Below are positions 1 to 64,000 of a DNA stretch of 64,000 nt, piece by piece. Numbering within the stretch: the stretch's first letter is position 1; every line of letters begins with the position of its first letter. The translations under genes and the position numbers were made by a program. The DNA comes from Aotearoamyces nothofagi (lineage: Eukaryota; Ascomycota; Leotiomycetes; Leotiales; Tympanidaceae): NCBI GenBank assembly GCA_015345905.1, contig JADDTR010000002.1, positions 1-64,000 of the forward strand. The letters are read 5' to 3'. The notes under the pieces were generated by a model, which worked only from the letters and a program-made list of their open reading frames with translations, was not told where the DNA came from and did no database searches.

Positions 1-135
1 ATAGTTTAGTCTAGTCTAGACTATTTATTTATAGTCTAGTTTTAAGAACTATAATATAGACTATTTAAAAATCAAAGTATTTAAAGACTAGACTAGACTA
101 CTTTTTATAGTTTAGTCTAGTCTAGCCAATCTAAT
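1..135 (+). repeat. Decayed fragment of the inverted-arm repeat family seen at 21.3-23.5 kb
   Basis: The stretch can be aligned base by base with the inner part of the left arm of the element at 21306-23453 (about 21687-21839). The same order of landmarks is present: a Phe-like TTTATTTATAG core, a TAATATAGACT block, an AAAAATCAAAG block and a CTACTTTTTATAGT block. Nearly every difference is C to T or G to A, so this copy is more RIP-mutated than either arm of the larger element. Near its right end about 20 bases present in the arm are missing. The copy runs off the left edge of the window, so its full size is unknown. Confidence 0.7.
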
Positions 136-1264
136 TATAGAGAAAGAAGAAGAAGAAGAAGAATAAAATATATATTTAGTCTTATATTAGGTTTTTTTTA
201 TATAGTTAGTTTTTATTTATAATTAATATTTATACTTTATTTACTTTATAATCTTTTAATATTACTTGTATTATCTTATAAGCTATTAAATATACCTTAT
301 TTATATTAGAAAACTAAGTATTTAAAAATGTCTATTAATTATTTTAGTATACTAATAATTAATTAAAATTAATTAAAATTAATCTAATTTAATTTAGAAG
401 TCCAACTAATTAATTTTAGTATAAGAAACTATAAATTAAAATTAATTAATTAAAATTAATTAAAATTAACTACTAAAATAATTAATTAAATTTACAACCC
501 TGACTATACCTTTGTTTAGAAGCCCCTTTTCGAGGCTGGACAGATTAGGACGATGACAAAAGATGTCCTAGTGTGGCAGGATAGATAGCGGAGATACTGG
601 CCCAGACTGATATATCTCTCTAGAATCTTCCTGTTGATCAAGGCTTCCTCTCTTATATACCGCTTTGCCAGCTCGGGCGGCAGCTAGGGTACACCGGCTT
701 TATTGATATTATTTAAATTTCTATAATGCAATCGAAGCAGGCAAAGTCGGTAGTAGAAGGGATGATAAGCAGCTAGTACTATATCTAAGTTATATCCGTT
801 CAGAGCCTTATATATTATATAAGGCTAAAGCGCTATAGGGAGCTGATAGGCATATCAAAGCATTCTTTACACTGACGTTCGTTCTCCTATTGCGATCATC
901 TTCCAGGAGGCTCACCTCTATACTAAAGTCGTTTTTACTTCCCTATTTCTAAAACATTATAATAGCAATCATTAACTGATACTAGATAGCTTCGAATAAG
1001 CCACTATCAGGTTGAATATTGCTACAAATAGCACAAGTCAGGATACTAAACTCCCCCCAAAGTTTGTATATATATAACAGGGAGTGCAGTATAACTTCAG
1101 AACTTCTGTAAGTGCTTCTAGCTTCTTCGTTCCAATTCGTCGATCTCTTCCAAAATGATAAGTCAGAACAGATGTAACTTCAGCCTCTTACACCTCTCCG
1201 ATCCAAGTCTTCATTAGTCCCCTGCAAAGGCGGCCTGCTTTTCGAGACATATACAGTGGAACCC
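136..1264. other. Gene-free region, AT-rich on its left half
   Basis: From 136 to about 500 the sequence is extremely AT-rich, with a short GAA run near 146-162 and a nest of AATTAATT palindromes at about 330-490 that can fold on itself. From 500 to 1264 base composition is normal, but no open frame has recognisable coding character. I see no RNA gene. Confidence 0.5.
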
Positions 1265-1605
1265 CTAGCGGCTTCCTACTATCTGATGCTCTGTAGCACT
1301 CGATTTGTGCTTCCTCTTCAGCCTCTTAAGGTTTGCTTGTTCCTTTCCTTGAGAGACTGAGGTGTCTGGAGTGGGCGTTTGCAGGTCGATTGGGACCAGC
1401 TCACTCTCATCTTGACTTGTTCGTGAGGTTGGTTCGATGTTGGACTCTTCCGAGAGAAGGCGGTCTAACTCTTGCGACAGCCCTGATGCTTCTGTAACTT
1501 GCAGCTCAGATTCTTAAGAAACCTCGAAATTTATACCGAGTGGCAGCTGGTCAATGACCGAGCAGATGCGTTTGAGGTGGGTCGGCATCCAAATCTGAAG
1601 CAGCA
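1265..1605 (-). pseudogene. Truncated 3' copy of the DUF7924-type gene at 2097-3497
   Basis: Read on the minus strand, this segment aligns with the last 85 or so residues of the neighbouring gene. It opens with LQIWMPTHLKRICSVIDQLP, against DIWMPTHFNRISSAINELP in the intact gene. Further on it has ASGLSQELD against TSGLSQQLE and SELVPIDLQTPTPD against SQLSPIDLQQITPD, and it ends in a lysine-rich tail. An in-frame stop (TAA) interrupts it between the LP motif region and the SGLSQ region, and the catalytic part of the domain is missing altogether; upstream of about 1605 the similarity ends abruptly. It is therefore a broken tandem paralogue, in the same orientation as the intact gene and about 500 bp downstream of it. 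Its final stop is TAG at 1265-1267. Confidence 0.8.
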
Positions 1606-2096
1606 ATTCACTTAGGGATTATCTCATCGTGCTCTGCTAGCAGGGATACAGTTTCACACTAGTCCCGCTACTCGGGTTTGCATCTATTCGCTATGCCTGC
1701 TCTGGTATCATGTTCACTAAGAGAATATTTGACGTGATGTGCTTTAGTGAGCTACTGCTCTCGTCGATCGAATATTCTGGTGGAACGAATATGGCTCGAG
1801 AAGAGTCTAAATCTTGGTGAGCATGGATGTAGGAGCGATGTTATAGCGATAGGACGATTGTCACTGAAGTAAAGTCTAGCTATTGATTGCAAGGGACCAA
1901 AATTGGGCTGTTATCTGGATTCTCGTCAGAGTTCCTAGACTAGACGAGAGCTGAGCCAAAACGGGCTCCGCCAACGGAGGCCTAGAAACCGCCACCAACG
2001 AAGTAAATCTGGATAAATCTCCACTATAATTCTGATAGCTTGCAGCCAGTGTGAACGAAAAGTTCATCCTTTCATCACATCATTTGCATCCAGGTA

Positions 2097-3497
2097 TCAG
2101 GCCTTACCCTTCTTCTTTTTGGGAGGTGGAGTGTTTGTTTGCGTTGACTGATCTGGAGTGATTTGTTGCAAATCAATGGGGCTCAATTGGCTGTCGTGCA
2201 CCTCCACCAAATTCTGATTTTCAAGTTGCTGCGAAAGTCCTGAAGTCTCCGAAATCTGCGGCTCTGAGCCGTAGGAAGGTTCGAGATCTTGCTTGGAAGG
2301 TAACTCGTTAATGGCAGAAGAGATCCTGTTGAAGTGAGTCGGCATCCATATGTCATAGACGTTCTTCATAAACGTGTATGCTGTCCACTTCTCTATGCCC
2401 TTCCGTTCTGTGAAATCATATTTGCGAAGTGAGTGTCGCCAGTAGGTGATCTTGGTTCCCTCGATCACTGGGAAATGTCCGTAAATTCTCACGGTCTCAT
2501 GATCATGAGAAACTGAAAAAGCGAGGATTTCCCGGTGAAGCTCTTCCGCACGATTCACCAGCCGAAAAAGTTCAACGACGGCCCTTACTGCAAGAGTCAT
2601 GCTGTGAAGATTTTGCCGATCTGCAATATCAAGTCCCGCTGAACCGCACTTCACTTCGCACGTGAAGAACGGAAAGTGCATGTAGTATGTACCCATGAAA
2701 TAAGAGGAGGATGAAGGTTCCCCTACAAAGGGCTGGAGCTTCTTGAGCTGATCATCAGAGAATGCAGACCGCTTGAAGCCTACAGCATAATCTGGCTGCG
2801 GACGAGGCTTCGTAATCGGGTTCGAATTATTCCAGCCTTCATTCACACTTTCAATCGCAATGTCAAGGTCGCGGTTAGCGCTAAGCGATGCATGCGCTTC
2901 GGCCCAAGGAACGATTAGTGGTGTACAGTCTTTGAATATTCTTGCTTCGTTTTTACCCCGTAATCTTTCGCAGGTATCTTCGAAAACATCATCGTGAAAG
3001 ATTGTGTCCTCTGGGATGATTTGCTTGCTGTCGAGTAAAGTTTGGCAAAGTCTCTCGCTTGCCTCGGTAACACCCGGTCTGTATTTGCCCATGTAGCTGC
3101 CAGCATCCCTTTCAAGTACAGTCTCATAGCTTGGATTCTTGTATGGGGCGCTCTTCTCTGCTTGTAGATCGCTTGGCGTCGTGGATGTAATGAAGCTTGC
3201 CTCTGACCGTTTACGGCGAAGAGAAGCCGTTGAAGGTTTCTTCTTTGCAAGCAGGTGTTGCATCTTGTCCTGTTCGAAGAACTCCTTTGGCCACTCGTTC
3301 TTCTTCGCCCATTCACTGATGTGACTTCTCTGAGATGTAGTGATGCGACTGGCAATGTCGTGATCGAATGTCTGTCCAAGAAGAGGTCGCGCATGCAACG
3401 ATCGATGGCGTTTTCGAGGTCGGTCAGTGGGTAGGCAATCCACTGGACGTTCGGCCTCTCGGGGTAGTTTTTGGCTCTTTGATGGTAGAGGAGGCAA
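2097..3497 (-). CDS. DUF7924-type fungal protein with PD-(D/E)XK nuclease-like core
   Basis: This is a single-exon gene of 466 residues. The N-terminal third (1-130) is basic and low-complexity, with RPRKRHR near 27-33 and LRRKR near 93-97, plausible nuclear signals. The conserved domain spans about 195-400. It carries PDYAVGF (P235, D236), then FFTCEVKCG with E281 and K283, then a DRQNLHSM helix and QILAF/ILAFSVSHDH-like and RIYGHFPVI strands, closing with DIWMPTHFNRI. The PD...ExK spacing of about 45 residues fits the PD-(D/E)XK nuclease superfamily. From memory the domain corresponds to the fungal family called DUF7924, which is often multi-copy. The C-terminus is polar and ends in PPPKKKKGKA. 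Substrate and role are unknown; a DNA-directed activity is an inference from the fold motif only. A broken paralogue lies immediately downstream. The ATG at 3497 is the first in frame. Confidence 0.8.
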   Translation of the reverse strand: MPPLPSKSQKLPREAERPVDCLPTDRPRKRHRSLHARPLLGQTFDHDIASRITTSQRSHISEWAKKNEWPKEFFEQDKMQHLLAKKKPSTASLRRKRSEASFITSTTPSDLQAEKSAPYKNPSYETVLERDAGSYMGKYRPGVTEASERLCQTLLDSKQIIPEDTIFHDDVFEDTCERLRGKNEARIFKDCTPLIVPWAEAHASLSANRDLDIAIESVNEGWNNSNPITKPRPQPDYAVGFKRSAFSDDQLKKLQPFVGEPSSSSYFMGTYYMHFPFFTCEVKCGSAGLDIADRQNLHSMTLAVRAVVELFRLVNRAEELHREILAFSVSHDHETVRIYGHFPVIEGTKITYWRHSLRKYDFTERKGIEKWTAYTFMKNVYDIWMPTHFNRISSAINELPSKQDLEPSYGSEPQISETSGLSQQLENQNLVEVHDSQLSPIDLQQITPDQSTQTNTPPPKKKKGKA

Positions 3498-6400
3498 GTA
3501 ATTCTGTGACTCGGCAGGTCAGCTTCATACAGTGTACCAGAGGGAATGTGTATATGCCTCTTTTGTTGACAGAGATGAATGTCTCCGTTCAACCTTTTTA
3601 TCCTCACCTGTCTCTAGATATTCTGAAATGCGTCTGCTTCTTCGGACTCGTGGTGATCTTTCTTTCTTGATGCCTCGAGGCCGCTTTTCTGTGGAGGGTC
3701 AGATCGCATGATGCGCTACAGACCAGTGAGTGGGGCGTACTTTGGTCTCTTTGCTTCACAGCTCGCGGTTTCGTTTGGGCACTCGAAGGCTCTCGATGAC
3801 TGGCCATGGTGGGCGGAAGTAAGAAAAGGGATAGTAAGCCACTTGTGTAGCCGCCAGGTTTGATGTGAAATGGCGATGTGGCCCGCGAATGCACAGGGCT
3901 CGTAAGTGCCCCGATGAAACGCCAAGCCAGGGAGAAGGTCCCCGCACGCTAACCTCAATTGACGAATGCTAATTCCAGCTTCATTTATGCCGTTGAGGAG
4001 ACTTCCAACATAGCTTTACTTCAGTGCAAGGCCACCTCTATCAACACGATCTCACGTGATGTGCACGTACACATCATAGAATGAATATCAAGAGATATAG
4101 ATGACTCCCGGTCCAAGAAACTTTTATACGGCCCTCGAAGTGTGTGCGTGTCTAACCCGCCTATCTCTTGGTCGCGCGGTGCGTCCCAGATTTTGCGATG
4201 CTTCTCAAGCAGGGTAGTTCCACTGGGCGCAGTAGTTGGACCGAGATCCTTAATGCAGCTTCTGTTGCAACGCGGCCTGGATGGGAACCCAGACCTTTCT
4301 GAAATGGAAAAAATGCGCTATTGTCTTGTTGGTCGTATTATCGGTTCGATTTTTGTGCGGATTTGTGATTGACCACTTTCGTTTGAAGGGTTGTAGGCGT
4401 CATATAGATGATCGAGAGGAAATACAGGCTCATCAGCTATGCATAAGTGCTTTCGCTGTAGCGCGACAATATGAGATCGTTTCTCCTGTTCTATGGCTTT
4501 GTACCGAAGTACGTTCCCTTGGAAAGTAGAATTGACCAGGAACAGAGTTGAGTTCCGCTAGTAATTGTAGCCGAGAACAGGGACCCGTCATTGCTCGCTC
4601 AGGCGGCCTCAGGTAAAGCTCAGCCTCTTCACCCTCAGCTCAGGTTAAAGCAGCAATTTTTCAGGTTGGCCACCGTAACTGGAACTGGAGAAAAAATCTT
4701 TCGTGTCCGACTATGGGGGTATTAGACTAATTAATTTGATAGCCCCATGTGATATCGTGACGGTCAGGTGATTGAGGCTCTCGAGGGGATAATTGATGGA
4801 GAATAAAGGCCTGTCGTCCAATTAGGGACTTCCTGGATATTTGATGCCTCAGTGGGTGGAATTTCAATTAGGATAATTTCTGGAGTACCGGCGGGGCGGC
4901 TTGAATGCGGGGCTCCGGCGGGAGCAAAGCAGGGTTGTGATCATGAACCCTCGAGATCGCAATTGAAGGACGCGTAAATATCCATGAAGAGAGATGTTCT
5001 AGGATACATTTAGGGTGGGGTTATAAGAATGAAGGCCAGGCGCAAGAAAAGTTGTACGTTACGTACGTAGTCTCCCCGTCAGCCTCTAATAAAGACCCGA
5101 TGAGATCGTTCCACATCGACGGTATAAAGGTATAGTGCACACCCTTACGGTCACCTTCCTAGTCACATGTCCCATATGATCAGATTATAGAACTACATCA
5201 GATGGATGATGAATCCTCACTGTGGTATGTTAGGTATCCTGATAAAGTCCCTAGAGAGACTACTAAATTGAGATTCGCGAGACAGGTAAATGGTTCGATT
5301 ACCACTTTGAAGAGGTAGATTTGGAGAATAGAATTAGACTATGGGACATGCTTATTTCCAATCCTGCTATATCCCTAATATTATTCTACGAAGTGCTCTA
5401 AAATTAAAGGAATTCAGAGGCTTGAAGAAACGTCGGCACTCTTCATTCTATTGGTCCATATAGGCTCAACTCCAACTCTGATAGCAACTTCAAGCAACAT
5501 TGCTGCTCCATCCAGAGTACCCAGCTATGTGTCGTACACGACTAACTTAACCAAACCTGCAACCAGAAAGCCAATCAGTACTACAAGAATACCTAATGAA
5601 CAATATGCATCGTACTGAACGAGGTTTGTAAAAAGCAGCAAAATTTAAACTAGCCACTGAGGACTATATCTCTGCAATGGAATGAAAGGCTTGCTGTAAT
5701 GCAACGGCGATTTACCAATGTCAATGTCAAACAACTCTACACAGAGTTTATACTTCTCTCTGAAAATACGACCACCTCGAAATATAATTTACTAGAGAAA
5801 TATAATAGCTCTCAAAACGGATGCCCCTAGAAATACCGAAGATGCCATTAAATTAGACATGCAAATATTGGCTTTGGTGCATGTAGCCCTCAATATCAAC
5901 CTGCAGACATAGAAGGGTAAGCATTGCAGGGTAGAGGCTCTATCTATGGCTGTACAGCAGGTAGAGTCTGTAGGTGGCCAGCCATCAACAATCCAGAGAT
6001 CCATCTTGCTCTTTATTTATCTCGAAACTTCCATAGAAATGTTGCGCGCTCAACCTTATAACGGAAGCTACCTGCCGTCAGCGAGGTATCAAGACAGCAC
6101 AAGATGAATCTCTAGCCACCATACATACGCACACATTAGATTGTTGTTGTGGTCTTTCTCATTGAGTCCACCCATGCCCTGTTGGCAACCCTTACAATGT
6201 CCGTTAGATGCGAGCATGCCTGGGCTGCCAACGTAGATATTTAATAAGCAGAAATTAAGATATTAAATTGTATTATCTCATCAAAGAGAACATCAGTATC
6301 AAGCTCATCCACTCCTCCAAAATCATAATGTGCAGTGACTCAATAACCGCCTATTATCTATACCTGAGGGCCTTACTCTTTAGTGCCACGCCAATCCAAG

Positions 6401-7269
6401 TTAAGCCAAGCCGAGTCTTACCCGGAGTACCCCACTGGGGTACTTATAAACAAATAAGCAAAAGTACCATAACAACATAGGTCAGTGGCGGTGACTGGAA
6501 GAGGGACCAGCACTCAGGGCAAACTGATAAAAGAGAAGGAATTAACGACTCAGACGACTGCAATCAAAGTAGCGAGCTTTGGGAGGAGGATGAATTATCT
6601 CTAAGTAAAATCTCCAAGATTTTCTGTAGCCAGGCCTCACTTGAGGTCTGGTGAGTCTTTTGCATTTTTATATTTTTTTTATATCTTTTGGCATTTTTGG
6701 GGGATGTGAGGCCTTTGCCGAGAGACCAAACAGGATACTTAAGCGCTGGTCCAATGGAGGAGTATAGAGACTTGTATTCTTGATGCCATGTGACGACGCG
6801 GTTTCTTTTTATTGGTTGCTCCGAGCTCTAGCGCGGAAATATCTATTCACTGATGAGCACAGAGCCAAAGATCTTGCGGTAAGCGATATTGAATGCCTTG
6901 ACATACAGTTAAAAAGCATCATCTTCGTCAGCCGAGCTTTCTCTATCAGGAGGTAAATTGCCATAGTAAAAGCTGGAGTAACCGCATCGTCACTAGACTA
7001 GCTGAGTCTGACTTGGGAGATATTTCCACTGAGCCTTCCTACTACAGCAATCTACGCGCTGGTTTTACAATCCTAGAACTACAGGTGCTGCTTTAGCGTC
7101 TCTTTCACGACAACTTGTATTAGTTTTGCGGAGCGATGTTGCATCTGACTCTACCTGAACATATGCAGAGACTTCTTCCAGGTTCTGTAAGCACTATATT
7201 ACTAACATTTGCTTCTTGATATCCTATATGCAGTGGTATTTATCTACGGTGTCAAATACAGGCAGACAT
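3498..7269. other. Intergenic region, no gene recognised
   Basis: This 3.8 kb stretch has ordinary base composition with short AT-rich patches. Open frames are all short, overlap in several frames, and show no family motif. I found no convincing tRNA (no pairable cloverleaf around GGTTCGA-like sequences) and no repeat ends. It may contain decayed repeats that I cannot name. Confidence 0.4.
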
Positions 7270-8331
7270 TCAGAGGACTTCAGTCTCTGAATCATGGAAA
7301 GTTCCGAGCTTGAGTAGCTTTCGGGCATTCTCCCGTCCAACATTACGGTAGGCTTCAGTCCCACCCAATGCCTTCTTGATATTCTCAGCATCTCCATCCC
7401 ACCAGCCACATCCATCCTCAATCGTCTCGTATGGATAATCCACACTAAACATGATTCGTTCTGTGCCGAGATAATCGACGACATACTTCAATGTGCGGGT
7501 GCAGAAGTGGCCACTGGTCGTTAGCCAGATGTTGTTTTTGAAGTAGTAGTAAATGTCCCTTTTGGCGAAGGTGTCTCCGGCCTTCAGAGCAAGTGGTCGC
7601 TCTACGTCTTCTAGCCAGTGATTGATGCGCCAGAAGTCAAATGGAATATGTTCGCCCAGGTGACCGACAATGATTTGAAGCTTTGGGAAACGGTCGAAGA
7701 CTCCATTTGTGATGATGCCGAGTAGGTGAAGGGAAACTCCGTTTGCGAAGCTCAATGGCGGCCCGATCAGGTATTTGCGTTGCGCGTATTGTTGTTGATA
7801 GTAAATGCCGGCAGGTGCTGCTGGGTGGATGTAAATGGGTACGCCGAGCTCGACACAGACCTTCCAGAATGGATCATATTCCGGCTGATCGTAGAAGAGA
7901 TATGTCTCGCCACCAGGACCGGAATGCTGGATGTCGTTAAGGAGAGCTCCGTGGAAGCCATATTCCTTGACGCAGCGACGAAGCTCCGAAGCTGCTTGAA
8001 CTGGGTCATGCATAGACAGTGCAGCAAAAGCTCCTAGGCGGTCTCGGTGGCCCTTTATCTTGTTTCCAACATAGTCGTTGACTTCTGTAGCGAGTTTCTC
8101 TGCTGCTGCCTTGTCCGCAACACCTTGAACTCCGGGAACTGTCAGAGACAAGACGGTGTAGCCAATTCCATTGGCATCTGACACTTTCACACGTTCATCT
8201 GTAATTGATTTGATCTGGCGAAGGTATCTCTCGAGATCTGCCGGTGCAATGTAGAGGGCGGCTTGGTCGCGGCTTACATCTGCCTTTGCTGGCAATTCAT
8301 AAGCTTCTTCAATTGAAACTTTTCCAAGCAT
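7270..8331 (-). CDS. Amidohydrolase-2 family decarboxylase, 2,3-dihydroxybenzoate decarboxylase type
   Basis: Single exon, 353 residues. The family (ACMSD / gamma-resorcylate / 2,3-dihydroxybenzoate decarboxylases) removes CO2 from hydroxybenzoates without oxygen, using one divalent metal in a TIM barrel in the cytosol. The N-terminus MLGKVSIEEAY matches the strand-1 EEA metal motif of 2,3-dihydroxybenzoate decarboxylases (E8, A10). Further ligand or catalytic residues are visible: H169 in YIHPAAP, H224 in IVGHLGEHIPFD, and D298 in FSVDYPYE. Length is typical for the family (about 340-350). An in-frame ATG 37 codons upstream (8442) is rejected, because it lies only some ten bases from a TATATAA box and adds a Ser-rich segment unlike the family. 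The gene is divergent from the Zn2Cys6 factor at 9349, a common arrangement for a fungal catabolic enzyme and its regulator. Exact substrate is not provable; o-pyrocatechuate, gamma-resorcylate or salicylate-like acids are possible. Confidence 0.88.
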   Translation of the reverse strand: MLGKVSIEEAYELPAKADVSRDQAALYIAPADLERYLRQIKSITDERVKVSDANGIGYTVLSLTVPGVQGVADKAAAEKLATEVNDYVGNKIKGHRDRLGAFAALSMHDPVQAASELRRCVKEYGFHGALLNDIQHSGPGGETYLFYDQPEYDPFWKVCVELGVPIYIHPAAPAGIYYQQQYAQRKYLIGPPLSFANGVSLHLLGIITNGVFDRFPKLQIIVGHLGEHIPFDFWRINHWLEDVERPLALKAGDTFAKRDIYYYFKNNIWLTTSGHFCTRTLKYVVDYLGTERIMFSVDYPYETIEDGCGWWDGDAENIKKALGGTEAYRNVGRENARKLLKLGTFHDSETEVL

Positions 8332-8448
8332 GGCGGAAGTTTGTGTGGGTTGGTTATGTATGGAGTGTTTAATATTAAAGATGGAATAATCGATGTAGGG
8401 GAATGATGATGAGTATTCTAAGATCGGTCTACAGCAGGACATGCCCTC

Positions 8449-8458
8449 TTTATATAAA
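8449..8458 (-). promoter_or_regulatory. TATA box of the amidohydrolase gene
   Basis: On the minus strand the sequence reads TTTATATAAAG about 120 bp before the chosen ATG at 8331. It supports transcription starting between this box and 8331, and so the shorter protein. Confidence 0.5.
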
Positions 8459-8844
8459 CATTTTGCAAGTGTGAGTTCGACTTCGGATCAAAGTCACTAA
8501 AAGCATGGCTGTCATACTTCGGGGAAGACGGGGTGGTCCATGCCATACTTCTAGATACTGTCGTATGATACAAATTCCAAGTACCCTGAACTCTTCGGGA
8601 TGGTCCCGAGGTCTACAGTCCAGGCACAGTTATCAGTCCTAGATCCGTGCAGCAGGTGATCTACTATGTCTTCGCAATCAAGTTAAATGTGATATTAATA
8701 TCCTCACGCAATATGTATATGTAACACAATTTCAAAAAGGAAACTACAACCTGCTTTCCTTCAGTACAGGTGAAGTTCTAGAGATAAGTTTGAAGTAGTC
8801 ACAGCCGACCAATCAGAAGCGAGGTGGCATAGCGGTTGAAACGG

Positions 8845-8878
8845 TTGCGCGACACGCGCAAACTTCGGGACCGTTCCG
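8845..8878. promoter_or_regulatory. Palindrome plus CGG-N7-CCG in the divergent promoter, candidate operator
   Basis: TTGCGCG-ACA-CGCGCAA (8845-8861) is a perfect 7-3-7 inverted repeat. Five bases on, CGG-N7-CCG (8866-8878) is an inverted triplet pair of the type bound by Zn2Cys6 dimers; a direct CGG pair (CGGTTGAAACGG, 8833-8844) sits just before. The cluster lies about 500 bp from each of the two start codons. Binding is inferred from the motif class, not shown. Confidence 0.45.
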
Positions 8879-9348
8879 TGATTCGTACCAGAACCACTTT
8901 TACAAGTTGAATGACCCGCCAAAATGCCATTACGAGCTCGTATTTGGTGCGTTATTAATGACATCGATGTGCCGTTTGACAAGCTGGAATGTCCTGCAGG
9001 AATTATCGGCACCTGAGAAAGGGCAGCAGCTACGTTACCATTGCTATATACATCGGCTTCTCATGACCGATTGATTCCGGTACTAGCGTTTTGGAGTAGA
9101 TGGACGTTATCACCAGAGCTCGGCAGTTATTCTCGGACGCAGTGGTCTCGTCACACTTTTACAGCACCTGCCTGGTTTGTACATTGCTGCAACACCAAGC
9201 GCGTATGAGCGCGGGATCCTATATCTCTCCAACTCTCCAAATTCGCCATATTGCCTACCTTTAGTAGAATATTAGGGCGCATGTGAAGACATACTCAAGT
9301 CGGCCAGAGCGCTGGAGAAGGCATGAGCCTGGGTAGACTTTGTCAATT

Positions 9349-11932
9349 ATGACACCGAGCAACACCACAGAACATTATCACGGATCTTCTCCGACCTTGA
9401 ATGCGCATAGCTCATCACTGGCTCGATTTTTAGAACCTATCAGTTCCGCGCATACGAAGCGCCGAAAGGTTTCACTTGCATGTAACATTTGCCGTGGGCG
9501 CAAAGTGCGATGCGATGGGAAGCGTCCGAAATGTTCTGCCTGTCGAAAGAAGCCATTACAAGATTGCCGATATAATGGCGAAGGGTTGGATTCATCTCAG
9601 TAAGTCTTATGCTCGAGGCATATATTTCTCTTTGATTGCCGTGGCTGAGATTATCCATAGGTACATATCCAAACTTGAACATCGGCTTTCACAGTTAGAA
9701 AAAGGATCGAACCCTGATAGCGATTCAAACCCCGGAAGTGCTCCTTCACCCAAATGTAAGCACCCTCTAGCCGACCCTGATTAGTAGGTGCGGGATGCCA
9801 GTGACCAATAAGTAACAGCACCTCAAAACGTCGTCTCAAATGCATCTCCCGAAGCCTTGTCTAATTATGGATCTTCTCGGAACCATCCCGACAGCTCTCG
9901 GTATCTCACTGCAAAGAATCTACCTCCTACAAAGGCTCAGCATGATTCAATTGACGCAATGGCAACCACAACTCCACAAGAGATGGACACAAGATGCATA
10001 TACGGAGAGTCCTCCACAATTGCACTTGTTCGGCATGTTACTCAGCTAGCAAATGGCACTGGAACAAATGTCTCTCCATCCGAAAAGCTTATGGTTCCTA
10101 CTATTCATCCCAACCCTCAGGCTCCTCATACTACCAATACTAGTTCAAACTACGAAGAAACTTTCTTGTTACCCCCTCGAAGGACAGCTGACATATTTGT
10201 AAGTTGCTACTGGGAATTTGTACATCCAATCTTCCCAGTGGTCCATAAGCCAACGTTTCTGATGCTATACGAGCGATTATGGTCACCTAATAGAAGATAC
10301 GATTCGATATTAGCAGATGAAGAAACAGACTTATTACTCTTCTACTGCATATTTAACTTGGTATGCGCTCTTGGTTCTCAGTTTAGTAATACAGTTACGT
10401 CTGCAAACAAATTACTTCTTGCCGAAGACTTTTACTCGAGGTCTAGGACAACAGTTGCGTTGGACACTCTAGACACGACTACTGTGATGAGTGTTCAATT
10501 ACTTCTCATGACTGGTATCTATCTTCAGTCATCTGGACATGCAAATAGGTGTTGGAACATCACTGGTCTTGCCATTCGAGCAGCTCAGGGACTTGGCTTG
10601 CATCTGGACCGCCATACAACACCGCTAAGTAACCAGGTCAAGCAGGAAACTTATCGTCGTGTCTGGTATACTTGTGTAACCTTAGATCGGTAAGCTCTTC
10701 ACAGCCCATAGCAGATTCTACAATATTATATTATTACTAAACTTTCCATGTATACAAAGCCTACTCACCCTGACATTTGGCCGCCCAGCTATGATTTCAC
10801 AAACGCAAACCGTCAAATATCCAGCCATCATTGACGACGAGTATTTGCTCGAAAATGGTCAAGGTGTCCAGCCGCTCTACAAAGAATCACATATGGGGAT
10901 GTTTGTCTACTCTATTCAGCTTTTTGATATTTTAGATGAGATTTTAGCGACCTGTTATCTCGAAAGCGATGGAAGACGAGTTCTCAAGAAAGACGGTACT
11001 ACTCAGGCATCTCATCAGCATTTAGCTAATTTGATCAATCTCAATTCAAAACTGGATGATTTCCTCGAAGTTCTACCCGGTCATCTACGGTCACAAGAAA
11101 CAGTCCAGGAACTCACAAATGTTGGAACGGACCATGGAACACTACAAGTTAAAGTGCTAAACAACAGGTTAGATTTACCATTTTATCCCATCCCGAGGAT
11201 TTCGGATGCTGATAAGTGGCAGATTTTTGATCACGCGCCTTTTACTCTTGAGACCAGTGCTCTTAGCTACATGCGAAGAGAACAACAGCTCTTCACAAGG
11301 ACTATCCCTACCACGAAAGGATAGTCTCAACCATGACGTCACAAAAAGGGCTTGCATGCTCTGTATTACTACAGCTTGCTCGTTGATCAATGCTCTTTAC
11401 GAAAGTCTTCATACGACGTATCAAAGCCCAGGCTGGCATGTAGTATACTGTACGTCATCTCCTGACTATCTGCAGCGATTATATCGTCTTGTAATATGCT
11501 TACCTTGCATATAGTTACCTTTACTGCAGCCATGCTCCTTGTCGCTGGTCGACTATGCCCTTTGCTTGAAGGAGAAATCAGCACGACCACCTTCGACCTG
11601 ACATGGGAGCGTTGTATGACGATACTCGATTACTATAAATTGCAAGTCAAAGTTGCTGCTCAAGGAAGAAAGACTCTGGAAGCTTTGCTAGGTCGCGTTT
11701 TGCAAAGAGGTGAGTTGGCTCATGGTGCATCATAGGTAGATAGGCTGTACAGGGTGCTAATTCGATATTTACAGTTGCATCGAATGTTGCCCAACAAAGA
11801 CTGCAGCCTCTTGATTTCGACTGGGAACAGTTTGGGAATATGACTTGGGATTGGAGCTTTCCAGCGAATGAAAACCAGGCTAGCTATACGGATTTGACGT
11901 ATCCTGGTGCAATAGGATTTCCAGATTTGTAG
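9349..11932 (+). CDS. Zn2Cys6 fungal-type transcription factor (seven exons)
   Basis: Exons that join in frame: 9349-9599, 9661-9755, 9819-10689, 10760-11167, 11223-11449, 11515-11709, 11775-11932. They total 2205 nt and give 734 residues. All six introns (55-70 bp) have GT..AG ends. The zinc cluster is at C45, C48, C55, C62, C65, C73, preceded by the basic THTKRRK-like stretch. It is followed across intron 1 by [13 protein letters not shown], a short coiled-coil dimerisation helix. The middle-homology (fungal_trans) domain begins near 190 with [21 protein letters not shown], continues through [15 protein letters not shown], and crosses intron 3 into LTFGRPAMI. Exon 5 opens with [13 protein letters not shown], the usual helix of this family. 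The C-terminus is acidic and aromatic, a plausible activation region. It should act in the nucleus as a dimer. Its divergent neighbour, the amidohydrolase, is the obvious candidate target. The TTG-led extension three codons upstream of 9349 is not used. Confidence 0.88.
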
Positions 11933-13545
11933 TCCCACCTTAGGGGCAGTTGAACGGGCAGAGTATTCCAGCCAGAGACATCGCACAGTCACAAAACGTT
12001 GGCAGCTCCTGCGGCTTGACTTGATTTGAGACTTTCCTTGGCGCTTCACCGCTCCCAAGCGCTAAGAAATTTCCACTCGGCGCCAAGGATGTCCTCACCA
12101 CCCACTACACCCCGCTATTTTCAACTCCGGTAAAAGGTGCACGCCGTTTGAGTTATCGTCGTTGTAAAATCAATCGACATCACCAGACCATGCATTAACT
12201 GCGGGGGTATCAAGCCAGACTCGAAGGTCATTTTCAATCTGGCAGACCCCGAAAGCCGAATCTACTAGTAGACTACTTAGCTAGTCACGACTGATGTTTG
12301 GTGAGTGGAACTTCCCGGTTCTTGCGTTGTTATGCCTACAAACAACGCTCTTGGGGATAAGCGCTGGCAGCTGGCATAGCGGGGAAGCCTGTCCACTATC
12401 CCCCTTTTACATCATTACCATTCAGCGAGACGACGGCAAGTCACACATATAGTGCCGGCCTTTGGATCGGCCAGGAATGCTGGGGAGTGGGTTGTTTTAC
12501 TGCCAAGCCTAGATTATCATGATGCTACGGGGTCTGATGAAGAAGGGTTTCAGGGGTATTGGTCATATGTATATATCTCCGAGGCGCTGGTGAAGCTCCA
12601 TTACAACGCCTATGCCCTCTATCATCTATGTAAATAATGCCCGCCTTAGGGACACTTCGATAATCAGTCTTTGCATAAGTTATACTTTATCTAATATTAA
12701 CTAGAGCCTCGCTAACGGTCCCCAGTGGAAATGCCTTAGTGAATCTTCCTCGGTGTTCCCCAGTAGTAGGACTTTTATAGTAAGGTATCTCTCGAGTCGG
12801 AAGTACTTTATATCTCTTCAGATGTATATAGTAGTAAAAAACATGAACAGCAATATAGTACTAATGATATAGATGAGAAGCAAGGTCGTTGAAATTATAT
12901 ATCTTATTTGTTAGACTGACTAGTTAGTATATAATAACCGGTTAAGCCAATTGCTCTCTTCTCTGAATAACCCTATAAAGCAAAGGATTTGTTAATAGTA
13001 GCTGTAAATCGCCTTTAGCACTGCCACTATTCCTCAACCTGTGAAAAAAATCTATAAATGTACCGAATATACTTGGGCGCTAAAGTAGCTAAAGCACCAG
13101 TGGGCCGGCCAAAGTCGTTCTTGGCAGATCTGTGGACTGTCGACCTCGCTAACGCCTGGCCGTAGGGCGTAGGCGTCTAGGGCAGCACGTGAGTGAGCAT
13201 GTTGGCGCGGCAGTTTATACGCCACGTCATTTAGCGGTCGGCAAGATCGTGAACCTGAAAATCCAGTGACGCGCCTACAGCGCCCGAGAAAATAGAAAAT
13301 CCCTTTCGTTCTCAACGAAGCATCCTGCATCGCCGTCTGTCGTTATTCTCGGTTCATTCTTTGGATCTTCTAACCATTCCTCCCAGCCTTTTAGATTTCA
13401 GCTCCGGCATTAGCGAACTGCCCAATACCTGTTGTCGCATTGCCAGCTACCCCTTCAGCGAGTCGACTGCTTGCCGTCAGGGGCCATCAAACTCTATCCG
13501 CTGTAAACTTTCTACGGTCCGGGAAGCTGCAAGAGACCATGAAAT
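11933..13545. other. Intergenic region with a short AT-rich patch
   Basis: Between the transcription factor and the TBC gene no frame shows coding character. About 12640-13010 is AT-rich and may be a small decayed repeat. The last 300 bp are GC-richer and presumably hold the TBC promoter and leader. Confidence 0.4.
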
Positions 13546-15951
13546 ATGGCGCTCGAGAAGGCTGGAAGCCTTCGGGCGAAGTTAATTGCTCCTAATCAAG
13601 CTCCACAGCCGCAAGATACCTTGAAGACGCTGCGATACGAAGAGACATTACCAGCGAGACCACCAATTCCAGTGACTGTCCGACCCCCACGGTCGCCCCC
13701 TACCGATACGCATCCTGCATTACGGAGAGATACGGCTGCCCTAGAGGAACACGATCCAACAAAGAGGGATTCAGGTCTTGCACCTACTACATCGACCGGC
13801 GCACGAGAAGGGTCCGTGAATACAACCGATGAGAAGAGCAGTCAATCACCAGCCAACGGCACAATTACTTCACAAGTACCTAAGACACCCAATACGCCGG
13901 AAGCTGATAGTATGCGCTCTGCGAGTTACTGGAAGCTCGGAAATGGAAAAAAGGATACAAACCCCAAGACGCCTAGTTCGCGTGGAAGCAAAGTCATTTC
14001 TACGCCAGACGAGGAGTTTTCTCCTATCACGACCCCGATCCCATCAGACACCCAGCTTGAGTTGGACTTCATGGACCAAATAACCTTTTCAAAGCGAGGC
14101 AGTGTTTTGCTTGGAGGCAAGAAGGCAGTTAATGGCCACGCCCGTCCGAATATTGGCAGAAGGTCAGTGGAAACTGGGACACATTTTTACTCTACAAAAC
14201 TAACCTCTCCCACGCATAGGCAACCCAGCACCTCAATGCTCGCGTCATCGGGCTCGAAGCTGCTCTCGGAACAACTAGAAAAGGAGTCCCAGAAGGTCAG
14301 ATCAATGTATGAGGCGGAACCTTCCAAGGAGTGGAACTACGCAAGCTTGTCGGCGATGGGTGAGAATAAGCATCCAGAAGAAGAAACGGCGATAAAGGAA
14401 TCCGAAATGCCTAGTAGGAACGGCGAGTTACTCACAGTAAAAACCATGTCTCGGCCAGAGAGCGCGCCAGAGATGAGGGGAGGCATTCTAAAACCCAAAT
14501 ATGAATTGGCAGGGGGTATTGAGGACTGGGAAAACGTAAATGGCAGAGACGTTGATAGATATGGCTTCATCGTCGCAAAGAAACCTACGTCTAGAAGTGG
14601 TACACCTGAACCACAACCACCACAACGCATACCGACATCTCTAAAGATAGCATCCGAGGCGCCTCGCAAACAACGGAGGTTTGGACGATCACTTTCGACA
14701 TCAAAATCAACACGGTCGGGAGTACAAAGAGCTCCTAGCCGCAAGATTTCGGCCAGATCACTGAAAACACAAGCCAGTACAAATTCCCAACGCAGTCCAA
14801 GCCGGTCACAGCCATTTCGCACAGCCGCAAACCTTCTCCCTAGGTATCGGGATCGGCGTTGGATGGATGAAGCAGGTGACATGTTGACATTGCCACCCGG
14901 GCTAGCTGATATCGCCGAAATTGATGAAGGCGGTAAAGCAGCTGAAGGCATAAAGCGAAGGGAATGGGATAGGACTGAGAAGTGGCGGAAGATGGCAAAG
15001 GTCGCCAAGACTGGAATACATGGGGAAGGCATGAAGTTTGAGTTCGATGTGGGGAACCCGAAGCTGATCGAGCGAACGTGGAAGGGTATTCCTGACCGGT
15101 GGCGAGCCACTGCTTGGCATTGTTTCCTGAGTGCCAGCGCGAAGAAGAGTAAGGACAGTGCGTCGGATGAAGAGATCATCAAGTCGTTCTATAGGCTTCT
15201 CCCGGAGTCCTCGGCGGATGACGTTCAGATTGACATGGACGTGCCACGGACCATCAACAGCCATATCATGTTCCGAAAACGATATCGTGGTGGGCAAAGG
15301 CTGCTGTTCCGCGTCCTTCATTGCCTCTCCCTATATTTTCCAGAAACTGCGTATGTACAAGGCATGGCATCTCTTGCAGCCACATTACTCTGTTACTTTG
15401 AGGAAGAGATGACCTTTGTAATGCTGGTACGGATGTGGCAACTGAGGGGTCTAGATAAGCTGTACGCATCAGGCTTTGCGGGACTTATGGGCGCGCTTGA
15501 CGAATTCAAGAAGGATTGGATGGATGGCCATGATGTCTCCAAGAGACTGGTAAGTCGAGTAGTCTTGAAAAATATGCTCTCGCAACTAACAATTATATAG
15601 GATGAACTTGGCATCGAACCCACTGCATACGGTACGCGGTGGTATCTGACTCTCTTCAACTACTCCATTCCCTTTGCAGCACAACTTCGAGTATGGGACG
15701 TGTTTATGCTTCTGGGTGACTCGGGCATGTCTGTACGCACGACTATCGAGCGGCCTTTTGCAGGAGGTCTCGATGTCCTCCACGCCGCCAGCGCCGCACT
15801 GATTGACGGCACACGCGAAATCCTCCTCGACAGCGATTTCGAAAATGCCATGAAGGTTCTCACGAGCTGGGTCCCTGTCAAGGACGAGGAACTCTTTATG
15901 AAAGTGGCCAAGGCCGAGTGGAAGATCCACCACGGGAGGAATCGTTCTTGA
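13546..15951 (+). CDS. TBC domain Rab GTPase-activating protein
   Basis: Proposed exons are 13546-14162, 14220-15549 and 15601-15951, giving 765 residues. The 15550-15600 intron is required to join the TBC halves. The first intron (14163-14219) is 57 bp and keeps the frame, so it could also be read through as 19 extra residues; its CTAAC branch site and CATAG end favour splicing. Residues 1-450 are Ser/Pro/Thr-rich and presumably disordered. The TBC domain runs from about 491 (WKGIPDRWRATAW) to 720. The arginine finger lies in DVPRTINSHIMF (R549) and the glutamine finger in YVQGMA (Q586), so both catalytic residues are kept and the protein should stimulate GTP hydrolysis by a Rab in membrane traffic. 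The second exon carries GTRWYLTLFNYSIPF and RVWDVFM, the usual C-terminal TBC motifs. Which Rab it acts on cannot be read from the sequence. Confidence 0.88.
14163..14219 (+). other. Frame-preserving candidate intron in the TBC gene
   Basis: The sequence begins GTCAGT, has CTAACC about 15 bases before its end and closes with GCATAG. At 57 bp it removes exactly 19 codons and contains no stop, so both retained and spliced forms would encode protein. Confidence 0.6.
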
Positions 15952-18900
15952 CTTCTAAAGCACACATGGACACGTCGGCTATACGATCCCATCAGGAAGA
16001 TCGATTACGACTTGTCGTCTACGTCATTGATGTCATTGATATTCCGATGATGTTTCTCTTCAACAACCCAAAAAACCACTTCACATTTCAACAATTTTCC
16101 TTCCTTTGTACAGGTCGGCGGCACACGGACGCGCTGCCTGCTCCTTCTTGATTTAACCGCATTATACCATAACGCCCCTTTACGAAAAAAACATGGCCTG
16201 CCGGCCGGCCGGCTGGATGACTAGCTATAATTCATTGCTCGGTCCATAGCAGCATACTAATAAAAAAACTTGCCCTTCCATGTTGCGAATCGGACGCCCC
16301 CTTTTTTCTCTTTTTTCCCTTTTTTTGTTCACTTTTTCTCTTTTGCGCGGCTAGAGGATGGGGGCTTTTGCTTTGCTACGAGACGTCTCTCTCTCTCTCT
16401 CTGCTGCAAGCACTTTTTCTCACAAGAGGGTGACAGATTGTGGCTCTCTTTTTTTTTTTCCACACGAGACTGCTCTCTACTTGACTGGCTCCTTTTTTTT
16501 TTTGCACGGGAGCGATAGACAGCTTGTCTCTTTTCTAGATCGGGGTAGATGGAGATTGAAGACGAGAGATGGGAATGAAGATGGAAGACGGGAGATGGAA
16601 GACGGGAGATGGAGATGGAGATGGTGATGGGTTGTTGTTGTGGGATACGGGATATGTATCGTAATTATACGAGCTGATCTAGCTGGCTGTCTGGCTCTTG
16701 TGGTGTGTTGTACTGGAGTGGTTCAGAACGAGCGGTGTATTGTGATTGTAGAGCTGCTTGCTACGTACTATAGAGACTAGGTGTTATAGAGCTTCTGATA
16801 CCATAGAGACTTCCTACTATAGAGCCTCTAAATAATACTATAGAGACTTTCTACAATAGAGCTTCTACCTGCTGTAGAGAAGAATTACATCGCATCGCAC
16901 AGCTAGATGGCCTCCCTCTTGCTCTTGCTCTTCGACACGGAACTTCGTCGGTGAATACATTTCCCGTGAACCCCGCCTCTTTGATATATTTTGATTCCTC
17001 CCTTTGTGAATACATTTAATCCCCTTCCCCTCGTCCATACATCAATACCCCCCTTCCCCTCTCCTCTCCAAGTCCCGAGCTACAGACCGACCATCCAGAC
17101 CAGCCAGCCAGACCAACCAGCCAGCCATACATACCGACGAGAACGAGATCCTGATCCTCGGATCCCCTCCCCAGCGCACGCGCGCTTTTTCGCCCGTCGG
17201 CACCAGCGCCTTGCACAGAGAAGAAGAAGAAGAAGAAGAAGCAAAGAAAGGGTTTTGCTTTAAATCGGGAAGAAAAGGGACGGGGAAAGACAGAAAGAAA
17301 AAAAGAGAGAAAAAAAAACACATCTCGTGAGCAGGGAAGAGGGGGGGGGGGGTGGACGCGTCTCCTCCTCTCTCTCTGGCACACTCTCTGGCACTCTACG
17401 GCTGTGGCAAAAAAAAAAGAAAAAAGAGGAAAGAGGAAAAAAAAAGAAAAGGGGGAAAAGAAATTCCTGCATGGTACTTTTCTTCCCTGCCGCGTCTTCT
17501 GAACGTCTCGGCCCACGTGACGCGACGTGACAGGTCAGAGATCGCGATCGATCAGCAGGGACTGCGTCACAGGCTTCCCGGTACGGATGCGAGGCGCGGA
17601 TGGCGGTGATGGGTAGGGGGGAGGTTCGAACAATGCTTGCTCGATAGAAAAGATGCGTTGCCGTCCGTGTGATCACGGCGTTCTAGGTGCGCGCAGGTTT
17701 GGCTGGGGGGGAGAGGAGGAGGAGAGAAGAGAAGGGATTGCTCACGTCGCAGCCGAAGCTGCACGGTTCTTCTCGAGGGCTTTTCCTTCCTTGCTGGCTG
17801 CTGCTGGCCGCCTTGGTGGTGTGAGGTCTTATGCGGGCCAAGAGAGGAGGCTTTTTCTCCTTCTCGTCGAGTCCCGTCGACGTGATGGAGCACTGCAGCT
17901 GTGATGCCGAGCTCGGCGTCAAGGGCCCCCCCCCTCGTTGGACGTTCTTGGCACACGTGGACGGGGGTAGATTTAGACTTCCTGGCTAGCACGTGAGGGC
18001 CAGGACCCCTAACCTGGGGTCGCGGGTGCACTTCTTGACTGCTTTGGGCCGCGGTCTGTCGGTGAGAGCTCTCTTGCCACAGCCGGCGCTGAGCGTCAGC
18101 AGCGCAGCCGTCGGCACGGACTGCCAGCTTGGATCGCAGAGGCAGGACAGGATAGGTGGCAGGCTGTAAGGGCTGTCGAAGGCGAGCGAGCCTGAGCCGT
18201 CTCGCGTAGAATGGGCGTAGGATGGGAGAAAACCGAGCTGCAGGCGTTGACGTCGCCGTCGGCTCCTGCGCCCTTTGTTGGTTAGCAGAGCAGCGCAGCC
18301 ACGGGGGTCACTCTCCTCGCGGCAGTGCGAATGCGCATCGCGGTGGCTTGCTTCGCTTGAAGGGGCCCCGGAGTGCAGAGGGAGAGCGAGAGAGAGAGAG
18401 GAGGACAGAGAGGAGGAGAGAGAAAGAGATCGGCGCAGCGTGAGGTCGCAGGACGGAGTGACCGAGCACTGCTGGGCCGCCTCGTACAGGGTCGTGCCCG
18501 TCCAGAAGGGGTGCCGAGATGGATGGATGGCGATGCAGATATAGATAGATACTGTAGATGCAGAGATGCCCGCGCCGAGATGGCCGTAGCCGTACAGATC
18601 CAGGACAGGCGCGCGCCCGGCCGTCCTCGAGCCCACGCCCAAGCCCAGCACACACAGCACAGCACAGCACCTGCACGCCGCCAGCGAGATGTCCGCGATG
18701 CCCGCGATGCCCCCAGATGGCGCGCTCGGGGATTCCATCTACAGCACAGCATCTGGTCTGTGGCTTGGAGGGATCGGCACACGTGGCTGCTGACGGAGAT
18801 GCCCCGATCCAGACGATCTGACCGCCTTTTGGCCTTGCTGGCCCTGTTGGCTGTTGGCTTGTTGGCTGTTCGCCTGCCAGCCCCTTGTCGCGCGGACTTC

Positions 18901-19041
18901 CGTTGGAGGTGTGCAGGGCACGGGCGTCCCGCCCTCTCAGGGGTTGCTGGACCGCACAGTGAGGGAGGTAGCTGGCTGATCTGTACTGTACTGTACAGCA
19001 AGTAGCTGGCTGGCCACGGCGGCATGGCATGGGAACGGCTT

Positions 19042-19042
<1 letters not shown>

Positions 19043-19074
<32 letters not shown>

Positions 19075-19078
19075 TGGT
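19043..19078 (+). repeat. GGGCGGT heptamer array
   Basis: Five units of GGGCGGT, the last one changed to GGGTGGT. It has G-quadruplex potential on the plus strand because each unit supplies a GGG run. Confidence 0.8.
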
Positions 19079-19515
19079 GATAATTTGGCCTTGAGGGCGT
19101 GGAGGAGTAGGTAGTAACGGCCGGGAAGTAGGTGATCTCGATAAGGCCTGTTGGTTGCTGCTTGCTGATTGCTGCGCTGCGAGCTGCGAGCTGCGGACCG
19201 AGCTGGGCTGCACCACCTGCCTTATTCTGTATGAGCCGAACCATGAGCTGCGGACGACGCAGCACTTGCTGTATAGCATGAGCTATGATCCATGAGCCCT
19301 GATCCGTGATCCATGAGCCATGAGCCGTGAGCGTGGGCTACACGTGATCCATGACGTGCATCCCCCTCGGTTCCCGGATACATCTACAGTATCTCGACCA
19401 GGCCCTCTCGAGACCGTCCCAGAGCAGGCAGGTCCTCCGCCGGCGCCAAGCACCGCCCATATCCACTCCACTCCAGGGACGTCGGATATCCATCATGCAG
19501 GGCTTCCTGCAGTCG

Positions 19516-19597
19516 ATGAATCCACAGTCCATAAATCCACAGTCCATAAATCCACAGTCCATAAATCCGAAGTCCATAAATCCACAGTCCATAAATC
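19516..19597 (+). repeat. 15 bp minisatellite, about five and a half units
   Basis: The unit is TCCACAGTCCATAAA, with one unit carrying GAAG in place of ACAG. Because 15 is a multiple of three, every frame stays open through it, which explains the long but spurious open frames covering it on both strands. Confidence 0.85.
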
Positions 19598-21305
19598 CCC
19601 AACCCCAACCCAACAACATCCACAGCGTCCAAAGCACCACCCCATCCCACTCCACCCAGACCCAGAGTAAACAAATCTTCCAACCGACACAAAAAGATAC
19701 CGAGCCGGGAGCCAGAGAGGGAAAGGAGCAAGGAGCAAGGTGGGGAGGGGGGCAGACCTCGACGAGGTCCCGATGGGGGAACTCTGAGGCGTCGATCTGC
19801 CTCTCGGGTCGAGCTGAGTCGGAGAAGGAGGCAGGCAGGTAGACGTGCGTGCGAATTGGATTGGATTGGATTGGATCAGTTGGGGAGGTCGTGGGTAGGA
19901 CCTGCAGGCGGCTGTGGATGCTTGCGTGGTTGAGGTAGGTGCTTTGCTGTGTTGTATTCTGCTGTATGAGGCCTGCTGTTGTATATGCCCTCCTGCTGTA
20001 TAAGCATACTGTAGTACGAGCCCTGCTGTAGTATATACCCTGCTGTAGTATAAGCCCTACTATACCATATCCTCCCACACTATACCCTCCCATACTATAC
20101 CCCCCCCCAATACAAGCCCTCCCATACCACTCACCCAACAACACTCGCCCTCCCGAACGCCTCACCATCAACAACAACCTCACCGATCCACCGCCGCGTA
20201 CCCATCCAGCCAGCTGCGTACATCTCGCACCCCAAGTCCCATCAATCATCAGTCAGCAACTACCTCGCCCCCCCAATCTATCCACCTCCCTAATCCACCT
20301 CCCTCCACCTCCCCTCCCCTCCCGCCGGGACCCAGCCAGCCCCACACGACCGCACCGGAGCTGTTCTGATTGGCGCGATTCTTTTGTTCCTGGGGAGGGG
20401 AGGTTTGGGGGAAGGGGGGTAGGGGGTTCTCTCTCTCTCTTCCCAAAACGACCTGGGACAGACGGCCGGGTAGGTCGATGCTGTGTTTGTCGCCCCATGT
20501 GCGCTGTGTGCGTGGAACCCCTGGTGCCACGAGGGGCGGCGGTGGTGGGAGGGTGAGGGGAGGGCAGGGCTGGACTGTATTGAGTTTTACTGTATTGGAT
20601 CTTACTGTATTGGATTTTGCTGTACTCTACTCCGCTTTACTGTACTTTACTGTACTTTACTTTCCTGCCCTGTCCTGTCCTCTCCCCTCCCCTCCTCTCC
20701 CCTCCTCTCCTCTATCCAATACCGCACCACACCGCACCAAAACCCCATCCCAAGTAATCGCCAACGAGGCACGCGAGGGGCACGAGGCACGCGGGCGAAG
20801 AGCCCTGCAGCTTCCTTTGCTCCGTCCGTCTGCTGTGCTTCTATGAGTTCTATGAATTCTATAAGTTCTATAAATTCTATAGCCTCTAGAATCTTCTAGT
20901 ACCTTGTATTATATACTATCCAGCAATGTAATTTACAAGCAAGCTGATAGATTGTACAAATTGGGTACAGGAAGTGTTCGTCGCTTCTGAACAGCAACCC
21001 TCCAACTTTGAAATGGAATAACTCAACAATACTATTATATAATTGAATGAAATAAGATATAGATGATTGATTGACTGTTTAAGTTTAATATTTAATAGAC
21101 CTGCCTTTTGCCTTAATGTATAGAGCAATTCTTTTATATATACTCTAAGATAACTTTTCCAATACTTCCTCTTTAATCTTTGACTATTTATCTCTTAATG
21201 CCTTCTCTATTTGAGCAATATTCCTGATTCTATATCTTTGTTCTACTACTGAATTCTTAGCCTGCTTCTAAAGATTCTCAAGCCAAATCTAGAGACTAAA
21301 TAGTA

Positions 21306-21839
21306 GACTGTCCAACAGTCCAGTCTGGTCCGGTCTCGAGAGTAATTTGTAGACCGTTTCAAAGACCGGACTGTTTAGGTCTGGACCAGACTGGACTATA
21401 AATAAACGGTCCGGTCTCAAATAGAAAATAGAGACCGTTTCTAGAAACAGTCTGGTCTAGACTGAACCGGACTATATAGTCCGGTCCAGACTGTAAAGAG
21501 CTATTCTTAGAACTCTTATAACTATTTTTAGAAAAAAGATTTTATAACTTTCTTTGTCTATATAGAACAGTAACACTCAATAGTAATGCCCTTAGTATTA
21601 GGATTGTAAAAAAAGTAGTAATTAGAGTATTTAGAAAAGAAACAGTCTGAGATCTCTGAGACCGGACCGGACCGTTTCTAAATAGTTCAGTCCAGTCTAG
21701 ACCATTTATTTATAGTCTGGTCTCAAGGACTATAATGTAGACTGTTTAAAAATCAAGGTGCTCAAAGACTGGACTGGACTGCTTTTTACAGTTCGGTCCA
21801 GTCCAGACCGTTTATTTACAGTCTGGTCCGGCCAGTCTA
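21306..21839 (+). repeat. Left inverted arm, lightly mutated
   Basis: This arm keeps many CCGG and CAG sites (for example GGTCCGGTCT and CCGGACCGGACCG) that appear as TAG or CTA in the right arm, so it has suffered fewer C-to-T changes. Confidence 0.8.
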
Positions 21840-21849
21840 CTAAATAGAC

Positions 21850-22910
21850 TATTTAAGAAGATAAACCTTTTACAACCTCTTATATTCAATTGGGATTTTT
21901 ACAAAGTGATACTTTGCTATATCTTCTTATAAGTAGATAGATAACTTTAGCTGTTTAAACTTTCTTTATATCTTCTTATAGAAGGGAATAAAAAATAGTT
22001 TAAATACCTCTTCAGTATAGTAAGTTTAGTTTATTCTAGTCTCTTTTTCTCAAATTACTAATAGATCTAATTCTACTTCTATAAAACAACTCTAGACTAA
22101 TACTGAAGTTCTACTACTCTTGAAAGTCGACTTTAAGTTCTTCTTAAGATATTCCTCTTCTAGTACTCTTATAATATAATAATTATATCTATTATATCTA
22201 ATCTCAAATATAGATTTATCTAACTAATAAATTTTTATCTAGTCAAGTAATAAATTACTAGAAACAGCTTTATACTACTTCAGTTACTACAACTTATATC
22301 TTAGTTTAAGAAATAGCTTATATCTTAGTATAATAGTTGTATATAATAGAGGAATCTAAGTAGCAAGGTCTTTGATACTTAAGAAAGAAAGAGTATTCTA
22401 AGAGACTTTATCTCTTAAATACTCAGCTTAGTAAACTATTAAACTGGTTATATAATCTACTACTAGTAGATTATATAATCTAGAGGTTATATATATAATA
22501 AAATCAACTTATTATACTTAGTTTATATTATACTTTTCTATTATACTTTAACACTTTTCTTATAGTATTCTAATAGAGCTGATTTCTAGATTTATTTAAT
22601 ATTGCTAAATTAGCTAATATAGCTAATAGAGTATAAGTTTCATTCTAAGCTACTTTTATTAATTGATATTTATCTTTAGAAGTGACTTTCTTAAAAGTAC
22701 TATATCTTAGAATATTAAAAAACTCTATTTTATTAGTCTTTTGCTATATATATTAGATAATAAAGCTGATTGTTGATCTAGGAATATAAACCAAGTCTTA
22801 AATCTTCTTTGACCTCTTTCTATCTTTATAGTAAGCTTAAATTTATACTTTTACTATTAGTATAGTTTTATAAGAAGTAGTCTTTAGTTTAGAAGATATT
22901 TAATAGTATA
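21850..22910 (-). pseudogene. Broken Tc1/mariner-type transposase
   Basis: Minus-strand frames show the order of motifs of a fungal Tc1 transposase. A helix-turn-helix-like YIPRSTISFII is near 22790, and a second DNA-binding part, VTSKDKYQLIKVA followed by KSRNQLYQNT-like sequence, is near 22560-22690. The first catalytic aspartate region WIKIYWLDKSIFEI, with the typical ESF replaced by KSIFEI, is near 22240. FKSSRTSVLVWSCF (usual form GRTSIMVWGCF) is near 22110, and YLQEDIAKYHFVKIP (usual form MEDGAPVHTAKIP) is near 21900. Several in-frame TAA/TAG codons, the expected product of RIP, interrupt it. The SPDLNPIE-type C-terminus with the last acidic residue is absent: the frame runs straight into the left arm. 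The gene cannot be active. Confidence 0.65.
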
Positions 22911-22920
22911 TATAAGAATT

Positions 22921-23453
22921 AGACTAGCTGGACTAGACTGTAAATAAATGGTCTGGACTAGACTGAACTGTAAAAAGTGGTCTAGTCTAGTCTTTGAGTA
23001 CCTTGATTTTTAAACAGTCTATATTATAGTCCTTGAGACTAGACTATAAATAAATAGTCTAGACTGGACTGAACTATTTAGAAATAGTCTAGTCCAGTTC
23101 TAGAGATCTCAGACTATTTCTTTTCTAAATACTCTAATTACTACTTTTTTTACAATTCTAATACTAAGAGTATTACTATTGAATATTACTGTTCTATATA
23201 GACAAGGAAAGTTATAAAATCTTTTTTCTAAAAATAGTTATAAGAGTTCTAAGAACAGCTCTTTATAGTCTAGACCAAACTATATAGTCTAGTTCAGTCT
23301 AGACCAAACCGTTTCTAGAAATGGTCTCTATTTTCTATTTGAGACTAGACTGTTTATTTACAGTCTAGTCTAGTCTAGATCTAAATAGTCCAGTCTTTGA
23401 AATAGTCTATAAATTACTCTTGAGACTAGACTGAACTGGACTATTAGACAGTC
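22921..23453 (-). repeat. Right inverted arm, heavily mutated
   Basis: Reverse complement of the left arm, with most CCGG and CAG sites changed to CTAG and TAG. Internal landmarks (TTTTTACAATTCTAATACTAAGAG, read in two halves, and CTATATAGACAAGG) hold the alignment to the left arm throughout. Confidence 0.8.
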
Positions 23454-23543
23454 TATAATATAGTAATATATTTTCATTTAGATATATAGTTATATACTAT
23501 ATAGTAGACTGCTATTTCTTATTACTTATATTATAATTCTAGC

Positions 23544-23950
23544 AACAATTACTTCTAGTATCTAATTTATATCTACTAATTTGTAATTTGGTTAATTCTA
23601 TAGTAAGTTGGTCAATTCTTATTATATTTCAGATAATATAGCAATTGGCAAATTATATAACTAGAATTAGATTAGACTATAAATTATAAAAAAGGCTATA
23701 AGGTCTTCTGACTCTAGATTCAATAATAGACTTAGAGTCAACTTCTTTAGAAGACTCAATTTCTCTATAATCTCTTTTCTATTCTACTTTTTATAGACTT
23801 GTTACTATTTCTTAGCTCTGAGTTAATTATACTATCTTTAATATTATAATCTTAATAGCTTTACTATTAGAATTCCAAAACAATTACTTTGATAGATTAT
23901 ATCTACCAATTTACAATTTAGTCAAGTTTATAGCAAGTTGATTAATTCTA
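23544..23950 (+). repeat. Direct repeat pair of about 75 bp in the AT-rich island
   Basis: Copy one is about 23544-23619 and copy two about 23877-23950. They share AACAATTACTT, then ATATCTAC(T/C)AATTT, then TAG(T/C)AAGTTG, with transitions at most differences. They are spaced about 330 bp apart. The parent element is not recognised. Confidence 0.55.
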
Positions 23951-24054
23951 GTATATTATTAGATAATTTATCTAATTAGACAATTTCCAAGATTATAAAA
24001 CTTAAAATTTAGAAATATAAGTTTTCTTAAGTCTCTACACTTTTTATAGGTTTT

Positions 24055-24117
24055 TTTATAAAGTCTCTATAAAGCCTTTATAAAGCCTCTATAAAGTCTT
24101 TATAAAGTCTCTATAAA
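24055..24117 (+). repeat. Short tandem array TATAAAGTCTC
   Basis: Five to six units of an 11-12 bp repeat (TATAAAGTCTC / TATAAAGCCTT), differing by C/T. Confidence 0.75.
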
Positions 24118-24758
24118 ATATCTTATAGATAAGTTTAAAGTAGTTACTACTTACTAGATATTTTTTAAAGTATATATAAAGTGTTTTATAAATCTAACTC
24201 AACTTCTAAAGTATTAACAATTATAGATATTATTTTACTATCTTTATTACTATATAGTACTTACTTTATACTATTATTATCTATCTCTAATAATGAAGAA
24301 TATAAATATAAGCCTTCTACTTTAGATAGAGAATTTATAGACTATATTAAACAAAGTAGTAATAGAGATATTCTAGCTAGAAGAAAGTATAAAGTTTATA
24401 GATATTATTTAAATAATAGAAATCTACTAGTTTATAATATATTATATAAAGAGAAAGCTAAAGATACTAATTTTAAAATTTAAGCTTTATACTATTTTAA
24501 ACTCTAAGACAATTAAGTTTATAGACAAGTTGAAAAATCTAGAACTAGAACTCTATTTAATATAATATATACTATATATAATTATAGTATAATTAAGTTT
24601 ATTTATAAAGTTTACTAAAGCTTAAAGTATTATAGTTTATAATGTTCTTTCTATTTAAATATTTATTCTTATATTGATCTTTATAGAAATTAATAAAACT
24701 TATAAAAGAATTATTTAAACAGATATTAAATAGATTGTTAAAAAGTGTTTATATTATT

Positions 24759-24867
24759 AACTATAAGCTGTAAATCAGATACTATCTACTTTAATTTCTA
24801 TTATTAGTAATAGATATAAACTATAAATTGAATACTATTTACTTCAATTTCTATTATCAACAATAGA
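24759..24867 (+). repeat. Tandem duplication of about 55 bp
   Basis: ACTATAAGCTGTAAATCAGA...TAATAGATA is followed at once by ACTATAAATTGAATACTA...CAATAGATA. The copies share the middle TTTCTATTAT and differ by transitions and a small gap. Confidence 0.6.
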
Positions 24868-25767
24868 TACTTAGATAGAATCTTTAGATCTTATAGATTT
24901 TTATACAAAGAGAGATAAAGACTTCTATTATATTCTATAGATTAAAGGTTATTTCTCTTATTATATTACTTTATTTATATTTAAAAACAAGAATTTAAAA
25001 GAAGTATTATTGATATTAAAAGATTAATTTAGTTAAAATAAATAATATATTTTACAAGCAAACTATCTAAAAATCTTATAAATATAACTCTTAGACTATA
25101 AGTCAAAATACTACTATCAATTAAATCAATAGTCTCTTTTCAAAAGAGCAGAACATTTTTTACTATCTAAATAATTGAATAAAGCCAGAGTTAGAGTATT
25201 TAAAATATAGCTAGTTATATAATATTCTATAGAAAATACTATATAACTAACTCTATAGAATATCTTTATAATATAATAGTTTATCTAATTTAAAAAGAGC
25301 TAATTCTATATAAAGAGACAGCTATTATCTAATATATTCTTAACTTAGAGATCTATATAGATTTCTACTCCAGCTTCAAACTATTAAAGAAAAAAATAGC
25401 TAATCTTCTATTTATCAAGTATAATATATTACCAGTTGACTAAAACTAGATTTTTAGCTTTATTAAATATTGTATAGAGTTTTAAACTAAGTTTAGCTGA
25501 AAGGATAATTCTAAAATAGTTTAATATAAAAGATCTAGAGATTATAGAAGAGTAGTTAGATACTACTATTAAAAGTCTAAATCTATCTAAAAGATATTAA
25601 AACTACTATATAATCTAATAGTTTAGAGAGCTAAAACAATAGTACTATATCTTATATAATAATTTTAGATATAATATTTATATATATACAAGGTATTAAA
25701 AGTCTATTGATAATTTAAAGTAGTTATTATTTCCAGAGTTAAAAAAATATATTTCTTAGAGAGTTAT

Positions 25768-26543
25768 ATTTTTTTTAACAGTCTATTTATATAAACAGCT
25801 TGTTTATAAAATATATTATCTAAGAAAGCTATAAGTTATATTCTATAGTCTCTATTTAAAGAATAATACTAATTGAAGCTAGATATTATAAATAATAGTA
25901 TAGAGTTCCAAAGAAAAAAAGTACCTAAACTTTTAGATTTCTATCTATCTAAAGATCCAAATAATCAACAGAGATATATATATTTTATCATTCTCCAGTT
26001 CAAGAGTCTAATTAAAATTGCCAATTATATATTCAAAATATTGATTAACCAGTAGCTATTCAAGCCGGATACCAATATTCCAACCAGATTTCTTTATTAC
26101 CAGAACTAGCAATTGTTATCAATACTATTAAATCTAGAGAATTCATCTTAAGATAAAACTCTTTTTAAAGTTTGGTTTGGATGAAAAACCTTATTAGATA
26201 TATATATATAAGACTAGTAAGAGTCTTACTTTCAATTCTAATATTTAAAGTAGATATTTAATCAACTAGTAAAAGATAAAGACTTTCCACTATTGGAAAT
26301 TGAATCAAGAGTTGTTAGAAATAATAGAAGAGTTGCTTTATAAATAGTTAGAACTCTAGAACTCTAGAGCTTTAATTGTTTAGATAGAATAGTTCTTACT
26401 ACTATTCTATTCTACTCTCTTGAAAAAAAGAAAAAAACTATCAATTCAATTAATAATAGTATTCTAGTTTACAATCCAAGGGTACTATTTCTATAATTTT
26501 TAAACAGTTTACTTATATAGACAGCTTGCTTCTAGAATATATT
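25768..26543 (+). repeat. Two dispersed copies of a ~50 bp repeat
   Basis: Copies at 25768-25819 and 26491-26543 share TTTTTAACAGTCTA, then TTATATAAACAGCTTG, then AATATATTAT, with C/T and G/A differences. The same orientation and 723 bp spacing suggest ends of one lost element or two fragments of a family. Confidence 0.5.
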
Positions 26544-27386
26544 ATACTATACTATACAACAAAGTACCAAGTACTCAAGAACAGTATTTTCAAAGATATA
26601 ACTATAAATTATTCTTATCGCTGTTACTCTTACTACTGACTGTTGTTGCTGTATGTCTAACATTGTATCTTCTACTCTCCTCCTCTTCTCCCCTTCCTCC
26701 CCTTCCACCTTATCCAACTACAACTACCCTCACCGCACTTCCCTCCCCCCAACCATGCCCCCTCCCTCCCGACATCCTACAAAGCCACGGCCCTCGCCTA
26801 CAGCAGCAAGACGCACCCATCCACCAGCCAGTCATGCCGGGAAATATCGAAAATACCGAAATACCGAGCAGAGAAAAAAGAAAGAAGAAAACCCCAATCC
26901 ACATACGGTACAGTACAGGCCCTCGCGTATATTTTGATTTCCACACACGACGCCGAACCACGCAAGCCGCAGCCGCAGTCCCCAGCCTTGCAAGCCAGCC
27001 AGCGGCATGTCGAGTATTCCGATACGTGCAAGACGGCACGCGAGCGCCACCTGGCTGCCAGGGCCGTTTTGCTCGCTTACATCACAGCACGCACGGGAAG
27101 TACAGGACATTACTACAAGCATGTAAGACAGTCGACCCGGCCTGCGTCCTGGCTTCCCGGGTCCCGACGAGATGACGGCGTGGTGGACGGCGGTGAAGCT
27201 GATGTTTCGGGTCACGTGATGGGTGCGTGCGTGCCGTGTGTTCCTCTGCGGGAGGGAGGACTGGGCAAGGGTTGGGTGGTGGCTGGCAGCGTCGAGACCG
27301 CTTGTTGGAGGACGGACAGCCCGTAGTAAAGGTTGGCGCCAGAGTTACTCTAGCTAACGTTACCTTGTTTCGTCCATCGAGCGGGT

Positions 27387-27413
27387 GTTGTTGTTGTTGT
27401 TGTTGTTGTTGTT
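27387..27413 (+). repeat. (GTT)n microsatellite
   Basis: Nine perfect GTT units. Confidence 0.95.
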
Positions 27414-29023
27414 TACTACTGTACTGTTGCATGTTCTGTGTAGATCTATTCGAGAATATGAGAAGTTCCAGAGCATCTAGAGTTTGCAGTCGTCGATTGG
27501 CCGCGGCACGGCAACTCCATCCCACGTCTACTCGAGTACTCGAGCACAACTGCCCAGCCCACCCCCCCCGACTGTACTGTACTGTAACCGCACTCGCGAA
27601 GACGGCGCAGGACTCACAGCTCCGTCATCGCCATCTCCCACCGGGTCCGACGCGGATCCTCTGAGGCCGGCAGCATGCCGTCGAGGAATCCAGTTGCAAT
27701 TAGAAAAGCCACCGCCGTGTGTCTCGAATTGCTTGGCTCGGCGCCATGTCGCCGCCCGCTGCTGCGACCCTCACACAGACAAACGCCAACACGAAATCTA
27801 CCAGTCTCGGTGTCACATGGAATCGACGAGTCCAAGCGACGGGTCCAGCTCTCGCTGCGTCGAGGTCCGTGGGCCGTGGGAGAGACGGGGGGCGCTAGGA
27901 GCAGTCGGTCCCTGGACCCGAGATTGCCGTGCTGCGTAATGGGACCAAGGGACTGTGGGCGTAGTGGGATGGGATCAGGGAAAATGCGGTGATGATGGAG
28001 ATTGGAGGGTGAAGCCCTTATTGCTACTCTATGAGCCGGGTCGGTCGACGGCGCGCGGCGGCACGTGAGCGGGCCTGTCCTGCCAGCGCCTCGTGCACGG
28101 GGCCCTTTTTGCGCGGCACCGATCACGCGGTTGATTGCAGGGGGAGATGGCAGTGGATAAGCTTTGGTGCCGGTGTTTGAGGTCTTGCGAGCCCGACGGC
28201 TGGACGGCTGTTTTGAGCCCGCTGAGACAGCTGGGAATCCCAGTTGGGCGTGCGAGGGCGTGCGAGGGCGTGCGACAGCGCGTGAGACGGCTTGTTTCGA
28301 CGGTCCTGACGCAAATTTGGCGACTGCACGGGCCGCAGGCTGCCCCCCTGGGCCCTCCCGTGTCCTGATCGTAATCACAATACAGTACTGCAAGTACTGC
28401 AAGTACTGCACAGTATAATCACCGTCAGCTCACGACTCAGCCCGTTCTGCGTGCGGCCTAGCCAGCTTCAGGACGGCCAGGGGGTGCTGTTTACCTCTTT
28501 ACCTTACTTACTTGGCCTGCCAGGGAGGGTCGGTACGCCGACTGCAGGCTGGGCTGCGCTGGCGAGTTTCGTGGGTGGCGCTGGCGTCAGGGCAGGAAGG
28601 CGGCAAATAATAGCCTTGCAAGTGCAACTGAGAAAATGGGAAATGAGGAAAAGGTGCCAGGTGGCTGGTGGCACCTGGCGGCACTTGTCGCACCTGTACT
28701 GTAGCACCCCGCTGGCCCCCCTGGGCAGGCCGGAAGAAGAGGAGGAAGAAGAGAGTCTGGTCGGCGGGCGGTGGCGTGTCTGGGGGGGCTGTATAGCCGT
28801 GCAGCAGTCCTGAACCTGCCCGCGTGCCCTGGCGGTGGCCTGGCATCCGCTGTGTGCAGAGCAGGCGTCGGGCCCCTCGAGGGGAGGCGTGCAGCGCTGC
28901 TGCCAGCACTGTTGCTGGACGGTAGATAGATGAGACATGCCAACGGTCGAGTTCCTCCACGTCCCACGGCGTCTAGGCGCGTAGCGGCGTGTGTGTGTAC
29001 CGTACCGCCCAGGCCAACAAACT

Positions 29024-29056
29024 GCAACAGCAGCAGCAACAACAGCAGCAGCAACC
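29024..29056 (+). repeat. (CAG/CAA)n microsatellite
   Basis: Eleven mixed CAG and CAA triplets; it would read as polyglutamine in one frame, but no gene is supported there. Confidence 0.9.
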
Positions 29057-29521
29057 AACTCCACCAACCCCACCAGCCTCTCGGTCCAAAGAAGCCCCTC
29101 TGAGACCTGCGCCCTGCGCACGTCGCGCCAACTGGCGCCGGCGCCCCCGTGTCGAGGAGGCCGGCCTCCAAAGCGGTGAGGCGCCATCGGGCGGTTGTCT
29201 CAGATGTGCGCCCGGGGGCCTGGGAGAGATGGAAGATGCGGAGAGGATCGCGAGCCTGGGCCCCCCTCGGTTCGGGCGCCGCTGGCTAGGAGCGAGAAAA
29301 AGGACGCGGGCAGAGAGGCACCCGGAGGAGTCGAATAGATGGATATGTTGTCGCCTCGTCACGCTGGTCTGCCCCTCGGGACCTGGAGGCCGGGCTTTTT
29401 TCTTTGGGCCTGCCTGCCTTGGTACTGTCTGTGGCTACAGTGTATGCAGTGTCTGCAGTGTATACAGTGTCAGTAGTAGCGACAGTGTCTACAGTGCCTA
29501 CAGTATCCACAGTGTCTACCT

Positions 29522-29580
29522 TGCCTACCATGCCTACCATGCCTACCATGCCTACCATGCCTACCATGCCTACCATGCCT
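29522..29580 (+). repeat. 9 bp minisatellite TGCCTACCA
   Basis: Six to seven units of TGCCTACCA, preceded by a looser CTACAGTGT-type repeat from about 29430. Confidence 0.9.
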
Positions 29581-30383
29581 CCCAAGCTTCACACATATCC
29601 AAGCAGGTACCCAACATACCGTGCTGTAGGTACCAGCCATCCTCTACAGGTACCCGCCGTTCCTTGATTAATGAATGCAATACACCGCACTGTACCTTAC
29701 TGCACCGCACCTTACCTACAGCTCCACAGCTGGACCCGGGCCCCTCGCTCCAAACCTCTCGGCGCCCCGGTGTCTCATCCAGAGCATGGGACGGATTCCG
29801 TACCATGGTACCGCGGTAGCTCCACGGCCATCGTACACGCCATACGCACATATCGTGCAAAAGCCGCAGCGTAGCATTCTTTCTTGCCAGGGCCCGTCCG
29901 TCGATCACGGAAGGCGGCCTGTGTTTAATATAACGCTGTATACTGCTGGCTGTACGGCGGGGGCGCTACGCCGTCGGTGGACGGGGTCCAGTGGCCCGCG
30001 GTGCAGTTGATTAAAGTGCGTCGCGCGCGCGCCAGAGAGGGCGAGGGTTCGCTGTGTCAGCTTGATTGACGAGCCGGTGCCATCAAGAGCGGCCGCCTCG
30101 GGCTGGGCTGGTCGCTGCTCTTGCAGGCCGCGACGGCAGTCAGGGCAGAGGCAAGAGGCATGGCATGGCATGGCATGCCGTCGCAGTGCGGCGAGATGGC
30201 GAGGGGTCCTTTCATCTCTCTCTCCCTCTCCTGGCTCTGGCTCGAGGTCGGCCGTATCCGGCTGGGCGTGCGAGACGGGGCCAGACATGGCTTGCACGGC
30301 CGCGGCTAGGGGTGCTAGGACTGGTAGGGTGTGTGAGGAGGGAGGAGGTTAGGAGGGAACCTCGCGAGGCACCCAGGCATCCG

Positions 30384-30414
<31 letters not shown>

Positions 30415-31115
30415 GTGGCCGTCTCGGGAGCAGCTGCCCCAGCCACAGCATCGCGGACGGCAGAGAGAGACGAGCAGCGTGGCCAGCGGCTACATGGCAC
30501 TGGGCGGGCGAGGAGCAGGGCCTTTGCCAGGCATCTTCCTGTCCTGTCCTGTCTTGTGCGTCCGTACCAGAGGGTGGTACACAAGTGCCGCCGGGCGGTC
30601 TGGATCCAGCCGTCGACCACGATAGCCCAGCACAGTGTGTACAGTACACCTACAGTGCAGTGCCCGTTGCAGGGCAGGCGGGCAGCTGCCCAGCGTCGCA
30701 CCGAGGCCGTCTGGCGTCCGCTGCCGCTGCCCAGCGTTCCACTGCCCGCCCGCCAGACGAGACGACAGGTGCCTCAGTAGGTGGCCTGTCGGGTCGCTGG
30801 GTCACTGGGTCGCTTGCGACGGCCGCAAGTCACGACAGCAGCAGGGGCGCACAAGCCACATCAGCCACGACGATGAGTCTCGCAGGCTGGCTCTGGCAGG
30901 GCAGCTGACGGGCCTGGCTGCACTGTGCAGTGCGGTACAGTGCAGTGCTGTGCCAGGCTGGGCAAGGCCGGGTCGGGGGCAGCTGGCGGGGGGGAGAGCG
31001 TGGCCTCTCGCCTGCAGTGCAGCGCAGCACGTCCCGTAGTGCAGCTCCAGCGCCTCAGAGGGGCCCTAGGCTGTAGCGGATGGCTCCAGGCAGGCTGTGC
31101 CCCCCGATTCTTAGG

Positions 31116-31157
<42 letters not shown>
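31116..31157 (+). repeat. (TCTG)n microsatellite
   Basis: About ten TCTG units, the last changed to TCCG. Confidence 0.95.
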
Positions 31158-31158
<1 letters not shown>

Positions 31159-31315
31159 GCTTAGCAGGTACTGTAGTGTAGCAGGCCCTGGCGCGGCGTA
31201 CCTGGGTACCTAAGTGCCCTAAGTGCCCTAACTGCCTGGTTGTAAGCACTGCACTGTACTGCACTGCACCCTACCCTACCCTACCTTGGCACCGTGGGTA
31301 TTGTATTGTACAGGC

Positions 31316-31448
31316 ACAGTACAGTACAGTACAGTACATCGACCGCACCACCAACCCACCGCGTGGCTAGGCTGGCCCGCTATAGAGCAGGTCCCTCGGA
31401 TAGAGCAAGGTACAGTAGGTACAGTAGGTACAGTACAGTACAGTACAG
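31316..31448 (+). repeat. (ACAGT)n arrays
   Basis: Two arrays of the pentamer ACAGT at 31316-31338 and 31410-31448; the second alternates with AGGTACAGT. Similar pentamers appear singly or in pairs across 18.9-31.8 kb. Confidence 0.85.
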
Positions 31449-32445
31449 CCAGCACGCCCGCCAACTCGCTGCTGGGCCGACTGGGCCGACCGCAACCCGC
31501 TAGGCCTCCGGCGTCCTATACACCGCATGTACGGGAACATCAAACACATGGAGCGTAAACTCGGTAGCATGCCACAGCAACAGTCCTGCACTGTGCTGCA
31601 GCGCCGGCTGTGGGCCACTGCCCCAGCCATATCCCAGCCTACCCTGGCCGCGGAGCGCACTGCGCAGTTGGGCGACCCGGCGTGGGCCCCGGCCGGTCAT
31701 GGGCAAAAAGCCAGGCCAGCACAGCGCAGTCGCCATCGACAGTACAGTACTGTACAGTACCACCGAGTGCCCTCTGCGCCCGCGTCGTCGCTCCCCCCCC
31801 CTCCCTGTGCTTGCTCGTTCCGCAAAGAGGCACCCCGGCTTGGACGGAGCGAGCGAAGCGAAGCGAAGCGGCCTCTGTCGACCCTGCGGCCCTGCGACCC
31901 TGCGACTCTGCCCTGCCCTGCCCTGCCCACCCGGCTGCTCCATCCATCCAGCAATTAATATACAGGACAGGACAGGACAGTTGCAGCCTGCCCTTCGATG
32001 CCGCCGCTGCTCCATGCTGTCTAGCTAGCCGCTCCCCTCGACCCTCCTCTCTCTCTCTCTCTCTCTCTCTCTCCCTGGCCTCGCTGCGTAACCCAGCGCG
32101 ACGCGACGCGAGGCGAGGCGAGCTGCTTGTGCTCTGTGCTCTGTGCTCTGTGCTCTGTGCTGTATTCTCGTCCCTGTCGCGCTGCTGCGGCGGGGTAGCT
32201 TTTTTCCCTTTCATTCCTTGCCTTGCCTTACCTTGCCTTGCCCTGCCCTGCCTTGCCTGCACCTCCCCTCCCGGTGCGCCTCCTCGCGCCGCGCACAGGA
32301 CACAAGAGGATAGAAGTAGAAAAGGGCTGCTCTTCTTGCTTGCTTGCTTGCTTGCTTGATACATGCTGCGACATTGCAGGACCTGTTGTGTAGCACCCCC
32401 CCTCTTTCCCTGCTCGCATGTTCTCTGGCCTGGCTGGCTGGTGTA

Positions 32446-32479
32446 ATGGGATGGGATGGGATGGGATGGGATGGGATGG
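32446..32479 (+). repeat. (ATGGG)n microsatellite
   Basis: Seven units of ATGGG. A GCTT tetramer run lies at about 32332-32357 and a CTGTG-type run at 32121-32162 nearby. Confidence 0.9.
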
Positions 32480-33428
32480 CGCCTCGCCTCTCTCTCTCTC
32501 TCTTCTTGCTGCCGTCTTGTCTTGTCTTGTTCTGGCCTGGCCTGGCCTGGCTGACACTCTCGCCTCTGGTTAGTTGGTTGGTTGGTTGACTGGCGGGCTG
32601 CTAGAATGGCTGTTGTGCTCGAGTCGAGGCTTTGTTGATCTCTGCCATGGCTGTGCTGTGCTTTGATATGCTATGCTATGCTATACTATGCTATACTGCT
32701 GTCCTCTGCCCTGTGTCCTCTATCCTCTGTGCCCGCGTTGTGTTGTGTTGCCCTGGTGTTTTGCTCTGCTCTGCTCTGCTATGCCCTGTTCTGCATTGCC
32801 TGTCCTGTGCCCTGCTGCCCTGCTGCCGTCGACTCGGCTCTGTCGTCGCCCTTTCATAGCGGAAGCACCTGTGTAGCCCTTCCTCCATCATCCATCCTCC
32901 ATCATCCATCCTCTGTCTGTTGTATCTGTTGTATCTGCTGCCCACCTGCGCGCCTGCGCTGCCCGGCTGCGGGTTGTGCCTACCTGTCGCCCGGGCCCGC
33001 CAGCCCCCCCTTAGGCGTGTGTGTCCTTGCTGATCGGCCGGTGTTTCGAAACGCTGCCCATTGGCGACGGCTACAAGATCTCCCAGAGATCAGGACTCGG
33101 CCATCCCTGCCACCCACGCTCTGCCCGCCCGCCAGCGTCACATCGAGCCCGCCGGTGGCCACTGACATCTCGGAGACTTTTGGGCCTGCTGGCCCTGCTG
33201 GCCCTGCCTGGCCTGCCTGGCCTGCCGTGCTGGGCGGGGCGCCGCCTCGCTGCTCGTCACCCGTACTTGGACGTCGAGTACATGCCGCGCAGGCCTGCCC
33301 CATGCGGCCTGTCCTGTATCTGCCATCGACGACGGTCCTGCCATCCTGGGCCGCGCCCTAGGGTCGAAGCTCCGTCGAGCACCGTCGACGACAGCTGTGC
33401 CCGTGCCGTACCTCCTCTCCGTGCCGAC

Positions 33429-33474
33429 TCCAGCACCGGCTCCAGCACCAGCACCAGCACCAGCACCAGCACCA
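33429..33474 (+). repeat. (CCAGCA) hexamer array
   Basis: About seven units of CCAGCA, the first interrupted by CCGGCT. Confidence 0.85.
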
Positions 33475-34189
33475 CCGCGGTACGCTGCACCCTACACTTG
33501 ACACTCCAATTTGCAGTCCTGCCTGTCTTGCTCCGTCTGGCTCTAGCCTCTCTCTCTCTCCCTCTCTCTCTCCCTCTCTCCCTCCCGTATGCCTGCCCGC
33601 TGCTCATGCTGGTCATGCCATTGCCGAGAGATGCTATTCCAGCCGTCCGAGGCCTCGTCTGCACCGAGAACAGAGAGGGTCCCTGTATGCACCGTATGTA
33701 CGTATGTATCCTCCGGACGGCCTGCCTGCTCTTGCCTGCTCTTGCCTGGCATATCTTGTCTGGCCTCGTCCTCGTCCTTGCACTCCTCCTTGCACTCGTC
33801 CTTGCACTCGACGACACTGGCTGCTGGCTTCCTCACCACACCCACTGCTGGCCCAGACGATCTGCCTTGCAGCTTCCACATCCTACGCAGACATCCCATT
33901 CCAGAATAATACCTAACTTGCAGCCTTATGATTCGCGAGCGAATCACCTCCACAAGCTAGACCTGTCTGGCGCCAGACGGTGCTTGCTCCACGCTCTGGT
34001 ACCTGCTTGTGCCTGTGCCGGTGCTGGTGCTGGCGATGACTTGTGTTGGCCGTGCCTCTGCCTTTCCTCTTAAGCCCGAGCTGCCGTCGGTCAGAGCCTA
34101 CTTTTAACGATCTAGCCTCTTCTTCTTTAAAGGTCACTTATACCATCTTTTGCCTCTCTCTTACACATACTTTCGTTCACTACCTCGAC

Positions 34190-35747
34190 ATGTTGCTCAC
34201 TCTCAAGCAGCCAGCACATCACGGATTCAAATCCTTCCATGACTACTCACCACCCACGCCGCCGTCCACCTCTCGCTTTTCCCCGGCGTTGACCTCGTCG
34301 GCAACTCCATCTCTTCCTCCTCTCCCCGCAGCAAGCAAGCCCGTCAGCCAGCCTATGTCGACGCCTCATCGTGGCCTGCCTCCACCGGCGGCCATGACGC
34401 TGCCGCAACCCTCGCAAATCCCTCCACAAATAGGACAGCCTCCTTCTTTAAGTCAACCTATGGGCCAACTTCCTGCACCTCCACCTCAATGGCAGGGTGC
34501 CGAAGAATCGATGCGGAACTGGCTACATGCAAAGTCCGAAGAGGACAAACGCAAACAGGAAGAGGAGAAGACAAGGCAGGAGTCACTACGCCTTGAGCAA
34601 AGGAAAATCGAGCAAGACATGCTACGAACTTCTTTGAATGGAGGGATACCACCTTATCTGATCCCTATGTTATTTGCAGGAATGGGCGGTGGTAACCTTC
34701 AGAACGCCAGTTTAGATTGGGCTCAGCATTATATAGCACAGGCACAGCAGCTCCAGCAGCAGCAGTTACAGCAACAGCAGCCGCCATTATTACCTCCCCA
34801 AAGACAGCAGTCGCCCGAGTTGAGGAGGGAGTCGCGACAAATATCACATATATACGGGTCGAGTCAGCATCCAGTGCCTACACCACTACCGTCTACGCCT
34901 ATTGGACCTCCAGGACCTGGACAGGCGGCCGGCTTTTTGCCAGGTTACAACTTGTCGCCGTCTTCAAGAAGTCGAACTCAGCTTCCAGGCCCGGGATCTC
35001 TTGCAAGACCGCCGCCAACATCTCACCTTCCACGGCTTAATACTAGTGAGATGCAGATCCAGCAACCACCAGTTGGTCCACCTAGTATTCTTCCGGGTCA
35101 AGCAGCACACCCTTTACAGCATACGGAAACCGCGAGATCTTCCCAGCAAGAGTCACAATCATCCCCATCAATATATTTCCATCACTGGCAACCTCCGACG
35201 TCCCAAGGCGGATCGACTGGTGCTAACCAGCCGACCACTCCTTCAGGTAATGCTTAGCTTGTCCATTTCAGAGAAAAAAACTTCTACTCATACGTACGTC
35301 CTAGATGCACCCTCTTCCTCACCGAAGAAGCGCAAAGCTCAAGGACCTCAACAGGCAGCACCGCCACCAACCTCTCAGCCACACTATACGTCACCACCGT
35401 TCTCGCATACCGGCTCCTCTGGCTCTGGAACACCATCCGGGAGACGGCGTGGTCACTCCAGACAACGGAGTGACATCTCTTCCCGTGGTCTAGACAGCTA
35501 TGGACGCCATCGACATACCGAAAGTGGTGTGAGCGCCCAGAGTGGCGTTTCACCACGCCAGCAGCAGGGGTATGAATATGTTGCAACATCGGCGCCAGAA
35601 GAAACACCGGGCGGCCGCAGAACCGACGAGCAGTATGATACACGACAGCCGCCACCGCATGAACGACCCTTTTCGGAGATGAGACACGAAGAACGCAATT
35701 CACCAGGACGAGAATCAACGTCGAGACCTTCAGGGCAAGCGAGATGA
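34190..35747 (+). CDS. Conserved ascomycete Pro/Gln-rich protein with nuclear localisation signal (possibly DUF2722)
   Basis: Two exons, 34190-35246 and 35305-35747, joined across a 58 bp GT..AG intron, give 499 residues. The ATG at 34190 begins MLLTLKQPAHHGFKSFHDYSPP. Residues 20-100 are Pro/Ser-rich. About 106-150 form a highly charged helix (ESMRNWLHAKSEEDKRKQEE and on), probably a coiled coil. It is followed by GIPPYLIPMLFAGMGGGNL, which looks like the conserved core, and a glutamine-rich run near 186-200. SSPKKRKAQGPQ (P359-K363 basic core), directly after the intron, resembles an SV40-type nuclear signal. The C-terminus is polar and disordered, with many Arg/Ser/Glu. I have seen this arrangement in unnamed proteins of many ascomycetes and think it is DUF2722, but cannot confirm. 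A nuclear, perhaps transcription-related role is inference from the composition. It is the only gene between 16 and 43 kb. Confidence 0.75.
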
Positions 35748-36465
35748 TATGAGAGATTAAGAGGTGTTTCAGTTATCCGAGGAATTTTATCGCTTCGAGC
35801 CGATTAGAAGATACCCCATGTTTACATTTCTGCGACACTTGTATACCAACCACCCTTGCCATATACTTCATTTTCTAATTAGCAAGCTACAGTCTCTCTA
35901 GTGGACTTTATATTTTGTATAATATAATAGTTAGAAGCTGCCAGGCCAGCTGTTTCTAGGACAGCTAGGGGTTTTTTTATATAACGCATTGACGTTATTT
36001 CCATCTCTTACAATTGGGAAAATCTTGCTGGACGAGATATCCAATGGCTTTTTGTGTTATTCTTGGATGATATGGAATGAGATTGGATGAGAGATTGGAA
36101 AGGAAATTGGAGAGATGTCCGTTTCGGGACGAACAAGCCCTTTTGTATATTACAGAAGTCGGAAGAGGACAGTAGCATTATTGCCAAGTGCACCGAAGAG
36201 CAAGCAAGGCCCCTCGAGGCCGCTTGGCAAGGGCAGATCCTTGTCGTCCAAAAAAAATGCAAACAATATATTTGTAGCGTTACGTGTTCTAGTCGAATCT
36301 CGCTGCATGAATTATGGCGCGGGAGAAATCTCCACGACGGCGAGATGACGGAGGACCTCTCTGCACTCTAAAATCCTGAAACGGGCCACAAGGGCGGATT
36401 GCATTACGCACGTCGGCTCGGCCGGAGGCTTAATCTCCACCGCGCCGGTTCGGGTCGCGGATACG

Positions 36466-36541
36466 AGGATGGAGATGAGGATGAGGATGAGGATGGAGAT
36501 GAGGATGAGGATGAGGATGAGGGTGGGGATGGGGATGAGGG
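36466..36541 (+). repeat. (GATGAG)n minisatellite
   Basis: About twelve units of GATGAG or GATGGA, becoming GATGGG at the right end. A GATA microsatellite follows at 36721-36745. Confidence 0.9.
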
Positions 36542-37050
36542 TAGGCATTGATGCAATATAATCGAGGTGCTTGGCATAAGGGAGAGGGAGAGGTGTACGG
36601 GGAGAGAGGGAGTGGGGAGGGGGAGGAAGGGAGGTGCATGGGATGAGGGAGAGAGAAATCAACGGTGGTCTGGGATGGATGGGGATGGGAGGATGGGAGG
36701 AATGTGTAAATGAATCATCTATATAGATAGATAGATAGATATCTAGATATATAAATATACAGATACATCGCCAACGAGACAGACAGATACACAGATATCT
36801 AGATACACAGATATATAGATAACCGAGCACACACAGAGACCGAACCAAACGACTACCGGCAGTCTGTTCGATAAAGAGCGAGCGAGCAGTCCCGTCGAAA
36901 GCCATCTGCTTTTTTTTTTTTTTTTTTTAAATGATCAGGAAGTTTCCCCGGAGAGTGCTGCTGCAAGCAGGCAGGCAGCTGTGTGTGTCTCTCTTTTATC
37001 TACTAGCCAGCAGCCAGCCAGCCGCCTGGTTTTTTTTTTTTTTTTCTTTC

Positions 37051-37247
37051 TCTCTCTAGCCTGTTCGAAAAGTCTTGATTTAATTTCTAACGACGACGAC
37101 GACGGGGTTTTGATGAGAGCTGGGAGGAGGGAGAGGGGGAGGAGGAGGAGGGGAGACGGCGGAAGCCGCCTTTTTTTTTCTCTAGCCTGTTCGAAAAGTC
37201 TTAATTTCTAACAACGACGACGACAGGGTTTGATTTGATGAGAGTTG
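37051..37247 (+). repeat. Local direct duplication of about 75 bp
   Basis: Copies at 37051-37121 and 37171-37247 share CTCTAGCCTGTTCGAAAAGT, then TTAATTTCTAAC, then a (GAC)n run and TGATGAGAG. Each copy is preceded by a poly-T/CT tract. The second copy has one fewer GAC and a TTTGAT insertion. Confidence 0.85.
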
Positions 37248-37268
37248 GCTGGTGGGAATATAAGATGT

Positions 37269-37338
37269 GAAAGAAGAGGAGGGGGAGGAGGGAGAGGAGG
37301 AGGAGGAGGAGGAGGAGGAGGGGAGGGAGGGAGAGAGG
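37269..37338 (+). repeat. 70 bp uninterrupted purine tract
   Basis: Only A and G from 37269 to 37338, mainly GGA repeats; purine richness continues with few interruptions to about 37430. Such mirror-like GA tracts can form triplex DNA. Confidence 0.85.
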
Positions 37339-40300
37339 CGGGGAGAGAGGGAGCGAGGGAGAGAGGCGGGGAGAGAGATAGGGGAGGAGAGAAGAGAGAG
37401 ACGGGAGGGATAGGGACAGGGATGGATATAGGATAGAGGTTTTAGAGATAGAGATGGGGGTTTTGGAGGTTGGACGGGGGTTGGGTGGTTTTGGGTAGTT
37501 AGATTGTATAGGCGGTTTGGGTGATGGAGATGGAGATGGTAGGGATGGCTGAGAATGGTAGAGATGATATGGGATTTTCCGAGATGAGACTACGAAGAGA
37601 AGAGGCCGAGACGGGTCTGTCGATAATCACTGTACTGACCGGGTAGAGGGTGGGTAGGTTAGACTGATACTCGAGGTCTGGATATCTAGCTGGGAATTTC
37701 CCGTGTTGATCAGAGCAGAGAGAGAGATGGATAAAATAAAGCTCGAGTTTTTCTTTTTGTTGTTTTTTTTTTTTGCTTGTTTCTTCTTCTTGTTTATAAT
37801 GCTACCCCTCCTGCTATGTGCGTTATCGACAAGATGAAGTAGGATGGGATGGGATGTGGACTGGGACTTGGATCTCCGGTAGATCGGTAGAGAAGAATCC
37901 TTGCGGGAGAAGAGGAGTGAAGGAGTGGAGAGGTTGGAAAGGGAGGGATGACAGAGAGGAGGGGGGAGAGGGAGAGAAGGGGGGGGAAGGGAAGAGAGAG
38001 AGAGAGAAAGAAAAAGGAAGAAAAAAAAAAAGAGGCACGGCGCTGGTATTCTCGCACACGGCATGACGCGACGTGAGATGGAGATAAGGTAAACAAGTAA
38101 GCAAGTAAGCAAAAGCAAGCAAAGCAAAGGAAGCAAGCAAAGCAAGCGGCAACCAAGGACGAGAATACCGTAAGAAGAACCCCAAGCCCGTACCAGGCAG
38201 ACAAGTCTCATCATCCTCTCCCTCGCCCTCTCCCGCACCGCATCGCTTGCGGCCCTAAGCCGCTCCCCTCAACGGCTTCCTCAAAGCAACCATCCCGTGC
38301 CGTCCCCGCCAGCCCGCGCCCGCCTCATCTCCTCCCTAGCAGCAAGGCAGGCAAGGCCAGCAAGGCCAGCACAGCAGCTCTCCCCCGGGCTCGCCGGTCC
38401 GCCGGCCGAGCTTCGCTCAATGCGAGGCTATATGCCGCCTGCGATATAGGCAGGGCGCTGGGAGATGGGAGATGGACTGCTGGGGGGTTGGGGTTGGGAT
38501 GGCTGGATTCGATGGTCTATACCGTGCGTGATATAGGGCGGGTGGCTGACTGAGCCGTGGGCCAACGCGCCCTCTCGCTCGGCGGCGCCGCGGCGGCGGG
38601 CTGTAAGCGAGAGGGGTGGGAGGGGGGGGGAAGGGTTCCGCTTGGGGCGTCTGGGTGGGCGGTGGAAGGGTATGGGAGGGGAGTCTTTTCTTCTGGTGAT
38701 GATGGTGACGATGATGGTGGTGGTAGCAGGCCGGTGATGGGGTCATGGGCTGGAGAGGCGGGACGGAGCAGGAGAGGCGATAGGGGAGGGAAGAAGGAGC
38801 AAGCAAAATGCCTCTGGGGCACCCGCGGTCTTCGGAAATACCTTACTGCGTCGTCGAGGAGTTTGTTCTTGGAAGCTGGAGACTGCATGGACGGGTGGAT
38901 GAAGGGGGGGGGCGCGGCGAGCGAGACTTCTGGTGGCGGGCGCGTCACGACGCCGATACGCGGCTACAGCAAAGAGGAAAGAAGCAGTCTGCGAAATCAG
39001 GTTGTCTTCGCGGTCTCTGCGAAGCCTCCTGGATCGATCGGGTCTGCTCTCGTTTGCCTGAGCGCTGTGCGCTGCTTGCTACGCCCTCTCTCTCTCTGCC
39101 TCTCGATCCCCACTCCGGCCTCCTCCACCCCGTCGACGCCGGAAATCTTGATAGCCGCTCTCCCCTCGCCAATCTCCAAGGTGCAGAGCCCGTCGCTGTC
39201 CAGGCCTCCTTCTTCCTCGGCCAGATATGGCAGCAGGAATGGCAGTACGGGGGCTCGTCTCGGGGGATGCAGGGCGCGGGTGTAGGCAGGCATTGCAGAG
39301 AAGTAGAGCAAGAGATCGATCGCCAGCCCTTACTTTTCTCCATCGCGTTCAGAAGATGACGCCGGACGAACAGATGCAGAGTGCAGACATCAGGCCTTGC
39401 AGATATTACCATCCCGCGTCTTTCCTGGCGCCTCTGGGAGGGATGGGACGGGGGGGTTGGGGGAAGGCGTGTTTTCTTTCGTGCTGGGTGTTTTTGTATA
39501 TGTAGATCGAGGATGGGGTCCTGCTGCTTCGGAAGGTCGCTGTGGATATGGATGGGGATGGAGTGGGGGGGGGGGGGGAGAGAATAGGTTTACGACGTCA
39601 GCAGAGCGGTCGGTTATTGCATTATAGACTGCTCTGGTCTTTAAGGATGCCTGTGATTCTGCTGTCATGTTTTTGAGACTCGAGAAAGGAGAGAAAGGGG
39701 AGGGAGAGCATGTTTGGCTGCTGCAGTGTGCGACACGACGTTGGGGCTAGATGGGAGAATAGCAGGGAGAATAACAGGTTAGATGAGTGCCAGAACGCAA
39801 GAGCAGACTACTTCAAGACTTCATAAATCTCTCGACCACGTCCGCGTATATTCTCGTGCATGAAGTACTGTACATCTGTGCACTATCAGAGACATATTTA
39901 CTTCCCCCACCGTCGACTCTACCTGTAGAACCGCGCCTTTCCAGCCCAGCTCCTCCTCTCCAAGCAGACACAAAGATCCGGCAGAGTCCGCCGTTCTAGA
40001 GTTCTAGAACTCCTCACGAGGAATATCGAGACACCGCTATCCCCGCCGTTCGAGGCCGGATTGGTTACAGCAACATGTGGAGGAGGACGGGTAAGGCACG
40101 GCGGATGGATCTTTTCCAGCACAGACGCACATCTCGGAGAGAAGAGGTCGAGGTCAGAGATGATCTCGCCGCCGATTCTACGCTCAGCCCTCCCTATATA
40201 AGCACGTCTAAACGAGAAGAAAAGAAAACCCAACCACCCCGCTCCCATATCCACAGACGGGTGCAACATACGTACCGGACCGTACACACAGGCCACGCCA

Positions 40301-42950
40301 CCAAGACGTACAGTTCGTATCCGTATATGGCCATCGCGACTTCGCTCGCGGAAGGGCGTGGGTGCTGCTGGCACGAGAAGCGAGGACCAGACGCGGGAAG
40401 AGGTGGAGGGAGGAGAGAGATGCGATGCGCCTTTTCGGCGGCTTGCGGCATCTCGGGCGTCCAAGCCCACCCTACCGTCCTCAACCCGAAACGAGCCCCC
40501 TTTGAACAGCCCAGGCGCCTGCGGTGACGGGGCGGGCGGGCTGTCGAGTCGGTCGGCGTCTCGAGGCAGACGTTGTGCCTCGATCCCTGGATTTGGGGGG
40601 GGGTTCTTTTTTCCCCCTCCCCCTTTCCTCTTCGTGTTTTTCTTCCTTTTCAGACAGACGGACAGATGGACAGACCGACTCACAGACTAGCCGACAGACC
40701 AGCAGACGCTGCAGATCACGCACAGGAGGACGGCGGACAGGGGCACCAGAAGAGCAGAAGGAGGATCAGGGCCGGCTGCAGGGTCCGCAGCGTGCAGTCT
40801 GCAGCACGTTGTGCATATGCAGGGCGTCGGTCGACAATCCATCCTAGAAAGCGAGAGCAAATGCGAGGAAGAGAGAAGTAGGAGCGATTGTCAAGAAACC
40901 AGCAGTTGTTTTTCTTCTTCTTCTTCTTCTTTTGCTGTCGGCCGTCTGCATGTGCGGAACGCGACTACTTAGTCGATTTCGTGTGTGTGGATTTCCCTGT
41001 CTCGCGGGTTTCTACGCCGGCGTTCGCTCTGGATAATGATACTTTCATCGATGGGTATTTCTATGGCATCGATATGTTTACAGCACACGTACATGTTCTT
41101 GTGCGATACTGTACTGTAGAGTCTATGTGGACTGTGATAAGTAGGACTGAAGATCGAGGACTGGAGATCGAGGAGCCCTTCCTAGCACGCCTCCCTAGAG
41201 TCGCTGTGTGATATCATTTCCCCTGGCAAGAGTGATGCCACGAATATACTACAGTCCCAGCATCCCAGCATCCCGTCATCCCACGCGTCCCCAGCGCCCA
41301 GCCCGCCACCGCCCAGCGTCCTCGGGGCGGCCGATCGAGACGTATCTATCGAGACGTATCTGCGCCAGCCACCAGCTCTCCGTCACGCCTCGTGTGCACT
41401 CGTCCACCTGCAGAATGTCCGCGTGCTGTCAGGCCGCCCCCAGCATTCGTTCGTCGTATCCCGTCGTAGTATATCAAATCCCCACGACCGAGCCTATTCG
41501 CTCAGCTCAGCTCAGCCGCATATCTTAGTGGTCTTGGCGCTGCTGCTGCTACTGATTTTTATATACTTTATATATTCCTGTACAGTACGGAGTTGCATAG
41601 TAGTATTATGCATGGCGGGCGTGGGAGGGGGTATGACAGACCGGCTGATAGGTAAACAAACAAACAGACGAGCAATCCATACCTATAAGCACACCAGACC
41701 CAGCACCGCCACGTGCAAGGAACTCGTGCCTTCCATTCTCTAGCCTAGTCCCTAGAAGACGCTTCACCCTAGGGTGCATTGTGGCTGGAGAAGTGCCCCG
41801 TATTCCCCGCATACTTCTGTCAATACTCGCCTGTAGACATCGAGACTCGATATATTCTGCATCTACACACTGCACTTACGGCACGCAGAGCAATGTATAT
41901 AACGCATTCTAAGAGCATGGAACTGGAAATATTATAACATGTCAGGAGGCGCTCCTTAATGCTCAATCTTAAAGAGCTATCTGTAGAAAGTACTCGTCGT
42001 CCTATCCCGTCTCATTTCCCATACGACTTCGGAAGCACTTCACTTTCCACTTCCGTGTATTTCACCATCTGAAAAGGGAACACAAAAATTCTTCTCAAGA
42101 ACTTATATTTGATTTATGCGTTATTCTACAGGGCATTTAGTATCATCACATAAGAAGCCAAAGGCCAAACCATGACCCTGACCCAGACCCCCTCATCCAG
42201 TCATGTATATACCATTCAACCCACCCAACGCCTTCGCTGTGCCACTCAAAACACAACTCGGTCTATATGAATACTCATCCTGATTTGAAATGCCAGTGTA
42301 CTCTAGTGCTAGTAATCGAGTCATAACCATATCTTCCTCAGCCCTCATAGGTGTCTCACGCTACGAGTTTAAAGGCTTGAAGCTCATTCAGTAGAGATCC
42401 CTCCTCAGCCTTCCTCCTCATTCATTCCACCTCTGCCCTTCTAGATTGTGATTGGTGTTCTTTCCATAAGCCCTCTGATTGATTGTCTCGAATTAGGAAT
42501 TGCTGGTTCTCCAACATGTCTTCATACTTTGTATTTTTGTTCAAGAAGGCCGATATGCATTCACACTGAATCGGTGTAGTAGTGTGGTCTTCGGTGATAG
42601 CTCCTAACACTCTAATCGAAGAGTGCTTTGTATGGTTGTATCGGAACTAGTCAAAGCTGGCGGGAAATCTTGTGACGTTGTAGTTACCAGATCATGTATC
42701 CCATTTCCACTTAATGAGCGAATTGGTAGAGGAAATTCATCAATGATGTTGCCAACTCAAGGGATCATCCTGCTGAAAGTCTACAAAAGAGCCATGTCAC
42801 TTAAGCATGATAGGCGATAGTGCTGTAGGAGAATTCTATACGCCATTTATCCTGTCTACCACCTCTTTTGCAACTCCATCGGCTTGTGCTTGGAGATTTG
42901 GTATAGGTACTGGCCACTATTTGGATATAAGCAAGTCGATATGCGTCATA

Positions 42951-45900
42951 TTACGAAGCGCGTACCTGCTGAAGATATTGCTCCAACTTTTTCTTCAGAG
43001 TGTGAACTCGTACTGGCTTTGCAAGGTAGTCATTCATGCCAGACTCCAAACACTTCTCTCTGTCACCTTGAATGGCAGAGGCAGTCATCGCAATGACAAG
43101 AACACCTCTTACTGCTTCGATCGGATCTCTACGCAGAAGCTTAGTTGCTTCGTAGCCATCAAGAACCGGCATCTGCACATCCATGAGTACTAGATGGCAT
43201 GGTGTTCCTTCCTGGGCCATTTTACGGAGGCCCTCGACCGCTGCTAATCCATTATGAAAGGCACTAACGTGTACGAAACCTAGCTTCTGGACAAACTGAA
43301 TAGCGATCTTCTGGTTAATGGGATTGTCCTCCGCAATACAGATACGAAGTTCTTCCTTCGGAACATCAGAGAAGTCGGTGTATGGTATCTGTGGTCGCGG
43401 TCCTCGATCCTCAACAAACTTGGCCATGAGATCGCGTTGCTCAGACCCGTTCTGGCTGTCTCCAGCCGATGCTTCTGGTTTGGCCTTTGGGAATGTAACG
43501 GTGAACCAGGCAGTTGTCCCGGTGCCTTCTTCGCTGTCAAGCTCAATTCTACCTCCCATCATAGATTCGATGAGTGATTTACAGATACTAAGTCCAAGGC
43601 CACTACCTCCGTACTTCCGTGCAGTGCTAGCATCCGCCTGGCTAAAGGGCTTGAATAGCTTTGCAAGCTGGGACGGTGATATTCCGATTCCAGTGTCTTT
43701 GACCCAGAATGTAAGCTGAACTTGATCGTTAGTTTCTCCGTCTACTTTTGCACCAATTGTGATTGAGCCTTTCTCTGTGAATTTAAGACTGTTTCCGATC
43801 AGATTGCCAATGACCTGGTGTAATCGAACAGGATCGCCATAGACAAGTATTTGTGGTAAATCGATGTCTTGCAGAATCTCAACATCCCTACTACTTCGTT
43901 TGTCTCTATTGCTATATGAAACAGACCGGACGACTTCGCGGAGCATTTCATCGGCATTGAAGGCAACTATGAAGAGTTTCATCTTGTCTGCTTCCATTCT
44001 AGAGAAGTCGAGAATGTCGTTAATTACTGTCAACAACAAGTCAGCAGAAACACGAATGGAATCGGCCATTTCTGCCTGCTCCTTGCGTAATTCGCTATCT
44101 CTCAGTAACTCTGAGTTCCCTATAACACCATTGAGAGGGGTTCGAAGCTCGTGCGACACGTTTGCTAAGAATATGGACTTCGCTTTGGCTGCCTCTTCCG
44201 CCAGCTTGACATTCCTAATTGCCTCTGCTTCAGCGAGTCTGGATTTTGCTTCCGCGTCCTTAGCTTTTGCGAGGGCACGCTTTTGGGATTCTACCATCGA
44301 TACATTTGATGCCGAGACCTTTTCAATTGCCTTTAAGGTCAAAGCGTTAGAGTATGATATACCAATCTGGTTAACCAGAAGCTGTAGCACAGTCAGGTTT
44401 CGGTCTGTAAAGGCATTTGGCTGTCCTTCTAGATACAGAACACCCAGAAGTGGTTTAATGCCATGAGCAATAGGTATTGCAATGACAGACTTTCCGAGTG
44501 GGTTCTTTAGCCACCAGTCGTCGGCAACATTGCTGAATCGTTCATCGCGAATGAGGTCTGGCAGGAATACTGTCTCCCGAAACCGTGTACAATAATGGAT
44601 AACACTGGCCGCCACCACTGACGTTTCGCCGAGTGGCAGGCCAGGGATATGAGCTTGTGCACCATTTTCTGGGTCGCCACTTGCAGCAATGCTCCAGCCT
44701 GGAGGATCGTCCTCTTCTACAACAATCGCGGCTAGAGAAGCAAGACCGCCACAATTTAGTAAAATGATCTCGCACATGGTCTTGAGAAGTTGGTCCACTT
44801 TCAATACAGAAGATATCACTTGTGAGCTTTCCAGAATCGAGGTCAAGTCCAGCATGTCTAGCGCGGGTAGTCCTGCTCCCACCTCAGGTCTTGCGGAGCC
44901 ACCTTGCCAGGCGCCAATTCTATCACCTTTTGTCTCTGTTATGGACGCTCGAGTCTGGTGGCGCTCATCATTTTCATCGCCCTCAAGAGTTTGATACTGT
45001 ACAGGGGCCGAGTCTCCAGCAAAATCTGTTTGTACTGCAACATCGGCAGTTCTAAGACTCTTCGTTGGACCCTGAAGGAGAAGGCTATGCTCACTCTCAA
45101 TGTGTCGGGCTATGCCGACAGCACCAAATTGTCTGTACAACATTATTGTTTCTCGGAGAGAGGATTTCGCTGGTCTTCGTGCGCCACGCCTGAGAAAGTA
45201 ACCAGCTAGGAGATAGTTACCGAGAGCTTCTTCAAATAGGAATCCATTTGCAGCCGCGTGGTCCAATGAATCTTCGTACTGTTGAAGCGTTAATGGTCCT
45301 CCTTGCAATTCAGATATTTGGGCATCGAGTAACTTGGACCAAGCTAAATAATTGACATCGTTTACCACCTCCCAATCAACTATTTTCCTTCTTAGGATCG
45401 CCAGTTGCTTCAACGTCTCCTCAACAAAAAGCTGTTGTTCTCGCTCGTCGGTAAAATGAGGATCTTGGGCTCTTCTCCAGACGAGTCCGGCGAGAGATAG
45501 GCCATAAAATAGGACTGCAAACCGGGTATTTCTCGCAGACCAAACCGATTCCATCTTCTCAAAGCACTCCTTTCCTGTTTCAACGGCTTTCTGGTAGTGG
45601 CCATATAGAAACAAAGGGGCGATCTCGAGGCTTTGGTAGAAGAGCACTGGTCGGTCACTCACAGAATTGATAGTGGATTTTATCCACGCCAGATAAAGTG
45701 TTGTGTTATGACTTTCGTCGCTCATCACCTCTCCAGCCGATTCTATCATTGTCTTCCCTTGCAGGGCACGACAGAGTTGGCGCATAGCAATAATCATGGT
45801 ACCACCACGACAGTCATACTGCCAGTTGGGCACCTCCTCGCAACCAAACGAACAGAACGACTCCAAATCTGTAAGGTGTTCTGATCCGAAGAATTTAAGG

Positions 45901-48900
45901 AGAGCCACAATTCCAAAGTTCAGGATTGTCGAGATCCTATCACCAGCCTGGATAGTGTATTCGAGGGCTCCTTCTAATTGGCCAATGGATACAGATATAG
46001 AGGATTGAATATGTCCAACAAACATGGAGTAAACCGTTCCTCCTCTTCCTAGAGTATAGGGATCTTTCCACATATCCATAAGTTCCAGAGAGATATTCCC
46101 AACGTCACTGGCAAACCGGATCATACCAAACCTGGAAATAGCAATGGCCGCAAGATACATGAATGCCATTGGACATTGTGGAAAGCCACCATGTTTTATA
46201 AATGTATCGGTCATGACGAGCGTCATTTGAAAGAAAGTCAACCGATCATACCAGAAAGCAGAGCTCACAATTTCAACCAAGATTGCACCGACTGCTGAAA
46301 GATTGGAATCTTGGGCCATTTTTTGCGTTATCAGATCCTCGCGATCCATGCTTTGGATTTTAAGAGAAAGACGCTCAAACTCTTTGTCACACTTATCGAA
46401 CGTGGGATTGGAATCTACCTCAATACCGAGCGCAGAAAGACAACTTATGAGAGCATTAAATGCAGCTTGAGCATCACCTCTCTGCGCATAGACTCGCGAT
46501 TGTAAGACCCAGGCTGGAGCTTTATCCACGGCAGTTTTCGCATTTTTAAATACAGTGGAAAGCAGGCGAAGGGTGTCATCGTAAGAGCCCATATAGTGGT
46601 AGCATTCTGCAGCTCTGATATAAAGAGCTAATGTTTCGTCATAATAGACATCTTCTAGACCCTCGGTCCAAGGGTCGTCTTGGAGTAATGCAAAACAATT
46701 CGTATAGAACTTGGCAGCTGTTGGTCTTGCTCCGTTCTCTGAAGCTGCTTGGGCGCAATCAAAAAGGAGCTTCCTGAACGATTGTCGATGTTTAACGCGC
46801 TTGTTGATGATTTCAATAGATGCGCAAATGTGAGATGCTGTAGTCTCACGCATTCTATCATCTGATGAATAGTACTTGCTCAAAGTTTGAGCTATGACGT
46901 AATTCATCTTCTGTGTATCCATCTCTTCTAAAGAGGAGGCAGCTTGAATATAGCGATCGTGCGCAAACCTGAACTTGTCGTCATCTTCCGTGGAAACTAT
47001 GATGTAAGCTTGGATTGCGGCTTGGAGTCCAGAAATAGCATCTTGCGTCGAATTGGAAAGAGTATATATGTCCTTTTTCGGCGAGTTAACATCGTCATTA
47101 TCATAGTCGAACTCTCCGCTCAGTAGTCTTTGAATCAATTCGAAAGAAAATGTTGTGCCAATCAATGAGGCCCAGGCTAGGATAAAGCGAGCTGCAGGGG
47201 GCAATTCTGCAAGGCGACGAGTCACAAAGGTGCTGTTCAGCATGTCATGATGCTCGCCAGTTGCAAATTGTGTGAATATCCTGTCCAAATCGTATTGCCA
47301 GCATGATGTTCGATAATCATAATATATCGCGGCTTTCCGATAACATGCATTAAGCATTTCTTTCATATAGAACGGGTTTCCTCCAGACTTCGACTGTATG
47401 ACGGCAGCGAGTGGAATAATGTCTTCTTTCGGGCGACAAAGGGTGGCGGCAACATATTGCGTTATTTCATCCTCTGATAGAGGTTTCAGTGTCAATCGGG
47501 TTACGCCAACGCCGGAATTCTTCAAATAGCCTATAAGTATATGAGTGAATGTTTCGCTGGCCACAGATTAAGGGGCCCCACTTATACCTTCTGAATCAGG
47601 AGGTTCTATGATAGACTTGATCCTTTCAGGTAATATCTCATCGGGTCTATAAGTCAAAATAATGACCATTTTCATCCGGGATGAGATGAGCTGAGATATT
47701 AGTTCCATCGACTCATCATCAGCAAATTGGAGGTCGTCCAAGCAAAAGCACAAAAATTTGTGTTGTGCAAAAACACGTAGCACGTCCAGAAATGTGTTCA
47801 TCAAGCGTACAGATTTTGTTGACGAGCCTGCTCTGAGAAAATCTTGCGAGCTCTGCGAACCAAGAGTCATACTGTAGAGACTTCCTGTACGAGTGCTTGA
47901 AGTATCTCGCATTCCCAAGTCGGCACGAGCATTTTTGCTATACCCTCCAGACAGATTGCTAGAGAGCCGTTTCGAATATCCGTTGTCGCCTAGTAAGAAT
48001 TCTGGAAGTCCGAGGACTTTGTGGAGCAATGGCCACGCCGGTCTAACATACTGCTTGAGGACTTGATGGAATGGAGTATCTGTTTCACTCTCTGAGAAGA
48101 CCTGCTTGAATAGGCTAGACAGGAGTGTGAGTACTGGTCCAAAAGGGGTCCGTTTTGCCTGGTCAAACTTCGATGAAGCAAAGTAACCCCTCCGCCGAGC
48201 CTCAACCTGCACACTTTGCACAAGACAGCTTTTTCCCAGACCCGCTTGTCCAGCAATGCTAACAACTTCGCAGCGACCCTTTCTTTTGAACTTCGAGCTA
48301 TTCTTGTGGCTCGTAAGACTACCAGCCCCGTCTGAACTGCTTTTAATTGAATCCACATTCATTGAATTCACCGAATTTACATCCGCGAAACCTTTTGCCT
48401 CGAATGATATAGAGCTGTTCCTCTCCCATGGCTTTACATCAGAATTTGAGTGAACCGACTCTTGGCTATCTAAGGAGTTGTGCTGAGAGCCAGCTATTGA
48501 CTGCGAGCCAATATGGGCGCCAGCCAGATGTGAGATCCATTGGCTCGAGCTGTGTCTTCCCTCAAAAGAGCTAGTTTGTTCGCTAGACACCTCATCAGCA
48601 TCTAGAGCATCCATAAATTCATGGCGACTATCGGATACGCTAGAACCGGAAGAGAGAGAATAAGGGCTCTGCTTTTGCGAGATTATATGGTGTTTCGAGA
48701 CCTTGTCAATGACCTTCACTATCTCATCACGTTCCTCGGTTCGGCCAATCATAACTGTTGGAAGTATGAAAAAAGAGGAGACATCCTTTGTAGCTATTTC
48801 GAAATTCTTCAATGCCACTGAGTCGCCTTGCCCTAGGAGCTTTTGAACATCCAACAAGTCGAATCTTAGTCCACTTGCCGAGTGATAACGTTCTCCTATC

Positions 48901-50067
48901 ACCTTTGCGGTCATCTTAGAGATTATTCGGCCGACAGCCTCAGGAACGTCAAGTCGAACTGAAGACACAGAAGGAAGCCGCCGACCAAGAACGCTCTGAA
49001 TAATATCCATTGGACTGGGGCCATCAAATGCAGGCTGTTGTGTCAGCAATGTCCAGAATAAGATTCCAAGTGAGTAAATGTCGGTCCGGCTGTCTGGTTC
49101 CGCAGGCATACGCCCCGTTTGTTCTGGGCTGATGTAGGAAAGCTTGGTTTTGGCGCCGGCTTCCTTGGACAAAGTCGACCATCCTGAGCTTGTAAGGCCA
49201 TGCTCAAAAGATCGAAGTCCAGAGCCAAAATTGATAAGCCGCGCTTGTCCAGTTTCTTCATCAAAGTGAAATGCGTCGGCTCTAATTTCTCCGTGGACAA
49301 TTCGTTGTCCATGATGCAGAATTTCTAAACACTCCGTAGCTCCGATAGCGAAGTCCAGGAACATAGGCAGTGATATATGCTCAGTTGGTGTATATGCCTT
49401 ATCTAATAGTATATTGTGATTTCCAGTCTTGCGACCTGTATACCATGCGGGGCCAAAGTCAATATATTTGATTAAGGCATTGGGGCCGGGAGCTTCGAAA
49501 ATTGAAACGACCACCGGTCCCTTGTCACCTTGCTGGCTCGCCAGCCTCACAAGGTCCACCGGACGCACAATGTGAATCCCTTGAGGGTCAACATTCTTCG
49601 AAAGATCCCTGCAAATATGGAATGCCCGTTCTTCCCGTAAGGCATGTCTTGATATCTTTGCGATAACATGTATTTGTTCTTGCTTTCCTTCGTGGTCATC
49701 GTCGTTGGACGATGATGAAGCTTCGCTGTCGTAGCCGCTGTTTGCAGAGTCCTTGGGAAGGCCGGTAAGAGCTTGGAGACCCAGTCCCGGAGAGCTTCCA
49801 GCAGAGCTAGATTTCGTGTGCAGTGGGAGTGCGCCGTAGACTGTCGAGGTTGCCGTGTTCTTGGTGCCGAAGACATGCCTATATCACGTTAGTTATTGCG
49901 CTGTGTTGGTCCGGTCTCGTGCATGTTGTATACCAGTTATCATAGCTGGAGTGAAAGGGTTTCTTCGACTCGTCCCAGGTATATCCAGCAATTTGCTGCA
50001 GGCGCTCAAACAGTCGAGGGGGCGGGTCCATGTGCTCGTCCCCGACAACAACAGTCCCGTCCATCAT
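42951..50067 (-). CDS. Group X hybrid histidine kinase (kinase-like, AAA, GAF, HisKA, HATPase, receiver)
   Basis: Exons are 50067-49934, 49878-47588 and 47530-42951; the joined frame of 7005 nt codes for 2334 residues. Both introns (55 and 57 bp) restore known motifs: SYDNW|HVFGTKN and DSEG|YLKNSG. About 100-390 is a Ser/Thr-kinase-like domain in which the catalytic loop reads HGEIRADAF and the DFG site INFGS, so it is a pseudokinase. An AAA/NACHT-like ATPase follows, with Walker A GQAGLGKS (588-595) and Walker B FLCFCLDDLQFAD. Next come helical TPR-like repeats, a GAF domain (about 1700-1860), HisKA with SHELRTPLNG (phospho-acceptor H1935), HATPase with DTGIGIS and GSGLGLSI, and a receiver with LVLMDVQMP (D2259) and MTASAI, DYLAKP. 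This order is that of fungal group X kinases such as Candida Chk1 and fission yeast Mak2/Mak3, linked to oxidative-stress and cell-cycle signalling through a phosphotransfer protein. The open frame continues 39 codons above the chosen ATG, so an upstream exon is possible. Confidence 0.9.
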
Positions 50068-51632
50068 TCGAAATAACTTCAGCTCATGGTGCTCTATCCG
50101 GCAGATCGCAGGGTCACTGGGTTGTCGATAACGGTGCTTGTCACGCTTGAGGTTGGTCCCACAGTCCCGTGGACCCTCGATCAGCTACAAACAAACTTGG
50201 GCACGGATCTGTGTTGGGCGAAACGGTTGTCGAACTAGATCTGGATCAACGATGCGATATAGCATACACTAAGCCGGTTTGCGTAATCTCTCGGTTGTAG
50301 ATGCAAGGCAAGATGACGCTGGACTTTGTTTGAAGCTTAATGGATGACTTTGGTGACCCCAGACGCGATCTCGCGGGACGATGTCGTACCCACAATATGT
50401 CCGAAAATCACTCCTCCGGAGCTTCTATCCCGACTGCCAGCTGGGTTCTGTCGGAAATCCTAAAGAGCTTAGAGAGCCAGCAGCAATGCACAGCCAGACA
50501 TGACCTATGGTGACCTGTCGATGCGAGAAACACAAGCCAGGAGGCTGGTAGCAGTGTGACGTCATTTCTGCGCCATGTCCCCTCGCGTGCATCAGGGGCC
50601 GCGAGTCGTGATGCAGATTGCTGTGGCTGGTGCTCTTGAAAGCTGAAGGACAGGTTGAATTATAATACACTTGTATATTATAGTATTCGTAATTTGGTAT
50701 AAGTATATATGGTATAATGGTACCAGGGATTTTAGGTTGACGATGAAGTATCATTCCTCTGGAGACAAATCCAGCATTCTAGAAACCGGAATTTCATCTC
50801 GTCTGCTAAGCAGTCGGTGAGCCACCCAGCACAATCTACACCTCTCCGGCCGTATGCGTGTATATACAGTTATTTATACTTTAAATAATAGAGCGTAGAA
50901 AAGTATAGTATGTGACTAGGTGATCATTAACGGCACAATTAAACTAACCTAGCCCCTTGGGAGCGGACTTAAAGCACATAGTACATCCAGCACAGAGCAG
51001 TATTCTAGGTCTTGATCGGCCCACAGCTTGCCAGTGCATTTTTGTATTGGATGTCATGGACAACGTCAGTATTATCATAGCGACCTGTTCTCCGAAAGCC
51101 ACCCCATTTAGCATCTAGCTATATCATATACAACTCGTCCGAGATCACCATGAAAATAAAAAGAAAGTAGAAATACAAACAACAGTAGTATCAAAGCACA
51201 AACCTCCCAGCTACGTTTACTTTTTACGCCTCGTCTTTTGGCTCAGATAGAAGCCTCCAAATGAATGCCTTGCTTTATTTGGTCCAAGATTTTAGGAAGA
51301 ACCGGAACGCCAACAGCCTCAATCTCGAACTCAAGTTGAAAGTGAATGTGGCTAGAATAAGCTTATGAATATGGAATCACGCGAAGGTAATGGCCGTGAG
51401 CTAGGCTGACTAACATGCCTTGGATGGTGTAGTATTCGACAGGTGCCGAATTAGAGAAGATAGTGAGTTACATACATGATGGAGGAAGTCGTTAAGTCGT
51501 ACATGCGTTGGTTGGTTGCAAATATCAGGGTATAATGTCGTTAAATTCGTGCATTGTTGTATGGGTGTTCGCACAAAACAAAGTGTTGAGACGGCCAAAT
51601 GTGCAAGGGACTAATAGTAGCGCATGAAGCGC
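50068..51632. other. Intergenic region between the histidine kinase and the GAF gene
   Basis: It should hold the histidine kinase promoter. A short AT-rich patch lies at 50640-50720. No tRNA or repeat ends are seen. A 130 bp minus-strand open stretch near 51265-51365 is noted elsewhere but not called. Confidence 0.4.
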
Positions 51633-54224
51633 TCAGAATTGTAACATAGCTGGCTCGTCGACGGGTTGGTCCAGGCGCATCAAACCGGCATCGAGAGAGT
51701 ACTTGCCAACTTCGACAGCTTCATTGGCAGGAAATGCGAGTGGGCTTGAAGGAGGCTCGGTCTTAGCGCAGCTGGGACGTCTTATAGATTGTTTGAATAG
51801 TATTTCGTTCAGGACAAGTGCAGCACGCCCCAGTCGTCCAATCTCAGAAGATGTCAGTTTTGGGAGCCTGTCACCATTTCTGGGAGCATTGCGAAAAGCA
51901 GCGAAAACAACCCCGTGTGAGCGGTTCTGTTGTGACGCCCCATAAGACTTCAGACGCCTCATGTAGCCTTTGCAGACTTGCCCGGGGTCACACTCATCAT
52001 CCTCCCAGAATCTAATACCACTGCCACGGATGACGTCGAGATGGAATCCGATATTCAAACCAATAGTTGTGTTCAGCCCGTAGGATGTGAGAATACGGAC
52101 TGTCATGTTGCCCTTCTGCATAAGCTCTTCATCGGATAGGTATGGAAGCCTGGGCACAAGCTCTACGGCATAGACACAGTCGAAGCCGAGACTACGGGCG
52201 GCAAAATCTGCCGCGAAGGTAGCTTCAACATTTTCACTATCATCAGCCTGTTCCTCTTTATCGGAACTAATATCGGTTGAGATGGTGGTGTTCGAGGCCC
52301 GCCTAAGACGTCGCCCCGTATCTTCATTGTTTGTATCCTCATAAGCAGCATGAGCTACATCTGACGGAACCATCTTCGAAGCATCGGCTTTCAAACGAAC
52401 TGGGTTGTCATGGATCCATCCACCGTCATCACGGCAGTTGCCTAAACCAAACGCTTCTTCAAGTATAGCTTGATCATGGCCACGATAGGAGCCATATAAG
52501 TGTAGACGGCTCTTCTTGAAAGCAGAGACATCAAGGGAGGAGGTATGCTTGATGATGTCATCCGGCTTGATTAGTGGCACGTGGGCTTCTTCACCGTACC
52601 AGAGCTCAGGTGTAGTACAGTGCACGTTTTGGTCGACCGAGGTAAGGTCTGACCCCGAGAATGCTCTTGGGAGCAATTGCGCGAAATTTGGAGATTCCGG
52701 TGTCATGATATCGCTTCCGGGGCCTTGGAATGGTCCAGCGTCAACGACCAATCGTTTATGATTCTTTCCAAAGCATTTAGACTGTCGTGGCGGTGAGTCG
52801 TCTCCTGAGTCGTCGGAGGTTGGTGGGGTAGAAATGAGTTCTTGCCGGCGTCCGTCAACTACCACTCGAGAACTTGGCAATCCCTGTTGTGACACATTGG
52901 CGTAATGGAGTGCAGGGGGGGTAAGGATGGACCCCATGCTAGAATTTCTATTAGGGCGTGTGTTTGGCGGGCTATTCATGGGTGAGATGTGCTCAATGAG
53001 GGAAGTCCGCTGCAGTATTGGCGTATCATCAACCTGAAATGTAAGTTCAGACATAACCCTCACACCATAATCCGACAGCTCGCGTCGTTGTATCGCTGTG
53101 AAGCTGTCTCTAAGCTTCGGAGCGAAGACAGCAAAGACACCAATGACTTCCCCATTAGGAGAGAGAAGAGGTGCTCCAGCGAAAAACCGTATTTTTGGGC
53201 TGCCAATAACAAGTGGGTTGCCGGCAAACCTCCAATCCTATAAGATGTTAGGATAAATTCTTGCGTAATAGGGTTATATGTTTACCTTTTCTGTGTCTAA
53301 CACAGTCATTACTTCATTGGTAAGAAGAACATGAGCTGCAATGCTCTCCTGGCGCTTGATGGCTTGGCGATTGTAACCAGCCTCAGCTTTGATTATCTCT
53401 GTCTCGCAATCAAAGATACTGATCGAGGCCCACGGCGCCTGAAACTTCTTCAATGCATCTTTGACGAGAATGCGGGCACGAGCCATGGTCCAATCCGTCC
53501 AGTCCGTATTGCACTTTCGTAGCACAGCAAGCCTCTCCACTTCATTGGGAGGGTAAGTGGCGGGCAAGTAAGTAAAACTTGGATTCCTTGGCGGTGGATC
53601 AGGAGGCATCAATAGACTATAACGGCCCTATCGCAACATCAGACTCATGGAACCAACCTCGTACTTGTTGACTACTAGGAATGAGAGAAAACTTACCTCA
53701 GAATAGCACTTGATATACTCATACCAGTCGTCGGCATGAGATGGAGCAGCGGTAGCAGCTGTTACGATGTCTTCCCGTAGGCGTAAGTTCTCCTTGTGCG
53801 CCGGTGCACAGTTCGTAGTGGAAGAGTCGAGCGGCTCAATGGCCGACCAGTAGCTGTTTGTGAAGAATAAAGGCTGGTCATGCTTGACGGCAACAGCCGT
53901 AGAGTTTGGTTTTGTTTCCCGAGTACGCATGGACAAAACCTCAACCCTTGGTTGGAGCTTTTGTCCCTTTGGAAGGCGTATGTACGGGCAAGGCATGACT
54001 TGGAGGTTCTCAAGAGCTAACCCCTCGTTAAGCTCAAGGCCTTCATCATCAGTCGGCCCCTCGTTATCTCCAATGATGAACTTTGCTCCATTAGGATTGC
54101 GAGAGAAGAAATTCTTGAATAAATCACCACGACTCTTCTTGCGAGATTTGGTTGAAAGGAGCGCATCAGCCCTATCGGTCTCGGTCCAGGTGCGACGGCC
54201 ATTGTCATGTTCGAGAGAACCCAT
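51633..54224 (-). CDS. GAF domain protein
   Basis: Three exons, 54224-53697, 53627-53286 and 53237-51633, give 824 residues; the introns are 69 and 48 bp with GT..AG ends. The N-terminus (1-175) includes the basic TKSRKKSRGDLFKNFF and a Pro-rich linker. The GAF domain spans about 200-345: it begins near NEVERLAVLRKCNTDWTDW, contains FQAPWASISIFD, and crosses intron 2 into the strand pair IRFFAGAPLLSPNGEVIGVFAVF. The C-terminal half is polar and Ser-rich, with stretches such as AADFAARSLGFDCVYAVELVP and LNTTIGLNIGFHLDVIRG that could be a second, diverged GAF-like fold. There is no histidine kinase or receiver domain. It resembles stand-alone GAF proteins of filamentous ascomycetes with no assigned function; ligand sensing is inference. 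It lies upstream of the histidine kinase gene on the same strand. Confidence 0.82.
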
Positions 54225-57200
54225 GATTGCTTCGTCTGAATGAAGTTACCCCGTCAAAATAATTCCGGCTTAGATGGTAGTGTTTATGGTTGAATCGGAC
54301 GTGCTGGATGAGAAGGTTGACGGGTGTCACACGAACAAGGTGCAGTGTGGGCTGACAGGTCAACTTCACCACTCGCGCAGAGAAGCTTGTTTCCTGCGTA
54401 AGTGAAGCGCAAATAGACGCAAAAATATCTGTAGATGGATAATCCTAAGACGAGGAAAGAAGGGCGTTTCAAGAAGCTGCGAAGATGGGAAGTCTTGCGT
54501 ATAATCAGATTATGGGGTGGCGGATCACTTGTCCGGCTCCTCTCATAACGTCTGCAGTGCGCAAAGGCTACAGGCAAGGAGTACTGCACAGCAGCATCTT
54601 GATGCCCCCGAGGAAATTCGCAGTGAGAAGGTCCGGAGAAGACGTAATATCTATGGCTTCGACGAGTTTTTGTGACCTGGGAGTACTGCAGTCGGCTGCT
54701 GTCGCAGGTTATACAGACCAGTTGTGCTGTGCCTAAATACGAAGAACAGAACGCTGTATGAGAGTTACAGACGGGATATAAACAAGCCGGGAGGATCTGG
54801 CAGTCTGGAGATCGTAGGCCAGTAACAGAGGCGTCGAGAGTGCACCGACGTTGTCTTATGCTCCAGGAGGTGTATACGGGAGGGCGGGTGCGGATGAGGG
54901 TGGGGATGCGGGTATGACGAGGCGGGTGTGTTCAGGCCCAGGTCCAGGTCCAGGTCCAGGTCCAGGAAGAGCAGGGTCGGAAGCTTCGTGTTGGGGTATA
55001 TGTAGCTACTTGTACCTCGCTGGCGGTTCGTGGTTCGCGGTTCGCGGTTCGTGGTTCGTAGAGAGATAGGGCGATTGATCGATTGTGATCACTTCCGGGT
55101 TGACAGATCTAATGCCAGGGGGTGCGTCCAGTCCCTTGATACTGGAACGGCTCGCTCCCGATTGGCCAGCTAGACGGCGTCGGGGGACTGCCAGCCTACC
55201 ACAGGCACATACGGCGGCATGTATGGCGTTCGTTCTGGCTCGTCGGCGGATGGCGGCCTGTGGGCTGCGAACTGCAGTGCCTCATCTGGCTCATCTGGCT
55301 CATCTGGCGTCTCATGAGGCCAATCGAAGAATGGCCTGGCATGGGTTGACTTTCCACCGCCGCTCCACCGCTCCACCACTCCGCCTGGGACATCTGCCAG
55401 CCACTGCCAGCTACCTATCGACCTACAGTACCTTGGGTGGGTAGGTACCTACAGACATACATAATGCATACATACTACATACGCAGTACTTACCACCTTG
55501 CTCGTACCTGATTTACTGTCACTCCCGCCTATGTCTGATATGCACTGGGTCAGAACAATGCCTTGGTCAAGTCGACAAACCTGTATGCTTGCGTCCCCGC
55601 CCCCTGAAGTAGGAGGGCATAGGGCATGCACGGCGGAGCAGCATTTCAAAGTAAAGGTCAGAATATTTTGAGGCGTTGCGTCCAGGAACCCAGACTCTTC
55701 CAAGCCGCTGTTCTGCGAACCCTCATCCGTCGATGGCACATATTGCATACAGCACACAGCACACTGGTCGCTATCCGCTGTGTGCTGACATGCGGATGTG
55801 CGGATATGAAGGCTTCTGGAGAAAGATACGCAACGATCCGCCCCTTACTTCGCCCGTCCGGGATGGCTCCTACCGGTGGGAAAGAGGCTACGTAGCAGCA
55901 GGCCCTGGCAGTGATAGCTGTGGATTGTTAGATAGCAGCCGGGATGTCACTCTGTCCTGAATTAAAGGCATTGCAGCACAACTGATGGAGACAGCGAGGT
56001 GGTGGGTTGGGTTGGAGGGTTTTGGAGATCACATATGACAGAATTGATACCGACGCCGTGGATTGCAGCAAACATTCCTCGGTACGGAAAGATGCTGGAT
56101 ACACCGGGCTGGACCCTGCACTCAATCTCACAGGCATTCCCTGTTGTTACGGAGATCGCAGCCGTCTGATTTGACAGGAACGCCGGGAGCTCAGACGGTT
56201 GTCGTCGCTTGCATTTTTCCCAGCATTTAAGCATGGCAGGCTCAGCTGGGGTTGCTCGCCTCGTCTCCAGAGATCCCCGAATCCATCTCATCATTTTCTG
56301 CTTCAACACCGAAGAATTGGCAGTAGCTATAGACATCTTAAGGTTCTCTCTTCTTACCCTATGCTGCCACCCTGCCACCTGCTTCATTCTAGCATAACGC
56401 CGCCAGCATTTGTCTAAAGGGCTGTAAGAGTGCCTACCTACCTAGGTTCGGAGGCAGTGTCGTGTCGAAGGATATACATCTAGAAACAGGCAACGTCCTA
56501 TCTGCAGTCTGCAGTCTGTAGACCTGCTCCGTTGTTCTGTATCGATTGTTTATTATGCTTCGCCATTCCTAAACACGGACAACCGGCAAGACAACCCTAT
56601 CGCCACCCAACTCGAACTATCAGATTCACCAGCATGGAATTCTTAGTTCCCTTGTATATTGCATACCCGTTCATGTGCGACTGACTCGGGTTGCACGAGA
56701 GAGGGTGATACACACACGAGCCCTCTCCAACTCTTGCAGTTCATTCGTCTACACCCATGTAAGGGCGCCTTTTTGCTCCTGTCCCAGCTTCGCATGGATT
56801 TCGACAAGTCACTTTACCCACATTTCCGGAATGCCCTTCTCGACCATGCCACACTGATCGGATAGTGTAATGGAGAAAGGTGCGAAGTCGCTGAAGCTGC
56901 GACTCGTGAAGCGCTCTGCCGTGTGTGCGCGCAGCGGTTTCGCAACCACAAACGTTGCGCTCCCTCGTGTCAAACGTCGTCTGCTATTTGGTTATTCTAG
57001 TCTCGGTAATCAGCTCGAGCGGCATGGACGACTCGAACTCAAACTCGATGAGATTACTTGTCTACCATTTGGGATGCTGTCATCTTCTTCCACCATCAAC
57101 ATATGCCTCCTCTCCTTTCCACGAAGTAGGAGACATTGTCCGTTCAATTCGCTGCAAGTTTCGTGACTGTCCTTCGGTAGTCATGGATGTGAACTGTGTC

Positions 57201-58431
57201 AGATATTTTCTCATGACGGAAAGCACTATTTCCACAACCCCGTCCCACTCCCGTAGTAGTTCAACAACTCCTTGTTTTTGTTCCACTCTTCGAATCCACA
57301 TTGATCATAACAGCCCTGCAATAAAGCTAGATATCCTCAGCTCTTCGCAAAACAGAACGAATGCGTGAGTGAGTAGTCTGTCGGCTTTTTGCTCCTCGCA
57401 GTCGCAAAATCTACTTCATACTACTTACTGCGATATACTCCGAGTTTCGAATACGAGATTGTCTTACCCCTTGCAGTTGTGGTAATCGATCGGCTCCTCA
57501 AATTGACGCTGCACCAACTTATCAACAGATTTCCCGGCGACGCGTGTTAGGATTTGAATGATCGCCAGCTAGGTATTGAAAGGACAATTTGTCTGCTTGG
57601 CATGAATCCGTTCCGTTGATGTCGCCGTCCCTAAAGCTAAGCCTCTATGTTACATCTTTTCAGCTGCCTCGAGTACGGAGCCGTAGGAGCATCGTCGGTC
57701 GCCTCAATCGAGGATTACCAAAATGTCCACTACTTCCAACTGGTTGGTCCAAGTCCATTCGAGGATCTTTCTTGTTGCATCTACGATTCATCGCCAGGTC
57801 TAAAGTTATCTCTGTGATCTATTCGGATCCGGGTTCTTGCACTGGTTCCTGTGGCTTCCCATCCCTCCCACAACTGCCTGGGCTGAAATTGCGGCCAGCC
57901 GCTGTCATGTGAAATGTCATGCTTCTTGCCAGGTGACTTTAATATCTGTCCTCGTGGCACCCTTTCCTTAGTTGTCCCTCCTTCTTTCCAAATTGCTGGC
58001 ACGTGCTGCACACGTCCCACGTGATCATCACGTGCCTTGGCTGCGATGCAGCACTACAGAGAGGAAGTTATTTTGTAATTGTTCAGGAAATAGATTTCAA
58101 GCGTAGAAAGTATGACAAGGGATTTCATTCTTGACTCGGCCGATTGGCCGTCCTTGAGATTCCCTTTGTCTTCGGGATACTCTCGACATAGACGGCGATA
58201 CGTTTCCGGAAGCTCAACAAAGGTAGAATCTACATTTTTCTTTCTCTTCTCGTAGTTAATAATTACTCTCAGAACTTATGTTCTCATTTTCCCTTGTTTA
58301 TGTTCGTAAGTTTTAATAGTGCCCCTTCACCCCAAGCGCCGCTGTCATTTCTTACGTCCAGTATCGTTTTTAGTCATTATACTGTACAATACCAGCTATT
58401 ATTACCTTATTTAAAATCAGCACTCTATCAA
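54225..58431. other. Intergenic region, no gene recognised
   Basis: This 4.2 kb stretch has ordinary composition. Open frames up to 147 codons (for example 56925-57368 on the plus strand) show no domain and overlap others. A small GGTCCA array and a GTTCG(T/C)GG repeat (55027-55060) are present. The last few hundred bases are the promoter of the amidoligase gene. Confidence 0.45.
54939..54966 (+). repeat. (CAGGTC)n array
   Basis: Nearly five units of CAGGTC; it translates as Gly-Pro repeats in one frame without supporting gene structure. Confidence 0.85.
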
Positions 58432-60624
58432 ATGAGTAGCAGCAACGACCCTTCGGCTGCGTTATTGCTCGCACTTGATACCGATGCATACACTTATGGT
58501 GTGGAAATAGAATTTATTTTAGCTTTCGAAGAGTCTAAACTTACGCCCCTACTTACTATTACCGAGACGATAGTAAAGGATATACCATACAAGGTTCGTA
58601 GCCAAACCACTGTCAAACAAGGATTCCACAGAGGCAGGAGTCTCTACCCGGCTCGCGCCTACAGAAGCTGGGGTATTACTACCAGCGGTGGCCCTCCTGT
58701 ACCGTACGAACTTCAGCCATTAGAGATCGCACAAGATATAGTCAAGGATATTTTCACGCCTCCTGGCATTGATATATTTGAGGATTCAACGGAGAAAACG
58801 GTGGATCGATATGAGAAATGGTCCATTACCCATGATGTCAGCGTCCGTGGTGTTGGACCAGCTGGTATAGCTGAGCGTCTTAGTGACCGTGTCACTGATC
58901 GAGAAAAAAACAATTGGGATAGCTTTGGGCTAGAACTCGTGACTCGGGTCATGAATACCAGTACTCCTGCCGATATGGAAGAGATCGGGGCTGTGATTAA
59001 AGCGTTAGAAGGCAATGCGAAGTCGAAGCACGGTGTCTTCGTCAACAACCACACAGGTCTACACGTCCATGTGGGCACTCCTGACGGCTTGTCTCTGGAG
59101 GTAGTAAAGGAGCTAGCTTTTATAGTTATTATATACGAAGATGAGATAAATCGCCTACACCCACCTTGCCGACGACCTGGCCATCCCTGTGTCAAGACAG
59201 ATCTCAAATCGAACCTGCAGCATAGCTTCTTGGAAGAAAATCATATCCATAATAAGTACACCTTGGCAACTTCACCAACCCCACAATCAATCTGGGATAA
59301 AATAAACCGTATAGAGGACCTACCTACCCTTCTGGCTCTCTTGTGCAAGGAGGGTCGTGGCTACCTCGTTAATTTTACATACCTCGGCCGTGACGGCGCC
59401 GAAAGCCCTAAGACGATAGAGTTTCGACAGCACCGCGGGACCCTCAACTTAACAGAAATCAGGGAATGGGTCTTCTTCGTGGTGGGACTTATCCGTCTAG
59501 CGAAGCTCTACCAAAAGCGTGGCGGATGCAAGATCAAGTCGTGGTATGATAGAATCACTATATACGACCTGTTCCGCGATATGGGAATGTCGAAAGCACA
59601 GGAGAGGTTTTGGACGGCGAAGATTGCAATGTACGATATGTATCCGAGCGCTGGTCCGTTGAATCAGGTGGATGATGAGGTGCCGCCGGAAGAAGATCTG
59701 GAGGAGGAAGATATTGATAATGGCGATGGCGACGATGGCGACGATGGTGACGATGGTGATGATGGCGACGATGGCGACGATGGTGACGATGGTGATGATG
59801 GAGACAATGGTAATAACGGTAGCGATCCTCCACCTAGAGATGGTAAAAAGGGAAAGACCAAGGATCCTGCTTCTGTTCCACCAAGCGACGCCAAGTGTAT
59901 ACCAACAGAAAATGTGAAGAGAGGCGCCGATGCTATTAAGGGTGCAGATGATGAACCTGAAGACCCTACACCTAAAAGATCAGATACTGGGCGGAAGAGA
60001 ATACGAACTACCATCACTCCTCTAAACCGCATGACCCCAACACCTCCCATGAGTGAATGCTATCAAAATGGTAACATCATTGAGGCTGGGGTGATTTCAC
60101 TCGACGAACTGTACTGTATTGGAAATGAAAAAGGTGTTGTGCTCAATGTTTACGTCAACCGCTACAGCCTCCACGAATGGGAGCTCATAGAAACACCAAG
60201 TCTGGGACCTGCCGGGCGCAGGCAACAAGACATGTGCGGCATCTGGGCACTACTTCACTCCCTCCAAGCGCAATACCCAAACGACCCGGTCATCAACGGC
60301 CTACAGTTCAATGATGTTCTTCAACACGTCCGTCGACCAGCAGAGAATCCCAACGGCACCGCCATCGAAAGGAACAATTTCGAGGCTGACCAGCTCGGGC
60401 TAGGCCTCGAGTCAATGGCATACGCGTTAGGCTTCAGAGGCCGCCTTTATAAGCTGGTCATGTGTGCAAAAGTCGACAACGTAGACCGCGCCAGGAGGGC
60501 AGGCCTTGAAGCGGCCGGGATAGGAAAGAATGTCTATATTCACCACGAGCCGAATTTTAAAGGAAAGAACCTCCACCATTGGCAGGGAATGAAGCGGCGG
60601 GTTGTACCACACGGGGCTGTTTGA
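58432..60624 (+). CDS. Amidoligase fused to a C-terminal OTU/papain-like cysteine peptidase domain
   Basis: Intronless, 730 residues. Residues 20-400 form a putative amidoligase domain (Amidoligase_2, glutamine-synthetase-like COOH-NH2 ligase fold). It shows YGVEIEF (22-28), GLELVTRV (166-173), NNHTGLHVHVG (205-215, H211 and H213) and TIEFRQHRGTL (328-338), all the family's core strands with acidic and histidine metal/ATP ligands intact. Residues 412-460 are acidic and become a (Asp-Asp-Gly)n run; a basic stretch with PKR and GRKRIR (514-524) may be a nuclear signal. The C-terminal domain (about 560-720) has RRQQDMCGIWALLHSL with a nucleophile-like C602, and NLHHWQGM with H715/H716 near its end. 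The D-x-C-x3-AL and HHW forms resemble OTU-type cysteine peptidases. By family knowledge amidoligases form peptide-like bonds on proteins or small molecules; here ligation and cleavage could reside in one chain. An ATG at 58300 would add 44 residues but gives no conserved sequence, so 58432 is preferred. Confidence 0.8.
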   Translation: MSSSNDPSAALLLALDTDAYTYGVEIEFILAFEESKLTPLLTITETIVKDIPYKVRSQTTVKQGFHRGRSLYPARAYRSWGITTSGGPPVPYELQPLEIAQDIVKDIFTPPGIDIFEDSTEKTVDRYEKWSITHDVSVRGVGPAGIAERLSDRVTDREKNNWDSFGLELVTRVMNTSTPADMEEIGAVIKALEGNAKSKHGVFVNNHTGLHVHVGTPDGLSLEVVKELAFIVIIYEDEINRLHPPCRRPGHPCVKTDLKSNLQHSFLEENHIHNKYTLATSPTPQSIWDKINRIEDLPTLLALLCKEGRGYLVNFTYLGRDGAESPKTIEFRQHRGTLNLTEIREWVFFVVGLIRLAKLYQKRGGCKIKSWYDRITIYDLFRDMGMSKAQERFWTAKIAMYDMYPSAGPLNQVDDEVPPEEDLEEEDIDNGDGDDGDDGDDGDDGDDGDDGDDGDDGDNGNNGSDPPPRDGKKGKTKDPASVPPSDAKCIPTENVKRGADAIKGADDEPEDPTPKRSDTGRKRIRTTITPLNRMTPTPPMSECYQNGNIIEAGVISLDELYCIGNEKGVVLNVYVNRYSLHEWELIETPSLGPAGRRQQDMCGIWALLHSLQAQYPNDPVINGLQFNDVLQHVRRPAENPNGTAIERNNFEADQLGLGLESMAYALGFRGRLYKLVMCAKVDNVDRARRAGLEAAGIGKNVYIHHEPNFKGKNLHHWQGMKRRVVPHGAV
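59721..59810 (+). repeat. In-frame GATGGCGAC minisatellite coding an Asp-Gly linker
   Basis: Ten units of the 9 bp repeat GA(T/C)GATGG(C/T) encode the Asp-Asp-Gly run between the two domains of the amidoligase-peptidase. Since the unit is a multiple of three, length changes would keep the frame. Confidence 0.9.
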
Positions 60625-61962
60625 AGATTATTAGATGATGAGATTTTTGTGGTGGGGTTAACTGGTGGGTTGGTGATGGTCTTTATTTGTTCGTAAGTCA
60701 TTTATGGTTTCATATATTGGCTATTTGTGTCGGAGTTATAGGCGCTTGCCGCGCTTTCTAGATGATGAATTTTGCTTGATTAATAAACTGAATTCTGTGT
60801 AACGTCACGTTTTGATTTTGGAAATGCTTGGCTACCGTAGTAGGGATGCTCGAAATGCAGCATACACCTTCTAGACTTGATATCCGCAAATCAGGACCTT
60901 TAAGACTCGTCAACTGTTACCGTTCGGGATATCTTCTGGTCAGGGCTATGGAGCCACGAAGTAATATAAAGTCGGTATGCAGCAACACAGGTCCTCTTAA
61001 ATAACCGACACCACAGTCATCTCTTATCGAGCGACGCTAAACTTTGTTGAAATATTTTAGTGTTAAGAGCGTCAAACTTAGGATGATATCATCGAGGACA
61101 AGGCCAAGTGCAAAATTGAATGTCCACCTCGCAAGGGAACTAGGCAACTTTGAAGGTATCACAACAACCAGTTTAACCAAAGTATCGAAGATTGGTAGAA
61201 TAGTAGAAACACATCATCTGAATGTCCTCAGAAAGATTTGGAAAATTTAGAGGCTATCTTACGACACATCTACATAGCTGAAAATGCCCATCATCAGTAT
61301 CTAACAATTACTTTCCAAAAGACGGACGAACGGAGAGCGAAAATAAAACATGCCTCAGTCGTCGAGAAGACGGCCGACCATATCAAATCCGAGACAGTTC
61401 ATCAGATTCCATTCAAATACCTCGACCTTTTTGAAGTCCTGAACAACGGAAGGTATACTCTAGGTAGGTAGGTGAGAGTTGTCCTTCTATTCAAGCTCGT
61501 CTACAATGGCCGAGAACTTCCGGGGAAATTCAGGAGAAGGGACTTATGCCTGAGGCATAAAAATGAACCTTGAATCTCTCACGGCCAAATGTTGAACAAA
61601 CTCGATAAGCGTAGAAATTACTCCATATATCTATAAAGTAGGCTGCCTCCTATTCAAATGCCCAAGACCCCGGAATCCAAAAGGTGCTTCCTACCGGCGA
61701 TAATAGGAGGTTGAGTGTTTAGAGATGGCGGGATGTCGCGGATGTTAGCCTGGGGGAACTGTCCAAGTTGATTTGCTCTTATATTTGGCGAACCAATCAT
61801 AGTCTCAACGCCAAGCGTCCCCGTCGGCCTCTCTTCTGTTCTTCCTCTCCCCCAACGATTGAGACTATACCAACCACTACTTCACAATCTCCCCTCACCC
61901 AGTTGCTGACAGCAATTGATCCTCCTCAATTGTTTCCGTGATACATAGAGAGCAAGGTTACA
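60625..61962. other. Intergenic region
   Basis: It holds the 3' end of the amidoligase gene and the promoter of the ATP synthase gene. Two short overlapping plus-strand frames (61044-61250 and 61238-61471) have no recognised domain. Confidence 0.4.
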
Positions 61963-64000
61963 ATGTTCCGAAACGCTCTCCGACAGTCCAGCCGGACAGT
62001 AGGCGCGATCTCCGTCTCTGGTAGACTTGCCGCAGTGAGTTCTCCAACCTCCACGGAGCTTCAAGATCCATCCAGCACAGCTCGATGTGGTATAAATCAT
62101 TTGGGTTACTGTCACTGAGCCCAATTGAGCGACGGGTGTGATGGAACTCGATGGTTGAAAGCTGTTTGGAGCTTCAATTGCTATTGTCGTGTTTTCTCGG
62201 ACTTCGGCTAACATCAACCGTTCAAAAGGGACGAACCGGTGCAGCTCCAGCTTTCAATGCAGCATTAAAGCAAGTACGAAGCTTCGCCGATGCTAAGGCT
62301 ACGCCCACCGAAGTCTCATCCATCCTCGAACAGCGCATTCGAGGTGTACAAGAGGAAGCCGGACTCGCCGAGACCGGCCGTGTTCTTTCCGTCGGGTAGG
62401 TTTCAACATCAGCAGAAGTTCTGTATTGGCGGGTATCAGACTAGGAGCGAAATGGCTGACAATTGTTATCTTGTAGTGATGGTATTGCACGTGTCCATGG
62501 AATGAGCAACGTTCAAGCCGAAGAGCTTGTCGAGTAAGTTCAACAACTCCGTCTTAGAAGAACGAGAGCTAACGGCCATAAAGGTTCGCCTCAGGTGTCA
62601 AGGGAATGTGCATGAACCTCGAAGCCGGCCAAGTTGGTGTCGTGCTATTCGGTTCGGATCGTTTGGTCAAGGAGGGCGAGACTGTTAAGCGTACCGGAGA
62701 GATTGTGAGGATCCCGAGAGAAGAAGTGATTATAGTACAGGATACTCATAACTTATATAGGTCGATGTTCCCGTTGGACCAGAACTTCTCGGACGTGTCC
62801 TCGATGCGCTCGGAAACCCTATCGATGGAAAAGGACCTCTTAAGACGAAGGAGAAGCGCCGTGCGCAACTCAAGGCTCCAGGTATTCTACCACGTCACTC
62901 CGTCAATCAGCCTGTCCAGACTGGTCTCAAGTCTGTCGATGCTATGGTACCAATTGGACGTGGTCAGCGTGAGTTGATCATTGGTGATCGTCAAACTGGA
63001 AAGACTGCTGTTGCCCTTGATGCTATTCTCAACCAGAAGCGATGGAATGATGGACAGGACGAGTCCAAGAAGCTTTACTGTGTCTACGTCGCTGTCGGAC
63101 AGAAGCGGTCCACTGTTGCTCAGCTAGTCAAGACCCTCGAGGAGAACGATGCGATGAAGTACACTATTATTGTTGCCGCCACCGCCTCGGAAGCCGCTCC
63201 TCTGCAGTACATCGCTCCCTTCACTGGTACCTCTATGGGTGAATGGTTCCGTGACAATGGCAAGCATGCTCTGATCATCTTCGACGATCTCTCCAAGCAG
63301 GCTGTTGCTTACCGTCAAATGTCCCTCCTTCTCCGTCGCCCACCCGGACGTGAGGCTTACCCCGGTGATGTCTTCTATCTCCACTCTCGTCTTCTCGAGC
63401 GTGCTGCCAAGATGAGTGACAAGCACGGTGGTGGATCCCTGACTGCCCTGCCTATCATTGAGACCCAGGGTGGTGATGTATCCGCTTATATTCCAACCAA
63501 CGTCATTTCCATCACTGATGGACAAATTTTCTTGGAAGCTGAACTCTTCTACAAGGGTATCCGACCTGCGATTAACGTCGGTCTTTCTGTGTCTCGTGTC
63601 GGTTCCGCTGCCCAGCTTAAGGCCATGAAGCAAGTCGCTGGTTCGCTGAAGCTCTTCTTGGCCCAATACCGTGAAGTCGCTGCTTTCGCTCAATTCGGAT
63701 CCGATTTGGATGCTGCTACCAAGCAAACTCTCAGCCGAGGTGAACGTGTAAGTTGACACCCTTCTCCACTCTCGCGATAATACATGAGTATGAGCTAATT
63801 GATACTTTACAGTTGACCGAGCTCCTGAAGCAAAAGCAATACTCTCCTATGGCCGTTAACGAGATGGTTCCGCTCATCTACGCCGGTGTCAATGGTCACT
63901 TGGATACTGTCCCAGTTAGCAAGATTCTACAATGGGAGGCTGATTTCATTGCCCACCTAAAGACCAACGAGTCCGACCTACTTGCCACCATCGACAAGGA
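61963..64000 (+). CDS. ATP1: Mitochondrial ATP synthase F1 alpha subunit (3' end beyond window)
   Basis: Exons are 61963-62034, 62229-62395, 62477-62533, 62584-62704, 62761-63747 and 63813 onward; the frame is still open at the window end with 530 codons read, so only about 25 residues are missing. The first exon codes for [20 protein letters not shown], an Arg/Ser-rich mitochondrial presequence. [13 protein letters not shown] and [10 protein letters not shown] mark the N-terminal barrel. The nucleotide-binding site carries the P-loop GDRQTGKT (214-221), with [12 protein letters not shown]-like and [13 protein letters not shown] motifs after it and the C-terminal helical domain in exon 6. It forms the alpha3beta3 head of complex V, where alpha subunits bind nucleotide at the non-catalytic sites. 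Introns are 49-81 bp apart from the first (194 bp). Conservation is high throughout and nothing is unusual. Confidence 0.97.

Follow-up and report, generated by a model that had tools for sequence, protein, structure and literature searches.

A gene of Aotearoamyces nothofagi encodes, in a single open frame, an amidoligase of the glutamine-synthetase fold, a long linker and a C-terminal domain for which our searches returned no significant match. The gene is carried by contig C2 of a genome of 25.5 Mb in 55 contigs, within the stretch of 64 000 nucleotides analysed here (the window). We propose, with middling confidence, that this last domain belongs to the papain-like cysteine hydrolases as a divergent member, and that it acts on either the substrate or the product of the ligase. 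The features of the gene are listed in table 1.

Table 1. Features of the amidoligase gene (window coordinates).
Feature	Position	Strand	Remarks
Single-frame gene	58432..60624	+	730 aa, no intron needed
Amidoligase_2 (PF12224) domain, glutamine-synthetase fold	58489..59484	+	residues 20-351; profile, invariant residues, fold
9-base tandem repeat, 9.7 copies	59724..59810	+	codes for Gly-Asp-Asp repeats in the linker
Basic cluster PKRSDTGRKRIR	59971..60006	+	residues 514-525; resembles a nuclear signal by eye
Orphan C-terminal domain	60109..60621	+	residues ~560-730; boundary approximate; no significant match
QQDMCGIWALLHSL with candidate nucleophile C602	60223..60264	+	residues 598-611; low-confidence predicted helix
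HHW, candidate catalytic His	60574..60582	+	residues 715-717

Translation of the forward strand from 58432 to 60624 gives 730 residues with zero stops; the first frame of its reverse complement has many. When the whole segment was shuffled 500 times by mononucleotide, the longest open run was 193 codons, against the 730 observed, and the last 165 codons alone stayed open in only one of 500 shuffles. The codon score, trained on the other frames of the window, is positive in frame and the best of the six frames for the amidoligase (0.135), the linker (0.318) and the C-terminal segment (0.099). A simple pattern search found no intron-like stretch inside the gene. The frame is not a chance product, and the single open frame, the coding-like codon use of each segment and the lack of an intron-like pattern led us to reject an artefact of assembly or annotation. 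All the motifs quoted in the preliminary description of this DNA lie in the unbroken translation: GVEIEF (residues 23–28), GLELV (166–170), GLHVHVG (209–215), TIEFRQHRGT (328–337), QQDMC (598–602) and HHWQGM (715–720).

The N-terminal half is an Amidoligase_2 domain, in family as well as in fold, which confirms the first assignment. The PF12224 profile matches residues 20–351 with 41.1 bits, above the cut-off of 22. All 17 columns that are invariant among the 32 rows of the Amidoligase_2 alignment are kept in the window protein (G-E-E, W, D, E, G-H-H, R, N, T-E-F-R and G-T were the residues checked). Structure comparison of the full-length model, in which mainly residues 5–416 were tested, gives this domain the fold of the glutamine-synthetase superfamily. 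A ligase function is likely. By analogy with the family, the domain would most likely spend ATP on activating a carboxylate, which is then joined to an amine, so that a small molecule or a peptide acquires an amide bond. The protein has ELVTR in place of the near-invariant ELVSP: T171 and R172 stand where 30 of the 32 rows have Ser and 30 of the 32 have Pro, respectively. The substrate of this enzyme may therefore differ from those of other members.

There are six amidoligase genes in the genome, on contigs C41, C20, C4 and C2, and the window gene scores lowest of the six in the genome scan with PF12224 (40.1 bits). The five paralogues are 22.5–26.2 per cent identical to the window domain; together with the fungal proteins P0002–P0004, the range over the amidoligase domain is 22.5–28.1 per cent, and the same invariant residues are present. 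In a tree of 37 amidoligase domains (the window domain, five paralogues, three database hits and 28 viral domains), the window domain has no close partner; its branch is very long (1.99) and its placement unsure. Five of the six genes lie less than 60 kb from a contig end; one contig, bearing two of them, is only 126 kb long. The telomere pattern was seen only at the starts of contigs C5 and C30, and a reversed control pattern matched equally often. Given the short contig and this control, a subtelomeric location of the amidoligase genes is unsupported.

The two domains are separated by residues ~402–596, almost all of which have a pLDDT below 50 in the full-length model. This segment is probably a long disordered linker, acidic first and then basic. 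The earlier characterization of the linker as basic thus holds for the basic cluster, but overlooks the acidic Gly-Asp repeat.

The C-terminal domain is genuine coding sequence, in agreement with the separate domain announced in the preliminary description; the OTU-like identity given to it there was drawn from short motifs. Searched against Pfam at E ≤ 10 and against PHROGs and NCBIfam at E ≤ 1, it matches nothing, and its sole match in a PDB sequence search (a helicase subunit, E = 1.4) is taken as chance. The genome contains a single copy, no second one being detected within the reach of the search, and the domain is absent from the five paralogues and from P0002–P0004 (none of eight). Scans of viral and prokaryote contigs with exact eight-residue patterns found no relative, nor did a search of phages. 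A protein-database search with residues 545–730 yielded no match at E ≤ 10 among 1188 candidates (lengths covered, ~401–1277 aa), and one with a 261-residue piece yielded none among 334 (~143–457 aa); both require shared five-residue words, so that a relative of about 30 per cent identity could escape them. With the full chain, three proteins passed E ≤ 0.001 among the 7984 candidates sharing most words, one of them named Xylaria; this low yield is probably due to the Gly-Asp repeat, which swamped the candidates. The domain modelled alone has a mean pLDDT of 36, and in the full-length model most of it is below 50. A Foldseek search with the former model, uninformative at that pLDDT, returned no match at E ≤ 0.001, and the best 50 of 75 matches included no OTU.

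For the C-terminal domain we favour, as a guess, a divergent hydrolase of the papain-like cysteine type, with C602 and H716 as the catalytic pair. This is suggested by the order of the motifs: a Cys, then E--A-A, a strand-like stretch and a late His, an order that by eye follows that of L014, an OTU gene of the same genome, with similar spacing. H715 and H716 are located 14–15 residues ahead of the C-terminus, and the strand preceding them is modelled at low confidence only. Such a hydrolase would process what the ligase uses or what it makes. None of the profile, sequence and structure searches lends support to a peptidase. Weighing the order of the motifs and the example set by FluG (see below), we judge the chances of a peptidase function to be about even.

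The amidoligase may instead work as proposed above while the C-terminal domain is a non-enzymatic, fast-evolving and lineage-specific module for substrate recognition, tethering or location, its Cys and His being coincidental. We regard this as a genuine, if somewhat doubtful, possibility. It would agree with the lack of relatives in the searches, with the five paralogues managing without such a domain and with the failure of every catalytic profile tried to fit; against it, the CG-W-AL stretch, the late His and the folded-looking composition exceed, by eye, what is expected of a featureless tail.

A genuine peptidase of the OTU family in the C-terminal domain, giving a single chain that both attaches and removes a tag, is unlikely. 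The likeness to L014 described above, with an early Cys, a middle motif and a His near the end, speaks for it. However, the Pfam OTU model (PF02338) finds three genes in this genome (L014, L015 and L016), and the window gene is not among them. Profiles were built from these three and yeast Otu2, one sequence being held out in each run. The held-out OTUs scored 22.6 bits (L016), 17.6 bits (L015) and 59.7 bits (L014), and none of 2000 shuffles of the C-terminal domain did as well. The C-terminal domain itself obtained, in these runs, −1.5 bits (866 of 2000 shuffles did as well), −0.7 bits (245 of 2000) and, without L014, no score; the profile of all four sequences gave −1.6 bits (873 of 2000). 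Profile comparison was thus negative, both in Pfam at E ≤ 10 and with the small OTU profile, which does no better than on shuffles. Since held-out OTUs score and this domain does not, a canonical OTU is unlikely. The profile has low power for a very divergent member, because it comprises three or four sequences, of which L015 and L016 are partial. A single sequence also carries little signal, and this leaves room for a very divergent papain-like domain.

The residues around the candidate nucleophile point the same way. OTU peptidases usually have a nucleophile motif of the D-G-x-C type, with Asp at −3 from the Cys, as in L014 (PDGHC) and L016 (DDNSC); L015, read from an unspliced genomic frame, has Thr in this position (QTGNC). 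In the window protein, Q599 is at −3 and D600 at −2 from C602. The residue two positions after the His is Gln in the window protein (after H716), but Asn in L014. The D-x-C and late-His pattern compared to OTU peptidases in the preliminary description is therefore present, but its Asp is one position away from the usual one. With these differences and no profile similarity, OTU identity is not supported. A Josephin search had no match anywhere, its controls being silent too, and so carries no weight. Three C48 peptidase genes are present in the genome; the His of C48 peptidases lies well before the Cys, and by eye the C-terminal domain does not fit this family.

The word MCGIWAL, which we take to resemble the start of asparagine synthetase, was the reason for trying a profile of class-II glutamine amidotransferases, enzymes marked by an N-terminal Cys, HRG and NGE. 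The C-terminal domain scored −1.5 bits, a value reached by 239 of 2000 shuffles, whereas three proteins outside the profile scored 389–415 bits. HRG and NGE are not found in it, and the candidate Cys is internal, with only 128 residues beyond. With no profile or Pfam match either, this identity was rejected, and a degenerate amidotransferase supplying ammonia to the ligase is highly improbable, even though viral loci do combine the two kinds of domain. Among 80 viral amidoligase loci (L017–L096), 14 have a class-II amidotransferase frame, 47 a relative of one gamma-glutamyl cyclotransferase and none both; the remaining loci matched neither partner with these queries. These counts include any frame of at least 70 codons and, presumably, the loci from which the queries came. 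The partners in L017 and L035 have MCGI at or near their start. In L052 (5866–8028), the only fusion in the 80 loci, Amidoligase_2 and GATase_6 share one frame of 721 aa; the window domain differs in lacking an amidotransferase profile match. No peptidase was found in a small sample of nine neighbouring proteins from five viral loci; Pfam families were assigned at E ≤ 0.001 to five of the nine, of which two are amidotransferases and the others an adenylosuccinate synthetase, a cupin-like isomerase and a cyclotransferase. In Clostridium prophages, amidoligase and gamma-glutamyl cyclotransferase genes have also been reported near each other (PMC11318856).

The architecture has a partial parallel in FluG of Aspergillus nidulans, likewise a fungal chain in which a hydrolase and a glutamine-synthetase-like ligase are joined by a linker; both regions were shown to be essential by point changes at their key residues (PMC6478659). 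The order is the opposite one, with an N-terminal amidohydrolase and a C-terminal gamma-glutamyl ligase (PMC6478659). FluG differs further in that its amidohydrolase is of the TIM-barrel type and its ligase of the type I glutamine-synthetase-like group, not filed here as Amidoligase_2. The other fungal Amidoligase_2 proteins (the five paralogues and P0002–P0004) share the domain and its invariant residues with the window protein and differ from it in having no C-terminal domain.

Attachment and removal of one tag by the two domains is speculative. We know of no direct precedent for a ligase and a peptidase paired in one chain around a tag, as pupylation is erased by Dop, a homologue of the ligase. 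Dop is a close structural homologue of the Pup ligase and not a cysteine peptidase, and both Dop and the ligase PafA are related to amidoligases (PMC3511204). In the structure comparison, PafA and Dop, which like the window protein are related to glutamine synthetase (PafA as a protein-tagging ligase), appear at Foldseek E values of 0.12–3. We consider it improbable that this chain is the writer and eraser of an undescribed amide-linked modification, combining the amidoligase with an unseen family of papain-like peptidases and a linker possibly targeting it to the nucleus.

The founding paper on amidoligases is reportedly that of Iyer et al. 2009. Four later papers (PMC5934393, PMC12419801, PMC4431377 and PMC10318531) mention amidoligases, in the portions available, only when citing it, and the available part of PMC7824862 does not contain amidoligase as a whole word. 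Sclerotinia and Botrytis show an enrichment of the amidoligase domain (PMC3158057), and one amidoligase gene is missing in four of 12 asexual Epichloe strains (PMC8982410). The excerpts of the literature examined name no substrate for any fungal amidoligase, and no fusion like the one described here is named in the titles and abstract openings of part of the matching literature. The fused second domain described here offers a handle on the substrate of the amidoligase. If it is a hydrolase, it would point to a reversible fungal modification carried out by a relative of glutamine synthetase, outside the ubiquitin system.

The neighbours of the gene in the window include a Fungal_trans regulator and a hybrid histidine kinase. 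Two abutting frames on the reverse strand (42954–49568), with protein kinase/AAA and GAF/HisKA/HATPase/receiver domains, are likely to form a single large hybrid histidine kinase gene. Elsewhere in the window, positions 21000–27000 form an AT-rich island (about 6 kb), with a GC content of 0.19–0.29 in 2-kb windows and flanks of about 0.60–0.65.
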